64,000 nucleotides of DNA from Haloferula rosea. GTDB lineage: Bacteria; Verrucomicrobiota; Verrucomicrobiia; Verrucomicrobiales; Akkermansiaceae. Position 1 is the first letter of the stretch, and every line of letters begins with the position of its first letter. Below the pieces are notes generated by a model that ran no database searches, was not told the DNA's origin, and was given only the letters and a program-made list of their open reading frames with translations. Location of the stretch: the NCBI RefSeq assembly GCF_016595525.1, contig NZ_JAENII010000004.1:1-64000 (forward strand), read 5' to 3'. The position numbers and the translations under genes are program-made. Below, piece after piece: positions 1 through 64,000 of this stretch.

Positions 1-130
1 AAGTGGGGAGAGGCTCCGCTTGCTTTTGGGGATGCGCGACAGCGTCACGCGGTCCGGTTTTGGCTTCCTACTCGCTGGCATCGCTTGGCCCCTGACCCCT
101 CAGTCCCTGACCCCTCAGTCCCTGAACCCA
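1..130. repeat. Composite of two dispersed repeat types
   Basis: Two repeat families seen elsewhere in the window sit side by side here. Bases about 14-58 resemble, in reverse complement, the 39-bp repeat that flanks the toxin-antitoxin pair (shared blocks gatgcgcg and cacgcggtccgg, diverged between them). Bases 81-102 match exactly the 22-bp repeat downstream of the four-helix-bundle gene (22132-22153). From 96 to 130 a 15-bp unit (gacccctcagtccct) is repeated in tandem about 2.3 times. No gene belonging to either cassette is visible before base 149, so this is probably a scar or the edge of a cassette lying outside the window. Confidence 0.7.
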
Positions 131-148
131 ACCAAAATTCGATTTTCG

Positions 149-592
149 ATGAGATCACGCCCACGTTCCCGGATCCGCTGCGGCCTCATGGTGGTTGCGC
201 TGATCGGCTTGGGCCTGGCCAGTCGGATGGTTCCGGGGCTTCCGGGGTTCGTGGAAGCCCACGCGGGTGATGCACTCTGGGCGGCCATGGTCTATTGGGG
301 GCTGGCTTTCCTCTTCCCCCGTCTGACGATCCCGCTGCTCGCGGCGTCCGCCACGGCATTCGCCTTCGGCATTGAATTCAGTCAGCTCATCCAGCATCCG
401 GTGATGATCGAGGCCCGCGCGCACTGGCTCGGAGCTCTGGTCCTGGGTCACGGATTCCTGTGGATCGACCTGGTCCGGTATGCGGTCGGCATCGCCGCGG
501 CCGCAGGGCTCGACCGGGCGATGACCAGCGAGGGCGGGCCCACTGCCTCCGGGGGCGAGACGGCTTCACAAGCGGTCAGCGCTGAGAACTGA
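149..592 (+). CDS. DUF2809-like small integral membrane protein
   Basis: A 147-residue protein with several hydrophobic helices, including GLMVVALIGLGLA near the N-terminus, ALWAAMVYWGLAFLF, TIPLLAASATAFAFGIEFSQ and a C-terminal AVGIAAAAGL segment. The length and the GIEFSQ motif before the last helices fit the DUF2809 family of unknown function, found in the inner membrane. The frame is open further upstream to base 20, but that stretch runs through repeat DNA (1-130), so the ATG at 149, just after the repeats, is preferred. No partner gene is evident; the next gene starts about 120 bases downstream. The function is unknown and the family assignment is moderately sure. Confidence 0.6.
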   Translation: MRSRPRSRIRCGLMVVALIGLGLASRMVPGLPGFVEAHAGDALWAAMVYWGLAFLFPRLTIPLLAASATAFAFGIEFSQLIQHPVMIEARAHWLGALVLGHGFLWIDLVRYAVGIAAAAGLDRAMTSEGGPTASGGETASQAVSAEN

Positions 593-715
593 CCCAGCGG
601 AGCGATCGAGGCCTGCTAGCCACCCCCGACTGATGGGATGACCCGACCCTCGGTCACGCGACGACAGCCAGCCTCAGGGCTTGCACCCGGGGAGTCCTGC
701 GGCAGGGTCGTGGCC

Positions 716-1735
716 ATGGAACAGCGACGTCTTGGAACCAGTGGCCTGGTGGTGAGTGAAATCTGCATGGGCACCATGACCTTCGGGCTTCAGGCGGACG
801 AAGCCACGGGCTTCCGGGTGATGGACAGGGCCCTCGATGCCGGGGTCGACTTCTTCGATACCGCGGAGATCTATCCGGTGCCGCCCAGCGCCGAGCTCGC
901 CGGCGACACCGAGGCCATCGTCGGCCGTTGGTTGAAGACGAAGCCGCGCGACGGCGTGATCATCGCCAGCAAAATCGCGGGAGCCGCTCACGGCTGGTTC
1001 AACCCACCGATCCGCAATGGCAAGGCGGCACTCGACCGCCGCCACATCCGCGTCGCCGTGGAAGGCAGCCTGCGCCGACTCCAGACCGACTACATCGACC
1101 TCTATCAGATTCATTGGCCCGACCATGGGATGCGTGCGGAAGACACGCTCGAGGCACTCGATGAACTGGTGAGGGAAGGAAAGATCCGCGCGATCGGCAC
1201 GAGCAACGACAACGCCTACGGCCTGATGAAGGGGCTGTGGACGGCGGACCGCGAGGGCCTGACCCGCTACGACACCATCCAGAACAATTTCTCGCTCAAC
1301 AACCGCCGATTCGAAGACGAGCTGGCTGACATCTGTCGTCGGGAACAGGTCAGCCTGCTCCCCTACAGCCCGATCGCGGGAGGAGTCCTGAGTGGTAAGT
1401 ACAATGGTGGAGCCACTCCGGAGGGGGCGAGGTTCAGCGACTACATCGAGAACGGCGGCCCCCGCCAGAAGGCGATGGCCAACCGCTTCGTCAATCCGCG
1501 CAGCGTGGAATCCACCGAGCGCTTCATGGGCATCGCGGCCGAGGCAGGCATCGACCCGGTCACACTCGCCGTGGCGTGGAGCAAGCAGCACGACTTCGTG
1601 GCCAGCACCATCGTCGGAGTGAGCAAGGAAGATCAACTCGACCCCATCCTCGCCGCCGCCGGGCTGAAGCTGAGCCAGGAAACGCTGGACGCCATCGATG
1701 AGGTCAGCCGTGAGATCCTCTACCCGATGGGGTGA
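716..1735 (+). CDS. Aldo/keto reductase
   Basis: A 339-residue NAD(P)H-dependent aldo/keto reductase that reduces aldehydes or ketones in the cytoplasm. It begins [19 protein letters not shown], the standard AKR opening. The catalytic tetrad is visible: Asp and Tyr in [10 protein letters not shown], Lys in IIASK, and His in YQIHWPD. The phosphate-binding region [15 protein letters not shown] and a late ASTIVGVS segment fit the Tas/YajO-like (AKR11/12-type) branch, and the length is typical. The frame is open upstream to 638, but family alignment puts the start at 716. The substrate cannot be told from sequence. The next gene begins about 65 bases on in the same direction. Confidence 0.92.
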
Positions 1736-1800
1736 CCCCCTCACCCCCCCGGCGAGCACACTTTCCGAAAACCCGAAGCCCCCTGCCCCGTATCCACGAA

Positions 1801-3063
1801 ATGATCCGCTCCGCCATTCTCCTTGGAAGTCTCCTTACCGCCTCGGCTCTTCATGCTGCCGACTGGGAAAACTGGCGTGGCAGCGAAGGCACCGGCATCG
1901 CCCCGCAGGCCACTCCGCCGAGTTCCCAATCGCCCGACGAGAACCTGGCGTGGAAGGCACCGCTTCCCGGTCGCGGATGCTCCACCCCCATCGTCTCCGA
2001 TGGCCGGATCGTCCTGACCTGCGACATCGACGGCAAGGACGGGGTCATCGCCTTCGACCTCAAGGGCAAGGAACAGTGGCGGACCACGCTGGGCAAGGCG
2101 GCCGGAATCCGCCACCGGAATGCGGGGAGCGGGTGCAATCCTTCGGCCATCACGGACGGCGAGCACATCTTCGTTTACTTCAAGTCGGGAACCCTTGCCG
2201 CGCTGACGAAGGACGGCAAGGAGGTGTGGCAGAAAAACCTGCACGAGAGCTACTCGGCGGATGGCCTGAAGTGGGACCTCGGCACCTCACCGATCTTCGC
2301 CGGCGGCCATGTCGTCGTCGCCCTGCTTCACAACAAGCACCCGTCCTTCCTGCTGGCATTCGACAAGAAGAGCGGCAAGGAGGTCTGGAAAACGGCGCGT
2401 GACTACCCGGCTCCGGCCGAAGCCCAGGATGCCTACACCACCCCGTTCGTGACCGAGATCGACGGCAGGGAAACCATCGTCACCTGGGGGTGCGACCACC
2501 TCAGCGGTCACGACGCCACCACCGGCGAGGAACTCTGGAAACACGGGGATTTCAATCCCGGTCAGAAAAGCAACTGGCGGGTCATCGCCTCCGCCGTCGA
2601 GTCCGACGGCATCGCACTGGTGCCGTTCGGGCGCGGGGACTTCATCGCCGGCGTGAAGCTGGGCGGAAAAGGTGACACAACCGCGACCCACCGGCTGTGG
2701 ACGCACAAGGGCATCGGTGCGGACTCCTGCACTCCCGCTGCCAAGGATGGCAAATTCTACGTGCTCAACGACAAGGGCAAGGACCGCGGCATGGTCAGCT
2801 GCATCGACCCCAAATCAGGAAAAGTCGAGTGGCAGACGAAGTTCCCGAAGGGAGCCGCGATTTACTACTCCTCCCCCTTGATTGCCGGGGACAAGCTGTT
2901 TGCCGCGCGCTCCGACGGGTCGCTCTTCAGCGGCACCCTCACCGACGACGGACTCACCGACCTGGCCGAGAACAAGCTGGGCGAGACCCTCGTTGCCACT
3001 CCGATCGCCGTCGGGTCCCGGCTTCTGGTCCGCAGTCACGACCACCTCTGGTGCTTCGAGTGA
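1801..3063 (+). CDS. Secreted PQQ-like beta-propeller protein
   Basis: A 420-residue protein with a short signal peptide (MIRSAILLGSLLTASALHAA) followed by WENWRGSEGTGIA, the usual start of verrucomicrobial and planctomycetal 'PQQ-binding-like beta-propeller' proteins. Repeats of the form GxVxAFDxKxGKExW recur (VIAFDLKGKEQWR, LLAFDKKSGKEVWK, HDATTGEELWKH, CIDPKSGKVEWQ), each a propeller blade. The fold resembles BamB and the quinoprotein dehydrogenases, but no cytochrome or catalytic residues were recognised, so it is probably a scaffold or binding protein of the periplasm. The start at 1801 was chosen because it gives a clean signal peptide; the frame is open upstream to 1732. Confidence 0.88.
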   Translation: MIRSAILLGSLLTASALHAADWENWRGSEGTGIAPQATPPSSQSPDENLAWKAPLPGRGCSTPIVSDGRIVLTCDIDGKDGVIAFDLKGKEQWRTTLGKAAGIRHRNAGSGCNPSAITDGEHIFVYFKSGTLAALTKDGKEVWQKNLHESYSADGLKWDLGTSPIFAGGHVVVALLHNKHPSFLLAFDKKSGKEVWKTARDYPAPAEAQDAYTTPFVTEIDGRETIVTWGCDHLSGHDATTGEELWKHGDFNPGQKSNWRVIASAVESDGIALVPFGRGDFIAGVKLGGKGDTTATHRLWTHKGIGADSCTPAAKDGKFYVLNDKGKDRGMVSCIDPKSGKVEWQTKFPKGAAIYYSSPLIAGDKLFAARSDGSLFSGTLTDDGLTDLAENKLGETLVATPIAVGSRLLVRSHDHLWCFE

Positions 3064-3133
3064 CTGGCGATTCCAAACAGGCACGACTTTCCTACTAGAT
3101 CCATCGTCGAATCTCTCCAGACTCCCGGGAACC

Positions 3134-3856
3134 ATGAGCAATCCACCACCCATCCCCGCCGCCTCGCCAAGCTACACGCTGGCTGAATTCGTCCAATCGA
3201 CCGCCCAACAGGACAAGGGCCATGGTTTGTTCGAAAAGGAGACCGAGCGACTGCTCGAAGTAAACCTCAACGGCCGCATCAATACCAAGATGGGGTCGAT
3301 GGTCGCCTACCACGGGCAGATCAAGTTCACCCGCGAGAAGATGATGGATCAGGGCATGGGCAACCTGCTCAAGAAGGCCATTTCCGGTGAAGGCATGAGC
3401 ATCACCTACGCCGACGGCCAGGGGAAACTCTACCTCGCGGACGCCGGCAAGAAGGTCAGCATCATCAACCTCCAGAACGAGAGCATCTTCATCAACGGCA
3501 ACGACGTGCTGGCCTTCGAGCCGACGCTCACCCACAAAATCAGCATGATGAAGCGGGTCGCCGCCATGGTCAGCGGTGGTTTGTTCAACGTGCACCTCAG
3601 CGGCAGCGGCATGGTCGCCCTGACCACCCACTACGAACCGGTGACCCTCAAGGTGGAACCTGGCAAGCCCGTCTTCACCGATCCGAATGCCACCGTCGCC
3701 TGGAGCGGCAACCTGATGCCCGAACTCAAGAAGGACATTTCGCTCCGGACCTTCATCGGCCGTGCCTCCGGCGAGTCCTTCCAGATGTGCTTCCAGGGCG
3801 AAGGCTTCGTCGTCATCCAGCCCTACGAGGAAGTCGCCTTCCAGCCACAGGGTTGA
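3134..3856 (+). CDS. AIM24 family protein (TIGR00266-like)
   Basis: A 240-residue protein with the beta-rich AIM24 pattern: LEVNLNGRINTKMGSMVAYHG near the N-terminus, then GQGKLYLADAGKKVSIINL, FINGNDVLAFEPTL, GLFNVHLSGSGMVALT and FQMCFQGEGFVVIQPYE. The family is named after a yeast mitochondrial protein; bacterial members are cytosolic, of unknown biochemical role, and have been linked to membrane or stress functions. The length is normal. The ATG at 3134 follows ggaacc and is about 70 bases after the propeller gene, so the two may be cotranscribed. No signal peptide is present. Confidence 0.85.
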   Translation: MSNPPPIPAASPSYTLAEFVQSTAQQDKGHGLFEKETERLLEVNLNGRINTKMGSMVAYHGQIKFTREKMMDQGMGNLLKKAISGEGMSITYADGQGKLYLADAGKKVSIINLQNESIFINGNDVLAFEPTLTHKISMMKRVAAMVSGGLFNVHLSGSGMVALTTHYEPVTLKVEPGKPVFTDPNATVAWSGNLMPELKKDISLRTFIGRASGESFQMCFQGEGFVVIQPYEEVAFQPQG

Positions 3857-3967
3857 AGGCACAGGCCGCCGGTGGAGCCGGATCGGCAGCCTTGGAAATG
3901 TGATTCACACAATCCATCTCCGCCATCGTGAGACGCCAGCACCGCGCAAGGACGACGCGGTGCGGTG

Positions 3968-4528
3968 TCATGTCACCGCGCGCGTGACCCGCGCCGGCAC
4001 CCCGGTCGCGAGCATCCCGGGAGGGATATCACGAGTGACCACACTTCCCGCTCCGATCACGCTACCCTCACCGAGGGTGACTCCGCCCAGCACAGTGACC
4101 GAGGCCCCGATCCATACCCGATCCCCGACGGTGATGGGCGAGGCGAATGTGCGGTATGGAGCATGGTCCGGACCCGTCGAGGGAACGACACGTTGTCCGG
4201 GGTCAAGTGGGTGGCTCGCCGTGCACAGGCGGACGCCCGGGCCGATCAGGACATCCGACCCGATGCGAACCTCGGCGCAGTCCTGAATGAAACAGTCCAC
4301 ATTGAGATAACTTCTCTCCCCGATGGTGAAATGCCTGCCATACTCGCAGGAGAACGGCGGCTCGATCCAGGCATCTTCAGCGATGCCTGCCATGAGGCTG
4401 CGAAGGATCTCCATGCGGTCCTTCGAGCCCGCTGAGCCATTGAATCGCTCAAGAGTCTCGGCGGCCCGCCAGTACAGGGCGATCAGCTCAGGATCTCGCG
4501 GGTGGTATTCCTCACCCGCCAGCATCAT
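3968..4528 (-). CDS. Maltose/galactoside O-acetyltransferase-like enzyme
   Basis: A 186-residue hexapeptide-repeat transferase that moves acetyl from acetyl-CoA to a sugar hydroxyl. It opens MMLAGEEYHPRDPEL, matching the Maa/LacA N-terminal domain. The left-handed beta-helix follows, with FTIGERSYLNVDCFIQDCA, IGSDVLIGPGVRLCTASHPLD (the catalytic His of the SHPLD motif) and the typical finish WIGASVTVLGGVTLGEGSVIGAGSVVTRDIP. The start is ambiguous: ATG 4528, ATG 4525, or an upstream TTG at 4564 that overlaps the previous gene's stop. Family alignment favours 4528 or 4525. It lies 32 bases after the PH-domain gene on the same strand. The sugar acceptor is unknown. Confidence 0.88.
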   Translation of the reverse strand: MMLAGEEYHPRDPELIALYWRAAETLERFNGSAGSKDRMEILRSLMAGIAEDAWIEPPFSCEYGRHFTIGERSYLNVDCFIQDCAEVRIGSDVLIGPGVRLCTASHPLDPGQRVVPSTGPDHAPYRTFASPITVGDRVWIGASVTVLGGVTLGEGSVIGAGSVVTRDIPPGMLATGVPARVTRAVT

Positions 4529-4560
4529 TTTTTTCCCGCTCGGTGATCCTCGATGAGGGA

Positions 4561-5064
4561 TCAATCGCTGTGGAAATCGTCACCCTCCATTTCGCCACCT
4601 TCCTCGAAGTCCACTTCGCGGACCCGCTTCAGATCGCGCAGGCGCTCGACTTGTTCGCGCAGCGTTTCGCGAAGCTCCACGGCGTTGGAGATGGCGTGAA
4701 GCTCGACCTTCGGGTGCGAGCGGTCGGAGGTGTCGAGATGCACGGTGGCCAGGCCGAAAATCCGCAGCATGAACGGCTTGTCCATGGTCGTGTCCTTGAC
4801 CCGGTAAAGCTCGAGCTCGTCGATCTTCTGGTTCAGCACACCGGTGTAGAGGCGAAGGCGCTCGTTGGTGAGTTCATACACGCGGCATCGCACGGTGAGG
4901 AATTTCCAGAGCATCCAGACCAGCGGGATGATCCCTGCGAACCAGGCCGGCGGGAAGAAGGTCCCGCCGATGCCGATGCCGACGATCAACAGGGTCCCGA
5001 CAAGGTAGGTTCCGAGGTTCAGCAGTTGCGACGGACGCCCCTTCCACAGCACATTTTCACTCAT
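4561..5064 (-). CDS. PH-domain (bPH2-like) membrane protein
   Basis: A 167-residue protein. After MSENVLWKGRPSQ there are two closely spaced transmembrane helices (LGTYLVGTLLIVGIGIGG and WFAGIIPLVWMLWKFL), then a bacterial PH-like domain recognisable from YELTNERLRLYTGVLNQKID, ELYRVKDTTMDKP and IFGLATVHLDTSD. The C-terminus is charged and acidic (REVDFEEGGEMEGDDFHSD). The family is widespread in bacterial inner membranes and its role is undefined. The ATG at 5064 gives a family-normal N-terminus; the frame is open to 5184. It is transcribed with the downstream acetyltransferase and divergent from the esterase starting at 5183. Confidence 0.82.
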   Translation of the reverse strand: MSENVLWKGRPSQLLNLGTYLVGTLLIVGIGIGGTFFPPAWFAGIIPLVWMLWKFLTVRCRVYELTNERLRLYTGVLNQKIDELELYRVKDTTMDKPFMLRIFGLATVHLDTSDRSHPKVELHAISNAVELRETLREQVERLRDLKRVREVDFEEGGEMEGDDFHSD

Positions 5065-5182
5065 GCATGAAGCTTGAGGATGCGTGATCCATCCTGCCAG
5101 TGTAGAAATCATCCGGATGTGGAATGCTCGTGAGCCTCGCGGGCCGTCGCAACCATCCACCACCCGACGGGTTCCATCCCTC

Positions 5183-6067
5183 ATGAAAGCGATTCTCCTG
5201 CTACTCCCCCTCCTCCTGATCGCCGCGCAGCCCGCGGAGCTGAAGGATATCCCCTACCTGAAGGATGCCACCCCTTTGCAAAAGCTCGATCTCTACCTGC
5301 CGGACAAGGGAGAAGCGCCCCATCCGGTCGTCATCGCCATCCATGGCGGCGGCTGGGCGATCGGAGACAAGAAGAACCACTCGTTCGTGCAGCCGAAAAC
5401 CCGCTGGTTCAACGAGCACGGCTACATCGTCGCCTCCGTGAACTACCGCCTCTCCCCCGCGGTCAGGCACCCGGCCCACATCGAGGACGTCTGCTCCGCC
5501 ATTGCCTGGATCCAGCAACACATCGCCAGGCACGGAGGAGATCCTCGACGCATCTACCTGCTCGGCCACTCGGCCGGAGCTCACCTCGCCGCGCTCGCGG
5601 CAGTGGATCAGAAACGCCTGCGGGAAGCCGGGGCGAAACCCTCCGCAATCCAGGGCGCCATCCTCATCGATGGCGCAGGCTACGACGTCCCCCGCCAGAT
5701 GCGCACCGGCACACCGCTCGCCCGCGTCGAGGGCATGTATGCAGAGGCATTTACGCTCGATCCCGCCGTGCAGCGCGACGCCTCCCCCACCCTCAAGGTC
5801 GACCGCAAGCCTCCGCCTTTTCTCATCCTTCACGTCAAGAACCGGATCGACTCCAAACTTCAGTCCGAAGGCCTGGCCAGAGCACTGGAGAGCAAGGGAG
5901 GCACTGCTGAAGTCGTTCCCGTCTGGGGCAAGACGCACATGACCATCAACCGCGACTTCGGCCGACCCGGCGATGCCACCACCGAGGCCGCCGCCCGGTT
6001 CCTCGGCCTGCCGGTGGAGCCCGCACCACCGCGGCGCAAACTGCGCAACGGCCCCCCATCCAAGTAG
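5183..6067 (+). CDS. Secreted alpha/beta hydrolase (esterase/lipase)
   Basis: A 294-residue serine hydrolase with a signal peptide (MKAILLLLPLLLIAAQ). The oxyanion-hole motif HGGGWAIGDKK and the nucleophile elbow GHSAGAHLA place it with BD-FAE and carboxylesterase-type enzymes; the catalytic His is probably in GKTHMTINRDFG and the Asp just before it. It likely cleaves ester bonds on plant or algal polysaccharides or small esters outside the cytoplasm. The start at 5183 gives the signal peptide; the frame is open upstream. The next gene, another secreted serine hydrolase, starts 43 bases later, so the two probably form an operon. Confidence 0.85.
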   Translation: MKAILLLLPLLLIAAQPAELKDIPYLKDATPLQKLDLYLPDKGEAPHPVVIAIHGGGWAIGDKKNHSFVQPKTRWFNEHGYIVASVNYRLSPAVRHPAHIEDVCSAIAWIQQHIARHGGDPRRIYLLGHSAGAHLAALAAVDQKRLREAGAKPSAIQGAILIDGAGYDVPRQMRTGTPLARVEGMYAEAFTLDPAVQRDASPTLKVDRKPPPFLILHVKNRIDSKLQSEGLARALESKGGTAEVVPVWGKTHMTINRDFGRPGDATTEAAARFLGLPVEPAPPRRKLRNGPPSK

Positions 6068-6110
6068 CGCCACGGTGCGGGAACCCCTTGCCCGGCCCGA
6101 CCCACCCACC

Positions 6111-7712
6111 ATGACCCGCATTCCACTCCTCCTTCTCTTCGCGCTCTCGCCCCTCTGCCCCGCGGCGGAATCCGGGATCGATGCCGCGGCCGCGCAGGCC
6201 GCCAAGGCCATCCCCGGTGCATGCATCGTCCATGGCGAAAGCCGTGCCGGATCCCGACGCTTCACCCTCCACGGCGAAGCGCCCGGAGAAGAAGGCGATC
6301 CCCAGCGGGCCCTGTTCGAGATCGGCTCGATCAGCAAGGTATTCACCGGTCTCCTGCTGGCCATCGCCGTCGAAGAAAAACAGCTCAGCTACCAGAATAC
6401 CCTCAGCGACCTAACAGACATCTCATTCACTGACCCCGCGGTCGGCCGCATCACCCTGCTCCAGCTCGCCACCCATACCAGCGGCCTGCCCCGACTTCCG
6501 ACCCGGTATCCCTTCGATGTCCTCGACGATCCCTACGCCGACTACGACCGCCAGAAGCTGGACGCCTGGCTGAAGACGGCATCGCTCGAAGGTGAGCCAC
6601 CCTACGACGCCTCCTATTCCAATCTCGGGTTCGGACTTCTCGGCGACCTCCTTTCCCGTGCATACGGGAAGACATGGAACGAGCTGGTGCAGGAGAAGAT
6701 CGCAGGCCCGCTTGGACTTACCGACACCACCCAGCACCCCTCCGCCGAGCAACTGGGCCGCTTGATGCCGCCCCGCTCCGGATCGGAAGCCGGCCACCGT
6801 TGGAGATTCAGTGCGCTCGCCGGCGCCGGGGCGCTCTACTCCACCGCGTCCGACCTGCTCCGCTTCGGAGAAGCCTTCATCCATCCCGATCAGACCCCCT
6901 TCGCCAAGGCCATCCGCGAGGTCACCACCATCCACAGCCGGGCCCACGGACTGGGAGGCCCCGTCGGCCTGGGCATCATGGTTCGCCAACTGCACGGGAA
7001 GCCCGAGTTCTCGCACTCCGGTGGCACCGGCGGCTACCGCAGCCATCTCCAGATCCTGCCAGAAGACAAGCTCGTCCACGCCATCCTCATCAACCACAGC
7101 GACAGCGCACCCGCCGCCCTCCTCAACGCGGCGGACCATCGTTCCGAACAGGAAGCGGTCGACACCATCAAAGTCGACAAGGCCGCCCTCGACCGACTCG
7201 TCGGAATCTATCAGATCGGCCCCGCTTCGAAGTTCACCGTCATTCGCCGGGACGAACTCCTCATGGCGCAGTTGACCGGCCAGCCCTTCATCGCCCTCGA
7301 TCCCCTCACCCCCACACGCTTTCGCTACCGTGGCGTGGATGCCGAACTACAGTTCAACCCCGGGAACGAGAAACCCATCGGCCTGACCCTGTTTCAGAAC
7401 GGCCGCGAGATCGAGGCCAAGCGCACGGCCGAGACACCGCCGTCGATTCTTTTCCCAAAGGCCGCACAACTCGCCGCCTACGAAGGGAACTACAAACTCG
7501 GATTCGGCGGCGTGCTCAAGATCACCGCAAGAGGCGACACCCTCTTCGCCCAACTCACCAACCAACCCGCCTTTCCGGTCTTCATGACCGAGCAAGACCG
7601 ATTCCAATACCTCGTCACCGAAGCCGCTCTCGAGTTCAAGCGCGACGCGAACGAGGAGGTCCGTGGACTCATCCTGCACCAGAACGGCAAGCACGAGGCC
7701 ACCAAACAGTGA
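6111..7712 (+). CDS. Serine hydrolase of the class C beta-lactamase fold with duplicated C-terminal domain
   Basis: A 533-residue protein with a signal peptide (MTRIPLLLLFALSPLCPAA). The active site is complete: S73-x-x-K76 in IGSISKVFTG, Y169-S-N171 in ASYSNLGFG, and H302-S-G in FSHSGGTGGY. This is the fold of AmpC, DD-peptidases and esterases. The region after residue about 335 consists of two tandem lipocalin-like modules of about 85 residues. Each has the pattern L-x-G-x-Y, then LxAQLTxQP, F-x-Y-L/R, LxF and LxLxQNG (FVALDPL-type first copy, FPVFMTE second copy), similar to the DUF3471 tails of related proteins. The natural substrate is unknown; a peptidase or esterase in the periplasm is most likely. 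Confidence 0.88.
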   Translation: MTRIPLLLLFALSPLCPAAESGIDAAAAQAAKAIPGACIVHGESRAGSRRFTLHGEAPGEEGDPQRALFEIGSISKVFTGLLLAIAVEEKQLSYQNTLSDLTDISFTDPAVGRITLLQLATHTSGLPRLPTRYPFDVLDDPYADYDRQKLDAWLKTASLEGEPPYDASYSNLGFGLLGDLLSRAYGKTWNELVQEKIAGPLGLTDTTQHPSAEQLGRLMPPRSGSEAGHRWRFSALAGAGALYSTASDLLRFGEAFIHPDQTPFAKAIREVTTIHSRAHGLGGPVGLGIMVRQLHGKPEFSHSGGTGGYRSHLQILPEDKLVHAILINHSDSAPAALLNAADHRSEQEAVDTIKVDKAALDRLVGIYQIGPASKFTVIRRDELLMAQLTGQPFIALDPLTPTRFRYRGVDAELQFNPGNEKPIGLTLFQNGREIEAKRTAETPPSILFPKAAQLAAYEGNYKLGFGGVLKITARGDTLFAQLTNQPAFPVFMTEQDRFQYLVTEAALEFKRDANEEVRGLILHQNGKHEATKQ

Positions 7713-7722
7713 GGCCCGGCGG

Positions 7723-8076
7723 CTACTCGAAGTAGGTGTCTTCGTGGCGGTAGGGCGGCGCACAGCAGCAAAGGAAACGAAGTGAATCCACCGCGGTGAT
7801 CTGATGCCACGCTCCCGCCGGGATCAGGATGGCGTCGCCCACGCCGACATCGCGCGCCTCACCGTCGATCTCCATCGACCCACAACCCTCGAGGATGAAG
7901 TAGAACTCCTCACTGTCCTTGTGCCAGTGACGTTCGGTCGCTCCGCCCGCAGGGATCGTCGCCTCGGCGAGGCTCTGCTTCTCCACCGGCGCATTGGCCA
8001 GATCCAGAATGCTGCGGATGGTCGAGCCATCCTTGGTGGTGAAAGGCTGCTGATCAGAGAGCGCACGTATTTCCAT
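7723..8076 (-). CDS. Cupin-domain protein
   Basis: A 117-residue single-domain cupin. Motif 1 is present as RHWHKDSEEFYFILEG (His-x-His and Glu metal ligands) and motif 2 as GDAILIPAGAWHQI (third His). Such proteins bind Fe, Mn or Zn and act as small dioxygenases, isomerases or sensors; the exact reaction cannot be predicted. It is cytoplasmic, with no signal peptide. A run of three cysteines (RFLCCCAPPYR) near the C-terminus is unusual. It lies convergent with the serine hydrolase gene, 10 bases from its stop, and 25 bases after the unknown gene upstream on the same strand. Confidence 0.85.
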   Translation of the reverse strand: MEIRALSDQQPFTTKDGSTIRSILDLANAPVEKQSLAEATIPAGGATERHWHKDSEEFYFILEGCGSMEIDGEARDVGVGDAILIPAGAWHQITAVDSLRFLCCCAPPYRHEDTYFE

Positions 8077-8101
8077 GGGCCCATCCCTGAACCTCCATCA
8101 C

Positions 8102-8776
8102 TCAGTCGCCAAGAAAAACAAACTCCTCCGCCAGACGGTTCAGCGACTGCCTCGCTTGCGGCAGGCATTCGGAAAGTTCGCCGAACAACTTGCGTGGCAC
8201 CCCACGGGGAGCGGCCGTGTTCTCCGACGCATCCTTGTACACCCGACTCGCAAACTGCTCGTAGAACTCGATCCCCGGCGCCCCGCCACGCTCGCACCTC
8301 CGCTGGAGAAATCCGGGAAACAACCCGGTCAGCACCAGGAACTGGTTGCCCGCCGCGATCTGCAGGTGGAAGCGAAGACGGCCCGTCGCATTCTCGAGGA
8401 TCGCGACGAAGTCGGCCGCATGCGTCAGTCCGGATGGCACTCCTGTTAGAGCATCCCCCTTCACCGCACTCACCCGCTCGGTCATCACGCCTGCCACGAA
8501 ATCCGCCAGACCCGCATCCTCGATCCCCGCTTCGAGAAACGAATGACGCACCAGCACATAAAAGTAGAAGGCCGGCGATACCGAGATCGCCCCGGTCGAA
8601 TCCAACAACCCACGCAACACGGGTTTCAGATCGAGAAGCTCCCGCAGCGCCTGGGGATCTTCCCATAGCGTCCATAGATGGCGATGCGCTTCGCCGGGGG
8701 CCAGTTGCTGGGAGAGAAAACTGAAATCGGCCGCCGTAAAGCGGTCACAGCTAGAAGGAATCCAGTCAGCCACCAT
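8102..8776 (-). CDS. Conserved-looking hypothetical protein
   Basis: A 224-residue soluble protein that was not recognised. It has no signal peptide and no transmembrane segment. It is mostly helical in character and opens with ADWIPSSCDRFTAADFSFLSQ, followed by RHLWTLWEDPQALRELLD, FYFYVLVRHSFLEAG and GNQFLVLTGLFPGFLQRRCE, ending with SLNRLAEEFVFLGD. The codon use and GC content match its neighbours. The ATG at 8776 was preferred over an upstream TTG at 8818. It precedes the cupin gene by 25 bases on the same strand, so the two may be cotranscribed. No function is proposed. Confidence 0.65.
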   Translation of the reverse strand: MVADWIPSSCDRFTAADFSFLSQQLAPGEAHRHLWTLWEDPQALRELLDLKPVLRGLLDSTGAISVSPAFYFYVLVRHSFLEAGIEDAGLADFVAGVMTERVSAVKGDALTGVPSGLTHAADFVAILENATGRLRFHLQIAAGNQFLVLTGLFPGFLQRRCERGGAPGIEFYEQFASRVYKDASENTAAPRGVPRKLFGELSECLPQARQSLNRLAEEFVFLGD

Positions 8777-8900
8777 CCCTAGTCGACTAGCAAAGAATGC
8801 GGGTTCATGACCACCCAAAAACTTAATGAATCCTAACTAAAGTTTTCCGAAGCATCACGCATGGCCGCCTCATTCTTTCAAAAAATCCTCCTGATTTTGC

Positions 8901-8929
8901 TTGCATCTCTCCAACCACTGTCGTAGGGG
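8901..8929 (+). promoter_or_regulatory. Candidate promoter for the RlpA gene
   Basis: TTGCAT at 8901-8906 and TAGGGG at 8924-8929 are separated by 17 bases, in a locally AT-richer intergenic stretch between divergent genes. The -35 box matches sigma-70 in 4 of 6 positions; the -10 box is poor. The same CTTGCA box appears before the gene at 29511. This is a weak prediction by eye only. Confidence 0.25.
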
Positions 8930-8971
8930 CCCCCGCCGCTCGGAATCGGGTGGCACCACCACGATCGACCC

Positions 8972-9418
8972 ATGAAACGGACCACCATTCCTCAACTTCT
9001 GGCCTTCGTCATTGCCCTCTCACTGAGCTCTTGCGCCTCTTTCGGTAACAACACCGACAAGAAGACCGCCGAGAAGAGCGAGTGGAACATCCGCTCCATC
9101 CACCACGGCAAGGCATCGTGGTACGGCATCCGCTGCAATGGCGGCACCCACACCGCCAGCGGCGAGACACTCTGCAACCACGCGCCCACCGCAGCCCACA
9201 AGACGCTGCCCATGGGCACCAAGGTGCGCGTGACCAACCTCAACAACGGCAAGTCCGAAGTGGTCCGCATCAACGATCGCGGCCCCTACATCCACGGACG
9301 CATCATCGATGTGACCGAAGGCGTCGCCAAGCGCCTCGACTTCTACAAGCGCGGCATCGTTCGCGTGAAAGTGGAAGTGCTCGAGAAGAACAGCGAGGAC
9401 GAAGAGGAAGTTTCCTGA
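8972..9418 (+). CDS. rlpA: RlpA-like septal ring lipoprotein (lytic transglycosylase family)
   Basis: A 148-residue lipoprotein. The lipobox LSSC puts the lipidated cysteine at residue 21. The double-psi beta-barrel of RlpA follows: GKASWYGIRCNGGTHTASGE, ALPMG-type motif (HKTLPMGTKVRVTNLNNGKS), then VRINDRGPYIHGRIIDVTEG. RlpA proteins cleave denuded glycan strands at the septum in some bacteria. This copy lacks a SPOR domain, so binding to septal peptidoglycan may be indirect. The Glu-x-Asp pair of the family (SGE, NDRGP) is present. A terminator follows at 9440, so it is probably monocistronic. Confidence 0.88.
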   Translation: MKRTTIPQLLAFVIALSLSSCASFGNNTDKKTAEKSEWNIRSIHHGKASWYGIRCNGGTHTASGETLCNHAPTAAHKTLPMGTKVRVTNLNNGKSEVVRINDRGPYIHGRIIDVTEGVAKRLDFYKRGIVRVKVEVLEKNSEDEEEVS

Positions 9419-9439
9419 GCAACCCGCTCAAATCCTTCA

Positions 9440-9473
9440 CGGCTGCCCTTCCCACGAGGGGCAGCCGTTTTCA
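9440..9473 (+). terminator. Rho-independent terminator after rlpA
   Basis: A perfect 9-bp stem (cggctgccc at 9440-9448 with gggcagccg at 9459-9467) with a 10-base loop is followed by TTTT. It lies 22 bases after the rlpA stop. Confidence 0.85.
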
Positions 9474-9545
9474 TGTACGGACATCAAGTGGGGCTCGCAG
9501 GTCCTTTTGCATCGAACTTCCACTGCGCCGGACTAACCTAGTCCC

Positions 9546-10097
9546 ATGAGCTTGGGCGAAACCCTACCAAAGAACATCATCCTGATCGGCTTCATGGGCT
9601 GCGGGAAGTCAACCATCGGCCGACATCTCGGCAAGCTGCTTGGCTACCCGGTCGTGGATACCGACGAGCTGATCGAGGCCAAGGCCTCCATGCCGATCAA
9701 CGACATCTTCGCCAAGCGCGGCGAAGACTACTTCCGCCAACTCGAAGCCGCCGTGCTGCAGGAGCTGTCCGCTCCCGATGCCCCGAGGCGCATCATTTCC
9801 ACCGGCGGTGGCATCGTCACCCGCAAGGTGAACCGAAGGCTGATCAAACAACTCGGCTACGTCGTCTGGCTGCAGGTCTCCGCCGACGAGATCTACAAAC
9901 GCACCGCGCGCAACCACGACCGCCCCTTGCTCAAGACCGAGAACCCGAAACAGGTCATCGAAACCATGCTGACCGAGCGCGAACCGCTCTACTCCGACTG
10001 CTCGGATCTCACCCTGGATTCCGGGGACCTCGACGCCGAGGAAATCGCCTGCGGGATTCTCGAAAGCGCCCGCTACCACTTCTCCAGCGGCGCCTGA
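9546..10097 (+). CDS. aroK: Shikimate kinase
   Basis: A 183-residue cytoplasmic kinase that phosphorylates shikimate with ATP, the fifth step of chorismate synthesis. It shows the Walker A loop IGFMGCGKSTIG, the shikimate-binding Asp in VVDTDELIE, the Arg in RGEDYFRQLE, the glycine loop ISTGGGIVT and the lid region ARNHDRPLL. The length is typical. The ATG at 9546 lies only a few bases after a possible TAACCT -10 box, so its leader may be very short. QueG follows 23 bases later with a GTG start, suggesting an operon. DAHP synthase of the same pathway is at 28363. Confidence 0.95.
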   Translation: MSLGETLPKNIILIGFMGCGKSTIGRHLGKLLGYPVVDTDELIEAKASMPINDIFAKRGEDYFRQLEAAVLQELSAPDAPRRIISTGGGIVTRKVNRRLIKQLGYVVWLQVSADEIYKRTARNHDRPLLKTENPKQVIETMLTEREPLYSDCSDLTLDSGDLDAEEIACGILESARYHFSSGA

Positions 10098-10120
10098 CGA
10101 CAGCGATACCGACCGACCCC

Positions 10121-11134
10121 GTGTCCGCCGAATCCATCAAACAGCTCGCCGCCGAGCTCGGCTTCGACGACTGCCGCATCGCCGCAGCAGGCACCGCCAC
10201 CCACGCCGACTCCTTCCAGGCGTGGATCGATGACGGCTGCCACGGCGAGATGGGCTGGCTCGAGCGCACCCCGGAACGCCGCTGTGATCCCCGCGAGGTC
10301 CTCCCCGGCTGCCGCTCGGTCGTTTCACTCGCCATCAACTACTACCCCGGCCCGAATCCGGACACCGGCTGGCGCATCGCACGCTACTCGTGGAACGAGG
10401 ACTACCACGACCTCGTCGAGAAGAAGCTCAAGCAGATGAATGCCGCCATGGTCGAACTCGGCGGCACCCAACGCTACTACGTCGACACCGGCCCCGTCCT
10501 CGAACGCGACTTCGCCAGCGACGCCGGCCTCGGCTGGAACGGCAAGTCCACCGTGCAGATCCACCGCCACCTCGGCACCTGGTTCTTCCTCGCCGAACTC
10601 CTGACCACGCTCGACCTGCCCGCCGACGAACCCTTCGGAGACCACTGCGGAAAGTGTACCCGCTGCATCGATGCCTGCCCCACCGATGCCATCACCGAAC
10701 CGCACCGCGTGGATGCCCGCCGCTGCATCTCCTACCTGACCATCGAGCACAAGGGAGCCATCCCGATGGAGTTCCGCAAGGCCATCGGCAACCGGCTCTA
10801 CGGATGCGACGAATGCCTCGAAGTCTGCCCGTGGAACCGCTTTGCCAAACTCTCCCGAGAGTCCCGCTTCCACGCCCGCGAAGAGATTTTCGACAAGTCG
10901 ACCCGCGACTTCCTCGATCTAACCGTCGAGGAATTCCGCACCGTCTTCCGCAAGAACCCGATCAAGCGCATCAAGCTCCCCCGCTTCCAGCGAAACGTCT
11001 GCGTCGTCCTCGGCAACACCGGCACCGTCGACGACCTCCCCGCCCTCGAACGGGCCGCCCAGCATGAAGACCCCCTCGTCGCCGAGCACGCCACCTGGGC
11101 CATCGGGGAGATCAAGAAACGGGCATCTCATTGA
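10121..11134 (+). CDS. queG: Epoxyqueuosine reductase
   Basis: A 337-residue cobalamin-dependent, two-cluster iron-sulfur enzyme that reduces epoxyqueuosine to queuosine in the wobble position of tRNAs for Asp, Asn, His and Tyr. The start is a GTG (GTGTCCGCC). The N-terminal DUF1730 region contains WLERTPERR and SLAINYYPG. Two 4Fe-4S motifs follow: CGKCTRCIDACPTDAI and CDECLEVCPW. A C-terminal HEAT-like helix (HEDPLVAEHATWAIGEI) matches the longer members of the family. It probably forms an operon with aroK. Its stop lies just before a dispersed repeat at 11148. Confidence 0.94.
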   Translation: MSAESIKQLAAELGFDDCRIAAAGTATHADSFQAWIDDGCHGEMGWLERTPERRCDPREVLPGCRSVVSLAINYYPGPNPDTGWRIARYSWNEDYHDLVEKKLKQMNAAMVELGGTQRYYVDTGPVLERDFASDAGLGWNGKSTVQIHRHLGTWFFLAELLTTLDLPADEPFGDHCGKCTRCIDACPTDAITEPHRVDARRCISYLTIEHKGAIPMEFRKAIGNRLYGCDECLEVCPWNRFAKLSRESRFHAREEIFDKSTRDFLDLTVEEFRTVFRKNPIKRIKLPRFQRNVCVVLGNTGTVDDLPALERAAQHEDPLVAEHATWAIGEIKKRASH

Positions 11135-11147
11135 CCACGCCTCACCC

Positions 11148-11186
11148 CGGACCGCGTGGCACCGGCCGCGCACCAAACCGAGGCAG
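11148..11186 (-). repeat. Direct repeat, copy 1 (toxin side)
   Basis: A 39-bp element beginning ccggaccgcgtggc and ending aaaccgaggcag, matching copy 2 at 11769-11807 in 36 of 39 positions and in the same orientation. The two copies bracket the toxin-antitoxin pair. It lies between the queG stop and the end of the toxin gene. Confidence 0.85.
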
Positions 11187-11213
11187 TCTCGCCTGCTTCT
11201 TCCTCCAAGAGAT

Positions 11214-11510
11214 CTAATCGTCTTCCAGAGACTCCTGCTGAAGGGAAGGGTCCCTACGGCAGTCGAGCACCCGGTAAACGACCGCCATGTCCTCGTCCAT
11301 GCGGTAGTAGATCGCGTAAGGAAAACGCTTTGAGAGCAATCGGTGAAAGCCGAACACCTCCCGATGAATTCCGGCGTAAAGAACGAGCGAGTCGATATCT
11401 GAAAAGAGGCAGTCTTGAAAGTAGTCGCCGACACCAGGCTCCTGGCTCTCGTAGAAATCTCTCCCGGCTTGAAGGTCGAGCATTGCCGACTCAAGAAGGC
11501 TGATCCTCAT
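11214..11510 (-). CDS. RelE/ParE-family toxin
   Basis: A 98-residue protein of the RelE/ParE fold. It opens MRISLLESAMLDLQAGRDFYE, the alpha-helical opening with the Glu and Leu pattern of ParE-like toxins, and contains HREVFGFHRLLSKRFPYAIYYRMDE in fragments characteristic of the family (FPYAIYYR) followed by VVYRVLDCRRDP. ParE-type members block DNA gyrase and RelE-type members cut mRNA on the ribosome; which applies here cannot be told. Its ATG overlaps the antitoxin stop by ATGA, so synthesis is coupled. The pair is bracketed by 39-bp direct repeats. Confidence 0.88.
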   Translation of the reverse strand: MRISLLESAMLDLQAGRDFYESQEPGVGDYFQDCLFSDIDSLVLYAGIHREVFGFHRLLSKRFPYAIYYRMDEDMAVVYRVLDCRRDPSLQQESLEDD

Positions 11511-11767
11511 GAATGACTCCTCAGACGACGCTTCGCCTCCGCCCAATCGACTCGCTGCTCTTCTCCAGATTTGTACCGTCCCTCGGTCTCGTGGAGCGCA
11601 GCCTCGTGCCAAGATGGCGATTCAAATCCGTCGCCGATCGAGGTGAGATCCGACCACAGTGCCTCCATCAACCTCAGCTTCTCAACCTTGGGCAGCCGCA
11701 TCACCTCTTCTTCCACACTCACGTCCGCGAAGCTATCATCGGAAACCTCAGACCTCAAGCACCTCAT
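11507..11767 (-). CDS. Antitoxin, addiction-module component family
   Basis: An 86-residue protein of the 'addiction module protein' type that pairs with RelE/ParE toxins. The core reads VMRLPKVEKLRLMEALWSDL, then SPSWHEAALHETEGRY and the typical finish RVDWAEAKRRL. These antitoxins neutralise the toxin by direct binding. The ATG at 11767 lies at the edge of the direct repeat copy 2. The conserved part begins about 15-20 residues later, so a GTG at 11722 (giving VSVEEEVMRLP) is an equally plausible start. It is translationally coupled to the toxin and preceded on the same strand by the Mrr gene. Confidence 0.87.
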   Translation of the reverse strand: MRCLRSEVSDDSFADVSVEEEVMRLPKVEKLRLMEALWSDLTSIGDGFESPSWHEAALHETEGRYKSGEEQRVDWAEAKRRLRSHS

Positions 11768-11768
11768 C

Positions 11769-11807
11769 CGGACCGCGTGGCGCCAGCCGCGCATCAAACC
11801 GAGGCAG
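11769..11807 (-). repeat. Direct repeat, copy 2 (antitoxin side)
   Basis: The second copy of the 39-bp element (ccggaccgcgtggcg...gaggcag), 621 bases from copy 1 and in the same orientation. It fills the gap between the Mrr stop at 11818 and the antitoxin, and touches the antitoxin ATG. It may carry the promoter of the pair. Confidence 0.85.
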
Positions 11808-11817
11808 CCCCTTTCCC

Positions 11818-12729
11818 TCAAGATTCGGCAAAATAGTCGGAGTCGATTTTCTTCACATCGTATGTCGAAGCACTCGATACACCAATGCCGTGATCGAACA
11901 TCAGTTTCGCGAGGCGGGCTCCATCAATCAGGATGATCTTGGAATCGATCATCGAAACGTAGCTGAGCGCTTCAGCAGAAAATCCGGATGTCGTAATGAA
12001 GATTCCCTTCCGAGCACGTTGACCTTGAAGCGCCCCGGCAAATTTCTGGATCTCTGGACGCCCGACAGTTCCCTCCCAGCGCTTCGCCTGAAGATAGATG
12101 ATATCCAGACCCAACGGATCTTCTTTGATGATACCATCGATACCTTCATCGCCTGAACGGCCAAGGGCTTCCCCTGCATCCTTCCGGCTACCGCCATACC
12201 CCATCCTTACGACCAGATCCACAACGACTCGTTCGAGGAAATCTGGCGGGTTATCCATGATCAGGCTCAGCAACTCCGACTCGATCTGCTGACGCACCTT
12301 CAGGTATGCATTCTCCAAAGATTCCTCAGGAGTCTGGCTCTCCGGTGCATCGTCATCGCCCTCGCTCGCATCATCCCTCGTTCTCTTGCGGTTTCTGAAT
12401 TCCCGGTAGTCTTCAAACGTTCCAAGCACTCTCAGGTCGACTCGCTCAGGATACTCTTGGAGCACATGCCTGCCACGCTCAGTAATTACGGAAACAGCGC
12501 GACGAGGGGAATCTAGCAGACCTGCCTGTGAAATGTGAGTTTTCGCCCACGCTACTCGATTATCAAACAATCGAGCTCCGCCACTAGGAAGCATCTCTCG
12601 TCGCTCTTCCTCAGTCAGGTTGAACTGGTCAGCCAACTTACCAACCAGATCCCGGTTGATATGTTCGTTACCGTCTTCATGCGCAGCTAGCAAGGGACGC
12701 ATGATCGTTTGAAAATCAGGAATGGGCAT
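11818..12729 (-). CDS. mrr: Mrr-type restriction endonuclease
   Basis: A 303-residue type IV restriction enzyme that would cleave foreign methylated DNA. The N-terminal half is the Mrr_N winged-helix domain (LTEEERREMLPSGGARLFDN, WAKTHISQAGLL). An acidic linker (DDASEGDDDAPES) follows. The C-terminal nuclease domain has the PD-(D/E)xK pattern with VVDLVVRMGYGGS, GDEGIDGIIKEDPLG and YLQAKRW (catalytic Asp and Gln-x-Lys). The family length is normal and all catalytic residues are present. It is probably read into the downstream toxin-antitoxin pair through the repeat. GC content is lower than that of the neighbours, consistent with horizontal acquisition. Confidence 0.93.
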   Translation of the reverse strand: MPIPDFQTIMRPLLAAHEDGNEHINRDLVGKLADQFNLTEEERREMLPSGGARLFDNRVAWAKTHISQAGLLDSPRRAVSVITERGRHVLQEYPERVDLRVLGTFEDYREFRNRKRTRDDASEGDDDAPESQTPEESLENAYLKVRQQIESELLSLIMDNPPDFLERVVVDLVVRMGYGGSRKDAGEALGRSGDEGIDGIIKEDPLGLDIIYLQAKRWEGTVGRPEIQKFAGALQGQRARKGIFITTSGFSAEALSYVSMIDSKIILIDGARLAKLMFDHGIGVSSASTYDVKKIDSDYFAES

Positions 12730-12817
12730 TGGCTTCGTTCAATTGGTTGGCTGCTAGATGCTCGTGCAAGCTGGAGGTAACATCGTTCATCCACAAGTAT
12801 GAAGGTGTCGCCTACCC

Positions 12818-13702
12818 TCAAGCCTTCATCTTCGCCGCCTGCTTCCTCAGGCCATCCAGCACCGCCGTCGCCAGCACACCCGGCTTGCCACGCCAGACTC
12901 CCGCCACCTTCAATTCAGGAAAGCCCTTGAGCGGCATCTCGGTGACTCCCTTCGGGATCTTCATCCCGGGGATGTGGGCGCCCACCCCGACACCGAAACC
13001 ACGGCCCACGTAGGCATTGATCAAGTCGATGGAGCCCAGCTCGATGCTCGCCGGCCAGTTCAGCTTCTTCCGGGTCAACCCCTTGGCAAAGAGACGCGAC
13101 AGCGCGGAGTCATTCGAAGGGCGGATGAGCGGAAACTTCCCACACAGCGCCTTGAGCCCGGACCGCGGCAACTTCATCCCGGGAGGGAGCAGCAGCACTA
13201 GCGGGAGCGAAAGGAACACCTCGCTGCGCGTGCCACTCGGCGGACTACCATCCATCTCCGAGACGACCAGATCCACCTCCTCACGCTCCAGCAGTTCGAG
13301 CGCTTCCTTCTGCGCCACGTCGCGGAGACTCAACTCCAACTCCGGCTGCATCCTGCGCACCGACTCGAGCACATCCGGCAAATACTCACGGATCACCGTC
13401 GTCGGACCTGCCATGCGGAGATGCTTGCTTGCCGTGCCGGTCACTCGCTCAGCCACCTCTAACAGTCCCCCGAAGAAGGGCGCCGCGAACTCGTATAGGT
13501 CACGCCCGGCCGGTGTCAGCTTGAATGGCCGACGCTGGAAGAGACGCACACCCAGCTCGCTCTCGAGTTGTGAAATCTGGCCACTCACCGCCGGCTGCTG
13601 GATGCCATAGGGCATGGATCGCACGGCAGCCGTGATGCCACCCGCCCGGGCCACATGATAAAAAAGCTCGAGGTGGTGGAGGTTCGGAAGCTGCTGGGGC
13701 AT
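12818..13702 (-). CDS. LysR-family transcriptional regulator
   Basis: A 294-residue regulator. The N-terminal helix-turn-helix is clear: LHHLELFYHVARAGGITAAV, PAVSGQISQLESELGVRLFQ and RRPFKLTPAGRDLYE. The C-terminal part is the periplasmic-binding-like effector domain (RMAGPTTVIREYLPDVL, VDLVVSEMDGSPP). Unusually the second HTH helix reads YGIQQPAVSGQ where most have S/N-QPAVS. It is divergent from the desaturase gene at 13786, with 83 bases between, so it probably controls that operon; the ligand is unknown. ATG 13702 matches the family start; the frame is open to 13747. Confidence 0.9.
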   Translation of the reverse strand: MPQQLPNLHHLELFYHVARAGGITAAVRSMPYGIQQPAVSGQISQLESELGVRLFQRRPFKLTPAGRDLYEFAAPFFGGLLEVAERVTGTASKHLRMAGPTTVIREYLPDVLESVRRMQPELELSLRDVAQKEALELLEREEVDLVVSEMDGSPPSGTRSEVFLSLPLVLLLPPGMKLPRSGLKALCGKFPLIRPSNDSALSRLFAKGLTRKKLNWPASIELGSIDLINAYVGRGFGVGVGAHIPGMKIPKGVTEMPLKGFPELKVAGVWRGKPGVLATAVLDGLRKQAAKMKA

Positions 13703-13785
13703 TCCGCTATTTATCGTTTTTGTCGATGTTTCCAAGAAGATAATCAACTCACGCTCGGGCCAGCTTTCGCGGCATGGTGTGATCC

Positions 13786-14586
13786 ATGCTCTGGCTACTC
13801 ATCCTCATCGCCGGCCTCATGGTCGTCATTGAACGCCTCTGGCCCGGCCAACAACTCCCGACGGTCCGGCTCTGGTGGCTGCGCATCGTGCTCGTCAATC
13901 TGGCGCAGATCGGCATCGTCATCGCCGCCGGACTGACCTGGGACCGCTGGCTCGCCTCGGTGTCCCTTTTCAAACTCAGCGAATCAATGGGGCCATGGGC
14001 AGCGGCTGGAATCGCCTACTTCGTTTCCACCTTCATCTACTACTTCTGGCACCGCCTGCGCCACGAATCGACCTTCTTCTGGCGGCTCTGCCACCAGCTC
14101 CATCACTCGCCCCAACGCATCGAAGTCCTCGCCAGCTTCTACAAGCACCCGGTCGAGATCCTCATCAACTCGGTCCTGAGTGCCCTCATCGTCTACACCC
14201 TGCTCGGACTCTCGATCGAGGCCGCTGCCATCTACACCGCCTTCACCGCCGTGGCGGAATACTTCTATCACTGGAACCTCCACACACCCCGCTGGATCGG
14301 CTGGCTGATCCAGCGGCCGGAAAGCCACCGCGTGCACCACCAGTTCCAGCACCACAGCCAGAACTACGCCGACCTGCCCCTCTGGGACTGGATGTTCGGC
14401 ACCCTGAAGAACCCGAAGAAGTCGCCGCCGCGCTGCGGTTTCGATCCCGAGCGGGAGCAGCGTTTCGGCGAGATGCTCGCCTTCCGGGATGTGCACCAGA
14501 CCGACGCCCTCCCGCCGACCTGCTTCGGCTGCCGCAAACGCTGGGCCTGCTTCAAATCGAAAGACATCCGCCCCTCGAATCCATGA
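13786..14586 (+). CDS. Sterol desaturase/fatty acid hydroxylase family protein
   Basis: A 266-residue integral membrane di-iron enzyme. Transmembrane segments include LILIAGLMVVIERLW, IVLVNLAQIGIVIAAGL and AAGIAYFVSTFIYYFWH. The histidine clusters that bind iron are present: HRLRH, HQLHH and HRVHHQFQHH. It would hydroxylate or desaturate a lipid or isoprenoid at the membrane. A C-terminal cysteine pair (TCFGCRKRWACF) is unusual. Its stop overlaps the next start (ATGA at 14583), so it is coupled to the two following genes. The lipid substrate is unknown. Confidence 0.9.
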   Translation: MLWLLILIAGLMVVIERLWPGQQLPTVRLWWLRIVLVNLAQIGIVIAAGLTWDRWLASVSLFKLSESMGPWAAAGIAYFVSTFIYYFWHRLRHESTFFWRLCHQLHHSPQRIEVLASFYKHPVEILINSVLSALIVYTLLGLSIEAAAIYTAFTAVAEYFYHWNLHTPRWIGWLIQRPESHRVHHQFQHHSQNYADLPLWDWMFGTLKNPKKSPPRCGFDPEREQRFGEMLAFRDVHQTDALPPTCFGCRKRWACFKSKDIRPSNP

Positions 14587-15068
14587 ACCCATCGAACCTC
14601 CTCGCTATCGCCGTGCTGGGGATCGGCTCCACCCAGATGCTCGGATACCTCACCGGCTCCCGCATCCTCCGCGGCATCGGCCTGGCCAGCGGCGTCGCCC
14701 CCTTCCCGAAGGTTTTCTGTGAGGCCGACGGCTATGAGGCCTTCGCCGCGAGCTTCCATCTGGAAGGCGTGCGACCCGATGGCACCCGGTGGACCTGTCC
14801 GCTCGATCCCGAGCGCTACGCCCGGATCAAAGGCCCCTACAACCGCCGCAACGTCCACGGCGCGACCCTCGCCTTCGCTCCACGCCTGCCCGACGATCTC
14901 CGTGCATCCTTGATCTCAAGTGCCCTCTGCCCGGACTCCGACCTGAGACGCGAACTGGACATTCCCGCGGATCTGACCGACCTCAGGGTCATCATCACGC
15001 CCCGCCCCGACGAGCCCCACGGACCGTGGAGCTGCAACACGCACGGCGAACTGACCGAGATCCGATGA
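14583..15068 (+). CDS. Unknown protein coupled to desaturase
   Basis: A 161-residue protein with one N-terminal hydrophobic segment (LLAIAVLGIGSTQMLGYL) that could be an uncleaved anchor or a signal peptide. The rest is soluble, with KVFCEADGYEAFAASFHLEG, DPERYARIKGPYNRRNVHGA and a region rich in Arg and Pro. No family was recognised. It overlaps the upstream desaturase stop and the downstream HTTM start by ATGA, so the three proteins are made together. Close coupling suggests a shared role in lipid or membrane modification, but this is inference. Confidence 0.75.
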   Translation: MNPSNLLAIAVLGIGSTQMLGYLTGSRILRGIGLASGVAPFPKVFCEADGYEAFAASFHLEGVRPDGTRWTCPLDPERYARIKGPYNRRNVHGATLAFAPRLPDDLRASLISSALCPDSDLRRELDIPADLTDLRVIITPRPDEPHGPWSCNTHGELTEIR

Positions 15069-16285
15069 AAACCATGTCTCCCTGGCAGTTCACATTCTTC
15101 CGAATCCTCTTCGGGAGCTATCTGACCGTGCATTTCATACAGCTCATCCCCTGGTCGGGTGAGTTGTTCGGAGCGTACGGCCTGATGCCCGATCCGGCGC
15201 TGAATCCCGCCCACGGCATCTTCCCCAACCCGCTCGACCTGCCGCTGTCCGACGGCATGATTACGGCATTCCTCGTAGTTCTGGCCCTGCTTTCCGTCCT
15301 CTTCACCACCGGCTTGTGGCGAAAGCCCGCCGCCATCCTGATCTGGTTCGGCTTCACCGCCTTGTTCCACCGGAACAACTTGATCAGCAACCCGTCCATC
15401 CCCTACGTCGGGCTCCTGCTCATCCTCAGCCTGCTCATTCCCTCCGGCGAACCATGGAGCCGGGGAGAAAGAAACACCGCCTGGGCCATGCCGAAGTGGG
15501 TCTTCCGAACCGGCTGGATCCTGATGGCCGCCGGCTACAGCTTCAGCGGATTCACCAAACTGAATTCACCGAGTTGGGTCGATGGCTCGGCCATGCAGCA
15601 CTTGTTGGAGAACCCGCTGTCGCGTCCCGGGTGGATCCGTGAGCTCATGCTCACCCTGCCCGATGGCATCCTCTCGCTCATGACCTGGGGCACCCTTGCC
15701 GCCGAGCTTCTGTTCCTCCCGCTCGCCCTCTGGTCGCGAAGCCGCCCGTGGATCTGGCTATCCATGGTGCTCATGCACATCGGCATTCTTGGCGTCGTCG
15801 ATTTCGCCGACCTCAGCCTGGGCATGCTCATGATCCACCTCTTCACCTTCGATCCCGATTGGCTTCCCAGCAGAGCCACCTCACCGCGCGTGATTGCCTT
15901 CGATGGCGAATGCATGATGTGCTCCGGCACGATCCGTTTCCTCGCCGATGAGGACCGCGCCGATCAACTGCGCTTCACCCCGCTGCAAAGCGAACGGGGT
16001 CAGCAGATGGAGCGAGCCTGCGGCATCGCCGATGACCACGGGCCCGCCTTGGAAAGCATGCTCATCGATACCGGCGATCAGGTCCTCGAACGTTCCAACG
16101 CCGTCCTCGCCATTCTCGATACCCTCGGTGGTCACTGGCGCGCCATGGCCATCGCCGGCCGGCTGCTGCCCCGTCCAATGCGGGATGCCGCCTACAACTT
16201 CATCGCGAGACGCCGCTATGGATGGTTTGGCAAAGGCAACGCCTGTGCCCTGCCGTCCGACGCCTTGAAGCGCCGACTGCTCTGA
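15065..16285 (+). CDS. HTTM-domain protein fused to DCC/DUF393 domain
   Basis: A 406-residue fusion. The N-terminal about 270 residues contain several membrane helices and the HTTM pattern related to vitamin K-dependent gamma-carboxylases (LVVLALLSVLFTTGLWRKP, LIWFGFTALFHRN, GWILMAAGYSFSGFTKL, LMHIGILGVVDFADLSLG). The C-terminal domain is DUF393, a thiol-disulfide oxidoreductase-like DCC domain, with D280-G-E-C283-M-M-C286. Both domains are known separately or fused in bacteria. It is the last gene of the coupled trio. A role in redox or carboxylation chemistry at the membrane is possible; no substrate can be named. Confidence 0.88.
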   Translation: MKTMSPWQFTFFRILFGSYLTVHFIQLIPWSGELFGAYGLMPDPALNPAHGIFPNPLDLPLSDGMITAFLVVLALLSVLFTTGLWRKPAAILIWFGFTALFHRNNLISNPSIPYVGLLLILSLLIPSGEPWSRGERNTAWAMPKWVFRTGWILMAAGYSFSGFTKLNSPSWVDGSAMQHLLENPLSRPGWIRELMLTLPDGILSLMTWGTLAAELLFLPLALWSRSRPWIWLSMVLMHIGILGVVDFADLSLGMLMIHLFTFDPDWLPSRATSPRVIAFDGECMMCSGTIRFLADEDRADQLRFTPLQSERGQQMERACGIADDHGPALESMLIDTGDQVLERSNAVLAILDTLGGHWRAMAIAGRLLPRPMRDAAYNFIARRRYGWFGKGNACALPSDALKRRLL

Positions 16286-16908
16286 TTCGCATCGGGACAA
16301 TTGCATGCAACGGCCCTCGGTCTCCTGGATCAACTCCTTCAACAGCTCGTCGGGCTAGCACCGCCGACCCAAACGGAGTTGATCCAAGGGCAGATCATTT
16401 GGGGAAATCATGCTTTCCATATCCAGTGAGAGGATTAGACGTCCCGGATGAAACTTTCAGCTTCCGTCCATTCTGTTGGGTGCCTGGCAGGCGTGATGGG
16501 AGGATTGGAGGCGAGTGAGATCAGCATGATGGTATGGGGCCGGGAAGCGAGGCCGGGGGGAATGGTGGTAGTCATCCGGGGGGCGGACAGTCTGGCCGGT
16601 CGAGCAGTGACTGCGATCGAGTTCTCTCGAAGCAGCGCCAACCACGGATCGCTCCCGCTCTCGCGAAGTGGCATCAACGACCTGGATCAAGTCACATTCA
16701 AGAACACGCTTGATGACGACCAATATCAGCTTCATTTCCCCAGGTTGCCCGGCATACCTGACCAGTTGCAGCACCGCGCATCGTCAATGTCCGGAGATTG
16801 GTTCAGCCTGCTAGGTGCGGCACTCATATCTGCGCAGTTTTTCTATCCGTCTTGGCAGACTGAATGCAGTAACACCACCAGATCCCCTGAAATGCCGCAT
16901 TTCATCCT
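16286..16908. other. 623-base stretch without a convincing gene
   Basis: This gap separates the HTTM gene from the small membrane protein at 16909. A 166-codon plus-strand frame (16448-16948) and two overlapping minus-strand frames (16457-16774 and 16435-16677) exist, but none shows a recognisable domain, a ribosome-binding site or normal codon use. The plus frame is cysteine-poor and has no secondary-structure pattern. It could hold a decayed gene. No terminator, tRNA or repeat was recognised. Confidence 0.5.
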
Positions 16909-17262
16909 ATGCCAAAGCGACGCAAAAGGCAGACCGAACGCTGGATGAGCAAAGCCATGAAAATCCCGCTACTCATCGTTCTCGTTCCCTATTCGCTATT
17001 GTACGTGCTTTCGGGGTGGGCATTTCACCGTCGCTACGAAGTGGATTCGTTGATCAGCATGCGTGATCCCGATGTCCTCGATCGGGTGGCGGAATCAGGT
17101 TCGACTTCCGAAGGATGGACGGAGTTCCTGATCGAGACCGCAACTGGTGGGGCATGGCTGATTCAACTGCTGGCCGCGGCAATGGCAGCACTGCTCGTCT
17201 TCTACGCCTGGTTCCGAAATCCAAATGAGTGGACCGTTGAATGTGAAGTTGAGGATTCATGA
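16909..17262 (+). CDS. Small two-helix membrane protein
   Basis: A 117-residue protein with a very basic N-terminus (MPKRRKRQTERW) and two hydrophobic helices (MKIPLLIVLVPYSLLYVLSGW and GAWLIQLLAAAMAALLVFYAW). The 50-residue loop between them would lie in the periplasm. The start is uncertain: ATG 16909, 16945 or 16957 are all possible. No family was recognised. Its stop overlaps the start of the zinc-module protein by ATGA (17259-17262), so the two are translationally coupled and probably form a complex in the membrane. Confidence 0.7.
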   Translation: MPKRRKRQTERWMSKAMKIPLLIVLVPYSLLYVLSGWAFHRRYEVDSLISMRDPDVLDRVAESGSTSEGWTEFLIETATGGAWLIQLLAAAMAALLVFYAWFRNPNEWTVECEVEDS

Positions 17263-18995
17263 GCGACCTCAATCAGACGCGTAATGCAAGCCTTCGCAAG
17301 AGCTGGAAGCTCGACGAAGGGACTCGCTCGGAGATCGCCGGGGTCATGAATACCTGGAGTTCCGGTCGCGGATCGGGTCGCTTTGAAGAGCTCGGTTCCA
17401 TGGCGGAAATTGTGGAAGTCTCCGAATGGGGTTTCTTTGAACTCTCGCAGGGGATCCAACATGAGAACCGGACGATTCACCCAAGGATCGTCCCCGGCAA
17501 GGGCCCGCCGCCGCTTGAGACAAGCGTCCGAGATCCCAAGGAGGTCGACCTCTGGGAACTCACGCTACCACCCGTACTCCCCTGGAAGAAGGAACGTGGA
17601 TCCATGGAGGTCCCCGGCTCACGGGCAATGAAAGGTTGTGCGCCGTGCGATGGAGCCGGTGAATCAAGGTGCGGCAGCTGCGACGGGAAGGGCAAGGAGA
17701 GGTGTGGTTCATGTGGGGGAAAAGGACAAGGCACATGCAGCGCTTGCCGTGGTCATGGAAAAACAACATGTGGCGACTGCGGCGGCAGGGGCGAATACAC
17801 GAAGGATAAAATCTGCCCAAAATGTGGGGGCTTGGGAACCTATCGCACGCAAGGGCCCTATGGGATCATCGAAACACCATGTCCCACCTCGGTCACAGTA
17901 CGCTACAACTGCAAGTCCTGCCGCTACGGTAAGGTGACATGCCGGCGCTGCGGGGGTAACGGCAGGCAATCATGCCCACCTTGTGCAGGCAGTGGCGTGA
18001 TCGTCTGCAAACCTTGCTCCGGAAAGGGCAAGATCACCTGTAGTAGCTGCAAGGGAAGTGGACGCCTGCTGCACTACCTCGAACTGATCCGTGAAGTCAC
18101 GGTTGAGGATTTCAAGGACGTGTGCTGCTCCTCACCTTCCATCAAAAGACTGTTTCTTGACCACCGCGAAAGAGCCGATCAGGGCCGCGAATTACTCAAG
18201 TTGGAGGACACCGCCGCATTGGCAGCGATCGACGACCTGACAGGTGAGCTTGGACACTGGGTGGGCAAGAAGTTGGAAGAATCCATTGGCGCATGTAAGG
18301 GACGAATCAAACGCCACCGCTGCAGCCTCATCTGCCACCGCTTGGTCGAAGTCACCTACAAGGTTGCAGATCGATCCTACCAATTCGTCTTCAATCGCGA
18401 CACCGGCGAAGTCTACCCGACTCGAAACCCGATGCGTGATGACGCCGGCACAGCTCTGACGCGAGCGCGGGAACTTTACACCGAACGCCGCTTCGATGAC
18501 GCGTGGACCGCCTTCCACGAGGCCGAGGGTCTCGACGATGGCGATGTGAATGCAGAGTTGCTCCAAGGGCAGTCCCTCCTGATCCGACGCTTCCTGTATC
18601 TTGAAGCGGCTGCCTTCCGGGCCGGTATCCTCTTGCTCGCCGTGCCCTGCCTTTCGTTGATCCACACGATCGTTGCCGGCCGTAACCCGATGCTTCATTG
18701 GTTCGCCTGGCCAAACATCCATCAAGCGAGGGTTCGTGCATGGCATTCGGCGAGTGGAGAGCACATACTTGCAACGTGGGTCGTCTTCCTTCTGGCCCTC
18801 ATCGTCCTCGTGATGCGCGACGCGTTCTACCAACGAGTCTCCGGTGCGGCGAACATGGAACGGCTGGTCCCCACCCTGCGTCTCGGGTTGTTCCGTGGAT
18901 CACTGGCCAGCCTCGTCGCCCTTCTGGTGGCTCTTGCCGCCGCATTTCTGGGCCTGACTGTTCCACTTGCCATCCTGCTCGACTTGTTAAGCTAG
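17259..18995 (+). CDS. Membrane protein with an array of DnaJ-type CxxCxGxG zinc modules
   Basis: A 578-residue protein. Residues 127-268 contain ten canonical CxxCxGxG motifs (for example CAPCDGAG, CGSCGGKG, CPKCGGLG, CRRCGGNG, CSSCKGSG) plus one variant (CKSCRYGK), far more than the four of DnaJ. Such motifs pair up to bind Zn2+. The N-terminal 125 residues and the region 275-400 have no recognised domain; a short tetratricopeptide-like stretch lies near 400-440 (ARELYTERRFDDAWTAFHEAE). Three membrane segments follow (about 451-471, 503-520 and 546-575). No J-domain is present. It is coupled to the upstream two-helix protein. A chaperone-like or zinc-dependent scaffold role is conceivable but unproven. 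Confidence 0.85.
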   Translation: MSDLNQTRNASLRKSWKLDEGTRSEIAGVMNTWSSGRGSGRFEELGSMAEIVEVSEWGFFELSQGIQHENRTIHPRIVPGKGPPPLETSVRDPKEVDLWELTLPPVLPWKKERGSMEVPGSRAMKGCAPCDGAGESRCGSCDGKGKERCGSCGGKGQGTCSACRGHGKTTCGDCGGRGEYTKDKICPKCGGLGTYRTQGPYGIIETPCPTSVTVRYNCKSCRYGKVTCRRCGGNGRQSCPPCAGSGVIVCKPCSGKGKITCSSCKGSGRLLHYLELIREVTVEDFKDVCCSSPSIKRLFLDHRERADQGRELLKLEDTAALAAIDDLTGELGHWVGKKLEESIGACKGRIKRHRCSLICHRLVEVTYKVADRSYQFVFNRDTGEVYPTRNPMRDDAGTALTRARELYTERRFDDAWTAFHEAEGLDDGDVNAELLQGQSLLIRRFLYLEAAAFRAGILLLAVPCLSLIHTIVAGRNPMLHWFAWPNIHQARVRAWHSASGEHILATWVVFLLALIVLVMRDAFYQRVSGAANMERLVPTLRLGLFRGSLASLVALLVALAAAFLGLTVPLAILLDLLS

Positions 18996-19465
18996 CGGTT
19001 GGTTGGGCGGGTCCAATGGCAGTGCGTTGCTCGTGGCCGTCCCCCTGATTCGCATCATCACGATCGGGCATCCGGGTGGGAGCTTTTCCCGGCGCTTCTT
19101 CCTTTCACCGTCCTCCCAACACAGCACGATTCCGAAGGCAATACCTTGGGCTGAGGATTGGAGACCCGTTGTGCCCGACAATCACGCTCCACGGGGCCCA
19201 TCCGAGCCACTACCCAGCGACCCCCAACATTCTCGAGAACGGACCCCATCCACATTTTGCTTCCCATTGCCGGACTGCCTGTTACCAACCCGGCCTCTTG
19301 AACATCAAACGCCACAGCCTCCGACTTCGCGCGCTTGCCATTTGGCAGGCGGCCGGTGGTGGTGTGTGATGGATCAATCAACTTCTCTCCAACTCCACTC
19401 CGGCGCTACCTCAGGTTCGCCGGTTTTTTTGTTTCCGGAGTTCTTGATCAGGCGCGTTTCCCATC
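18996..19465. other. 470-base intergenic stretch with terminator near its end
   Basis: No gene could be supported here. Frames in both strands lack domains and start signals. A GC-rich hairpin lies at 19333-19350 (gcttgcc, loop attt, ggcaggc) and a good intrinsic terminator at 19400-19430, 35 bases before the EamA start. The unusually long noncoding stretch ending in a terminator could be a small RNA or a long leader of the transporter gene, or simply the 3' region of the zinc-module operon. Confidence 0.45.
19400..19430 (+). terminator. Intrinsic terminator before the EamA gene
   Basis: A 6-bp stem (ccggcg at 19400-19405 with cgccgg at 19418-19423) with a 12-base loop is followed by seven T. 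It is 405 bases after the zinc-module gene stop and 35 bases before the next start, so it may end a leader or noncoding transcript. Confidence 0.75.
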
Positions 19466-20368
19466 ATGACCGCACCACCCTCCGAATCCCGCAGCATCGG
19501 CCTGATGCTGGGCTCCGTACTGCTGTTCGCAGTCAATGCCCTGCTCATCCGCGGCATTCACATGCACGTGCCCGCGGCCGACGGTTGGGTTGCCTCGCTC
19601 TTCCGCGGGGCGGTGGGCATGGTGGTGGTCATCGCCATGTTTGGCTGGGGCCGGGGGCTTGAGCTCTCCCACCTCTTCACCCGGCCGCTGCTTGCCTTCC
19701 GCGGACTGCTGGGCGGTTTCGGCATCCTCGCCTTCTACATCACCGTGGTTCATCTCGGTGCCGGAAGGGCCGTGATCATCAACCTGAGCTACCCGATGTT
19801 CGGATCGCTCTTCGCCGCGTGGTGGCTGAAGGAACATCTGACGCTCCGGTCGTGGTTGTGGATGATTGCGGGCTTCGTCGGACTCGTGATCTTCCTTGGT
19901 TCGGACTTCGATGGCGGCATCGGGGGCTACGACCTGCTGGCTCTTGCCGGCGCAGTGGCAGCGGGTGGCGTGGTCACCCTGATCCGCCTGCTGCGCGACC
20001 GGGAACATACGTCCTCCATCTATGCCTCCCAATGCCTGGCCAGCTTCGCCTTCGCCCTGTGGCCGGCAGCCGCTCCCACGATGACGCTCTCCCCCGGCGT
20101 CATCGGCCTGATGATCGGCGCGGCGATCATCGTCGCCATCGCGCAGCTCGCCATGACCTACAGCTACCGGACCCTTTCGGTTGCCCGCGGGTCATCGATG
20201 CAGATGCTTCTGCCCCTGCTGACCGCAACAGGAGGCTATCTCCTTTTCAACGAAACCTTCACCTCCGTCGGCATCGCCGGAGCCGTGCTCACCCTGCTGG
20301 CCACCTGGCAGGTGGTGCGGCGGCCGAAGACATCGACCCGGCTTGCATCCAACCGCCAATCAGCATAA
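19466..20368 (+). CDS. EamA/DMT-family transporter
   Basis: A 300-residue inner-membrane protein with ten hydrophobic helices arranged as two EamA repeats, for example SIGLMLGSVLLFAVNALLIRG, FRGLLGGFGILAFYITVVHL and IGLMIGAAIIVAIAQLAMTY. Typical EamA features are the YPMFGSLFAAWWLKEHLT and NETFTSVGIAGAVLTL segments at the ends of each half. These carriers export amino acids or other small metabolites. It is followed 47 bases later by argD, which hints at an amino-acid link, but the substrate cannot be assigned. Confidence 0.88.
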   Translation: MTAPPSESRSIGLMLGSVLLFAVNALLIRGIHMHVPAADGWVASLFRGAVGMVVVIAMFGWGRGLELSHLFTRPLLAFRGLLGGFGILAFYITVVHLGAGRAVIINLSYPMFGSLFAAWWLKEHLTLRSWLWMIAGFVGLVIFLGSDFDGGIGGYDLLALAGAVAAGGVVTLIRLLRDREHTSSIYASQCLASFAFALWPAAAPTMTLSPGVIGLMIGAAIIVAIAQLAMTYSYRTLSVARGSSMQMLLPLLTATGGYLLFNETFTSVGIAGAVLTLLATWQVVRRPKTSTRLASNRQSA

Positions 20369-20415
20369 ACCCGCCACTTCCATTCCGCGAAGCGGCACCA
20401 ACGCCCCACGAAACC

Positions 20416-21684
20416 ATGAGTCATATCCTTGCTACCTACGCCCGTTTTCCCGTCACGCTTGTCCGCGGCGAGGGCACCCGCGTGTGGGATGACGGCGGAA
20501 AGGAATACCTCGATTTCTGTTCCGGCATCGCCGTGAACACCCTCGGTCATTCCCCGAAATGCCTGGTCGACGCCATCACCCGGCAGGCCGCCACCCTGAT
20601 CCATTGCTGCAATCTCTACGGCATCCCGCAGCAGGAGGATCTCGCCCGGGTCATCGTCGAGGACCACGTCCGGATTCCCGGCAAAGTGTTCTTCTCGAAC
20701 TCCGGGGCCGAATCGAATGACGGACTGATCAAGTCCGCCCGGCGTTTCGGTCATGCCCGGCCCCAGCCGAACGGATCGCCAAGGTACGAGATCCTTAGTT
20801 TTTCCCAGTCCTTCCACGGCCGGACACTTGGTGGCATCAGCGCGACCGGACAGGACAAGGTGAAGGAAGGTTTCGAACCACTGCCCACCGGGTTCCGGCA
20901 TCTCCCCTTCAACGACCTCGCGGCACTCGAAGCCGCGATCGCCCCGGAAACCGTCGCCATCCTGCTCGAGCCCGTGCAGGGCGAGGGCGGCGTGATTCCA
21001 GCCACACCGGAATTCCTGCGGGGTGCCAAAGCCTTGTGTGAAAAGCACGACCTCCTCCTGCTCCTCGATGAGGTCCAGGTTGGCTTCGGGCGTTGCGGCG
21101 ACACCATGGCCTGGCGGGAGATTGCGCCCGAAGTCGAGCCCGACGGCATTTCCTGGGCGAAAGGCATGGGGGGTGGATTCCCCATCGGTTCGTTCTGGTT
21201 GTCCGACCGGACCGTCGACGGCGGGAAGACCGCACTGTCATCACTGATGGGTCCGGGTTCCCATGGCACCACCTATGGTGGCAGCCCGCTTGCCTGCGCC
21301 GCTTCCCTCGCCGTGCTGAAGGAAGTGCTCAGCGATGGGATCCAACAGAACGTCACCGAACGCGCGCGGCAGATCCGCGACACCATCGCCGCCTGGGACC
21401 ATCCGCTCGTCACCGAAGTCCGCGGGCTCGGCCTGCTGATCGGCATCGGACTCGATGTCTCGAAGATGAACATTCCGGAAGGCAAACTGCCATCCATTCA
21501 TCTCTCCGCCCTCCTCCTCGAGGCAGGACTGCTCGCCCCACCCGCCGGGCCGCACACCCTGCGTCTTCTACCTCCCCTCAACGTCACCGAAACCGAAGTC
21601 GCGCAAGCGCTCGAACTGGTGAGGACTTCCCTGGATCAGTGTCTGAGCTCACCGGCTAATCCGGCAGGAGGGGTCAGGGGTTGA
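20416..21684 (+). CDS. argD: Acetylornithine/succinyldiaminopimelate aminotransferase family
   Basis: A 422-residue PLP enzyme, class III aminotransferase. It opens YARFPVTLVRGEGTRVWDD, with FFSNSGAESNDGLIK, the aspartate motif LLLLDEVQVGFGRCG, and the lysine-bearing region ISWAKGMGGGFPIG (Schiff-base Lys). It would transfer an amino group between N-acetylornithine and 2-oxoglutarate in arginine synthesis, in line with argF downstream. Its last five residues (GGVRG) and the stop codon are encoded by the left inverted repeat of the four-helix-bundle cassette, so insertion of the cassette probably replaced the original C-terminus. Otherwise the length is normal. Confidence 0.88.
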   Translation: MSHILATYARFPVTLVRGEGTRVWDDGGKEYLDFCSGIAVNTLGHSPKCLVDAITRQAATLIHCCNLYGIPQQEDLARVIVEDHVRIPGKVFFSNSGAESNDGLIKSARRFGHARPQPNGSPRYEILSFSQSFHGRTLGGISATGQDKVKEGFEPLPTGFRHLPFNDLAALEAAIAPETVAILLEPVQGEGGVIPATPEFLRGAKALCEKHDLLLLLDEVQVGFGRCGDTMAWREIAPEVEPDGISWAKGMGGGFPIGSFWLSDRTVDGGKTALSSLMGPGSHGTTYGGSPLACAASLAVLKEVLSDGIQQNVTERARQIRDTIAAWDHPLVTEVRGLGLLIGIGLDVSKMNIPEGKLPSIHLSALLLEAGLLAPPAGPHTLRLLPPLNVTETEVAQALELVRTSLDQCLSSPANPAGGVRG

Positions 21685-21703
21685 GGGGTCAGGGATCAAG
21701 CGA
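21669..21703 (-). repeat. Left inverted repeat of the four-helix-bundle cassette
   Basis: Contains ggggtcagggg, then the 22-bp unit at 21682-21703 (tgaggggtcaggg...aagcga), which is the reverse complement of 22132-22153 with 20 of 22 matches. Its first three bases are the argD stop codon. It forms one end of a roughly 500-bp cassette. Confidence 0.85.
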
Positions 21704-21734
21704 GGCAACCCAACCACCAACCTGATGAACTGAG

Positions 21735-22106
21735 ATGATCGTAAAACACTACCGCGAACTGAAGGTTTGGCAGAAGGCCATGGACTTCGCCGTCGAAGTG
21801 CATCCCATCGCCATCTGTTTCCCAAAAGCGGAGATGTTCGCCCTCACCTCCCAGATCAACCGTTCGGCTACCTCCGTGCCTTCCAATATCGCGGAGGGAA
21901 ATGGTCGACGAACCACTGGTGATTACATCCATTTCCTAGGCATCGCCAAAGGCTCGCTCAACGAATTGGAAACGCAACTCACCCTCGCCTGCCGCTACGA
22001 CTACATTCCGGACTCCGTCCACGATTCGCTGCTTGAGAAATCAGCAGAGATTGGCCGCATGCTCAATGGCCTCATCGAAGCTCTCGAACGAAAGATAACA
22101 AGCTGA
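21735..22106 (+). CDS. Four-helix-bundle protein (23S rRNA intervening-sequence protein family)
   Basis: A 123-residue protein of the S23/IVP four-helix-bundle family (TIGR02436). The signature is complete: YRELKVWQKAMDFAVEVH in helix 1, LTSQINRSATSVPSNIAEGN before helix 2, GRRTTGDYIHFLGIAKGSLNE, and ELETQLTLACRYDYIP. Members are encoded inside 23S rRNA intervening sequences in some bacteria and as solitary genes in others; the fold is shared with the Avd protein of diversity-generating retroelements. The molecular role is unknown. It sits between argD and argF and is enclosed by inverted repeats, so it is likely a mobile passenger. Confidence 0.92.
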   Translation: MIVKHYRELKVWQKAMDFAVEVHPIAICFPKAEMFALTSQINRSATSVPSNIAEGNGRRTTGDYIHFLGIAKGSLNELETQLTLACRYDYIPDSVHDSLLEKSAEIGRMLNGLIEALERKITS

Positions 22107-22131
22107 ACACCTTGCACCCGGGACCGCCACT

Positions 22132-22170
22132 TCGCTTGGCCCCTGACCCCTCAAACCCTGGCCCCTGAAC
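22132..22170 (+). repeat. Right inverted repeat of the four-helix-bundle cassette
   Basis: The 22-bp unit at 22132-22153 (tcgcttggcc...ccctca) is identical to 81-102 and inverted relative to 21682-21703. A partly degenerate second unit follows (aaccctggcccctgaac). It ends 20 bases before the argF start. Confidence 0.85.
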
Positions 22171-22189
22171 CGGCCTTACCGACACGATC

Positions 22190-23086
22190 ATGAATCACCT
22201 CCTTTCCATCGAAGAACTCAGCGCTGGGGAAATCCAGGCGCTGCTCGCTTCCGCCGCTGAACTGAAGGCCAACCGGGGCAAACCGCAGGTGCAACCGCTT
22301 GCCGGCCAAACCTGGGCCCTCATCTTCACCAAGGCCTCCACCCGGACCCGGGTTTCCTTTGAAGTCGGCATCCGCGAGCTCGGCGGCGCCCCCATGTTCC
22401 TTTCGAAGAACGACATCCAGCTTGGCCGGGGCGAGCCGATCAAGGACACCGCGCGCGTGCTCGGCCGGATGGTCCACGGCTGCATCATCCGGACGTTCGA
22501 CCAACAGGACGTGGTGGATTTCTCCAACTACTCGGGCATCCCGACGATCAACGCCCTGACCGACGACGAGCACCCGTGCCAGATCCTCGCCGACCTGCTC
22601 ACCGTCCAGGAAAAGCTCGGCACCTGGGAGGGCAAGAAGATCGCCTTCGTCGGCGACGGCTACTCGAACATGACCATCTCATGGATGTGGGCGGCGAAAC
22701 GCCTCGGCTTCGAATTCGCCGTCGCCTGCCCGGATGCCTACGCCCCTCCCGCCGGATTCCTTGAGAAACTCGACTGCCCCGGTGTCACCGTGACTTCCGA
22801 TCCGGCAGCGGCGGTTGCTGGTGCCCACGTGATCAATACCGACGTCTGGCTCTCCATGGGCCAGGAAGGCCAGGCCGAGAAGGAAGCCGCCTTCGGACCC
22901 TTCCAGGTGAATGCCGGCCTGCTGAAAGATGCAGCTACGGAGCACATCGTACTTCACTGCCTGCCCGCCTACCGCGGCAAGGAGATCACCGAGGAAGTGC
23001 TCGAGCTCCACGCCGACACCATTTTCCAGGAAGCCGAGAACCGCCTCCACGCCCAGAAGGCCGTCCTCGCCGCCATCGCAAGATAA
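22190..23086 (+). CDS. argF: Ornithine carbamoyltransferase
   Basis: A 298-residue cytoplasmic enzyme that joins carbamoyl phosphate and ornithine to give citrulline. The carbamoyl-phosphate site is FTKASTRTRVSFEVG (STRTR), with HPCQILADLLT further on, and the ornithine-binding cysteine loop is HCLPAYRGKEI. The usual NMANS-type segment after VGDGYSNM is slightly changed (SNMTISWMW). A carbamoyl phosphate-binding Gln-Leu-Gly stretch (IQLGRGEPIKDTARVL) is intact. The length is typical. It belongs with argD, from which it is now separated by the four-helix-bundle cassette. REP-like hairpins follow its stop. Confidence 0.93.
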   Translation: MNHLLSIEELSAGEIQALLASAAELKANRGKPQVQPLAGQTWALIFTKASTRTRVSFEVGIRELGGAPMFLSKNDIQLGRGEPIKDTARVLGRMVHGCIIRTFDQQDVVDFSNYSGIPTINALTDDEHPCQILADLLTVQEKLGTWEGKKIAFVGDGYSNMTISWMWAAKRLGFEFAVACPDAYAPPAGFLEKLDCPGVTVTSDPAAAVAGAHVINTDVWLSMGQEGQAEKEAAFGPFQVNAGLLKDAATEHIVLHCLPAYRGKEITEEVLELHADTIFQEAENRLHAQKAVLAAIAR

Positions 23087-23097
23087 GTCAGCCATGT

Positions 23098-23146
23098 GGC
23101 TGGAGCATCCTGCTCCAGTCCGTTGCCGGAGCATCCTGCTCCGGCC
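23098..23146. repeat. REP-like pair of hairpins after argF
   Basis: Two adjacent palindromes: ctggagc/gctccag (23100-23118) and gccggagc/gctccggc (23125-23145), each with the loop atcct. The stems differ by compensated base pairs. A related pair follows the SPFH gene at 58147-58196. This is a palindromic repetitive element in the 3' gap between convergent genes. Confidence 0.82.
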
Positions 23147-23153
23147 GCCAAAC

Positions 23154-24491
23154 TCAATCGCCCGCTGCTCCGCTCGGGGCGAGGAGGAGATCGAACTGCT
23201 CCATGACCCTGCCATGGACGTCGTCTGAAAGCTTCAACTGTTCGATCCCTTCGACAATCGTTGCGATTTCCTCAGGACGCACGCCCTCCAACCACTTCAA
23301 GCTGCCACGAACGTTGTTCAAAACACCAAGCACATAGGCTTCTTTTTCTTCAGCAACCTGAAGGCAGTTCGCTGTGGCTAGCATCACGCCAACCTCCGGA
23401 GCCCGACCAAAACGATAGTGCTCGGAAAAACTCTCAGCACTTGGTTCTTTGCCAGCTGGCAACCTCTTTGAGAGTTCCGGCCATGTCTCGTGGCTCCTCC
23501 CGGAGTTCACCATCATGATGAACCAGCGCCGCGCCTTGCTTTCGTTTTTCGAGAAAGTTCGCTCGGCAAATTCCAGCCCAGCAGCCGAAGCATTGGCGAG
23601 CAAGTTGCTCAACATGCCAAGAATGATCTGCTCATCATTTTCAAGCGAAGGTTGAGACCAGAACCACGTCGTGGCTGCGAGATGATCAACGATTGCCCAC
23701 CGCCTCATAACGTCGATGAGATTCGACGAGTCACCCTTGGTTGTATCCCTTCTTTCGATAAAGAGCTCAGCAAATTCTTGGCACCTTGAAGCAGGCAGGG
23801 CCCTCAGTACATCGGATATATCGCTGTCTCGAATCAGTGGTTCCACCTTCAGGAACTCTCCTACTCCCCTTTCTGCAGCACGGATGCCAGCAAGCACCGA
23901 AGCACGACCCCACCCATTTTCTCCAGCGTCCTCTGACGACATGAAGGTAATCGCCTCTTCTGCGTCCACATCACCAAGGATCTCGGCATACAGCGGTTTG
24001 CGAGCGTGCTCGATAGCCCATTGCCTCGCGCGGACACCATCTAGTTCAATCATTCGCTGCAGCAATGAATACTCAAGGCTGTCGTGACCGAACTGATGAT
24101 GATAGCCCTCGCTGGTTAGTTTGTGGACCGCATCCAGCACAGGTTCCAACTGGTGCTGCTCGAGGCTCGTGGCTAAAAGATGAACTCGGAAGCTCGCGGC
24201 CGTAGCTTCAAGGGGATCACTTTCCTCTGATCCCGCGATCTCCCTCTGCTGATTCAGGAGGTCGATCACTTCATCGACATCCAGTTCTCTCACTTTCCGA
24301 CCTCGCAATACGAACGCAAGCATGTCGTTCTCCAGACGCTCGGAAGACGAACGTTTGCTCCCTGTAGACGAAGAGGGAGTCTCAGTCACCAGCTGCCGCT
24401 TCGTAGCTTCATTCGGAACGACCGATCGGACAGCAAAGCCAATCACTCCCCCCATCAAGAGCAATCCGAGACCTTTCAAATATGCGGCCAT
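23154..24491 (-). CDS. Membrane-anchored hypothetical protein
   Basis: A 445-residue protein with one N-terminal membrane helix (YLKGLGLLLMGGVIGFAVRSV) followed by a Ser-rich linker (SSSTGSKRSSS) and a long helical extracytoplasmic part. Short charged helices recur (VDEVIDLLNQQREIAGSEE, LDGVRARQWAIEHARKP), with many Trp (RRWAIVDHLAATTWFWSQP). The repeated helical pattern suggests a HEAT/TPR-like solenoid, as in several verrucomicrobial proteins, but no family is certain. GC content is lower than in the neighbours. ATG 24491 was chosen over 24509. The gene is convergent with argF across the REP hairpins. Confidence 0.75.
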   Translation of the reverse strand: MAAYLKGLGLLLMGGVIGFAVRSVVPNEATKRQLVTETPSSSTGSKRSSSERLENDMLAFVLRGRKVRELDVDEVIDLLNQQREIAGSEESDPLEATAASFRVHLLATSLEQHQLEPVLDAVHKLTSEGYHHQFGHDSLEYSLLQRMIELDGVRARQWAIEHARKPLYAEILGDVDAEEAITFMSSEDAGENGWGRASVLAGIRAAERGVGEFLKVEPLIRDSDISDVLRALPASRCQEFAELFIERRDTTKGDSSNLIDVMRRWAIVDHLAATTWFWSQPSLENDEQIILGMLSNLLANASAAGLEFAERTFSKNESKARRWFIMMVNSGRSHETWPELSKRLPAGKEPSAESFSEHYRFGRAPEVGVMLATANCLQVAEEKEAYVLGVLNNVRGSLKWLEGVRPEEIATIVEGIEQLKLSDDVHGRVMEQFDLLLAPSGAAGD

Positions 24492-24516
24492 GATACGACA
24501 TCGTCTCAAACTTGCC

Positions 24517-25404
24517 CTACCGCTTCAACCACGCATCCAGCAACGCTGGCCAGCCCTTGACGGTTCCCTTGCCCTTCAGTCCGTAGCCGTGGCCACCGGA
24601 CTCGAAGAGGTGCAGGGTGACCGGCACCTTGTGCTCACGGCAGGCCGCGGCGAAGAGTAGGCTGTTGCGGCAGTCCACGCCGTCATCCGACGTGGTCAGC
24701 AGGAAACACGGCGGCGTCTCGTTCGTCACCTGCTTCTCGCTTGAAAGTGCCTCCAGCATTGCAGCCTCCGGGTTCTTCCCAAGAAGGCGATTTCTCGATC
24801 CACCATGCGCAACGGGGCCCATCGTGATGACCGGATAGATGAGGATGGCGAAATCCGGACGGCAGTCCTGCTGGTCGATCTCGTCGTCCGTCTCAGCTTC
24901 GAAACTCCGTTTGAACTGGGTCGCACATAGGCTGGCGAGGTGGCCGCCCGCCGATGAACCCATCACGCCCACCTTTTTTGGGTCGATCCCCCACTCCCCG
25001 GCATGCGCCCTCATCGTGCGGATCGCGCGTCGGGCATCCAGATACGGCACCGGATACTGATAGCCGTGCTTGGCATCACCGCTGACCCGGTATTTCACCA
25101 CCATCGCGCTGATCCCGCGTTCGTTGAGCCACTTGGCGTAGTCGTGGCCCTCGTGGTCCATCGCGAGAATCGTATAGCCGCCGCCCGGCAGGATCACGAC
25201 CCCCTGACCGGTGCGCTTCTCCTCGTGAGCCGGATAGAAGACAAACTGGGGTTGCTCGATATGCCCGTAGCGCCAGCCATCACCAATCGTCTCGGTGCCT
25301 TTCGGCGGCCTTGGCGCTCCGGGGGCATCCCCCTCCCACAGCGGCTTCCATTCCTCCGCCGCCACTCCGACGACCAGACACAAGACCATCCATACATGCT
25401 TCAT
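24517..25404 (-). CDS. Secreted alpha/beta hydrolase (xylan esterase-like)
   Basis: A 295-residue esterase with a short signal peptide (MKHVWMVLCLVVGVAAEE). The oxyanion hole is VVILPGGGYTILAMDHEG, the nucleophile elbow GVMGSSAGGHLASL, the acid TTSDDGVD and the His GGHGYGLKG. This set is typical of BD-FAE and acetyl xylan esterase-like enzymes that deacetylate hemicellulose. It probably acts in the periplasm or outside. It is 23 bases after the anchored protein's start side and not clearly operonic. The polysaccharide substrate is not known. Confidence 0.88.
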   Translation of the reverse strand: MKHVWMVLCLVVGVAAEEWKPLWEGDAPGAPRPPKGTETIGDGWRYGHIEQPQFVFYPAHEEKRTGQGVVILPGGGYTILAMDHEGHDYAKWLNERGISAMVVKYRVSGDAKHGYQYPVPYLDARRAIRTMRAHAGEWGIDPKKVGVMGSSAGGHLASLCATQFKRSFEAETDDEIDQQDCRPDFAILIYPVITMGPVAHGGSRNRLLGKNPEAAMLEALSSEKQVTNETPPCFLLTTSDDGVDCRNSLLFAAACREHKVPVTLHLFESGGHGYGLKGKGTVKGWPALLDAWLKR

Positions 25405-25462
25405 CGCCCCCTTCTACGCGGCGAATCCCGGGCGACCATCGGAAATTCGTGCGCACGCCCGA

Positions 25463-26410
25463 TCACTCGATGAACATCCGCCCCTGCCGGCGCCGCATCC
25501 TTCCCCCGCCAGGGAGATTGAGGAAGGCCGACCCGTCGGCTACCAGCATCTCAAGAACACGGCTGACCACTCCGCGGCCGAGATCCTGCACGCCGTGGTT
25601 CCTGAGGAAATCGAAGACACAGCTCCACCTCAGCGCCGGTGGCAGAGACATCAGCTTCCTGATGTGGATGCGGCCCTGAGGATCCAGAACCTCGGCCTGC
25701 TCGACCGCCCAGGTTTCGATCTCCCGGAGCTCGGCATCCGACTCCGCGGCCTTCTGCAGCGAGCTCAGCACATCGCGCCCGGCGATCTCCTCAAGCAAGG
25801 GCAGCGCTTCGTTGCGGAGCCGGTTGCGCACCGCCATCGGCTCCGCGTTCGTGGCATCCTCACGCCAGCTCAGGTTCTGCGACTCCAGCCACGAGCGAAG
25901 CCGCGCCCGACTGACCGTGAGCAGGGGTCGGGAAATCTGCATCGACAGCCCGGCCATCGCCAACGACTGCTCCACCTTCATCCCGCTGGCACCCCGACTC
26001 CCCCTCAGTAGATTCCACAGCACCGTTTCCGCCTGGTCGTCGGCATGGTGGGCCAGAAGCAACCGCCGGCACCGTGTCTTGCGGCCGCATTCCGCGAAAA
26101 ACGCATGTCGCGCCCTGCGTCCCGCCGTCTCCACCGAGCAGCCCCACATCTCGGCACACTGCCCGACATCCTCCCGCCCCCCCCTGAACTCACATCCGAG
26201 GCGCTCCGCCAAGCGTTCCACGAACCGGGCATCCGCCGACGCCGCCCGGCGCCGCAGGCCATGGTTGAGATGACACACGACGAGGCGCTGGAAACCCTCG
26301 CGCTGCAACAAATGCAGCAAGGCCACCGAATCCGCCCCGCCCGAAACCCCGACGAGGTAGCGGCGGCGTTTCGAAGCCTCCTTCAGCCATCCAAAATCCC
26401 CGTCCAGCAC
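25463..26410 (-). CDS. tilS: tRNA(Ile)-lysidine synthetase
   Basis: A 315-residue enzyme that converts C34 of the CAU anticodon of tRNA-Ile2 to lysidine, so that it reads AUA. The PP-loop is LVGVSGGADSVALLHLLQ; LVVCHLNHGLR and LLLAHHADDQAETVLWNLLRG complete the ATP-binding domain, and WREDATN is the usual downstream motif. The length is like the short Aquifex form without the extra C-terminal domain. The start is a GTG at 26410 preceded by ggaggcagga; the upstream part of the frame (to 26842) overlaps other genes and is non-coding in content. Confidence 0.92.
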   Translation of the reverse strand: MLDGDFGWLKEASKRRRYLVGVSGGADSVALLHLLQREGFQRLVVCHLNHGLRRRAASADARFVERLAERLGCEFRGGREDVGQCAEMWGCSVETAGRRARHAFFAECGRKTRCRRLLLAHHADDQAETVLWNLLRGSRGASGMKVEQSLAMAGLSMQISRPLLTVSRARLRSWLESQNLSWREDATNAEPMAVRNRLRNEALPLLEEIAGRDVLSSLQKAAESDAELREIETWAVEQAEVLDPQGRIHIRKLMSLPPALRWSCVFDFLRNHGVQDLGRGVVSRVLEMLVADGSAFLNLPGGGRMRRRQGRMFIE

Positions 26411-26518
26411 GGCTCCATCCTGCCTCCGACACGCCGTTCCATACAGCCATAAATCCCTTGGCCACCTGCCAGCCAGAATCTGCGTGCCGCATCCCCATCG
26501 CCCCGCTAGCCTCACCCC

Positions 26519-26785
26519 ATGGAACACTGGATCGCATGGGCCATTCTCGGGCTCGCCGCAGGCGCCATCGCACGCGCGATCGTCCCCGGAGAAGAGCGGG
26601 GCGGCTGGATTCCCACCATGATCCTCGGCATCATCGGCGCCTTCGTCGGCGGATGGATCGCCGAGCGCATCGGATTCCTCCCACCCTCCGATCCCGGCAC
26701 CTGGCTCCCCGGGCCGAAGTCCATCCTCTCCGCGACCGTCGGCGCCATCATCGTGCTCTCGATCTGGAAGTGGCTGAGACGCTGA
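26519..26785 (+). CDS. GlsB/YeaQ/YmgE-family small membrane protein
   Basis: An 88-residue integral membrane protein. Three hydrophobic segments occur: WIAWAILGLAAGAIARAIVPG, IPTMILGIIGAFVGGWIAERIGF and ILSATVGAIIVLSIWKWL. The GWIPTMILGIIGAFVGGW signature identifies the transglycosylase-associated (GlsB/YeaQ/YmgE) family, whose members are stress-induced in several bacteria; the name does not imply enzyme activity. It is divergent from TilS with about 110 bases between. A promoter could not be assigned. Confidence 0.9.
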   Translation: MEHWIAWAILGLAAGAIARAIVPGEERGGWIPTMILGIIGAFVGGWIAERIGFLPPSDPGTWLPGPKSILSATVGAIIVLSIWKWLRR

Positions 26786-26901
26786 TTCCCGATTCCGCGG
26801 TCGCGCCAATGAAAGGAATTCACCCCGCGTAGAACTACGCACGCGGATCTTTCATCTTTCTTCTTGAGTGGCCTGCTGGCGGAGGTAGCTTGGACGGAAC
26901 C

Positions 26902-26928
26902 CCTTGTGAAACCAATTGGTTAACAAGG
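26902..26928. promoter_or_regulatory. Near-perfect palindrome upstream of the pilin-like gene
   Basis: CCTTGT (26902-26907) and ACAAGG (26923-26928) flank the 12-bp palindrome aaccaattggtt (26910-26921), so the whole 27-base site is almost perfectly symmetric. No T-run follows, which argues against a terminator. It lies 58 bases before the pilin-like start in the AT-richest part of the gap and may be an operator. Confidence 0.5.
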
Positions 26929-26986
26929 TGCATAAAAAACGGGGCACCCATAAATCCGCCCCAAAACACATAAACATAACGAAAAC

Positions 26987-27691
26987 ATGAAAACCAAGAC
27001 CATGCGACCTCATGGCTTCACTCTGGTGGAGCTGCTGGTGGTCATCGTCATCATCGCGGCCCTCGCGGGCCTTTCCGCTCCCATGATCCTGCGCCAGCAA
27101 AAGGCGGCAGCACGCACGGAAGCGATCAGCAATGCCAAGCAAGTGGGCCTCGCCCTGCTTGAGTTCGACCAGGAATACGGCTCCTTCCCCGACAACGACA
27201 CGGCGGAAGAAGTGGCAGCATCCACCGGCACCGACCTGAATCTGTCCGGCGATACTTCCAACGACTACTTCCGTCAGCTCATTGCCTACGGCATCCAGTC
27301 TGAAGACATCTTCTTCACCAAGACCGCCTACACGCGGAAGCCAGACAACGTGATCAACGCGAGCAATGCCCTCGAAGCCGGCGAAGTCGGATTCGGCTAC
27401 GTCATGCTCGACGCCACCACCGCCCAGAACACCTCCGGCAATCCTGGCCGCCCGGTCCTCGTGACCCCGCTCCTCGATGCTTCCACCCAGTGGGAGTTCG
27501 ATGCCGACCCATACGGTGACAAGGCCGTGATCCTGCGCCTCGACAACAGTGCCAAGGCGCTCCAGATCCGCGACAGCGACAAGAACGTCACCGTCGGTGG
27601 CGGCAAGACGCTCCAGCAAACCGGTGACGAGACCGTTTGGGGAACCAACACGACCCCGACCCTCAAGGCACCCGGCAAGCGCGGCGGCTGA
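26987..27691 (+). CDS. Type II secretion/pilin-like protein with prepilin N-terminus
   Basis: A 234-residue protein with a prepilin-type leader. Cleavage would fall after the Gly of HGFTLVELLVVIVIIAALAG, leaving F1 and the conserved Glu at +5. The hydrophobic helix is followed by the usual alpha-spine and a soluble domain (RTEAISNAKQVGLALLEFDQEYG) as in GspG-like and verrucomicrobial prepilin-like proteins. Many such genes exist in these genomes, often outside pilus loci, and no secretion machinery is visible near it. The ATG at 26987 is preferred; a second ATG at 27002 exists. A strong terminator follows at 27738. Confidence 0.88.
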   Translation: MKTKTMRPHGFTLVELLVVIVIIAALAGLSAPMILRQQKAAARTEAISNAKQVGLALLEFDQEYGSFPDNDTAEEVAASTGTDLNLSGDTSNDYFRQLIAYGIQSEDIFFTKTAYTRKPDNVINASNALEAGEVGFGYVMLDATTAQNTSGNPGRPVLVTPLLDASTQWEFDADPYGDKAVILRLDNSAKALQIRDSDKNVTVGGGKTLQQTGDETVWGTNTTPTLKAPGKRGG

Positions 27692-27737
27692 TCCGAGACC
27701 ACTCAAAAACCCAAACTCAACCCAAAAACCCAACCCA

Positions 27738-27771
27738 ACCGGGAGGTCCTTCGTGGCCTTCCGGTTTTTTT
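27738..27771 (+). terminator. Rho-independent terminator after the pilin-like gene
   Basis: The stem accgggagg (27738-27746) pairs with ccttccggt (27757-27765, one G-T wobble) around a 10-base loop, and seven T follow. It lies 47 bases after the pilin-like stop. Confidence 0.85.
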
Positions 27772-27810
27772 GTTTGCCCATCCCCGGGGCGTGGTCGAAC
27801 CAATAGCACC

Positions 27811-28230
27811 ATGTCGGACGCTCCAAATGCCTTGGCCTACCTGCCCTACCCGGCCTCCACGCTGAGCCCGCCGATCGTCCCGACGGACCTCAGCAACTTC
27901 AAGGCGCGGGGGATCTCCCAGGTCGAGCGCGACCTCCAACAGAAGCTCGTCGAGCTGCGTGAGTCCTACATGGCCGCCATCGACCACTTCAATTGGAACA
28001 AACTCGTCTACGAGGCGGAAATCCATTTCGAGCCGGTCGTCGGTGAAAGCTACCACCTCTACGAGACCCGCGGCCGCCGCGTGCTCTCCATGATCGGGCC
28101 GAACGAGTGGCCGATGCGTCACCTCGCCAGCTTCCGGCTGAATGTCGATCGTCAATGGCAGCTCATCGAGACCGCCGACGACATCGACCCCCGAAGCTTC
28201 TTCGGCACCCAGGTCGAGGAACCCCAGTGA
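27811..28230 (+). CDS. DUF2452-like protein
   Basis: A 139-residue soluble protein. The segments SQVERDLQQKLVELRESYMAA and LVYEAEIHFEPVVGESYHLY followed by RRVLSMIGPNEW are the hallmark of DUF2452 proteins, which are found in Bacteroidetes and related groups and have no known function. No signal peptide is present. It is separated from the pilin-like gene by the terminator at 27738. It could be cotranscribed with the DAHP synthase gene downstream (133-base gap), but nothing shows it directly. Confidence 0.75.
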   Translation: MSDAPNALAYLPYPASTLSPPIVPTDLSNFKARGISQVERDLQQKLVELRESYMAAIDHFNWNKLVYEAEIHFEPVVGESYHLYETRGRRVLSMIGPNEWPMRHLASFRLNVDRQWQLIETADDIDPRSFFGTQVEEPQ

Positions 28231-28362
28231 AGCCACCGCGCGTTCCCCGGCGTAGGGACGTCAGCCCAGCCCTCGTCGCTACCGCCGATCGAGCCGGTCT
28301 CGATGGCGGCATCGCACGATTGAGATTTGATCATCGGGCCCCAACACCCGACAGTCTTCCTC

Positions 28363-29409
28363 ATGACCACCTCCCGCGTCTCCGACCTTCACGTCGCCCG
28401 GAACGTCCCACTCCCCGCTCCCGCCCTGCTGCAGGCCGAGATTCCACGCTCCGAGCGCCAGGCAGACATCGTCGCCGCATCCCGGGAAGCCATCGGCTCC
28501 ATCCTCTTCGGCGACGACCCCCGACTGCTGGTCATCGTCGGTCCCTGCTCGATTCATGATACCGACGCCGGCCTCGAGTATGCCCAGCGCCTCGCCGCCC
28601 TGTCCGAGCGCCTCAGCGACAAGCTCTGCATCGTCATGCGGGTCTATTTCGAGAAACCCCGGACCACCGTCGGCTGGAAGGGGCTCATCATGGATCCAGA
28701 GCTCGATGGCTCCGACAACATCCCCGAAGGCCTCCGTCAGGCGCGTGGCTTCCTGCGCCAGGTCATCGACCTCGGCCTGCCCACCGCGACCGAGCTCCTC
28801 GATCCCATCACCCCCCAATACATCGCCGACCTGATCAGCTGGTCCGCCATCGGCGCACGTACCACCGAGAGCCAGACCCACCGCCAGATGGCCTCCGGTC
28901 TTTCCATGCCCGTGGGCTTCAAGAACACCATCTCAGGCGGACTCACCGCAGCGATCAACGCCGTCAAGGCCGCCAGCCGCGAACAGACATTCCTCGGAGT
29001 GTCCGATCAGGGTGTCGCCTCCGCCGTCACCACCACCGGCAACCCCAACTGCCACGTCATCCTGCGTGGCGGTGAAGACGGACCGAACTACGACGAAAGC
29101 AGTATCAAGGCCACCCGGGATGCGCTCGAAGCCGCCAAGCTTCCGCCCGCCATCGTTGTCGATGCTTCCCACGCGAACTGCGGCAAGGACGACACCCGCA
29201 TGCCGGATGTCTTCCGCGACATCGTCCGCCAGCGTGCCGCCGGGGACACCTCCATCATCGGTGCCATGCTGGAAAGCAACCTTGTCGCCGGCAACCAGAG
29301 TTTCCCCCAACCGCTCGACCAACTGGTCCGCGGCAAATCCATCACCGACAAGTGCATCGACTGGGAAACCACGGAAGCCTTGCTCCACGAAGCAGCGGAG
29401 GCCTTGTAA
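28363..29409 (+). CDS. aroG: 3-deoxy-7-phosphoheptulonate synthase (class I, AroF/G/H type)
   Basis: A 348-residue enzyme that condenses phosphoenolpyruvate with erythrose 4-phosphate, the first step of aromatic amino acid synthesis. Family motifs are VIVGPCSIHD (PEP/metal site), MRVYFEKPRTTVGWKG, WSAIGARTTESQTHRQMASG, PVGFKNTISGG and VVDASHANCGKD, with SIIGAMLESNLVAGNQ near the C-terminus. All catalytic and Mn-binding residues are present. ATG 28363 was chosen; an upstream ATG at 28327 in the same frame is unlikely. Which aromatic acid gives feedback inhibition cannot be read from sequence. Confidence 0.94.
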   Translation: MTTSRVSDLHVARNVPLPAPALLQAEIPRSERQADIVAASREAIGSILFGDDPRLLVIVGPCSIHDTDAGLEYAQRLAALSERLSDKLCIVMRVYFEKPRTTVGWKGLIMDPELDGSDNIPEGLRQARGFLRQVIDLGLPTATELLDPITPQYIADLISWSAIGARTTESQTHRQMASGLSMPVGFKNTISGGLTAAINAVKAASREQTFLGVSDQGVASAVTTTGNPNCHVILRGGEDGPNYDESSIKATRDALEAAKLPPAIVVDASHANCGKDDTRMPDVFRDIVRQRAAGDTSIIGAMLESNLVAGNQSFPQPLDQLVRGKSITDKCIDWETTEALLHEAAEAL

Positions 29410-29474
29410 AAAGTTCGGGAAAGTCCCCGGAAACGCAGCAATTCCGGCACTCCAAAATCTGAACAAAACTTCGC

Positions 29475-29502
29475 TTGCACGGTCAGGGTCCACTCCTACG
29501 AT
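29475..29502 (+). promoter_or_regulatory. Candidate promoter directly upstream of the M29-like peptidase
   Basis: TTGCAC at 29475-29480, a 16-base spacer and TACGAT at 29497-29502. The expected transcription start falls about 2 bases before the ATG at 29511, so the message would be leaderless. This is a prediction by eye. Confidence 0.35.
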
Positions 29503-29510
29503 TGGGCGTT

Positions 29511-30725
29511 ATGTCTAGCGCACTTGCCTCCCTCCCCGATTATTTGGAGGAAGAAATTCTTCTGAATCCCGAGAACCGCGAATTCCCGCCGTTCGATCTG
29601 GTCAACCTACTCAGCACGGTTTTCGAACCCACCGAGGGATGCCGGGTTTGCATTCTAACCGACTTCGATGAGCCCGCCGAACTCATCAAGGACTTCAATT
29701 TCCTCAAGCAGGACGGTTTCCCCGTTCAGAAGAAGGCACACGAGGCATTCTACGAAGCACTCCACGGTGGAGCCATGAAAGCTCTCGGCATGCACGGTGG
29801 CGAGATGTTCGCCTACCGCTGCACCCATGGCTCGAACCTCGACCTTGCCGATGAGGTCTGGAATACCGAAGGCAGGCAGCTCTCGCTCGATCAGGACATC
29901 TACAGCAAGTATGACATCGTCCTCTGCATCTCCACCTTCTCGGCCACGGCACCACTGACCGCCAAGTGCAAGGAATTCGGTTTCCGCGGCGCCACACTGC
30001 ATGGGTTGAATGACATCATCCTGAGCTCCGGCCTCGCCGTGAACTACGACGAGGTTTCCGCCGATGCCGAACGCATCCGCCTCGCCATGACCAAGGCCGA
30101 CAGCATGGAAATCGACTTCGCACTCGAAGATGGACGCATCCTCACCGCGTGGCTGGGGCTTTCCCAACAGGAAGCCCAGAAGTCGCACGGTCTGTGCAAG
30201 GGCAAGACTCCCGATGTGGCCAACCTGCCCGCCGGCGAAGTCTACTTCGTGCCGGATGATGCCCGCGGGCACTTCCCAATGAAGTATGAGGACGGAACTC
30301 TCGGCGTCCTCACCGTGGAGGACCGGAACATCATCAAGTCCGAGTTGATCGAAGGAAACCAGGCCACCATCGACGAGCACAACGCGCGCCTCGCCGACGA
30401 CCCGATGACCGGCACCCTCGGCGAGCTCGGGTTCGGCACCCAAGTGCTGCCCGTTTCCGGTGCCGACATTCAGGATGAGAAAGTGCTCGGCACCTGCCAC
30501 CTCGCCACCGGGCGGGATGACCATCTCGGCGGCGACATCGTGCCGGACATGTTCAAGAAGCACGAGAACTCGACCCACGACGACATCCTCTTCGCCCCGC
30601 ACAAGACTCCCAATTTCAACATCCAGGAAGTGCGGATGAACCGCGGTGACCAGCAGGAAGTCATCATCGAGAACTTCCGCCCGTCCCGGTACATCATGGA
30701 TGCCCTCGCATCCGATCGCGGGTGA
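29511..30725 (+). CDS. M29-like aminopeptidase family protein
   Basis: A 404-residue cytosolic protein. The C-terminal half matches the M29 metallo-aminopeptidase (aminopeptidase T) layout: NLPAGEVYFVPDD, TLGELGFGTQV, DEKVLGTCHLATGRDDHLGG and an HKTPNFNIQEV stretch near the end. The N-terminal region is less conserved. M29 enzymes use two metal ions to remove N-terminal residues from peptides. Whether all metal ligands are present was not verified. The ATG at 29511 lies 9 bases after a good -10 box. A perfect-stem terminator follows at 30756. Confidence 0.78.
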   Translation: MSSALASLPDYLEEEILLNPENREFPPFDLVNLLSTVFEPTEGCRVCILTDFDEPAELIKDFNFLKQDGFPVQKKAHEAFYEALHGGAMKALGMHGGEMFAYRCTHGSNLDLADEVWNTEGRQLSLDQDIYSKYDIVLCISTFSATAPLTAKCKEFGFRGATLHGLNDIILSSGLAVNYDEVSADAERIRLAMTKADSMEIDFALEDGRILTAWLGLSQQEAQKSHGLCKGKTPDVANLPAGEVYFVPDDARGHFPMKYEDGTLGVLTVEDRNIIKSELIEGNQATIDEHNARLADDPMTGTLGELGFGTQVLPVSGADIQDEKVLGTCHLATGRDDHLGGDIVPDMFKKHENSTHDDILFAPHKTPNFNIQEVRMNRGDQQEVIIENFRPSRYIMDALASDRG

Positions 30726-30755
30726 GCACTGCGGGCGAATCAGAAACTTAATGAC

Positions 30756-30783
30756 AAAGCCGGAGCCGCAGGGCTCCGGCTTT
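30756..30783 (+). terminator. Perfect 12-bp hairpin between the peptidase and cupin genes
   Basis: AAAGCCGGAGCC (30756-30767) pairs exactly with GGCTCCGGCTTT (30772-30783) around the tetraloop gcag. Only three T close the right arm and cg follows, so it may be a terminator or an mRNA-stabilising hairpin. Confidence 0.75.
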
Positions 30784-30825
30784 CGCTTGGCTCCACGACA
30801 GGAGCCGCCCAAAGTGAATCCCATC

Positions 30826-31209
30826 ATGAGCGAGAAACGCTATCACCTCGTCGATTTCCCTGCCCTCGACCCCGTCGAATGCTGCTGCGGAACCACCCGG
30901 AGGGCATTTGTCGATCTGGACGATGCCCCGGCCTCCGCCCACTACCTCGAAGTCAAGGATGAGCCGACAACCCACTACCACAAGAAGACCACCGAGATCT
31001 ACCTCGTGCTCGAAGGTGAGGGTTTCCTCGAGCTCGATGGAGAAATGGTGCCGGTGAAGCCACTCAGTGCCGTCATGATCCGCCCCGGTTGCCGGCATCG
31101 CGCCGTCGGGAAACTGAAGGTCATCAACCTTCCCATCCCGAAACACGACGACGACGATTTCTTCTACGATGAAGCGGATGCCGATGCGGCATCGCCTCCC
31201 GTTCACTGA
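30826..31209 (+). CDS. Cupin-domain protein upstream of the mercaptohistidine methyltransferase
   Basis: A 127-residue cupin. Metal-binding motif 1 is PTTHYHKKTTEIYLVLEGEGF (His, His, Glu) and motif 2 is KPLSAVMIRPGCRHRAVG (His). The N-terminus (VECCCGTTRRAFVDLDD) has three consecutive cysteines. The C-terminus is highly acidic (HDDDDFFYDEADADA). Eight bases separate it from the methyltransferase gene, so they are one operon. A small-molecule thiol dioxygenase or a sensor is possible, given the partner, but this is inference. Confidence 0.85.
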   Translation: MSEKRYHLVDFPALDPVECCCGTTRRAFVDLDDAPASAHYLEVKDEPTTHYHKKTTEIYLVLEGEGFLELDGEMVPVKPLSAVMIRPGCRHRAVGKLKVINLPIPKHDDDDFFYDEADADAASPPVH

Positions 31210-31217
31210 CTCCCTCC

Positions 31218-31946
31218 ATGCCTGACAACCCCTACGAGAGCAGGAAGCTGCTGTCCGAATACCTCCTCTTCCACTACGGCCGTCCGTCCGAGATCCTCCC
31301 GGAGCACGCGCCGCAGGGAATGGAAGCCGCACTCGACTTCGCGGTCCGCACCCCGGGCCACTTCTCCGATGGTGAGGTCAGCCGTGCCCTCGATCTCGGA
31401 TGCGCGGTCGGCCGGTCTTCCTACGAGATGTCCCGTAGCTGCCGTGAGGTGGTCGGAATCGATTTCTCCCATTCCTTCGTGCAGGCGGCCGACTCGCTCC
31501 GCCACGGGCCACTCGACTACGAGCGCATTGACGAAGCACACCTCCAGACCGCACTCGAAGCGAGATTGCCGGAGGGAGTGGATCCCGCGCGGGTGCGTTT
31601 CGAACAAGGCGACGCGATGTTCCTTCGGGCCGACCTCGGCCGCTTCGACCGCCTCCATGCCGCCAACCTGATCTGCCGTCTCACCGAACCCCGGCTGCTC
31701 CTCGAGCGACTGCCCGACCTGCTCGTGAGTGGTGGCGAACTCGTCCTTGCCACCCCTTGCACCTGGCTGGGCGAATTCACCCGTCCGGAGTTCTGGCCCG
31801 AGGGTTCGACCCTGGAGTGGCTCCAGAAGCATCTCGACCACGCCTTCCTGCTCGAATCTTCAGCAGACGAGCCCTTCCTCATCCGCGAAACATCCCGCAA
31901 GTTCCAATGGACCGCTTCGCAAGTGACCCGCTGGAAGCGCAAATAG
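31218..31946 (+). CDS. Putative 4-mercaptohistidine N1-methyltransferase (OvoA C-terminal type)
   Basis: A 242-residue SAM-dependent methyltransferase. The opening YESRKLLSEYLLFHYG and the SAM motif ALDLGCAVGRSSYEMSR identify the ovothiol-pathway family (TIGR04345), in which the enzyme methylates 5-thiohistidine to ovothiol A. GDAMFLRADLGRFDRLHAAN and the finish FQWTASQVTRWKRK fit the family. In many bacteria it is fused to the sulfoxide synthase OvoA; here it stands alone and OvoA is not in the window. It follows the cupin gene by 8 bases. Confidence 0.88.
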   Translation: MPDNPYESRKLLSEYLLFHYGRPSEILPEHAPQGMEAALDFAVRTPGHFSDGEVSRALDLGCAVGRSSYEMSRSCREVVGIDFSHSFVQAADSLRHGPLDYERIDEAHLQTALEARLPEGVDPARVRFEQGDAMFLRADLGRFDRLHAANLICRLTEPRLLLERLPDLLVSGGELVLATPCTWLGEFTRPEFWPEGSTLEWLQKHLDHAFLLESSADEPFLIRETSRKFQWTASQVTRWKRK

Positions 31947-31949
31947 GGA

Positions 31950-31979
31950 CACACCCTCTCCCGGGTGGAAGAGGGCGTG
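31950..31979. terminator. Hairpin between convergent genes
   Basis: CACaCCCTCT (31950-31959) pairs with AGAGGGcGTG (31970-31979) with one internal mismatch. It lies between the methyltransferase stop and the end of the convergent vWA gene. There is no T-run, so it is only a possible bidirectional terminator. Confidence 0.5.
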
Positions 31980-31986
31980 CCGTGAC

Positions 31987-34122
31987 TCACTGCATCCCTT
32001 TCAGCATCTTGACGAACTCGGAGCGTTGTTCATCCGGATCGTCGGCGAGCGAAGGCCTCGCGATCTCCGCGATCTGATCCCAGCTGAAATCCTCCAGTTC
32101 CCCGAAGTTGCGGAGCTTCATCCCGAACATCGCGACCGCCGCAGCCAACTGGAAATCCTTGTCGGCCTCCGAGACCTCGACCGCCTCGCCCTTGACAGCT
32201 TTCTCGATGAGCTTGCTCTTGTCGCCCTCAGGGTGCTTGTAGCGGAGCTTCAGGGTGAACCAGTCATCACTCTCCACCAGCTCGACCTCGGGTTCTTCCG
32301 TTGGCTTCCGCTGATATCTCAGCTTGTCGACTTCCCCCGTATCCGGGGCATCCACCCCTGCGGGCACGATCTCATAGATGGCGGTCACGGTATGGCCTGC
32401 ACCGATCTCTCCGGCATCCACCTTGTCGTCGTTGAAATCCCGGTCCCGCAGCACCCGGTTGGCATAGCCGATCAAGCGATAGGCGGCCACCTTCCCCGGA
32501 TTGAACTCGACCTGGATCTTCACGTCCTTGGCAATGGTCACCAGCGTGCCGCTCAGCTTGTTCATCAGCACCCGCTTCGCCTCACCCCTGCCATCGAGGT
32601 AGAAGTAGTTCCCGTTCCCGTCGTTGCTGATCTGCTCCATCAGGGCGTCGTTCAGATTTCCCGTGCCGAAGCCAAGCACCGTCAGATAGACCCCCTTCGC
32701 CGCGCGCTTCTGCACGAGCTTCACGAGCTCTCCCTGCCCGGTGACTCCCACATTGAAGTCTCCGTCGGTGGCAAGGATCACACGGTTCACTCCACCGTCG
32801 CGCTTGTGGTTGAGTGCCATCTGATAGGCCCGCTGCAGTCCGGCGCCACCATTGGTCGAGCCGCCGGATTCCAGCTTGCCGATCGCCGAGAGCGCCTGCC
32901 GTTTTCCATCCTCGTCCAGAAGCGTGGGTGGCAGAACCACCCCCTCGGTGCCGGCATAGACGACGATCCCGACCCGGTCGCGCTCATCGAGGCTCTTCAC
33001 CAGCATCTTCATCGAGCGCTTGAGGAGTTGGAGCTTGTCCGGCGACTGCATCGATCCCGAAACATCGATCAGGAAGACCAGGTTGGAGGCAGGGCGCGCA
33101 TTCATCTCCACTTCCCGGCCCTTGAGAGCCACCCGGGCCAGCAAGTGTTCCGGTGCCCACGGGCAGGTAGTGATGGCGGTATCCACCGCAAACGGCCTTT
33201 CCCCTTCCGGAGCTGGATAACGATAGTCGAAGTAGTTGATGCACTCCTCGATTCTTACCGCATCCGGCTGGACCCGGCGCCCCTCCCGGATGGCGCGGCG
33301 CAGGTTCGTGAAGGACGCCGTGTCCACATCGATCGAGAAGGTCGATAGCGGCGTATCCAAAGCCGACTTCCACGGCTGATCCACCAACTGCCCGTAGCGC
33401 TCGGTATTGCCACCACGATCGAGGATGCCTTCACCCAGTGGAGGTCGCGGTTCCGGGACAGGGACCATTCTGGGTTGGGGCATCGACCGCCCTGTCGAAA
33501 GACTGCGCGATTGAATGTTCCCGGCTTTGCCGGTCGTGTCGGTTTTCGCGAATGGGGCTTCGTTCGCCAACCCATCGGCAGGAACGGATCCCCCTTGGGG
33601 AGCACGGGCCGGCATTGGCTTCACCACAGCCGGAGGTGCCGGCGGGCTGATCGCGCCGGAATCCGCCGGCACATCCATCCCTGGAGTGTGCTCTTCGGCG
33701 ACGAAGGTGTCGGCCTTCTCCAAACGATCCAACGCCGCCATACCGCTCTCCGGTTCAACAGCGAAGGTATCCAACTCGCGCGACTCCACGGCAGCGGATT
33801 CTGCCGGCAGTTTGCCCCGCGGACCTGGAAGCGCCCGGGTGCGATCCTCTTGCTCGGTGACATGATGATAGGCCACCTCCGGAGCGGCAGCACGGTTCTT
33901 GTAGTGAACCCATGCCCCACCCATCGCGACCGCCGCCGCTGCCGAGAGCGGCACCCATGCGGGTATCCGTCTCCGGGCCTTGGGAGCGTCCTCATCGATC
34001 GCCTTCTCGATGCCCTCGAGCAATTGCTCGTCCGCATCCCGGTTCCTTGCCTGCTCCTTGAGCAGTGCATCCATCAGATCATCTTCCGCTTTCATTTCAA
34101 ATTGGTCTTGGTTGGGGTTCAT
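31987..34122 (-). CDS. vWA-domain membrane protein coupled to an ECF sigma factor
   Basis: A 711-residue protein. The acidic N-terminal 50 residues are cytoplasmic, followed by one membrane helix (WVPLSAAAAVAMGGAWV, about 56-72), a long Pro/Ala-rich linker and, from about residue 255, the vWF type A N-terminal and vWA domains. The MIDAS motif is DVSGSMQS (Asp353, Ser355, Ser357) and ILATDGDFNVG follows. The C-terminal part fits the YfbK/DUF3520 family. The ATG overlaps the sigma-factor stop by ATGA. In this position one expects an anti-sigma factor; the short cytoplasmic region could play that role, but no zinc-binding motif is seen. Confidence 0.88.
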   Translation of the reverse strand: MNPNQDQFEMKAEDDLMDALLKEQARNRDADEQLLEGIEKAIDEDAPKARRRIPAWVPLSAAAAVAMGGAWVHYKNRAAAPEVAYHHVTEQEDRTRALPGPRGKLPAESAAVESRELDTFAVEPESGMAALDRLEKADTFVAEEHTPGMDVPADSGAISPPAPPAVVKPMPARAPQGGSVPADGLANEAPFAKTDTTGKAGNIQSRSLSTGRSMPQPRMVPVPEPRPPLGEGILDRGGNTERYGQLVDQPWKSALDTPLSTFSIDVDTASFTNLRRAIREGRRVQPDAVRIEECINYFDYRYPAPEGERPFAVDTAITTCPWAPEHLLARVALKGREVEMNARPASNLVFLIDVSGSMQSPDKLQLLKRSMKMLVKSLDERDRVGIVVYAGTEGVVLPPTLLDEDGKRQALSAIGKLESGGSTNGGAGLQRAYQMALNHKRDGGVNRVILATDGDFNVGVTGQGELVKLVQKRAAKGVYLTVLGFGTGNLNDALMEQISNDGNGNYFYLDGRGEAKRVLMNKLSGTLVTIAKDVKIQVEFNPGKVAAYRLIGYANRVLRDRDFNDDKVDAGEIGAGHTVTAIYEIVPAGVDAPDTGEVDKLRYQRKPTEEPEVELVESDDWFTLKLRYKHPEGDKSKLIEKAVKGEAVEVSEADKDFQLAAAVAMFGMKLRNFGELEDFSWDQIAEIARPSLADDPDEQRSEFVKMLKGMQ

Positions 34123-34688
34123 GCTTCTCGGCTCATGCATTCGCGCAGGGCATCCCGCGCCCGCTCCAGCCTCTTTCTCAGGGCGGCGGCGCTGGCATTC
34201 ATCAGCTCCGCGGCTTCATCAGAAGTACGACCTTCATCGTAAACGAGACGCACGGTCTCGGCCATGGCTTCCGGCAGCTTCGACCGGCATTCAGCAAGCC
34301 TCGCAAAAAGGCCGTTGTCATCGGCAGCCGGTTGAAACACATGTTCCAGACGGGAGAGCTCATCTTCATCCAGATGGACCTCCCTCGAGTGCCTTCGGCA
34401 ATGCTCCCTCCACTTGTTGCGGACGATTCCCCGCATCCACGTGGAGAAATCACGGCTCACATCGAACTTGTCCAAACTCCGCCAGGCGGCGACGCAGGAA
34501 TCCTGAACGAGGTCTCTTCCCGCGGATTCGGACTTCACGAGGGTGGTCGCGTAGGCAACGAGGCCTCGGTGGTGCGCTCGAATCAAATCGGCAAATCGGC
34601 TTCGGTCCATCGCGGGGAACTCTATCACAGTGGCAGCTTGCATGGCATCTTCACCCACCATTGATGTGAGCCGCCCGGATTGTGACAT
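34119..34688 (-). CDS. ECF-type RNA polymerase sigma factor
   Basis: A 189-residue sigma-70 family protein lacking regions 1 and 3. Region 2 is FADLIRAHHRGLVAYATTLVKSE with RDLVQDSCVAAWRSLDKFD and the -10-recognition part FSTWMRGIVRNKWREH; region 4 is the helix-turn-helix LPEAMAETVRLVYDEGRTSDEAAELMNASAAAL. It directs RNA polymerase to a stress or envelope regulon. It is coupled to the vWA protein by an ATGA overlap, and divergent from the small unknown gene at 34756. ATG 34688 was used; other ATGs downstream are possible. Confidence 0.9.
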   Translation of the reverse strand: MSQSGRLTSMVGEDAMQAATVIEFPAMDRSRFADLIRAHHRGLVAYATTLVKSESAGRDLVQDSCVAAWRSLDKFDVSRDFSTWMRGIVRNKWREHCRRHSREVHLDEDELSRLEHVFQPAADDNGLFARLAECRSKLPEAMAETVRLVYDEGRTSDEAAELMNASAAALRKRLERARDALRECMSREA

Positions 34689-34755
34689 CGATCTTCAGAT
34701 TTTCTTCCCGTCCGCGATTCCCTTGCGGGGATGGGTTTCCGTGCGACCCTGCCTC

Positions 34756-35097
34756 ATGAACCAGTTACTCTCCGATTCGACCCTCCGCCGACTGCAGGAA
34801 AGGCTCCAGAATGCCGAAACCCTGACCCGCACGACACTGGCGGGAGCAAGGGACGAGAATCCGCTCGTCGAACCCACCCGACAACTCCTGGCCGTCCATC
34901 AGGAAATCCGCACGCTGCTTGGCGCCGATTACTCCCCGGATGGCTCTGAGATGCCGGATGATCGCGATTTCGATAAGGCTGCCGTCCAGATCAGCCGCGA
35001 AGAGCATACACTCAAGCCCGAGGTGAAGGATGTCCTCAAGGCCTTGTTCATGTGGAGGGATGATCCGGCCGAGCGCGCCAACGAGCTTTCCTCGTAG
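34756..35097 (+). CDS. Small soluble hypothetical protein
   Basis: A 113-residue helical protein that was not recognised. It has LRRLQERLQNAETLTRTTLAG, a likely helix, and AAVQISREEHTLKPEVKDVLKALFMW near the C-terminus. It has no signal peptide, membrane segment or cysteine. Codon use and GC content resemble the neighbours. It is divergent from the sigma-factor gene and convergent with the kinase gene. The ATG at 34756 is the only good start near its 5' end. No function is proposed. Confidence 0.65.
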   Translation: MNQLLSDSTLRRLQERLQNAETLTRTTLAGARDENPLVEPTRQLLAVHQEIRTLLGADYSPDGSEMPDDRDFDKAAVQISREEHTLKPEVKDVLKALFMWRDDPAERANELSS

Positions 35098-35182
35098 CGT
35101 GGATATCAGCCAAGCAGCTGCCACATCGGCGCAAGGCGGTCCGCAGTCAGCCAAGCATCCTTCTTCATCGCACAACCAAGCG

Positions 35183-36844
35183 TCAGGAAGCCGGCAGCCT
35201 GAGCACGAAGCAGGCCCCTTCAGCCGAACTCCGGCAAAGCAGATCGCCATTCATGCTACGGGCAAGGCGACGCGAGAGGGCCAGCCCCAGACCGACTCCA
35301 GGGCGGGATTCCGCAGCGGCCTGGGCTGACTTGTGGAAAGCCCGGAAGACCTCCTTGAACTCCGCTTCGTCAATGCCCGGTCCATGGTCACAGACCAAGA
35401 TCTCCACCGCTTCACCGGCTGGCTTCGCAGCCAACCGCACCTCGGGCGGATCACCCCCGGCCGCATACTTTGCCGCGTTGTCGATGAGGTTGAACAACAC
35501 ATGCTCGATGGCGGTGGCACTACCGGCCGCCTCCAAACCAGCTGGAACATCCACCACCAGAGTCATGCGGGCACCGGCAAGGCGCTCTTCAAACCGCTCG
35601 CGCATCGAATCGACCAACCCCCCGACCTCCAGCGTCTCGGCCTTCGGCTTCGTCGGGCGCCGCTCGATCTGCGAGAACGCCAACACATTCTCCACGAGGT
35701 GCGACAACCGATCGGCTTCGCGACGCAGGGTGCGGAAATAGGTCGTCCGCTTCTTCTCCTCGGTCACCGCACCGCTTTCCAGCATGTCGGAGTAGAGGCG
35801 GAAGGTCGTCAGCGGAGTCCTCAACTCGTGGGTGACCGCAGAGACGAACGACGCTCGACGCTCGCTCAGCTTCATGATCCCGTGAACCATGAACGCACCC
35901 GCTGCCAGTGCCACCAGCATCACCACCCATCCGGCGGCGAGCAACGGAGTGACCGCTCCCCGGATCTCCGTGGTCGCCGCTGCCGACTCCCCCGGAACCA
36001 GCCGCCACGGAAACGATGCCAAAGCCAGCGCATTCCCGGCGGCTTCCATCGGCTTCATCGGCTCAAGGTCCGCGCGTGGCAGAAGATCCCGGATCTCGCC
36101 TAACAGAAGTTCCTTGAACTCAGCAGTCTTCAGCCACACCCCTTCGATCTTCTTCATCGGCTCGTCGCCCTGCACCTCACGCAGGAGGAATGCCTCCTGA
36201 CCGATCCACGCCGGCTGAAAGGCCGTCGCGAATGCCGCGAGCGGTTGATCGGGCCCCGGTGCCGCCAACTGCTGCGCCAGCCCGGCTTTCTCCACGGCGG
36301 CATTCACCGTCTTGCCCCGCACCGCCCGCTCCTTCATGCTCAGCTCCTGCTGGTACTGCAGACTCGTTCGCTCGCCTTCCGGGTCTTTCGTATTGCCCGC
36401 GATGTAGGCATTCGCGCTCCACTGCTGCGCCCCACTGTGCACCGCCTGACACATCAGCTGGTAGCGTGGAATGAGGTCCTCATCGGCCTGGAGAAGTTGG
36501 TTGAGTTCCGCCAACTGCTCATCGCTACATGGCTCCGTCGGGATCGCCCGACAATCGGGAGAAAGCTGGAACCTGACCCGCGCAAAGGAATTCGGCAGTT
36601 GGTTCCCCGCCGGATTCATCACCCGTTGGTTCTCCTCGATCGTCACGGCCGAGGCCGCACCGTCCATGCGCCAGAGAGAAAGACGAATCCGCTCCTCAAG
36701 GTCAGCCCGCGCCATGGCCAGCGAACGCTCCCGCTCCGATTCCAACACACCGTGAGTCAGGCAGGCCATCGCCCCGATGATCAGGACACCGCAGGCAAGC
36801 AACAGCAACCAGGCGGTTCGATTGGATCGGCCGCCGGATTTCAT
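35183..36844 (-). CDS. Sensor histidine kinase
   Basis: A 553-residue membrane kinase. Two membrane helices (TAWLLLLACGVLIIGAMACL near residue 20 and LLAAGWVVMLVALAAGAFMVHGI near residue 310) enclose a large periplasmic sensor domain with no recognised fold. The cytoplasmic part has the H-box AVTHELRTPLTTFRLYSDML (phosphorylated His), N-box HVLFNLIDNAAKYA, G1 CDHGPGID and G2 GVGLGLALSRR. It probably phosphorylates the response regulator encoded just upstream. The stop of the regulator and this ATG overlap (ATGA at 36844-36841), so they are coupled. Confidence 0.93.
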   Translation of the reverse strand: MKSGGRSNRTAWLLLLACGVLIIGAMACLTHGVLESERERSLAMARADLEERIRLSLWRMDGAASAVTIEENQRVMNPAGNQLPNSFARVRFQLSPDCRAIPTEPCSDEQLAELNQLLQADEDLIPRYQLMCQAVHSGAQQWSANAYIAGNTKDPEGERTSLQYQQELSMKERAVRGKTVNAAVEKAGLAQQLAAPGPDQPLAAFATAFQPAWIGQEAFLLREVQGDEPMKKIEGVWLKTAEFKELLLGEIRDLLPRADLEPMKPMEAAGNALALASFPWRLVPGESAAATTEIRGAVTPLLAAGWVVMLVALAAGAFMVHGIMKLSERRASFVSAVTHELRTPLTTFRLYSDMLESGAVTEEKKRTTYFRTLRREADRLSHLVENVLAFSQIERRPTKPKAETLEVGGLVDSMRERFEERLAGARMTLVVDVPAGLEAAGSATAIEHVLFNLIDNAAKYAAGGDPPEVRLAAKPAGEAVEILVCDHGPGIDEAEFKEVFRAFHKSAQAAAESRPGVGLGLALSRRLARSMNGDLLCRSSAEGACFVLRLPAS

Positions 36845-37527
36845 GACCTCAGCCTCCATCCTTTTCCACGGACCGTCATCAGGAAAGCCTGCTCGCGATC
36901 ACGCAGCTTGGTCCGCAGGTGCATGACATGCATGTCCAGGGTTCTCGTCTCCGTCCTCGCTGGGTCCAACCCCCAGACATGGCGCAGGATCTCATCCCGG
37001 GAAACCACACGGCCACCCGCTTCCAGCATGTAGCGCAGCAGCCCCGCTTCCCGCTCGGAGAGTTCCTCTTCACCCCCATCCTGAAACTCCAGCCGATTGG
37101 CTGCGAAATCCACCTCGCCTCCCGGAACCTTGCGTCGGTCCTCCGGAGCCGCCCTTTCACAGGTCCGCCGCAGCACCGCCTCCACCCGTGCCAGCAGCTC
37201 ACGCACACTGAAGGGCTTCATCACGTAGTCGTCGGCCCCGAGCTCCAGCCCGCGCACCCGATCGTTCTCCTCACCGCGGGCCGACAGGATGATGACCGGC
37301 TGACCGGCCCTTGCCCGCTTGAGCTCCTCGAGGATGGAGAACCCGTCGCGCCCGGGCAGCACGAGGTCGAGAAGCAACAAGCGGTAGTTGGCGCGCAATG
37401 CCAGCTCCATCCCGCTCGCACCATCCGCTGCCGACAGGGTCAGGTAACCGGCATGCTCCAGGGCGTCCACGACCCCCTGACGCACGGCCGCATCATCCTC
37501 GATCACCAGTATGGTCGTCTCTCCCAC
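36841..37527 (-). CDS. OmpR-family response regulator
   Basis: A 228-residue two-component regulator. The receiver domain has the acidic pair in ILVIEDDAAVRQG, the phosphoacceptor Asp in LLLLDLVLPGRDG, and the Lys in DDYVMKPFSVRELLA. The C-terminal winged helix is of the OmpR/PhoB type (LSEREAGLLRYMLEAGGRVVSRDE, then TLDMHVMHLRTKLRD). It is encoded 14 bases after the rhodanese gene and coupled to the kinase gene. OmpR-type regulators bind tandem direct repeats with an 11-bp period, and such repeats occur at 38087-38129. Confidence 0.94.
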   Translation of the reverse strand: MGETTILVIEDDAAVRQGVVDALEHAGYLTLSAADGASGMELALRANYRLLLLDLVLPGRDGFSILEELKRARAGQPVIILSARGEENDRVRGLELGADDYVMKPFSVRELLARVEAVLRRTCERAAPEDRRKVPGGEVDFAANRLEFQDGGEEELSEREAGLLRYMLEAGGRVVSRDEILRHVWGLDPARTETRTLDMHVMHLRTKLRDREQAFLMTVRGKGWRLRS

Positions 37528-37541
37528 GGGACCATCCGACG

Positions 37542-38051
37542 TTACTTTCCCTCCTTCTTCAAGACCGACGTTCCCGCAAACGGGATCTTCGTGGTGTTGA
37601 TGTCGAGAAAGGGCTTCAGCTCATAGACCTCGGTGTAGCCGTAGGCATGCAGATTGATGAAGGTCGGGATGTTCAGGGCGACCGGCGCGAACTTGCTCGC
37701 GAAATGAACCGGCTCCTTGTCGAAGTTGTTGTTGCAGTAAATCAGCACCCGGGTCGTCTTGCTCGGGATCACCTCCTTCAGCGAGGCCTCGGTGAAATCG
37801 GAGAAGTTCAGATGCACCGCCCCCTTCACATGCAGCTTCTCATACTTCCCGCGCGATCGTGTATCGAGGATGATGGTCCCTTCCTCCTTCGACATCCGGA
37901 TGAACTCGGACTCATCGATCCTGCGCTGCTCCCGCAGCTCCTTCACTTCCGCCGTGACGGTTTGGAATCCAAGGAAGTCGATGGCCGGGTTTCCCTCGTC
38001 GGCCAGAAGACACGTCGTCCCGAGAAGACTGATAAGTAGTTTGCGTTTCAT
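37542..38051 (-). CDS. Secreted rhodanese-like protein
   Basis: A 169-residue protein with a short signal peptide (MKRKLLISLLGTTCLLA) and one rhodanese domain. The active-site loop is VLIYCNNNFDKEP with the catalytic Cys, and IILDTRSRGKYEKLHVKGAVHLNF is the usual N-terminal part. It is expected in the periplasm, where such domains transfer or sense persulfide sulfur. It is the first gene of the operon that continues with the response regulator and kinase, so it may be a sensing partner of that system. This is inference from position. Confidence 0.88.
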   Translation of the reverse strand: MKRKLLISLLGTTCLLADEGNPAIDFLGFQTVTAEVKELREQRRIDESEFIRMSKEEGTIILDTRSRGKYEKLHVKGAVHLNFSDFTEASLKEVIPSKTTRVLIYCNNNFDKEPVHFASKFAPVALNIPTFINLHAYGYTEVYELKPFLDINTTKIPFAGTSVLKKEGK

Positions 38052-38086
38052 CACCCCGGCATCCTATCCGACACGGCGGATCCAGT

Positions 38087-38129
38087 CCGTAAAGAGCCCG
38101 TAAATTCACCCAGGTAAAATCAACGTAAA
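38087..38129. promoter_or_regulatory. Four GTAAA half-sites in two 11-bp direct-repeat pairs
   Basis: CCGTAAA at 38087 and 38098 are exactly 11 bp apart (gagc between), and GGTAAA and CGTAAA, read as GTAAA at 38114 and 38125, are again 11 bp apart. The two pairs are 14 bp apart between GTAAA 38100 and 38114. PhoB/OmpR-type regulators bind tandem half-sites with this 11-bp spacing. The site lies between the divergent rhodanese-regulator-kinase operon and the LHEWGTF gene, so it may serve both. Confidence 0.6.
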
Positions 38130-38183
38130 GCGCTCGTTCACAGGTTGTGCATCACACGTCTCGCCCCCACCATGCCCGATGTG

Positions 38184-39377
38184 ATGAAAACACGAATCCT
38201 CCTAACAACCGCCGCGGCTCTCTCGATCTGCAACTTGTCCGCCTACGACCTCCACGAGTGGGGCACCTTCACCACCGTCGCCGGATCCGACGGAGTCCTG
38301 CTGACCGGCCTCGAGCGCGAAGAAGAGGCACTGCCCAGCTACGTCCGTCACCACCCCGGATTCATGAACCACCATCCGGCCTTCGCCAATGTCTTCATGA
38401 AGCGCATGCCGGTCCCGGCACGCAACGTGAAGGTGAAGATGGAGACCCCGGTCATCTACTTCCACTCCGATGAGGCATTCACCGCGAAAGTCAAAGTCGG
38501 CTTCGAGGGAGGCACCATCAGCCAGTGGTATCCCGAGCGCTCGGGCGGAGAGTCGATCCGCTTCCCCGATCCCGGGTCGGCTGCAGGCCCGCGCTACCTC
38601 GACTTCGCCAAACCCTACACCGGATCGATCGAGTGGGAGATCGATGTGCTGTCTCCCGAAGAGAGCCGCGAAACCATCCTCTTCAAATCGGAGGACCTCC
38701 TGCAATGGACCCGGGCCCGCATCCCGGAAGCCAATGTCGTCCGCGACTCCAGCGGAGCGACGGAAGGCTTCCTGTTCTACCGCGGACTCGGAAGCTTCAC
38801 TCCCGGACTGACGACCCGCGTTTCCCAGGACGAAACCCTGAGCCTCACCAATGACACCGAAGGCGCGATCCCCTATCTCCTCATCTACGAGCGCCAGGCG
38901 AACGGCACCCATTGGTGGACCGAGCACAAGGGCTTGGCCAAGGGAGAGACCATCCGTTTCAGCGAAGCCGATCTATCACGCGAAGGCAAAGGAACCTTCG
39001 ACTCGGAGCTCTACCTGAGCCTGAGCAGGAATCTCGCTCAACAGGGGCTCCTCAAATCAGAATCCCGCGCCATGGTCGAAACGTGGTGGAAGAGCTACTT
39101 CGCCGCACCCGGCCTGCGGGTCTTCTGGGTGCTCCCCGATGCACGCACCGAGGCCATCCTTCCCCTCGAGGTCAGCCCTGCTCCGGAAAAGACCGTTCGC
39201 GTCCTTGTCGGTCGGTCCGAGATCATCCGCCCACGGCAGGAAGCCCTCTGGCTCAGCCAAGCCAATTCCAAGGATGACAACGAAAAGAACGCATGGAACA
39301 TGCTCACCCTCTCGGATCGCTTCGGTGCTGCCTACCTCGAGCGCGTTCAAGCCCTCCAACAACAGGCAAAGCACTGA
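38184..39377 (+). CDS. Secreted LHEWGTF-motif protein
   Basis: A 397-residue secreted protein with a signal peptide (MKTRILLTTAAALSICNLSA). Just after it is YDLHEWGTFTTVAGSDG, a motif typical of proteins in Planctomycetes and Verrucomicrobia of unknown function. Several Trp-rich segments follow (ISQWYPERSGGES, GTHWWTEHKG, METWWKSYF) and a final segment WLSQANSKDDNEKNAWNMLTL. No catalytic motif was recognised. It is divergent from the rhodanese operon across the GTAAA direct repeats and may belong to the same regulon. ATG 38184 gives the signal peptide; 38172 is an alternative. Confidence 0.72.
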   Translation: MKTRILLTTAAALSICNLSAYDLHEWGTFTTVAGSDGVLLTGLEREEEALPSYVRHHPGFMNHHPAFANVFMKRMPVPARNVKVKMETPVIYFHSDEAFTAKVKVGFEGGTISQWYPERSGGESIRFPDPGSAAGPRYLDFAKPYTGSIEWEIDVLSPEESRETILFKSEDLLQWTRARIPEANVVRDSSGATEGFLFYRGLGSFTPGLTTRVSQDETLSLTNDTEGAIPYLLIYERQANGTHWWTEHKGLAKGETIRFSEADLSREGKGTFDSELYLSLSRNLAQQGLLKSESRAMVETWWKSYFAAPGLRVFWVLPDARTEAILPLEVSPAPEKTVRVLVGRSEIIRPRQEALWLSQANSKDDNEKNAWNMLTLSDRFGAAYLERVQALQQQAKH

Positions 39378-39389
39378 CCCGGCGACCGC

Positions 39390-39851
39390 TCACTTCTTCT
39401 TTTTCTTGTTCCGCTGGTTGGCCTTGCGGGCGGCTTCGGCGGCCTTCTTGTTCGCCTCCTTCGCCTTCTTCTGAAGCTGGTTGTCACCGCGGGCGACGAT
39501 GCGTGTCGCCTTGTAAGTCGTCTCGGCCCGCGTGTCGCCGTACTCCTTCACGCCGCCCGTCACCATCGCCTGCATCCCGACCTTCACATCCTTCAAGGTG
39601 GCCTCCTCCCCATCCACGATCACCTCGGCGAAGTCCGACAGGATGTAGTACTTGTCGCCCACGGTGATGGAATTCTCACCCACCGATTTGACCACCGGCA
39701 GCTCTGCCGCATTCCCCTTCTTGGAAAGCGGACGCTTCTTGTTCTGGTTCCTACGCTTTGGCGTGGCTGCATCGACCTGCAGCCGGCCCACCGCCACAAG
39801 GGTGGTGCCAACAAGCAACTGAGCGAGAAAGGCGCGGCGTGAAAGGCTCAT
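39390..39851 (-). CDS. Secreted protein with Tat-like leader and Lys-rich tail
   Basis: A 153-residue protein whose leader reads MSLSRRAFLAQLLVGTTLVAVG, with the twin-arginine RR-x-F-L pattern. The mature part has a small beta-rich central region (SVGENSITVGDKYYILSDFAEV, VDGEEATLKDVKVGMQAMV) that resembles DUF5666-type OB-like domains, and ends in a very basic tail (AARKANQRNKKKKK). It may bind nucleic acid or anionic polymers in the envelope, which is only inference. The ATG at 39851 was chosen; 39860 is an alternative. It is convergent with the LHEWGTF gene. Confidence 0.7.
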   Translation of the reverse strand: MSLSRRAFLAQLLVGTTLVAVGRLQVDAATPKRRNQNKKRPLSKKGNAAELPVVKSVGENSITVGDKYYILSDFAEVIVDGEEATLKDVKVGMQAMVTGGVKEYGDTRAETTYKATRIVARGDNQLQKKAKEANKKAAEAARKANQRNKKKKK

Positions 39852-39896
39852 GATGGACAACTACTGGTTTCGGGAACTGCGGCTTTCAAGCCACCG

Positions 39897-40457
39897 TCAG
39901 GCGTTGGCATCCCGGAGCCGCTCCCGCACGCCCTCAATGTCGAATTCCTGCAGATATTTTTCAAGATTGGGATACCAGAACTCATGGTAGCCATACTCAG
40001 GATCCGTGAACTCCTCCATCGCCCGATCACGGGACCACCCCTGCACGACCATCCGGTAGGCGGCAACGACCACCCCGGTGCGGTCGGATCCGTGGAGGCA
40101 GTGGACAAGGGTTGGTCCATCCCCCGTCGTCAGCACCCGCAGTGCCTCGAAGATCTCGTCGTCACCCACCGTCCCTGCATTCATCCGGACATGGTGCCGC
40201 TCCCAGTCGGGCGCCAGGCGATCGTCGGAGTGGAAGAAGCGCAGGTTCAGAACCCTCTGAATCCGCTTCTCCTGCTCGATCTGGTCGAACTCCTCCGCCG
40301 TCGGTTGACCTGACCGCCAGACCCTGTCGTCCACTCGATGCAGTTGGTTCACCCCGGAGCAGGCGGCCAGTGCCAGCGCCAGGACGGCGGCGAGGAAAGC
40401 TCGGGAGCGGACAAGGATCACGGGGGAAACGCTGATCCTTCGGGCCCCACGAATCAA
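39897..40457 (-). CDS. Tyrosine/dual-specificity phosphatase lipoprotein
   Basis: A 186-residue phosphatase. A lipobox at LAAC puts the lipidated Cys at residue 33, after a basic N-terminus. The signature VHCLHGSDRTG (Cys-x5-Arg-Thr) marks the PTP/DSP active site, and GDGPTLVHC precedes it. RSGQPTAEEFDQIEQE and NLRFFHSDDR are typical of the small bacterial DSP family. It would dephosphorylate protein tyrosine or a phosphorylated polysaccharide or lipid in the periplasm. The operon context is unclear; it is 46 bases from the Tat-like protein on the same strand and divergent from the DsbD-N gene. Confidence 0.88.
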   Translation of the reverse strand: MIRGARRISVSPVILVRSRAFLAAVLALALAACSGVNQLHRVDDRVWRSGQPTAEEFDQIEQEKRIQRVLNLRFFHSDDRLAPDWERHHVRMNAGTVGDDEIFEALRVLTTGDGPTLVHCLHGSDRTGVVVAAYRMVVQGWSRDRAMEEFTDPEYGYHEFWYPNLEKYLQEFDIEGVRERLRDANA

Positions 40458-40514
40458 CCATCAAGGGATTGGATGATGATTTCGCGGCAGAGATCGCGTA
40501 GTATCCCCTCCGCG

Positions 40515-41360
40515 ATGACTCGATGCGCTCCTTCATGCCTGGCACCGCTGCTCCTGCTCACCGCAGGCGCGGAGCCACCGACCCGTGGCATCGACATCGA
40601 ACTGATCGCGGAATCCCGGTCCATTCAACCCGGCAAGCCCTTCACGCTGGGTCTCGCGATTCATCATCACGAAGGTTTCCACACCTACTGGCAGAACCCG
40701 GGGATCGTAGGAGTCCCCACCAGCATCGAGTGGGACATGCCGGAAGGCTTCCAGGCCGGACCCATCCAATGGCCGACCCCCGAGAAGGTGGACATGGCCG
40801 GACACCCCGCCCACGGCTACGAGCGTGACGTCCTGCTCATGGTCGAAGTGACTCCGCCGGAGTCGCTGGACATGGCAAGCTGCACCTTCCGTGCCTCCGC
40901 CTCGTGGATGGCCTGCGCGGCCTCATGCCATCCGGGCAGCAGGACACTTTCCACTACACTTCCCGTAGAAAGCGATGCTTCCGGAGATGGTCCGGATGAC
41001 CCTCGATTCGAAGCGGCCCGATCCGAACTACCCCGACCGCTCGCCAACTGGGCGGGAACCTGGCAGTCGGACGCATCAGGCACCGGCATCACCATCCACC
41101 TCCAACCACCCTCCGGTCAAAAGCCGATCGAGAGCGTCTATTTCTTCTCCAGTGACGGCCAGATCTCATCGGACCAACCGCAGACGCTCACGCTCACGCG
41201 CGATGGCGGGTTGTCACTCGCCATGAAACGCTGCGAGTTCAGTCCCGAAACGCGGAAGGTCCTTCCCGGTGTTTTCCAAGTGCAGAGCAACGATGGATCC
41301 GTCACCTTGGGTTGCATCGACCTGAAGAAGGACGAAAAACCCACCTTGCCGAAGCCGTAG
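40515..41360 (+). CDS. Periplasmic DsbD N-terminal-type domain protein
   Basis: A 281-residue secreted protein. It has a weak signal (MTRCAPSCLAPLLLLTAGAE) and a DsbD_N-like domain recognisable from HHEGFHTYWQNPGIVGVPT, WPTPEKVDMAG, GYERDVLLMVEVTPP and SWMACAASCHPGS, where the cysteines fit the disulfide pair. Full DsbD adds a membrane domain and a thioredoxin domain; neither is present here, so this is a stand-alone periplasmic module. It could accept electrons from an unlinked DsbD or CcdA. A ThuA gene follows 41 bases later. Confidence 0.8.
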   Translation: MTRCAPSCLAPLLLLTAGAEPPTRGIDIELIAESRSIQPGKPFTLGLAIHHHEGFHTYWQNPGIVGVPTSIEWDMPEGFQAGPIQWPTPEKVDMAGHPAHGYERDVLLMVEVTPPESLDMASCTFRASASWMACAASCHPGSRTLSTTLPVESDASGDGPDDPRFEAARSELPRPLANWAGTWQSDASGTGITIHLQPPSGQKPIESVYFFSSDGQISSDQPQTLTLTRDGGLSLAMKRCEFSPETRKVLPGVFQVQSNDGSVTLGCIDLKKDEKPTLPKP

Positions 41361-41401
41361 CCCGGTCTTCCAAACCAGAAACATCCATCCATTCTTCATT
41401 C

Positions 41402-42451
41402 ATGTTCCGCTCCACCATCATCGTCTTCTTCGCACTGCTCGCATCCCTCACTGCAAACCCCCTCGTCTACGAAGGCGGGTCCGGACCCGGCAAGGGATCT
41501 CACATCGTCTTCCTCGCGAGTGACCATGAATATCGGACCGAGGAAACCTGCCCCGCCCTCGCACGGATTCTCGCCAGGCATCATGGATTCAAGTGCACGG
41601 TGCTCTTCGGTCTGGATAAGAACGGCGAGATCGAGGCCGGAGCATCGAACATCCCCGGCATGGAAGCTCTTGATGACGCGGATCTGCTGGTGATCTTCAC
41701 CCGTTTCCTCAATCTTCCGGACGACCAGATGGCCCACCTCGATGCCTATCTCGAGCGGGGCGGACCCGTGGTCGGAATGCGCACCGCCTCCCACGCCTTC
41801 AAGATTCCCGCTGGATCGAAGTATGCCAAATACGACTACCGGTCCAAGGTTCCCGGCTACGAGAAAGGCTTCGGCCACCAGGTGCTGGGCAACACATGGG
41901 TCGGCCACTACGGGAAGAACCACAAACAGGGGACCCGCATCGAAATCGTTCCCGAACAGAAGGACCACGTCATTCTGCGCGGCGTGAAGGACCACGCATT
42001 CTGCCACGCCGGCGGCTATGTCGGTGAAGTTCGTGATGGCTTCACCGTCCTCACCAACTCCCAACCCCTGGTGTCCATGGATCCTGACTCGAAGGCTGAC
42101 CCCAAGAAACCACCCATGCCGTCAACCTGGACCCGGCACTACGAATCGAAGGACGGCGGGAAGCATCGCGTCTTCCACTCGACCCAGGGTGCCTCGCTCG
42201 ATCTCCTCGACGACAGCTATCGTCGACTGCTGATCAACGGCATCTTCTGGGCCAGCGGCAAGGAGGCCTCGATCCAACCCGACATGAACATCGCCTTTGT
42301 CGGCCCGTTCAAGCCAAGCCGCTTCTCCTTCGGCGGGCATGTCAAGGGCGTGAAGCCAGCCGACCTCGCCGAATGGACAAGCCCGATCATGCCGGCTTCG
42401 AATAGCGCGCCAAACAAGCCCCGCAAGAACCCGGCGAAGCCTGCAAAGTAA
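41402..42451 (+). CDS. Secreted ThuA-domain protein
   Basis: A 349-residue protein with a signal peptide (MFRSTIIVFFALLASLTA) and a ThuA-like fold related to class I glutamine amidotransferases. Typical segments are FLASDHEYRTEETCPALARIL, DADLLVIFTRFLNLPDDQM, RGGPVVGMRTASHAF and GGYVGEVRDGFTVL. ThuA is linked to trehalose utilisation in rhizobia; in Planctomycetes and Verrucomicrobia it is usually a secreted protein in sugar or cell-surface loci. The classical amidotransferase Cys is absent. The C-terminus (KPRKNPAKPAK) is basic and probably disordered. Confidence 0.88.
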   Translation: MFRSTIIVFFALLASLTANPLVYEGGSGPGKGSHIVFLASDHEYRTEETCPALARILARHHGFKCTVLFGLDKNGEIEAGASNIPGMEALDDADLLVIFTRFLNLPDDQMAHLDAYLERGGPVVGMRTASHAFKIPAGSKYAKYDYRSKVPGYEKGFGHQVLGNTWVGHYGKNHKQGTRIEIVPEQKDHVILRGVKDHAFCHAGGYVGEVRDGFTVLTNSQPLVSMDPDSKADPKKPPMPSTWTRHYESKDGGKHRVFHSTQGASLDLLDDSYRRLLINGIFWASGKEASIQPDMNIAFVGPFKPSRFSFGGHVKGVKPADLAEWTSPIMPASNSAPNKPRKNPAKPAK

Positions 42452-42481
42452 CCGAGGGTGGATGATTCCCGACCTCGAGAA

Positions 42482-43312
42482 TCACTGCTCAACCACCCGG
42501 TAGAATCGTTTGTCGTAGGTGCCGAACGGATTGAAGATCGGCTGCAGCGGCAGACCGGTCCCGCCGTAAACCCCCTCGATGCTCCAGACCTTCAGGTCCG
42601 AGGTGCCCTCAAGACGGTAACTCTTCCCCACTTCACTATCCCAGGTCATCTGGATGCCCCCCTCGACCTTTGAGATCGAAGCCTGGACCGGCGGAAGGGT
42701 GATCCTCACGGTTTCCGGGTCGAGAGTGAAGGCGATCGTGGAGGTGCCAGCTGAGACCGAACCCGTTGCGGAAGTCATCTCACAAACCTGACTCAGGTTG
42801 TCAGGGAGCACATGCACTTCGAAGAGTTCGGCTGGGGACGTTCGGTCGGCGAACTCCAGCTTGATCTCCTTGGATAGTCCCTCTTCATTGACGGGGAAGC
42901 TGGGAAAAGTGCCGCCGGCTTCAGTATCAAGGTCCACACTGAAGACATCGGGGTTGCTGGCGAAGTCCCAGCAATTGGACGACAAAACATTCAGCGAACC
43001 AACGGTCGTCGGCAGCTCACCGCTCCATTCCTGCCCGTTGATGAGAACGCGAACCGAAAGGTCGATGTCCCCGATGAACTGGGCTCGTCCGTTAAGCGCA
43101 CCAAGAATCGGCAGAAACGACAGGGCCTTCACCTCGGCATTCGAGTCGTAGGTCATCTCCAGTTCCACCGCATCGCCGGCGGTCACCCCCGTGCCAGCAA
43201 AACCAGTACCCGAGACGGACCCCACCGTTCCGGTGGCAGCCCACCTGACCTCCGCCGCACCGGCAACCAGAGCAAACAACGAAAATACGAGGGTCGAACA
43301 ACTCCGCTTCAT
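42482..43312 (-). CDS. Secreted beta-rich protein with verrucomicrobial C-terminal module
   Basis: A 276-residue protein with a signal peptide (MKRSCSTLVFSLFALVAGA). The middle is beta-rich and rich in Gly, Thr and Ser (GTVGSVSGTGFAGTGVTAG). The C-terminal about 75 residues (VQASISKVEGGIQMTWDSEV, YRLEGTSDLKVWS, RFYRVVEQ) match the short module found at the end of many secreted verrucomicrobial proteins, a fibronectin-like domain of unknown function. No catalytic motif is seen. The codon use fits its neighbours. It is convergent with ThuA and divergent from the esterase at 43451. Confidence 0.68.
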   Translation of the reverse strand: MKRSCSTLVFSLFALVAGAAEVRWAATGTVGSVSGTGFAGTGVTAGDAVELEMTYDSNAEVKALSFLPILGALNGRAQFIGDIDLSVRVLINGQEWSGELPTTVGSLNVLSSNCWDFASNPDVFSVDLDTEAGGTFPSFPVNEEGLSKEIKLEFADRTSPAELFEVHVLPDNLSQVCEMTSATGSVSAGTSTIAFTLDPETVRITLPPVQASISKVEGGIQMTWDSEVGKSYRLEGTSDLKVWSIEGVYGGTGLPLQPIFNPFGTYDKRFYRVVEQ

Positions 43313-43450
43313 GGCCGGAAAACCACTGCGATTCCCCCGGCCTAGCAAGCCCATAAATGGCCCGACTGAGCCACCGCTGTCACCGAAATCCGATCGTCGC
43401 ATTTCAAGCGACTGATAGCCAGCGACTGCCGAACACGTTTCACTCCCAGC

Positions 43451-44287
43451 ATGCTTCGATTTCTTTTCCTGATCCTCTTCACCGCTCACGCCACTGCATT
43501 CACTTATCCCCCTGAGTTCGCGGGGGTCCGCAGTGAAGTCTACAGGACCGTCGGTGATACCGAGCTCCGGTTGTGGTTCTTTGGCAAAGCCGAAGAAGGG
43601 CATCCGAAACCGGCCATTGTCTTCTTCTTCGGAGGCGGATGGAACAGTGGTTCTCCCGCCCAGTTCGAACGCCAGGCAAAGCACTTCGCCGAGCGCGGCA
43701 TGATCGCCATGGTCGCCGACTATCGGGTGAAGAGCCGGAACCAAACGCCTGCCGTCGAATGCGTGAAGGACGGGAAGGCGGCCATCGCCTGGGTGCGCAA
43801 GCATGCGAAGCGGCTCGGCATCCACCCGGAACGGATCGCCGCTGCAGGGGGCTCCGCTGGGGGTCACGTCGCCGCCACCACCGGCACCCTCACCGGCTTC
43901 GGCTCCGATGAGCGCCCCAATGCCATGATCCTTTTCAACCCAGTTCTGACCCTGGCGGATCTCGACGGGTGGAAGGCGAAAGGCTTTGGAGTCAAGGGGC
44001 GGCTCGGCGTCGGGAAAGCCGAGGACCTTTCACCTTCGCATCATATCGGAACACACACCCCTCCCACCCTCATCCTCCACGGAGACAAGGATACCACCGT
44101 CCTGCTTTCCTCCGTTCAGGTCTTCGAGGCACGCATGAAAAAAGAGAGCCGTCCCTGCAAGCTCGTCGTGTATCCGGGAGCAGGTCACGGCTTCTTCAAC
44201 CGCGGACAGACCTACGACGAAACGCTCGCGGAGGCCGACCAGTTCCTCGTCGATCTCGGCTGGATCAAGCCGGTCGACACCAACTGA
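43451..44287 (+). CDS. Secreted alpha/beta hydrolase
   Basis: A 278-residue enzyme with a signal peptide (MLRFLFLILFTAHATA). The oxyanion hole is FFFGGGWNSGSP, the nucleophile AAAGGSAGGHVAATT, the acid LHGDKDTTV and the His PGAGHGFFN. This is the second BD-FAE-like esterase set in the window with a nearly identical architecture (see 5183 and 24517), though their sequences are clearly diverged. It probably deacetylates polysaccharides. A DUF5690-like transporter gene follows after 59 bases. Confidence 0.87.
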   Translation: MLRFLFLILFTAHATAFTYPPEFAGVRSEVYRTVGDTELRLWFFGKAEEGHPKPAIVFFFGGGWNSGSPAQFERQAKHFAERGMIAMVADYRVKSRNQTPAVECVKDGKAAIAWVRKHAKRLGIHPERIAAAGGSAGGHVAATTGTLTGFGSDERPNAMILFNPVLTLADLDGWKAKGFGVKGRLGVGKAEDLSPSHHIGTHTPPTLILHGDKDTTVLLSSVQVFEARMKKESRPCKLVVYPGAGHGFFNRGQTYDETLAEADQFLVDLGWIKPVDTN

Positions 44288-44346
44288 GGGGTTCTGCCCG
44301 CAGACGGCGCTGGTATCCAAGGCTGCCGGAGCCTATCAATACAACA

Positions 44347-45660
44347 ATGGCAGATCGATCGGAGCGGAGCCGGATCACGGCGCATCTCGCCAGTCACCCA
44401 AAGACATTCGTCCTCTTCGCGACGGCATCCGCCTTCGCCTGTTACTTCTGTACCTACGCCTTCAGGAAACCCTTCAGTGCGGCGACCTTCGAAGGGGTGC
44501 CACTCTTCCTGTCATTCGATGGCCGGACGCTGGAACCCAAAACCTTGTTCGTCATTGCCCAGATCTTCGGCTACTGCGTGTCGAAGTTCATCGGCACCCG
44601 ACTGTGTGCGGAGCTGCGCCGCGAAGACCTCGCCAAGGCACTGATCATCACCGTCCTGCTCGGCATGCTTGCCCTTCTGGGATTCGCGACCCTTCCCCTG
44701 CCGCTGAAGGTGATCGCCATCTTCCTGAACGGGATTCCGCTGGGTGTGATCTGGGGATTCATCGTTCGATACCTCGAGGGGCGCAGCACCTCGGAACTCC
44801 TGCTCGCCGGCCTTTCGAGCTCCTACATCCTGTCCAGCGGCGAGGTGAAACGGGTCGGCCGCTGGCTGATCGAATCGGGCGTGTCGGAATTCTGGATGCC
44901 CTTCGCCACCGGTGCCCTGTTCCTTCTGCCCTTCCTCGCATCGGTCGGCTTGCTGTCACTGCTTCCCGCTCCCAGCGCCGAGGACGAAGCCCTGCGCATC
45001 CGCCGCCAACCGATGGACCGGGAACGCCGCTGGGCCTTCATGCGGCGCTTCTTTCCCGGCATGATCCTGCTTTGCATCGCCTACCTGTTCCTGACTGCCT
45101 ACCGCGACTTCCGTGACAACTATCAGGCCGACCTGTTCATGCAGATGGGCATCGAGGAAGCCGCCGCCTTTTCCCGCACCGAACGCCCGATCGCCTTCTT
45201 TGTCATGATCGTGATGGCCCTGCTGTTCTTGATCCGCAAGAACCGCACCGCGCTCGCAGTGAGCTACGGCATCATGATCTCAGGCCTGGCCATGATGGGT
45301 GGCTCGACGTGGCTCTATCAGAGCCGGGAGATCAGTGGTGAAATGTGGATGATCGCCAGCGGCTTGGGTGCCTATCTCGCCTACGTTCCTTTCGGCAGCC
45401 TGTTGTTTGACCGCACCATCGCGGTAACCCGGTTCCAAGGCACGGCAGTATTCGCCATCTACGTGGCCGACGCATTGGGGTACACCGGATCAGTGGGTGT
45501 GCAGCTGTACAAGGACCTCTTCGCAGGTGACGAGAGCCGCTTGGACTTCTTCATGAACTTCACCTATGGCATGGCCGCCGTCGGCATCCCCCTGATGGCG
45601 GGCGCGATGATCTACTTCCTCGGACAGAAGCCGGAGCCGGAGCCAGCTACGGACGCGTGA
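44347..45660 (+). CDS. Major-facilitator-like membrane transporter (DUF5690-like)
   Basis: A 437-residue inner-membrane protein with 10-12 hydrophobic helices, for example AFACYFCTYAFRKPFSAATF, LPLKVIAIFLNGIPLGVIWGFIV, MIVMALLFLIRK and MAAVGIPLMAGAMIYFL. The CTYAFRKPFSAATFEG segment is found in the DUF5690 family, related to the MFS superfamily. The substrate is unknown; a sugar or organophosphate is plausible from the neighbours but not shown. Its 3' end overlaps the convergent phosphatase gene by 14 bases (45647-45660). Confidence 0.8.
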   Translation: MADRSERSRITAHLASHPKTFVLFATASAFACYFCTYAFRKPFSAATFEGVPLFLSFDGRTLEPKTLFVIAQIFGYCVSKFIGTRLCAELRREDLAKALIITVLLGMLALLGFATLPLPLKVIAIFLNGIPLGVIWGFIVRYLEGRSTSELLLAGLSSSYILSSGEVKRVGRWLIESGVSEFWMPFATGALFLLPFLASVGLLSLLPAPSAEDEALRIRRQPMDRERRWAFMRRFFPGMILLCIAYLFLTAYRDFRDNYQADLFMQMGIEEAAAFSRTERPIAFFVMIVMALLFLIRKNRTALAVSYGIMISGLAMMGGSTWLYQSREISGEMWMIASGLGAYLAYVPFGSLLFDRTIAVTRFQGTAVFAIYVADALGYTGSVGVQLYKDLFAGDESRLDFFMNFTYGMAAVGIPLMAGAMIYFLGQKPEPEPATDA

Positions 45661-48409
45661 TCCTGAAGTACTCCTTTGCCCGAACCCCCAGATCGACCGC
45701 CACCGCCGCCTGCATCAGGGAACCCGTTCCCACCATCTCGAGCACATCAACCCAGTTCGTCAGGTCGGTGCTACGCTGGATCTGATAGGGCACGCCGCTC
45801 TCGCTTTGCCACCAAAGTTTCATCTCACTCCCATCGAGCGCCGACTGCTCGATTCGGAAGGGAACTTCGGGAGTCACCGTGAACAGGAAGCGATTCGAGA
45901 CCTCGGTGTAGGAGTCATTGATGAAGAGGGCCAGGAAGTAGTCTCCCGGCGGAAGTTCAGGCAACTCGAAGGTGACGCTGCCCGTCGTGTTTCCATCCAC
46001 ATAGAGGTAGGCCGTCAAGACGTCCTCACCCGGCGTTTCCCCCTGCTTGAAGATTCCCATCCAGTCCTTCGGAGTTCCCGGTCCGTCCGTGAAATCAACG
46101 GTGAAGTCCTCACCTTGTCGGACCGTCGCGGAAGCCATGGAAACCTGTGAGATCTCCGTGCCCACCGAGAACCGCACCCGCTGGGCAATGCCGGTGTATC
46201 CGCCGTTGAGGAAGTAGTCGGCAAAGTAGTATCCCTTCGGCAAACCATTGAATGACAGGGTGCCCGCCTCACCTGCGGTTCCCGGTGTCCGGGTTCCATT
46301 CAGGTAGTCCCAGTCGGTCGACAACTCTGTCCCGGGCGTGTCGCCTTCCCGGTAGATTCCGATCCAGTCGCTGTCTCCTGCGGGTGCACCCGCATACGAG
46401 ATCTCCACCGTTTCCCCCTCGTCGAACGACTCCTTGTTCGGCGTCAGCGTCGGTTCATCGCCCACATAGAACGGCACCCGTGGTGCGATCTCCGCGTAGC
46501 CATCGTCCGTGAAGAAGGCCACATACCATTCCCCTTCCGGAAGGTTCTGGGTGAAGTTCAGCACCCCGCTCGATCCATCGACATAGGACCACGCCGTCGA
46601 AGCCGTGCCGGAGCCCGGCGTATCCCCCTTTCGGTAAATACCGATCCAATCCTGAGCAAGGCCGGGGCCGCCACTGTAATTCACCTGCACATCCTCATTG
46701 AGGGCATACACCTTCTTCTCGATGGAAATCTCTGGATCTCCGGTGAAACCACTTCCCGTCACCTCGAACTCCAGTGGAGTGGACCACTCCGACCACTCCA
46801 CGTTCGAGTCCCGGTGACGCACGCGGGCGAAGTACGTTCCGTCAGCGAGGGAGTCCACCGGCAACTCGTACTGGAGGATGTCCACCCCGTCATGGGTATC
46901 GATCGGCGTGTAGTCCGGAGCTCCCGTATCTCCATAAATGTTCTCCACATCCCTCAGGCGATCCACCTTGAGATCAAGGAAGGACGCATCTGTCGCCACC
47001 TGGAACCAGGTGCTGTTGAGCACCTCCGAGGTGGAAGTCGAGAATGCCGCACTCTGAAGAGTGAGGGGCAGGGTGATCGGAGCAGGCTCCGAATTCGTCA
47101 GGCTGGGTTTGCCCGGCGCGGCGACACCCAGCTTGCGGCTGAACTCATCGACCAGAAGGCTGTTGTAGGACCAGCGGGTCGCAGTGGGGAACTTCACGTT
47201 CGCCTCCGCAAAGCACTTCACATTCATCGTCCGGGCATCCAGATCGAACTCGATCAACTGCCAGGCCCAATGCGCCAGGGTCTTCTGCACATCGTCGTAG
47301 TCCGCCTCGTTCGACTGCCCCCAGAACTGGTCCCACGAGCTCCCGCCGGAGATGATGTGGTAGATCGGCCAATCCCGCGTCTGTCCCCTCGCATAAATGT
47401 GGTGGTGCGCCCCGATGTTCAGCACGTGCTTCCCGGTCTGGGCGAAGACCTGCATCGCGGTATTCCTCAACCACCCGGAGATGTCGCCGATGTACTGCTC
47501 GGCCTGGTAGGGGCGGTGGCAGAGGCTGATCATCCAGTCGATCCCGGAGTCCGCTTCGGCCGCATCCACGAGGTTCTGCACCCACCCGGTCTGCGTGGCT
47601 CCGGTGTGCTCGCTCGAGGTGTGGACAAAGGCGACGTTGGCCAGCTGATACGCATAGTAGACCTCGGGATCGGGGCTGCTCACTCCGGCGCAGGTGAAAT
47701 CATCATAGGTGAACAGGGTCTTGTAGTTGGCAAGGCCCGGGTCCTGATAGGTTTCGTGGTTCCCGATCGTCGTCATGATCGGAATGTACGGGGAGATCCA
47801 TCCGTTGAACTCGAAATGCAGGTTCCGATAGTGATTCAGGGTTCCCACATCGACCTGATCACCCGGCATGATGGCCACGTCGATCGCTTCCTCGATGGGA
47901 ACCCCGTAGAGGTCCTCGACCTTCTTCTTGGCCCGCTCGACAAGCCGCTCGAACCTTCGCTGGCTCGGATCGATGATCTGGTTGTCCCCCAGAACGAGCA
48001 CACGGAATCTGCCCGTCGAGGTTCCAAGGGGCTTCGGGGTGCGGAAACGGAACGTGGCGGAAGTGACGTTCTCCGTTCGAACCCGGTATTCATAGTAGGT
48101 GTCCGGCTGAAGCCCGGTGATCTGGCCCGCATGATAGTGGTAGCCGGAGCCCATGACCGTCCGACTTCCCGTCACGGTCTGGTTCAGGGGCCCACCATCG
48201 ACACCGTAGTCGATGAATGTGTCCGCATCGCTGTCCGTCCACCAGCTTACCCGCATCGAGTCGGGGCGCGGAGCGTGGAGATACGGACGCAGCCCGGCAG
48301 GCGTGCCGCTGAAATTGAAGTCAATGGCTCCGAATGCGGAACCGGGACGCAGGAAAGAGGCACCTACGGCGGCAAAGCTGCTGAGGCGCAGGAATTGGGA
48401 TCGATTCAT
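45647..48409 (-). CDS. Secreted calcineurin-type metallophosphoesterase with three DWIGIY domains
   Basis: A 920-residue protein with a twin-Arg-less signal region (NRSQFLRLSSFAAVGASFL). Residues 40-125 form a purple-acid-phosphatase-like fibronectin domain (MRVSWWTDSDADTFIDYG), and 135-400 the metallophosphoesterase domain with VLGDNQ (141-144), PGDQVD (182-187), IGNHE (215-219), CHRP (298) and GAHHHIYAR (334-341), which would bind two metals. Residues 555-650, 651-752 and 753-847 are three DWIGIY repeats (coordinates 46738-45869), and a C-terminal module ends FRITRP. It probably acts outside the cell on phosphomonoesters or on phosphorylated glycans. It is one of three neighbours sharing this domain. 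Confidence 0.9.
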   Translation of the reverse strand: MNRSQFLRLSSFAAVGASFLRPGSAFGAIDFNFSGTPAGLRPYLHAPRPDSMRVSWWTDSDADTFIDYGVDGGPLNQTVTGSRTVMGSGYHYHAGQITGLQPDTYYEYRVRTENVTSATFRFRTPKPLGTSTGRFRVLVLGDNQIIDPSQRRFERLVERAKKKVEDLYGVPIEEAIDVAIMPGDQVDVGTLNHYRNLHFEFNGWISPYIPIMTTIGNHETYQDPGLANYKTLFTYDDFTCAGVSSPDPEVYYAYQLANVAFVHTSSEHTGATQTGWVQNLVDAAEADSGIDWMISLCHRPYQAEQYIGDISGWLRNTAMQVFAQTGKHVLNIGAHHHIYARGQTRDWPIYHIISGGSSWDQFWGQSNEADYDDVQKTLAHWAWQLIEFDLDARTMNVKCFAEANVKFPTATRWSYNSLLVDEFSRKLGVAAPGKPSLTNSEPAPITLPLTLQSAAFSTSTSEVLNSTWFQVATDASFLDLKVDRLRDVENIYGDTGAPDYTPIDTHDGVDILQYELPVDSLADGTYFARVRHRDSNVEWSEWSTPLEFEVTGSGFTGDPEISIEKKVYALNEDVQVNYSGGPGLAQDWIGIYRKGDTPGSGTASTAWSYVDGSSGVLNFTQNLPEGEWYVAFFTDDGYAEIAPRVPFYVGDEPTLTPNKESFDEGETVEISYAGAPAGDSDWIGIYREGDTPGTELSTDWDYLNGTRTPGTAGEAGTLSFNGLPKGYYFADYFLNGGYTGIAQRVRFSVGTEISQVSMASATVRQGEDFTVDFTDGPGTPKDWMGIFKQGETPGEDVLTAYLYVDGNTTGSVTFELPELPPGDYFLALFINDSYTEVSNRFLFTVTPEVPFRIEQSALDGSEMKLWWQSESGVPYQIQRSTDLTNWVDVLEMVGTGSLMQAAVAVDLGVRAKEYFRITRP
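45869..46738 (-). repeat. Three tandem DWIGIY domains inside the phosphatase
   Basis: Approximate coordinates are 46738-46457, 46456-46154 and 46147-45869. Each copy is 90-100 residues with DWIGIY or DWMGIF followed by (R/K)xGDTPG, a Y(V/L)(D/N)G strand, then GEWYVAFF, GYYFADYF or GDYFLALF, (D/N)DGY or NGGY, and a finishing F(Y/S/T)V strand. Copies are about 30-40% alike by eye, so the duplication is old. Confidence 0.8.
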
Positions 48410-48432
48410 GAGGTTTGGGGAACCGTCGGCAT

Positions 48433-50109
48433 TCAAGGGGCAGGAGCCTCGATTTCATACACACGGTAGAATCGGCGGACGGGAGTGGGCTCGGGCAGAT
48501 CCTCAGTGAAGGTGGTCGTTCCGTCCCCGTCGCTCGCCAAGGCGATCTGAACGATCTCCCAATCGAAGACAGGGTCACCCTCGAGGGTGTCCGAAGCATA
48601 GATATCATATTCCATGCCCGCCTTTGATTCCCACTCGAGTGTCAGGATCTCGCCGTCCACCGGATCGTTGCCACGGACCACGGAAACCACCTTGATGACC
48701 TCTTCCACCGGTTCCACCACGCTGAAGGTCAGAGGACCACCGACGATCTCGTAGCCATCATTCAACATATGGACGACGTAGTAGTCTCCCAGAGGAAGCG
48801 TGAATTCGACGGAACCATCGACCGGGCCGGCACCCGCGGACTGGGTGCCGTTCAAATACCTCCACTGGGTCGAGAAGTCCGTGCCCGGGCTGTCCTCCAT
48901 CCGGTAAACCCCGATCCAATCGGTCGGCCCGGCCGCAGCTCCGGTCCAGCTGACCGTGAGCGTCTGGCCACCCACCACACTGGCGCTATCGATCGAGAAG
49001 GCGGCGGTATTTTCCGCGGCACGAAGGACTCGCTTGGTCACCGATTGGCCACTGGCATTCGCCTCGATGCTGAAGTCGGTCACTGGAGCCGGCACCATCA
49101 CCGAAGTCGATCCAAGCCCCGTCAGGGGATCGGTATCGGAAGTCACATCCACGGAACCGGTCCCATCGGAAAGGGTCACCGTCGCGCCGGGCGGGCTGAC
49201 TTCCCATTGAAGCGTCACCATGAAGTCCGGCCCCACCACCAAATCGGAATCGGAGGTCAGCGACAGGCTTTCGCCAGTCAGCAGTGCGAGCTCCTGCTCC
49301 AACCCGGTTGAAAGCTGGAGCGTGAAGACCGTGCTCTGGGTCACTCCGGACAGAACGATGGAACCCAGTCCCGTCCCCAGATCGGTCGAACCCGTCACAT
49401 CGACGGCACCCGATCCATCATCCAGCGAAACGGTCAGCGTTGGCGAGCTCTGAGCAATTTCCCAGGAAAGGGTCAGATCCGTTCCATCGATGTACTGAAG
49501 ATCACTCGCGAAGGAAACGATCTCCGGGACCCGCGGCCCTTGATCAAAGGTCACGTTGTCGATCGCCAGATAGTCCTGGAGACCGCCGGTCTGGGTCAAG
49601 GAGAGGGTCAGGACTTCGTCCACCGCACCGGTCTCGTTGATCGCTACGGTCTCGCGGATGCCAGCAGTGTTCCCGGTCCAGGTTCCGCTCGCCAGGATCC
49701 CGCTTGTCGGCCCTTCAAGCTGCCAGTCGACAACCACCCCGCCACCACCAGCCCATTCGTCGAGATCCACACTCGTGACTTCGACGAAGGTTCCGGTCTT
49801 CGGAGCGAACTCAATCGATGCCGCCGTACCATTCAGCTGAAACACGTCACCACGACCATTCCAACTGGTGTAGGTTTGCCATCCGGAGTCCCCGAGGGGC
49901 GACCAGGTGACCGCGACGTCCGGAGTGCCCACCACTCCGGAAGCACCGGCAGCCACCGAGATACCCGGAACCGCTGCCGCCACATTACTGCCATAGTTTG
50001 CCGGGACATCCTGATTGGAGCCCGTCCAACTCCCTTCGAGAACGGTGGTGGCGTGGCTTGGGAGCAGCAATGCAGCTCCCAGAAGTGTGGAGATGACGAA
50101 TGGCTTCAT
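48433..50109 (-). CDS. Secreted Ig-like protein with one DWIGIY domain
   Basis: A 558-residue protein with a signal peptide (MKPFVISTLLGAALLLPSHA). Residues about 22-190 contain a lectin-like beta-sandwich (DWQLEGPTSGILASGTWTG). Two internally related strands blocks lie near 200-275 and 280-360 (SGAVDVTGSTDLGTGLGS and GTGSVDVTSDTDPLTGLGS). A DWIGIY domain (TDWIGVYRMEDSPG, LNGTQSAG, GDYYVVHMLNDGYE) occupies 369-466 (coordinates 49005-48712). The end (RRFYRVYEIEAPAP) has the FYRV module. It lies 23 bases upstream of the phosphatase gene on the same strand, so they are one operon. Confidence 0.82.
   Translation of the reverse strand: MKPFVISTLLGAALLLPSHATTVLEGSWTGSNQDVPANYGSNVAAAVPGISVAAGASGVVGTPDVAVTWSPLGDSGWQTYTSWNGRGDVFQLNGTAASIEFAPKTGTFVEVTSVDLDEWAGGGGVVVDWQLEGPTSGILASGTWTGNTAGIRETVAINETGAVDEVLTLSLTQTGGLQDYLAIDNVTFDQGPRVPEIVSFASDLQYIDGTDLTLSWEIAQSSPTLTVSLDDGSGAVDVTGSTDLGTGLGSIVLSGVTQSTVFTLQLSTGLEQELALLTGESLSLTSDSDLVVGPDFMVTLQWEVSPPGATVTLSDGTGSVDVTSDTDPLTGLGSTSVMVPAPVTDFSIEANASGQSVTKRVLRAAENTAAFSIDSASVVGGQTLTVSWTGAAAGPTDWIGVYRMEDSPGTDFSTQWRYLNGTQSAGAGPVDGSVEFTLPLGDYYVVHMLNDGYEIVGGPLTFSVVEPVEEVIKVVSVVRGNDPVDGEILTLEWESKAGMEYDIYASDTLEGDPVFDWEIVQIALASDGDGTTTFTEDLPEPTPVRRFYRVYEIEAPAP
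48712..49005 (-). repeat. DWIGIY domain copy in the Ig-like protein
   Basis: The fourth of six copies in the cluster: TDWIGVYRMEDSPGTDFS, then WRYLNGTQ, GSVEFTLPLGDYYVVHML, NDGYEIVGGPLTFSV. It shares the pattern of the copies in the two adjoining genes. Confidence 0.78.
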
Positions 50110-50148
50110 GGTCGACGTGGGTAATTTTGTTAGAGAGTATTCGGCATT

Positions 50149-50907
50149 TCAGGCGCGACGACGAAGCCGCACGAGGAGAAGGCCGGACGCGCAGAGAAGG
50201 AAGGTGGAGGGCTCCGGAACGACTGAGAACGAAGTTTCCGCGAGAACGGTGTATCCGTCGTTCGCCAGAAGATAGGCGTCGTAATCGCCGGCACTCAGCG
50301 AATCAAAACCACTGAGGTTTCCGTCGGTTCCGGAGGTGTACTGAAAAGCCGTCGAGAACTCGACACCCGGAGTTTCGCCGTCCCGATAGATGCCAATCCA
50401 GTCGGTGCTCACAAAACCATCGTTGCCGGACCAATCGAAGCGGATCGTCTCCCCAGCCTCATAGCTCGCCTTGTCGGCTACAAGTCCGATGCCCAGGGAC
50501 GGAGCAACCGTGAAATTCACTCCGCCCACGGTTCCAGCGACCGCACCATATCCATTGTTCGACAGGAAATGGACCGTCCAGTTGCCGAGGTAGGCATTGT
50601 TCAGCTCGAAGGTTCCCGTCGCGAGTGCGTCCAGATCGGCCGAACCGGATGCCTGGGTGCCGTCCACATAGCCCCAGCTTGTCGCCGCCGGATCCCCGGT
50701 GGGGACCACTCCATCAGGGTAAACCCCGATCCAGTCGGTGCTCGAACCACCACTGTGATCCGCGAATGAAGCCGTGATGGCATCACCAGGACGGAAGGTC
50801 GTTGCATTCAGCGTCAAGGTCGCCGCATGGGCAGCCGGATGCACAAGGGTCAATAAGCATGCTCGAATGAGCAGGGTGCTGAGGAAGGAGGGAGCAGGAG
50901 TTTTCAC
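50149..50907 (-). CDS. Secreted PEP-CTERM protein with two DWIGIY domains
   Basis: A 252-residue protein with a signal peptide (FLSTLLIRACLLTLVHPAAHA) and two tandem DWIGIY domains, residues 29-136 (DWIGVYPDGVVPTGDP, WTVHFLSNNGYGAVAG) and 139-230 (DWIGIYRDGETPGVEF, GDYDAYLLANDGYTV). The C-terminus VPEPST, a hydrophobic stretch, then RLRRRA is a PEP-CTERM sorting signal, recognised by the exosortase system. The preferred start is a GTG at 50907 preceded by ggaggaggg; an in-frame ATG at 50937 is possible. It lies 39 bases before the Ig-like gene and probably forms the first gene of the operon. Confidence 0.85.
   Translation of the reverse strand: MKTPAPSFLSTLLIRACLLTLVHPAAHAATLTLNATTFRPGDAITASFADHSGGSSTDWIGVYPDGVVPTGDPAATSWGYVDGTQASGSADLDALATGTFELNNAYLGNWTVHFLSNNGYGAVAGTVGGVNFTVAPSLGIGLVADKASYEAGETIRFDWSGNDGFVSTDWIGIYRDGETPGVEFSTAFQYTSGTDGNLSGFDSLSAGDYDAYLLANDGYTVLAETSFSVVPEPSTFLLCASGLLLVRLRRRA
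50218..50823 (-). repeat. Two tandem DWIGIY domains in the PEP-CTERM protein
   Basis: Approximate coordinates are 50823-50500 and 50493-50218. The first copy is the most diverged (GVYPDGVVPTGD), the second is close to consensus (GIYRDGETPG, ANDGY). Confidence 0.78.
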
Positions 50908-51063
50908 GATAGCATGAACCCTCCTCCAGCCCTTCATCGCACCGTAAGAGTCAAAAACGACGGAATGGGTGGCAAAAACGCCGGGTCGGCCGGCGCCGTC
51001 TTCGATTCGCCCCTTCGAGATTGACGAACGCCGGATCGACATGGGCAGAGTGTTCGAGCGACC

Positions 51064-52995
51064 ATGATGGCTCGAAGCAGACCCCTTATCGGAATCCGAT
51101 ACCCGCAGTGGTCCTCGTACGGATCCCAGGCCATGCGGGGGGTGGTTGAGTTCATGCGGGGGCACGAACTGTGGCGACTGATCACCGAGAATGATTCGTA
51201 CGGCGAAATGGAAGCCACCCGGATCGATGCGGACTGGCAGGGAGACGGATTGATCCTGTTCCGCGCCACCGAGGCCGAGCTCGCGGCATTCAGGAAGCGC
51301 GGGATCGCAGTGGTCATCACCAGCAGTGAAGGCCCCGACGGCGGCTTCCCACGGGTCGTGCCGGACAACGCACAGATCGGACGCGCCGCCGCCGCCCACC
51401 TGATCGAAAGGAACTTTGACGACCTCGCCTTCCTCGCTCGGGGAGAAACCTACTACCAGGAGGAAATCTTCGCACCCGGACTGCGCACCTACGCCCGCCA
51501 GAGACTGAGAGGGTTCTCCGAGTACCTTTCCCGCTACTCCCTCGAGCCCACCGTCCACTACCTGCGCGGACGCCCGCTTTGGAAACCTGAAAGCTGGCGC
51601 CAGATCCAGACCGAGGTCATGGCATTCCTTGAGACACTCCCCCAGCCATGTGGGCTTTTCACCGCCGACGATTCTCTTGGGGCCGTCGCGCTGAAGGCCG
51701 CCGACCTGCTCGGCATGCGTGTGCCCCAGGACCTCGCCGTGATCGGCTACGGGGATGATCACGCCTACTGCTATTCGACCTTTCCGGCCCTCAGCAGCAT
51801 CGAGCATCCCGGCAGGGCCATCGGATTCAAGGCCGCCGAGTGCATCCACGCCCAGCTGGAGGGAGGCGCCTGTGACACCCCTTCACAGATCGTGCCCATC
51901 GGTCCCACCATTGCCCGGGAATCGAGTGACACACTCTCGATCGAGGATCCCATCATCTTCGATCTGGTCAGCTGGATCCGACATCAGGCACCCCATGATC
52001 CCATTCGCGTCTCCGAACTCGCCGAACGCAGCGGCTTGTCCATGACCACCTTGAAACACCGCTTCGCCGAAGCCCTCGGCCACAGCCCGAAACAGGAAAT
52101 CAAGTCGACCCGGCTCATCCACCTGAAACGCCTGCTCCTGCGGAACGAACTCACGCTCGGGCAAATCGCCGAGGCCATGAAGTTCACCTCGGCTCACCAA
52201 CTCAGCCGGTTTTTCCAGACCGAGACCGGCGAGCGGCCATCCGACTACCGCGCCCGGATCTCCAAGTCAGCACCATCAAGCCGGGCCTCGACGCCCGGAG
52301 CAGTCATCTTCGACATGGACGGCACCCTGTTCGACAGCGAGGAACTTTACTTCCGGGCCTATCAGCAGGCCTACGCCGACCAACAAGGAGAACTGAGCAG
52401 GGCCGACTATTTCACTCACTACGCCGGCACCTCGAACTCCCACATCGAAGCCTGCCTGATCGAACAAGCACCCACCGGATTCAAACCCGCACGCTTCAGA
52501 ACCCAGTGGAAGGACTACTGGCACCGCATGATGAAGAGGGAAGGTCTCAAGACCCTCCCCGGTGTCAGGGAGCTGCTCACGAACCTCCGTCAGCAAGGCG
52601 CCCCGATGGCACTCGCAAGTTCAAGTGACCGCGCCGAAGTCGATTGCTGCCTGAACGAAAGCGGACTCTGGACCTTCTTCGACTTCACCATCGCCGGTGA
52701 TGAAGTGACCTCCGCCAAGCCCGATCCCGCCCTGTTCCTCAGGGCCGCCGAGGGACTGCACCAGCAACCCGAAGACTGTCTCGTCATCGAAGACTCCATC
52801 GCAGGCATCCGCGCCGGAAACGCTGCAGGAATGCACGTCATCCATGTCGTCAGCCATCCGGCGACCAACAGCGAGGAGGAATCCTGGTTGAGGGTCAGGT
52901 CACTCGCTGAGATCGAATGGCCCATCATCCGGGATTGGCTCAATGGGGCGCGCGGCCGACCCGGAGTGGAAGCAACCCCACCCAAGTCGCACTGA
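51064..52995 (+). CDS. XylR-type transcription regulator fused to a HAD-family hydrolase
   Basis: A 643-residue fusion. Residues 7-290 are a periplasmic-binding-type sugar-sensing domain (GIRYPQWSSYGSQAMRGVVEF, ADDSLGAVALKAADLLG, LAVIGYGDDHAYCY). Residues 297-400 form the AraC double HTH (IRVSELAERSGLSMTTLKHRF, LGQIAEAMKFTSAHQLSRFFQ). Residues 413-625 are a beta-phosphoglucomutase-like HAD phosphatase with DMDGTLFDSEE (Asp417 and Asp419), ASSSDR, Lys552 in TSAKPDPALF and IEDSIAGI. The fusion of a XylR-type regulator to a HAD hydrolase is unusual. It is divergent from the DWIGIY operon and upstream of the sialidase, and may control both. Confidence 0.88.
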   Translation: MMARSRPLIGIRYPQWSSYGSQAMRGVVEFMRGHELWRLITENDSYGEMEATRIDADWQGDGLILFRATEAELAAFRKRGIAVVITSSEGPDGGFPRVVPDNAQIGRAAAAHLIERNFDDLAFLARGETYYQEEIFAPGLRTYARQRLRGFSEYLSRYSLEPTVHYLRGRPLWKPESWRQIQTEVMAFLETLPQPCGLFTADDSLGAVALKAADLLGMRVPQDLAVIGYGDDHAYCYSTFPALSSIEHPGRAIGFKAAECIHAQLEGGACDTPSQIVPIGPTIARESSDTLSIEDPIIFDLVSWIRHQAPHDPIRVSELAERSGLSMTTLKHRFAEALGHSPKQEIKSTRLIHLKRLLLRNELTLGQIAEAMKFTSAHQLSRFFQTETGERPSDYRARISKSAPSSRASTPGAVIFDMDGTLFDSEELYFRAYQQAYADQQGELSRADYFTHYAGTSNSHIEACLIEQAPTGFKPARFRTQWKDYWHRMMKREGLKTLPGVRELLTNLRQQGAPMALASSSDRAEVDCCLNESGLWTFFDFTIAGDEVTSAKPDPALFLRAAEGLHQQPEDCLVIEDSIAGIRAGNAAGMHVIHVVSHPATNSEEESWLRVRSLAEIEWPIIRDWLNGARGRPGVEATPPKSH

Positions 52996-53095
52996 AAGCA
53001 GACGAGAATCCCGGTCCGGTTCACGATTTTCATGCATGGAATGGCCCGCGCCGGACGTTTGGTTGTCCACGTTCAGGCCATCTCCACGTCCCATC

Positions 53096-55090
53096 ATGTT
53101 CCCATCCCTCTCATCCTGTTGTCCTCCGCTGCTCCAGACAGCCTGTTGGATCGTTTTATCCAGCCTCCTCTCCCATGCGGCGGACCGGACCTGGCAGCAG
53201 CCCGGCCCCCTGCGTGACCAAAGCCAGGAAGTGCAGGCCCCACTGCGGGTTCTCGACGGACCCTTTTCGGTTGAGGCGAATCTGACCCTCGACCGATTGT
53301 CCGGCAGCGCCTCGTCCGTCCGCTTCGGCAAGCAACTCAACTTCGGCTTCAACGGACACAAGGGAACCCTGTTCGCCGAAGGGCCCGCCATTGGCAACAT
53401 CCGTTTGCTGGAACCCACCTCGAAATTCATCAAGCCCGGCGAGCCCTTCCTGTTCCACGCCGAGCGGACCGATGACGATTCGTTCACGGTCTCGATCAAC
53501 CATCAGGAGGTGTTCACCATGAAGAACCTCCGTGGCCCCTTGGAGACCATTGCCATCCGCCCCATGCGTAGCCGCGCCCAAGTCCACCGATTCCGAGTCA
53601 GCGGCTCACTCGACATCATGCAGCCAGGACTCCATGCACGCCACCGGACGACCCCCCTGCTGACCGACGGCGAAGCCCACCCGGTGCTCACTTTCATCCT
53701 CGTCCTCGACGAGGAGCGTGTGCTCAACCAGATCGACATCGACTGCCATGGCGACCTGCCCACGGAACGCCTCCACTCCCTTGAACTCATCCATCAGGGG
53801 AAACCCGTCATGACGCACATGACGTCCACAGGACTGAGCGGTACGGTTCGGCTGCCGCAAGGTCGGCACTCGCTTGAACTGCAGGCCGCCGTCCAGCCAG
53901 GCACCGACACACGCGATGCCCTGACCCTGTCCTGCACCGCGGTTCGCTTCGCCGATGGAAGCATCTTCAAGCTGCAGCCCGCCGAGCCATCAACCATCCG
54001 CCTCGCCTATCCCATCCACAAACAGGGCCAGTTCGACTGCCACACCTTCCGCATCCCGGCCATCGCCCGCGCCAAGGATGGCTCCCTGCTCGCCGTCTAT
54101 GACATGCGCTACAACTCGCGGCGCGACCTGCAGGAACACATGGACATCGGGCTTTCGCGCTCGACCGACGGCGGCATCACCTGGGCGGATCCCGTGCCCA
54201 TCATGGACATGGGCGAATGGGGCGGCAAACCGCAGAAGGAGAACGGCTGCTCCGATCCAGGCATCCTCGTGGACGAGGAAACCGGTGAGGTCTTCGTCAC
54301 CGCCATGTGGACCCACGGCAAACCCGGAACCCACCAGTGGACCGGCAACGGGTCCGAGCCCGGCCACGATATCCATCGTAGTTCACAATTCATGATGATC
54401 CGATCAAAGGATCACGGAGTGACATGGAGCCCGCCTGAGAACCTCACCGAGACGCTCAAGGATCCGGCTTGGTATCTCTTCGCCCCGGCACCCGGCAACG
54501 GCATCACCATGAAGGACGGAACCCTCGTGATGCCGACCCAGGGCCGCGATGCGGAAGGCAGACCTTTCTCGAACATCACCTGGAGCAAGGATCGCGGGGC
54601 AACCTGGACAGTCTCCACACACGCGCGTGACAACACCACCGAATGTGCGGTCGCCGAGCTCTCCGATGGCTCGCTTCTCCTCAACATGCGCGACAACCGG
54701 AACCACCGCGACAAGTCCGAAACCAATGGCCGCGCCATGGGTGTCACCAAGGATCTCGGGAAAACCTGGACGGTCCACTCCGCCGACCACGGCGCCCTTC
54801 CCGAGCCGACCTGCATGGCCTCGATGATCTCCCACATCCTCGAGGATGGCCGACACGTCCTCATCTTCTCCAACCCGCGAAACCGCCATGCCCGGAAGGA
54901 CATGACCATTCAGCTGTCCTTCGACGATGGGGTCACCTGGCCTGAAGCCCATCGTCTGGTCCTCGACGAAGAAGGCGGCGCCTATTCCTCGCTCGTCATG
55001 ATCGATGACCAGACGCTGGGCATCCTCTACGAATCATCTCAGGCGGACTTGGTCTTCCAACGCATACCGCTCAGCGAGCTACTCCGCTGA
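53096..55090 (+). CDS. Exo-alpha-sialidase (GH33-like)
   Basis: A 664-residue secreted sialidase. The signal peptide is QTACWIVLSSLLSHAA. Residues 35-290 form an N-terminal lectin-like domain; the catalytic propeller begins with FRIPAIARAKDGS (Arg319 of the Arg triad). Five Asp boxes occur: STDGGITW (356), SKDHGVTW (437), SKDRGATW (497), TKDLGKTW (551) and SFDDGVTW (608). GGAYSSLV (Tyr630) holds the likely nucleophile. It would release terminal sialic acid, or a related acid, from glycans. The start at 53096 gives the signal peptide; the frame is open further upstream. No sialic acid catabolic genes (nan) are visible in the window. Confidence 0.92.
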   Translation: MFPSLSSCCPPLLQTACWIVLSSLLSHAADRTWQQPGPLRDQSQEVQAPLRVLDGPFSVEANLTLDRLSGSASSVRFGKQLNFGFNGHKGTLFAEGPAIGNIRLLEPTSKFIKPGEPFLFHAERTDDDSFTVSINHQEVFTMKNLRGPLETIAIRPMRSRAQVHRFRVSGSLDIMQPGLHARHRTTPLLTDGEAHPVLTFILVLDEERVLNQIDIDCHGDLPTERLHSLELIHQGKPVMTHMTSTGLSGTVRLPQGRHSLELQAAVQPGTDTRDALTLSCTAVRFADGSIFKLQPAEPSTIRLAYPIHKQGQFDCHTFRIPAIARAKDGSLLAVYDMRYNSRRDLQEHMDIGLSRSTDGGITWADPVPIMDMGEWGGKPQKENGCSDPGILVDEETGEVFVTAMWTHGKPGTHQWTGNGSEPGHDIHRSSQFMMIRSKDHGVTWSPPENLTETLKDPAWYLFAPAPGNGITMKDGTLVMPTQGRDAEGRPFSNITWSKDRGATWTVSTHARDNTTECAVAELSDGSLLLNMRDNRNHRDKSETNGRAMGVTKDLGKTWTVHSADHGALPEPTCMASMISHILEDGRHVLIFSNPRNRHARKDMTIQLSFDDGVTWPEAHRLVLDEEGGAYSSLVMIDDQTLGILYESSQADLVFQRIPLSELLR

Positions 55091-55105
55091 CCCGCCGCCT
55101 CCGCA

Positions 55106-56908
55106 TCACGGATGGAAAGGCCACAGCAAGGGAATCAGACAGGACGCGACGACCCAGAGCAGAAGGTTGAGCGGCACGCCGATCTTCACGAAGTCCTTGA
55201 AGTGATAGCCACCGGCACCGAAGACATAGGTATTCGTCTGATAGCCGATCGGGGTGGCGAATGAGGCACTCGCACCAAACATCACCGCCACCAGGAAGGG
55301 AATGGGTGACACCTCGATGGCCTCCGCGATCCGGATGACGATCGGTGCCAGAACCACCGCGACGGCATTGTTCGAGACCATCTCGGTCATGATGCTGGCC
55401 AGCAGATAGACCCCGCAAAGGATGCCCCACGGACCCAGCGGACCCAGCAGCTCGGTCACCCCGTTCGCGAGGGTCGTTGCCCCGCCGGTCTTGTCCATCG
55501 AGGTGCCGATCGCGAGCATGCCGATGATCAGGAGCAGAATCTTCCACTCCACGGCATCGTAGGCCTCCCGCGGCCGCAGGCACCCTGTTAGAAGGACGAA
55601 GAGCGCGGCAAGGAACGCTGCGGAAAAGGTGTCGAACTGCATTCCGGGCAACCCGATCAAGGCAAAGTCAAAGGAAGCGAGGAAGATGAAGAGAAGAATG
55701 CCCATCAATGCGAAAGGCCCCTTCTTCAGATTGAAATTCTCCGGAGTGGGCTCGGACAGCGTGATGAAATCCCGCTCCGCCTTCAGGCGCTCGATGCCCT
55801 CACGCGAACCTTCAACCAACAGCGTATCGCCGAACTCCAGGCGCAGCGTCTCGAAATCGCGGGTGATGTTCTGCCCCTCGCGATGGATGGCGAGAATCAG
55901 GGCACCGAATCGTTGGCGGAAGGCAATCTGCGACAGGCTCTTGCCCGCCAGCGACGAGTTCGGCCCGATCATGCCTTCGAGAAGCACCGCTTCCCGTTTC
56001 TCCATCGGTGCCAGATCATTCTCTCCGAGGCCGACATTGACGTCGTCCGAGCGGTGGAGTTCCGCCACCCCCTTGGTGCCCGTCCGAATCAGGATCCGGT
56101 CGCCCTCTTCAACCGTGATCTTGTCCAACGCGTCTTCGAGGATCCTTCCCCGCCGCCTCACCTCGATGATCTTGAGCTTCCTCGACCGGCCCTCGAGCAC
56201 GTCCACCGCCGGCTTTCCAATCAGCGGCGAGTTCTCCGTGACCGCCGCCTGAATGAGGAATTCCCTGCCCTTCGTGGCGTCCAGCAGGGTCGCCAGTGTG
56301 TCCCGGGCCGGCAGCAACTTCGCGCCGAAGAACCAGAGATACGAACCCCCGACCAGCGCGAAGACGATGCCCAACGGAGCAATCGAAAACAGATTGAACT
56401 CCGCAACCCCCTGTTCCCGGGCAATCCCGTCGACCAGGATGTTCGTCGATGTGCCCGCCATCGAGCAGACCCCGCCGAGAATCGTGGCATACGACATCGG
56501 AATCAGCAGCCTGGAGGGCTTGGCCCCACTGTCGCGGCAGAACCCGAGGATCACCGGAAGCAGGATCACCACGAGGGGCGTGTTGTTCACGAAGGCAGAG
56601 CACACCGCACAGACGATGAGCAGCGCCGCCAAGGCCCGCCGCTCGCTGCCCTTGGCAACGACATTGAAGAGCCGTCCCAGCTTCGCAATCTGGCCGGTCC
56701 GTTCCAGCGCCGCACTGATGATGAAGAGCGCCCCGATCGTGACCGGGGCCGGGTTGGAGAATGCCTGCAGGATGTCATCCCGGTCCAGGATCCCGGTGAT
56801 CAGGAGCAAGCCGGCGCCACCAAGTGCCACCAATTCCACCGACAGCTTTCCCCACAGGAAGGCTCCGAACACCGCAAGCACGAGTCCGAACACAAAGTAT
56901 TGCTGCAT
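55106..56908 (-). CDS. SLC13/DASS-family permease with RCK-C domains
   Basis: A 600-residue transporter. Two sets of membrane helices (YFVFGLVLAVFGAFLW, LAALLIVCAVCSAFVNNTPLVVILLPVI; later LMGILLFIFLASFDFALIGL, VPLNLLLWVVASCLIPLLW) enclose a cytoplasmic central segment with two TrkA-C-type RCK domains (LEGRSRKLKIIEVRRRGRILE, FRQRFGALILAIHREGQNI). The FVNNTP and MVSNNAVAVVLAP motifs correspond to the SNT-type substrate/Na+ sites of the DASS family. It probably imports sulfate, a dicarboxylate or a phosphate-like ion. ATG 56908 was chosen; 56932 is possible. It is convergent with the sialidase gene (16-base gap). Confidence 0.9.
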   Translation of the reverse strand: MQQYFVFGLVLAVFGAFLWGKLSVELVALGGAGLLLITGILDRDDILQAFSNPAPVTIGALFIISAALERTGQIAKLGRLFNVVAKGSERRALAALLIVCAVCSAFVNNTPLVVILLPVILGFCRDSGAKPSRLLIPMSYATILGGVCSMAGTSTNILVDGIAREQGVAEFNLFSIAPLGIVFALVGGSYLWFFGAKLLPARDTLATLLDATKGREFLIQAAVTENSPLIGKPAVDVLEGRSRKLKIIEVRRRGRILEDALDKITVEEGDRILIRTGTKGVAELHRSDDVNVGLGENDLAPMEKREAVLLEGMIGPNSSLAGKSLSQIAFRQRFGALILAIHREGQNITRDFETLRLEFGDTLLVEGSREGIERLKAERDFITLSEPTPENFNLKKGPFALMGILLFIFLASFDFALIGLPGMQFDTFSAAFLAALFVLLTGCLRPREAYDAVEWKILLLIIGMLAIGTSMDKTGGATTLANGVTELLGPLGPWGILCGVYLLASIMTEMVSNNAVAVVLAPIVIRIAEAIEVSPIPFLVAVMFGASASFATPIGYQTNTYVFGAGGYHFKDFVKIGVPLNLLLWVVASCLIPLLWPFHP

Positions 56909-57058
56909 GTCAGCGGGCACGGGAATCAGCATCTGCCGTCCCGGCCATGGAACCAAGATCGAATTGTGTCCAAGCGTTCCACATTCGCCCCCGTTTTCTC
57001 ATTGCCTTCGCCAGAGCCCTCCGTGAATCTCGATGGCAACCTCAAAGACGCACGAATT

Positions 57059-58141
57059 ATGGGAATCATGGACTTCATCAAAGGCGAGCTGCTCGAAATC
57101 ATCGAGTGGACGGACGACTCACGGGACACCATCGCCTGGCGCTTCCCTGACAACGACGCCGCAATCAAGAACGGCGCCCAGCTCATCGTTCGCGAAAGCC
57201 AGACCGCCCAGTTCGTTTACCTCGGTCAGTTCGGCGACACCTTCGGCCCCGGCAAGCACACGCTCAATACCGAGAACATCCCGGTTCTAACACGCCTCAA
57301 GGGGTGGAAATACGGCTTCCAGTCGCCCTTCAAGGCCGACCTCTACTACGTCAATACCCGCCTCTTCACCGGCAACAAATGGGGCACCTCCAACCCCATC
57401 ATGCTGCGGGATCCGGACTTCGGCATCGTGCGCGCCCGCGCCTTCGGCACCTATGACTTCCGCGTCACCAACGTGCAGACCTTCCTCAAGGAGGTCGCCG
57501 GATCCGACCACGACTTCCGGGTCGATGAATTCGCCGACACCATGCGCTCCCGCATCGTCAGCATCTTCTCCGAAGCCCTGGCCAGCGCCGGCGTGCCCGT
57601 CCTCGATGTCGCCACCCGCTATTCCGAGCTCGGCGACGCCCTGCTGCCGCTCATCAACCCAGCCATGGGGTCGAAATACGGCCTCGAGATCGACTCCTTC
57701 ATCGTCGAAAACGTCAGCGTTCCCCCTGAAGTCGAGGAAGCCATCGACAAACGCTCGGCAATGTCCGCCATCGGCAACCTCAACGACTACGTCAAATATC
57801 AGATGGGTCAGGGCATGGCCTCCGGAGAAGGCGGCGGCGGTGGTGCTGCCGGCATGGCCAGCGAGATGGCCATCGGATTCGCCATGGCCCAGGAAATGAT
57901 GAAGACCTCCGGCATGGCCGGATCCCCTCCGGCCCAGCCCGGTCAGGTCGGTGCCGCCACCTCACCCGCACCCGTGGCTCCGAATCCCGACATCCTCGAT
58001 CCCGCGACGGTCGCCCGCATGCTCGGCGTCACCGAGGCCGATGTGATGGCTGAAATCACCTCCGGTAACCTTGCCGCCAAGAAGATCGGCTCGGCCCACC
58101 GCATCACACGCGCCGCACTCGACAGCTTCCTCGCCGGCTGA
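57059..58141 (+). CDS. SPFH-domain protein (virion-core/YdjI-like)
   Basis: A 360-residue protein. The N-terminal half contains GELLEIIEWTDDSRDTIAWRF, FGDTFGPGKHTLNTENIPVL and VNTRLFTGNKWGTSNPIML, the pattern of the bacterial YdjI/SPFH family, followed by a linker rich in Gly and Met (GGGGGAAGMASEMAIGFAMA) and Pro/Ala (SPPAQPGQV), and a C-terminal helix-turn-helix-like module (VARMLGVTEADVMAEITSG). Family members form membrane-associated scaffolds in stress and antibiotic resistance; the closest relatives were first noted in virion proteins. It is followed by the zinc-ribbon gene, its usual partner. REP-like hairpins lie between them. Confidence 0.85.
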   Translation: MGIMDFIKGELLEIIEWTDDSRDTIAWRFPDNDAAIKNGAQLIVRESQTAQFVYLGQFGDTFGPGKHTLNTENIPVLTRLKGWKYGFQSPFKADLYYVNTRLFTGNKWGTSNPIMLRDPDFGIVRARAFGTYDFRVTNVQTFLKEVAGSDHDFRVDEFADTMRSRIVSIFSEALASAGVPVLDVATRYSELGDALLPLINPAMGSKYGLEIDSFIVENVSVPPEVEEAIDKRSAMSAIGNLNDYVKYQMGQGMASGEGGGGGAAGMASEMAIGFAMAQEMMKTSGMAGSPPAQPGQVGAATSPAPVAPNPDILDPATVARMLGVTEADVMAEITSGNLAAKKIGSAHRITRAALDSFLAG

Positions 58142-58146
58142 GCCGT

Positions 58147-58196
58147 GGCTGGAGCGCCCCGCTCCAGTCCGCCGCCGGTGCCCACCCCGCCCCGGC
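58147..58196. repeat. REP-like hairpin pair between the SPFH and zinc-ribbon genes
   Basis: The first hairpin, ctggagc/gctccag (58149-58167), is the same stem as at 23100; the loop differs (gcccc against atcct). A second, degenerate stem follows (gccgg at 58174-58178 with ccggc at 58192-58196). The order and spacing of the two hairpins match those at 23098-23146. Confidence 0.75.
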
Positions 58197-58206
58197 CCCT
58201 TCACCC

Positions 58207-59400
58207 ATGGTCTCCCAGCCACCCGAGCTCCCGGAGGACGACGTCTCCCCCATCGTCGTCGAGAAGCAAAAAGTCCCTCCACCGATGCCCGGTTTGCAGG
58301 GCTCTGCGGCGGACGTGCGCTCACTCGAACGCCACGTCTGCCCGGAATGCGGCGGCAAGGGAGAGTGGGATCCCGGAAAGCGCAAGCTCATCTGCCCCTA
58401 CTGCGGCACCGAGTTCGACCGGGTCGCCCCGCCGCCCCTGCCGGACATCACGGAGCACGATCTGGATGCCATGCTCGCCCAGCTCGGCGACAAGGCACAC
58501 ACCCTCGACACCGCGGAACGGCGCGTCCAGTGCACCCACTGCCACGCCGTGCTGACCCGCACCGCCGAGAACGTCGCCAGCTCGTGCGATTTCTGCGGTT
58601 CCCCCGAGCTCCTCGCCTACGAGGACATCGAGGCACCCGTCAAACCCGAGTCCCTCCTGCCCGCCAGCCTCACCAAGGAGCAGGCCTATCATGCGCTGAA
58701 GAAATTCCTCGGTTCGAAATGGTTCGCACCCAACGACCTGAAGAAGCGCAATCTCGTCGATCGGATCCACGGCGTCTACCTCCCGTACTGGACCTTCGAT
58801 GCCGCGGCCGAATGCCCGTGGACGGCGGACAGCGGTACCTACTACTACGTCACTCGTACCCGACGCGGGCCGGACGGCAAGACCCAGACCTACCGTGAGC
58901 GGAAGACCCGGTGGCGCCCCGCCAGCGGGCATGTCTCGACCTGGTTCGACGACGTGACCGTCTCCGGATCACGCGGGATCGACCCCGGCATCCTCCAGCG
59001 GCTCGAACCCTACCCGACCAAGGACCTCGTGCCCTACGAAACCCGCTACGTGTCCGGCTGGGATGTCGAGCACTACCAGGTCCCCCTGCTGCAGGCCGCC
59101 CGCACCGGGTTCGGCAGCATGGAAGGCATGCTGCGTGAGATGTGCGCCCGCGAAGTCCCCGGAGACACCTACCGGAACCTGCGCATCCACCCGCAGTATT
59201 CCCGCAAGACCTTCAAGCACATCCTCGCCCCGATCTGGCTCATCGCCTATCAATACAAGGGGCAAACCTACCAGGGCGCCATGAATGCCGTCACCGGCAC
59301 CACCTACGCCCACTTCCCCAAGTCCGCGTGGAAGATTGCCTTCGTCGTCCTCATCGCCCTCATCGTCATCGCCATCATCCTTTTCGCGATGAGTCGCTGA
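58207..59400 (+). CDS. Zinc-ribbon membrane protein paired with the SPFH gene
   Basis: A 397-residue protein. The N-terminus has two or three zinc ribbons (HVCPECGGKGEWDPGKRKLICPY-type Cys pair, CTHCHAVLTRT, CDFCGSPELL). A long middle part contains a Trp- and Tyr-rich domain (HGVYLPYWTFDAAAECPW, YYYVTRTRRGPDG). One membrane helix is at the C-terminus (FVVLIALIVIAIILFAM), so the ribbons face the cytoplasm. The gene regularly accompanies YdjI-like SPFH genes. It is separated from its partner by only 65 bases, which contain the REP hairpins. TrmD follows after 48 bases. Confidence 0.86.
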   Translation: MVSQPPELPEDDVSPIVVEKQKVPPPMPGLQGSAADVRSLERHVCPECGGKGEWDPGKRKLICPYCGTEFDRVAPPPLPDITEHDLDAMLAQLGDKAHTLDTAERRVQCTHCHAVLTRTAENVASSCDFCGSPELLAYEDIEAPVKPESLLPASLTKEQAYHALKKFLGSKWFAPNDLKKRNLVDRIHGVYLPYWTFDAAAECPWTADSGTYYYVTRTRRGPDGKTQTYRERKTRWRPASGHVSTWFDDVTVSGSRGIDPGILQRLEPYPTKDLVPYETRYVSGWDVEHYQVPLLQAARTGFGSMEGMLREMCAREVPGDTYRNLRIHPQYSRKTFKHILAPIWLIAYQYKGQTYQGAMNAVTGTTYAHFPKSAWKIAFVVLIALIVIAIILFAMSR

Positions 59401-59448
59401 TGGGTTGCCTCACCGCGGGCTTCAGGATTAGCTCGGCCCACCGACACG

Positions 59449-60120
59449 ATGCAGATCGACATCCTCACGCTGTTCCCGGAAATCGCGCTTGCCCCACTGA
59501 GCGAGAGCATCATTTCGCGTGCCCGGCAGGCGGGGATCGTCGACATCCGCGCCCACAACCTGCGCGACTGGGCGAAGGACAAGCACCGCCGCACCGACGA
59601 CTACCTGTGCGGCGGCGGCCAGGGCATGCTGATGCTTCCCGGCCCGCTCTTTGACGCCATCGGGGAACTCAGGAAAGAGGACACCAAGGTCATCCTGATG
59701 ACGCCCCAGGGAAAGGTCTTCAAGCAGGCGGTCGCCGCCGAGCTCTCGAGCGACACCCACCTGCTCATCGTCTGCGGCCACTACGAAGGCGTCGACCACC
59801 GCGTCATCGAGGAACTCATCGACCTCGAGCTGTCGATCGGTGACTACGTGCTGACGAATGGCGCGATCGCCGCCGCGGTGGTCACCGATTCGATCGTCCG
59901 CCTGCTCCCCGGGGCCCTTGGTGACGAGCGCTCGCCGGAAGAGGAATCCTTCTCGGATCCGAACCTGCTTGAAGCCCCCGCTTACACGAAACCCGCCGAC
60001 TTCCGTGGCCTCAAGGTGCCCGACGTCCTGCTCTCCGGCCACCACGCGAAGATCGCGGAGTGGAAGAAGCAGAAGGCCCTCGAGCGCACCAGGGCCAACC
60101 GGCCTGACCTGCTCGATTAG
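59449..60120 (+). CDS. trmD: tRNA (guanine-N1)-methyltransferase
   Basis: A 223-residue enzyme that methylates G37 of tRNAs with a CCC or CGG-type anticodon context, preventing frameshifting. Motifs are LTLFPEIALAPLSESIISRA, the trefoil knot region RTDDYLCGGGQGMLML, the SAM loop CGHYEGVDHRVIEEL, SIGDYVLTNGAIAA and LLEAPAYTKPADFRG. DDYLCGGG replaces the more common DDYPYGGG. The length is a little short of the average 230-250, because the C-terminal helical part is short. It is not in the usual rpsP-rimM-rplS operon here. Confidence 0.93.
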   Translation: MQIDILTLFPEIALAPLSESIISRARQAGIVDIRAHNLRDWAKDKHRRTDDYLCGGGQGMLMLPGPLFDAIGELRKEDTKVILMTPQGKVFKQAVAAELSSDTHLLIVCGHYEGVDHRVIEELIDLELSIGDYVLTNGAIAAAVVTDSIVRLLPGALGDERSPEEESFSDPNLLEAPAYTKPADFRGLKVPDVLLSGHHAKIAEWKKQKALERTRANRPDLLD

Positions 60121-60126
60121 AACCTG

Positions 60127-60930
60127 TCAGTGCCGCTTGCGGTACTCGCTCGGAGCGCGCCCGGTGTACTGGCGGAAGGCATGCGAAAAATGGGGCTCGT
60201 CACAGAAACCCATGGCCTCGGCAATGTCGGCGGACTTCATCTGCGTGGTTTCCAGTAGATGGGCGGCCCGATTGATGACCTGCTGGCGGTGGTAGCGATG
60301 AGGCGGCATGCCTGCATGCTGCCGGAACCGGCGTCTGAAGGTTTCATACGGCAGGTCCAGCTCGGCCGCCACCGCCTGGACCTTCGCCTCCGGCTGGGAA
60401 AGCAGCCGACACGCATCCGCAAACCACCGGGGCCCATCGACCACGGGTGTCCAGTTCTCCACACTCCCCTCAAGGACTTCCGCCAGCAGTGCTTGGAATC
60501 GACACAGGCGCGTGCTCGTCCCGGTATCGGCATCCACCACCTCACCGAGGAGGCGCTCGATCCAGCCGGCGGTGTCGCCGAGACGACCCGAAACGCGGCC
60601 GACTTCGATCAGTCCTTCCTCCCGCCACAGATCGAAGACCGGGCCTTCAAACATGATGTAGAACTCGTCCCAACCGCCGGACACCAAAGGGCGGTAAGAG
60701 TGGCCCAGCTCGGGTAGCACCAGCACCCAATCTCCCGCGACGAGGCTCCGCTCACGGCCATTCTCGTCCTCATAAATGCCTTCGCCCCGGGTGATCAGAA
60801 CCAGAGCATACCGCTGCAGGTAGCGAAACCGGGCCATGCCGCCCTGCGATGCACGGACTTCCCCCACCTCCACCAGTTGGCCAAGCGGACTACGCAAATG
60901 CGACAAGAGACGATTCCACTTCCGATCCAT
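60127..60930 (-). CDS. AraC-family transcriptional regulator
   Basis: A 267-residue regulator. The N-terminal half is a cupin-like sensing domain (RYALVLITRGEGIYEDENG, AGDWVLVLPELGHSYRPL). The C-terminal half has the AraC double helix-turn-helix (KVQAVAAELDLPYETFRRRFRQ and MKSADIAEAMGFCDEPHFSHAF), ending GRAPSEYRKRH. It is divergent from the PSD1 gene with a 104-base gap, so it may control that operon, probably in response to a sugar. ATG 60930 is used; 60957 is an alternative. The gene is convergent with trmD. Confidence 0.9.
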   Translation of the reverse strand: MDRKWNRLLSHLRSPLGQLVEVGEVRASQGGMARFRYLQRYALVLITRGEGIYEDENGRERSLVAGDWVLVLPELGHSYRPLVSGGWDEFYIMFEGPVFDLWREEGLIEVGRVSGRLGDTAGWIERLLGEVVDADTGTSTRLCRFQALLAEVLEGSVENWTPVVDGPRWFADACRLLSQPEAKVQAVAAELDLPYETFRRRFRQHAGMPPHRYHRQQVINRAAHLLETTQMKSADIAEAMGFCDEPHFSHAFRQYTGRAPSEYRKRH

Positions 60931-61034
60931 CGAGCTCACCTTCGACTGGAATACCATTTTTCACAAGTATTACCCATTTCATACAATTCATTCCATTGAG
61001 TTTCGGCCAGCTCCGCACGTATGATGTCCCACTC

Positions 61035-63911
61035 ATGCCCACCGTCTTCAGATTCCTGCCACTCTTGGGGTGTTCCCTCATGGGGACCGACGTGCTCGTC
61101 GGCGAAGAGGTCGACTTCAATCGCGATGTCCGCCCGCTGCTGACCAAGAACTGCACGACCTGCCATGGCGGGGTCAAAATGGCCGGGGAGGTATCCTTCC
61201 TCTACCGCGAGGATGTCCTCGGGAAAGGCGAATCGGGCAAACCCGTGGTCGTGCCCGGCGACCCCGGGGCCTCCGAGATGATCCGCCGTCTGCTGACATC
61301 GGACCCGGACGACCGGATGCCACCGCCGGATCACCACCCGAAACCTCTTCCCAAGGAAGACATCGAGACCCTCACCCGCTGGATCGAACAGGGTGCCGAG
61401 TGGGGAGACCACTGGGCCTTCGAAAAGCCGACCGAACCGGAACTCCCCCCCGTCCGCAACTCGGACTGGCCGAAGCAGAAGGCCGATCACTTCATCCTCG
61501 CCCGGCTGGAGGCGGAGGAACTTGAACCGTCCCCGGAAGCCAGCCTGGCCGAGTGGCTTCGCCGCGCTTCACTCGACCTGACCGGACTTCCACCGACCCC
61601 CGGGGACCTCGACTCGCTCGAACAAGCGGCCGCCACCGACCGCGAGGCCGCAATGGAAGCCACCGTCGACCGCCTGCTCGCCTCCCCCGCATTCGGCGAG
61701 CGGTGGGCATCCATGTGGCTGGATCTGGCCCGCTATGCCGACACCACCGGATTCGAAAAGGACCCGCACCGCGACATCTGGCCCTGGAGGGACTGGGTGA
61801 TCCGTGCGCTCAATGCGGACATGCCCTACGATGAATTTAGTACCAAACAACTTGCCGGCGACCTCCTCCCCGACCCGGGCCCCGACGATTTCATCGCAAC
61901 CGGCTTCCACCGCAATACGCAGAACAACACCGAGGGCGGCACCGACGACGAGGAATGGCGCATGGAGGCCGTCATCGATCGCGTCAACACCACCTGGACG
62001 GCGTGGAACGCCACCACCTTCAGCTGCGTCCAGTGCCACGCCCACCCCTACGAGCCGATTCCCCACGAGGACTACTACCGCTTCCTCGCCTTCTTCAACA
62101 ACAGCGAGGACGTCGACATCAACAACGACTTCCCCCGCACCAAGGTGGCCGACAAGCCGGAACAGCAGGCCGAAGTGGTCCGACTCGAGCGGGCGATCCG
62201 GACCAAACGCACCGAGATCAACCGCACGGCGCGGGAGGTGGCGGAGACCCTCGGCGACTGGCGCACCCTGACCGCCACCAAGACGGGCGCCCACCCCGAC
62301 ACCGGGCAACTGGCGCAGAACCCGCAGGGTGAGTTCATCAGCTCCGGCACCAACCCGACCCGCTCCCACTTCCAGATCGAGGCCGAGGCGCAGCCCTTCT
62401 CGGCCATGCGCATCCGCATCCTGCCGGAAAGCGATGACCCGAAGAAATGGGACGAACAGGGCGCCGTCATAGGCCGCCTCGTGGCCCGACTTGTCGATGG
62501 CGAGGGACAAGCCCGCGAGATCGCCATGCGCGAAGTCATCGCCGACTTCCTCGCCGGGCAGTGGGACCCCAACGAATCCCTCCGCGGTGGAGGCGCAGGC
62601 TTCGGCGAGTATCCGATGATGAAGCAGCCACGTACGGCATGGATCGTACCTGCCGAACCCGTCGTGCCCGGACCGGATGAAACGCTCGTACTTGAGATCC
62701 ACCATTCCGCCTCGTGCAACGGCGACAACCAGAACACCGTGCTACGCCGCTTCACCGTGGAACTCACCACCGACCCGTCCCTCGTCGACCATGTGAAGGC
62801 GGAACCGCGGGCCGCGGCATGGAAGGAACTGGATGCCATCAAGGCTCAGTACGCCGCCATCAAGGGCCGCACGATCCCCACCATGCAGGAACGGGACACC
62901 GATGCCACACGTCCGACCCGTCTCTTCATCCGCGGCAACCGCATGAGTCTCGATGAGATCATGGAGCCCGCGATTCCCGTGCTTTTCGATGGTCCCGAGA
63001 ACCCGACCAACCGCCTGGACATGGCGAAGTGGCTCGTCGGCAAGGATAACCCACTGGCCGGACGGGTGCTCGCCAACCGGCTCTGGGCCGAACTCTTCGG
63101 CATCGGCATCGTGGAAACGCTGGAGGACTTCGGAAGTTCCGGCGCCCTCCCGACTCATCCCGAGCTGCTCGACCATCTCGCCCTGCGCCTGCGCGATCAT
63201 CATCAGTGGCACATCAAGCCCTTCCTCAAGGAACTCGTGCTGTCCGCGGCCTACCGTCAATCGCACAAGGCGAAGCCGGAGTTGATGGCGAAGGACCCGA
63301 GGAACCAGCTCGTCGCACGCGGACCACGCCAGCGCCTCACCGCGGAAATGGTGCGCGATCAGGCGCTCAAGGTTTCCGGACTCCTCTCGTCGAAGCAGTT
63401 TGGCCCACCCGTTTACCCCCCGCAGCCGGACGGCGTGTGGAGCACGGTTTACAGCGGTGAGCAGTGGACCACCTCGCAGGGTGAGGACCGCTACCGCCGC
63501 GGCATCTACACCTACGTGCGCCGCACCGCCGGCTTCCCCGGGTTCCTCACCTTCGATGCGCCTTCGCGGGACCTCTGCAGTGCGCGTCGCATCGCGACAA
63601 ACACACCCCTCCAGGCCCTGGTCACGCTCAATGACCCCGCCCACATCGAGTTCGCCCAGGCCTTCGCCGACCGGATTGGAAAAGCCGCACCCGACCTGAC
63701 CGGCCAGCTGATCTGGGCGTATCGGGAGCTCACCCTCGACCAGCCGGCACCTGCCACGCTGGACACCCTCATCGCCCTCCACGGGCAGCTCGTGAAGGAA
63801 CTCACCGCCACCCCGGAAGACTCCACGAAGCTCGCCCCCACGCCCGAGCAGGCCGCCATGGTCATGGTCGCCAACACCCTACTCAACTCCGACCTCGCGC
63901 TGAACCGCTAG
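61035..63911 (+). CDS. PSD1-type cytochrome protein (DUF1549 and DUF1553)
   Basis: A 958-residue secreted protein typical of Planctomycetes and Verrucomicrobia. After a signal peptide (FRFLPLLGCSLMGTDVLVG) comes a heme-binding region with CTTCHGG (CxxCH) and the planctomycete cytochrome C pattern (VDFNRDVRPLLTKN, RMPPPDHHPKPLP). DUF1549 follows (WLRRASLDLTGLPPTPGDL, WASMWLDLARYADTTGF), then a middle region of unknown fold, then DUF1553 (DMAKWLVGKDNPLAGRVLANRLW, TNTPLQALVTLNDPAHIE). It probably works in a secreted redox or sulfated-polysaccharide-degradation complex. It is followed by a DUF1501 gene, as in most such loci. Confidence 0.93.
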   Translation: MPTVFRFLPLLGCSLMGTDVLVGEEVDFNRDVRPLLTKNCTTCHGGVKMAGEVSFLYREDVLGKGESGKPVVVPGDPGASEMIRRLLTSDPDDRMPPPDHHPKPLPKEDIETLTRWIEQGAEWGDHWAFEKPTEPELPPVRNSDWPKQKADHFILARLEAEELEPSPEASLAEWLRRASLDLTGLPPTPGDLDSLEQAAATDREAAMEATVDRLLASPAFGERWASMWLDLARYADTTGFEKDPHRDIWPWRDWVIRALNADMPYDEFSTKQLAGDLLPDPGPDDFIATGFHRNTQNNTEGGTDDEEWRMEAVIDRVNTTWTAWNATTFSCVQCHAHPYEPIPHEDYYRFLAFFNNSEDVDINNDFPRTKVADKPEQQAEVVRLERAIRTKRTEINRTAREVAETLGDWRTLTATKTGAHPDTGQLAQNPQGEFISSGTNPTRSHFQIEAEAQPFSAMRIRILPESDDPKKWDEQGAVIGRLVARLVDGEGQAREIAMREVIADFLAGQWDPNESLRGGGAGFGEYPMMKQPRTAWIVPAEPVVPGPDETLVLEIHHSASCNGDNQNTVLRRFTVELTTDPSLVDHVKAEPRAAAWKELDAIKAQYAAIKGRTIPTMQERDTDATRPTRLFIRGNRMSLDEIMEPAIPVLFDGPENPTNRLDMAKWLVGKDNPLAGRVLANRLWAELFGIGIVETLEDFGSSGALPTHPELLDHLALRLRDHHQWHIKPFLKELVLSAAYRQSHKAKPELMAKDPRNQLVARGPRQRLTAEMVRDQALKVSGLLSSKQFGPPVYPPQPDGVWSTVYSGEQWTTSQGEDRYRRGIYTYVRRTAGFPGFLTFDAPSRDLCSARRIATNTPLQALVTLNDPAHIEFAQAFADRIGKAAPDLTGQLIWAYRELTLDQPAPATLDTLIALHGQLVKELTATPEDSTKLAPTPEQAAMVMVANTLLNSDLALNR

Positions 63912-63922
63912 GAACTCCCGCC

Positions 63923-64000
63923 ATGAACCTCTTCCAACAACTCCAGCACGACCAACTCCAGCACCTCACCCGCCGACATTTCCTCTCGAAGTGCTCGATC
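63923..64000 (+). CDS. DUF1501 protein, N-terminal fragment
   Basis: Only the first 26 codons lie in the window. The protein begins with a Gln-rich stretch and a twin-arginine-like LTRRHFLSKCS motif, the usual Tat leader of DUF1501 proteins. It lies 11 bases after the PSD1 gene and is its standard partner. The rest is cut off by the window end. Confidence 0.8.
   Translation, partial: MNLFQQLQHDQLQHLTRRHFLSKCSI

Follow-up and report, generated by a model that had tools for sequence, protein, structure and literature searches.

Three neighbouring genes of Haloferula rosea carry one domain of 90-100 residues between them, six times over, and one of the three encodes a metallophosphatase. This raises the question of what the domain is and what it does beside a bacterial phosphatase. 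An earlier note, made from the sequence alone, had likened it to the eukaryotic SKICH domain (PF17751). Known carriers of SKICH are autophagy receptors and inositol phosphatases, such as NDP52/CALCOCO2, TAX1BP1, SKIP/INPP5K and PIPP; eukaryotic SKICH domains mostly bind proteins, and they recruit proteins or membranes inside the cell. We analysed the locus within a stretch of 64,000 nucleotides (the window; contig NZ_JAENII010000004.1, positions 1 to 64,000), together with relatives of the domain in other bacteria and on plasmids.

The locus carries six copies of one domain

All three genes lie on the minus strand and were read as translated open reading frames: a PAP-like metallophosphatase of 920 residues (45647..48409), a companion protein of 558 residues (48433..50109) and a PEP-CTERM protein of 252 residues with a GTG start (50149..50907). 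The whole window was searched in six-frame translation with a profile of 119 rows, which were copies of other genomes, every row named from the window being excluded. This returned exactly six copies at 66-117 bits; the next-best stretch reached 4 bits, which rules out chance as their source. Copies 1 to 3 are in the phosphatase (46460..46735, 117.1 bits; 46160..46453, 105.6 bits; 45872..46150, 98.1 bits), copy 4 is in the companion (48715..49005, 76.7 bits), and copies 5 and 6 are in the 252-residue protein (50503..50823, 68.1 bits in the protein and 65.9 in the longer open frame; 50218..50487, 83.8 and 81.8 bits, respectively), all on the minus strand. Aligned over ~92 columns, the six share 13 invariant positions, including D-W-x-G, P-G, Y, G and F-x-V, and identity to copy 1 is 31-44%. 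Thus, the out-of-genome profile search and the copy alignment bear out what had been described from the sequence, namely three, one and two copies in three adjacent genes with common motifs, in number, place and motifs alike.

Two plus-strand frames border the locus. The first (43969-45660) encodes a predicted major-facilitator-type membrane transporter, convergent to the phosphatase gene and overlapping its end by 14 bases. The second (51064-52995) combines, by eye, a LacI/XylR-like sensor, an AraC-type DNA-binding region and a HAD-like phosphatase domain in one open frame, possibly two fused genes.

The domain is SKICH-like in sequence and predicted structure

Pfam SKICH (curated cut-off 23.4 bits) matched the 920-residue phosphatase at 31.0 bits (E 3.8e-7) and, just above the cut-off, the 252-residue protein at 23.8 bits (E 6.8e-5), both scores being sums over several partial matches. 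The Pfam scan of the 558-residue companion gave no SKICH match, and copy 1 on its own scored 16.6 bits. A family alignment (A2) of 125 rows, mostly below 60% mutual identity, was assembled from public and related genomes. Among 24,736 Pfam families, SKICH was the top family for its members (60 of 125 at E up to 0.1), followed by HECW_N (21 of 125) and a third family (8 of 125); some whole proteins with the domain exceed the Pfam HECW_N cut-off. The family fn3_PAP (PF17808), which from its name we take to be probably the N-terminal domain of lupin PPD1, matched weakly (5 of 125, best E 0.007), and a search of related genomes with it returned weak matches only.

In the reverse direction, with A2 as query against 177,635 PDB sequences, domains of NDP52, TAX1BP1 and HECW2 made up the first 7 of the 12 matches listed (E 0.002-0.02). 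The HMMER match to NDP52 was collinear over profile positions 8-80. With hhalign, A2 aligned to NDP52 and TAX1BP1 stretches at 93-95% probability, compared with 0.2-0.3% for shuffled and reversed controls, and the aligned core comprised ~33 columns around DWIGIF/DWIGIY. The profile searches therefore ended at SKICH, and no unrelated, well-characterised bacterial family was returned. The proposed resemblance holds in that SKICH is the top family in both search directions; it is weaker at the level of the single copy, with copy 1 alone below the cut-off and the profile-profile match concentrated on a short core. For these two reasons, 'SKICH-like, same superfamily' is safer wording than 'is SKICH'.

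An AlphaFold2 model of copy 1, built with A2, had a mean pLDDT of 97.3 and folded into a beta-sandwich of seven strands, in line with the proposed likeness, that superposes on every listed SKICH structure. Foldseek placed NDP52 first, as the sole match at E <0.001. In VIA-align, the best match was lupin PPD1 residues 23-143 (Z 11.3, rmsd 1.9, 93 residues, 20% identity), followed by eight SKICH entries, all of those listed (Z 10.4-10.9, rmsd 1.9-2.0 over 87-90 residues). The first other folds were an alpha-2-macroglobulin domain (Z 9.7) and a GH66 domain (Z 9.3), and because this Z margin is modest, the case rests on sequence and structure jointly. In PPD1, the N-terminal domain overhangs the active site, and the text of the structure paper makes no mention of SKICH (PMC4062093). 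Taken together, sequence, profile and predicted structure support the repeat as a bacterial extracellular member of a SKICH / PPD1-N superfamily of Ig-like beta-sandwiches.

The phosphatase is PAP-like and has conserved neighbours

The 920-residue protein contains a Pur_ac_phosph_N (FN3-like) domain at residues 44-124 (48038..48280, minus strand; PF16656, 66 bits, E 4.6e-18) and a calcineurin-like Metallophos domain at residues 135-339 (47393..48007, minus strand; PF00149, 35.8 bits, E 1.4e-8). A model of the whole protein (pLDDT 85.5) matched red kidney bean purple acid phosphatase (PAP) with Z 38.8 over 367 residues and PhoD with Z 26.1. Its metal-ligand motifs are GD142, GD184QVD, GN217H218E, H298RP and H335HH337. 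Across 38 homologues, GDQVD, GNH, HxP and HHH are invariant, the first GD is found in 35 and gapped in 3, and the position of the GDxxY tyrosine of PAPs is occupied by Asp in all 38. The Asp, Asn and His metal ligands of the PAP type are present, that is, the seven-ligand set without the tyrosine. Since this ligand is replaced by Asp in the invariant GDQVD, the enzyme is PAP-like and probably active but should not be purple; assignment as a true purple acid phosphatase was rejected, the Tyr ligand being absent.

Members of this phosphatase family are 36-72% identical to the window protein and occur in Verrucomicrobiota, Bacteroidota and Gammaproteobacteria. The profile recovered 72 open frames, a large share of which stem from overlapping fetches that cover a single gene. 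Copy number of the domain in the family ranges from 2 to 7, and several of the Bacteroidota proteins scanned end in a type IX sorting tail. In a quick tree based on few columns, copies 1, 2 and 3 each grouped with their positional counterparts from other phyla; label changes numbered 5, 2 and 3, respectively, compared with ~31, 30 and 19 in shuffles. As the copies group by position across three phyla, the triple array is probably old and has probably been kept as a unit.

Judging from their N-termini, all three window proteins are predicted to be secreted, the 558-residue middle protein as a non-catalytic companion. A companion homologue adjoins the phosphatase in six of eight genomes of the genus, namely that of the window and five of the seven others, and Luteolibacter marinus has all three genes together, as in the window. 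Two Prolixibacteraceae encode a five-copy protein directly upstream of the phosphatase. No SKICH-like neighbour of the phosphatase was present within the fetched flank in Flavobacterium and most Bacteroidota. The PEP-CTERM anchor that the earlier note had assigned to one protein is the tail of the 252-residue protein (50155..50220, minus strand; VPEPSTFLLCASGLLLVRLRRRA). It is clear by eye, with a VPEP motif, a hydrophobic stretch and an RLRRR end, and scores slightly below threshold with both profiles (18.2 against a Pfam cut-off of 20.7, and 14.6 against an NCBIfam cut-off of 16 bits). On the Eleftheria terrae plasmid NZ_CP106952.1 (L199:826-3450), a phosphocholine-specific phospholipase C carries one SKICH-like copy and ends in a dockerin. 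Its gene is followed by a PEP-CTERM protein gene, a phosphoesterase/PEP-CTERM pairing like that of the window.

In bacteria the domain accompanies secreted phosphoesterases

The domain does stand beside a bacterial phosphatase, as had been pointed out, and its phosphoesterase link proved far broader than one enzyme. Its partners span five phosphoesterase superfamilies: PAP-like, ExoIII-like EEP, PhoD, GDPD and phosphocholine phospholipase C. Copies are found on EEP enzymes in Verrucomicrobiota, Paenibacillus and Actinomycetota, on a PhoD protein in Saprospiraceae, and on a GDPD protein adjoining the phosphatase in a Verrucomicrobiales genome. Two draws, of Actinomycetota and of plasmids, were not started from an enzyme sequence. 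The Actinomycetota draw covered 346 genomes and gave 12 full-length proteins, of which 11 were EEP enzymes, with a mild bias in that 2 of the 125 A2 rows come from one actinobacterial EEP protein; the remaining protein was a PAD_porph/agmatine deiminase. In the plasmid collection, with the three window copies alone as query, all three matches were phosphoesterases (one phospholipase C and two EEP, an Embleya protein being called EEP from motifs shared in translation). By this association, which consists of raw counts, the domain is in bacteria an accessory domain of secreted phosphoesterases. Other partners are agmatine/peptidyl-arginine deiminase, pectate lyase, FecR and a non-catalytic verrucomicrobial family, and dockerin domains terminate the Hahella phosphatase and the Eleftheria phospholipase.

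The domain order in Actinomycetota is EEP then SKICH-like. Against the PDB, the EEP profile matched ExoIII/AP endonucleases and no inositol 5-phosphatase, and membership of the SKIP/INPP5K phosphatase family through the EEP domain was rejected on this basis. Because the bacterial EEP domain resembles these endonucleases and not 5-phosphatases, the SKIP-like order may have arisen independently in bacteria.

The domain is sparse: the phylum draw had it in 5 of 289 genomes, and the draws from the phyla of a Flavobacterium and a Nocardioides had it in 13 of 395 and 10 of 346, respectively. No relatives were found in phage records or, by a pattern scan that tblastn confirmed, in viral contigs, and a phage or viral origin was rejected accordingly. 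Three further architectures were seen. A mobilizable plasmid of Enterobacter bugandensis (L200:2932-4368) encodes an EEP enzyme that is exported and has a SKICH-like copy at its N-terminus; its gene lies beside those for Tn3 transposase and recombinase, with a gene of the phospholipase D family nearby. In Paenibacillus agaridevorans, one frame (L051:2444-8302) encodes two SKICH-like copies with an EEP domain between them, then a polysaccharide lyase family 8 domain and an F5/8 type C domain. Twenty-six verrucomicrobial open frames (L043-L083) form a family with SKICH-like copies, usually two, close to the N-terminus; the ~400 further residues, possibly a jelly roll, gave no clear match to an enzyme in those members that were scanned.

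Discussion

What, then, do the copies do? We consider it fairly probable that the repeat is at once a member of the SKICH / PPD1-N group, an accessory domain of secreted phosphoesterases and a non-catalytic positioning module, a reading that bundles identity with function. The copies would hold the secreted enzyme on a phosphate-rich polymer, a membrane or a cell-surface partner. The companion with its single copy and the anchored PEP-CTERM protein with its two would serve the same target, either as accessory binders or as a dock on the surface. Positioning is suggested by analogy with the PPD1 N-domain, which overhangs an active site, and with SKICH, which places INPP5K at membranes; in the INPP5K/CIL-1 case, SKICH is needed for recruitment (PMC8507493). 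Several points count against positioning. Every conserved residue could belong to the fold core, SKICH in eukaryotes binds mainly proteins, some copies sit on non-phosphoesterase enzymes or non-catalytic proteins, and the A2 profile was seeded largely from phosphatase-linked copies.

In a different role, the copies would be passive spacers in the manner of many Ig/FN3 repeats, whose sole effect is to raise the enzyme above the cell or to make secreted proteins longer. The variable copy number of the phosphatase family would suit such spacers, as would the presence of copies on non-catalytic proteins, and the most strongly conserved positions (D29, W30, G32, P40, Y51, G57 and G68) may be the fold core. 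However, a passive role should not favour five unrelated phosphoesterase superfamilies, and the three copies hold position-specific sequences across phyla; we regard the spacer role as unlikely. About equally doubtful is a protein-protein docking module, close to the role of SKICH in NDP52 and TAX1BP1, in which the copies of the phosphatase, companion and PEP-CTERM protein would bind each other or a shared partner to form a surface complex. The conserved adjacency of the companion, the five-copy protein of the two Prolixibacteraceae and the dockerin ends of the Hahella and Eleftheria enzymes favour docking, whereas the phosphatases of Flavobacterium and most Bacteroidota, which lack a SKICH-like neighbour in the fetched flank, argue against it. 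The spacer and docking roles both overlap with the positioning reading. Convergence, that is, a shared Ig-like fold with a chance DWIGIY motif, would explain the short profile-profile core, the sub-threshold score of copy 1 and the closeness of the alpha-2-macroglobulin and GH66 domains, but is very improbable given that SKICH and HECW came first in both search directions and that the HMMER match was collinear with blank shuffled and reversed controls.

Pfam already assigns such proteins to SKICH, and the resemblance is therefore visible to any annotation pipeline. New are the phosphoesterase link, which spans five superfamilies, and a structural bridge from SKICH to the N-domain of plant PPD1. 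The earlier note knew of no described role in bacteria, and the open-access library searched yielded no paper on a SKICH-like domain in bacteria. Open-access papers pairing SKICH with bacteria, Bacteroidetes, prokaryotes or Ig-like families were host-side or irrelevant only, and those found did not discuss the origin of SKICH.

As bacterial copies are mostly fused to five unrelated kinds of secreted phosphoesterase, our data suggest an old helper domain of phosphatases, which was put to new use in eukaryotes at a later stage. A more far-reaching version, which we put forward tentatively and think somewhat improbable, is that SKICH was at first an accessory domain on phosphoesterases secreted by bacteria (or on very ancient ones), that plant PAP N-domains and the SKICH of SKIP and NDP52 are two eukaryotic offshoots, and that one ligand, phosphoester-related or on a surface, is common to all copies. 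If so, the shared ligand could be found with the bacterial proteins. The bacterial family joins two orphan eukaryotic domains, SKICH and PPD1-N, and its secreted tandem versions could make a ligand findable by ordinary binding assays.

Compared with known systems, the repeat is like SKICH in its DWIGI(F/Y) strand, its collinear profile match and its Ig-like sandwich (Z 10.4-10.9). Unlike eukaryotic SKICH, the bacterial copies are in tandem, predicted to be extracellular and without a coiled coil. The actinobacterial EEP proteins resemble INPP5K in having the SKICH-like domain after the phosphoesterase domain, yet their catalytic domain is ExoIII-like and not a 5-phosphatase. Another relative is the N-terminal domain of HECW1/2 (PF16562; 2lfe), the second-best Pfam family, with the same fold (Z 8.8), which in contrast to the window copies belongs to a eukaryotic ubiquitin ligase. 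The phosphatase itself shares Pur_ac_phosph_N, the metallophosphatase domain and the PAP fold (Z 38.8 over 367 residues) with plant purple acid phosphatases, and its catalytic half is also like bacterial PhoD (Z 26.1), whereas the GDxxY tyrosine ligand of the plant enzymes has given way to the invariant GDQVD of the window family. The best structural match of all is the N-terminal domain of lupin PPD1 (3zk4), which likewise sits on a phosphatase of the PAP fold; the plant domain is single and N-terminal, whereas the window copies are multiple and C-terminal.
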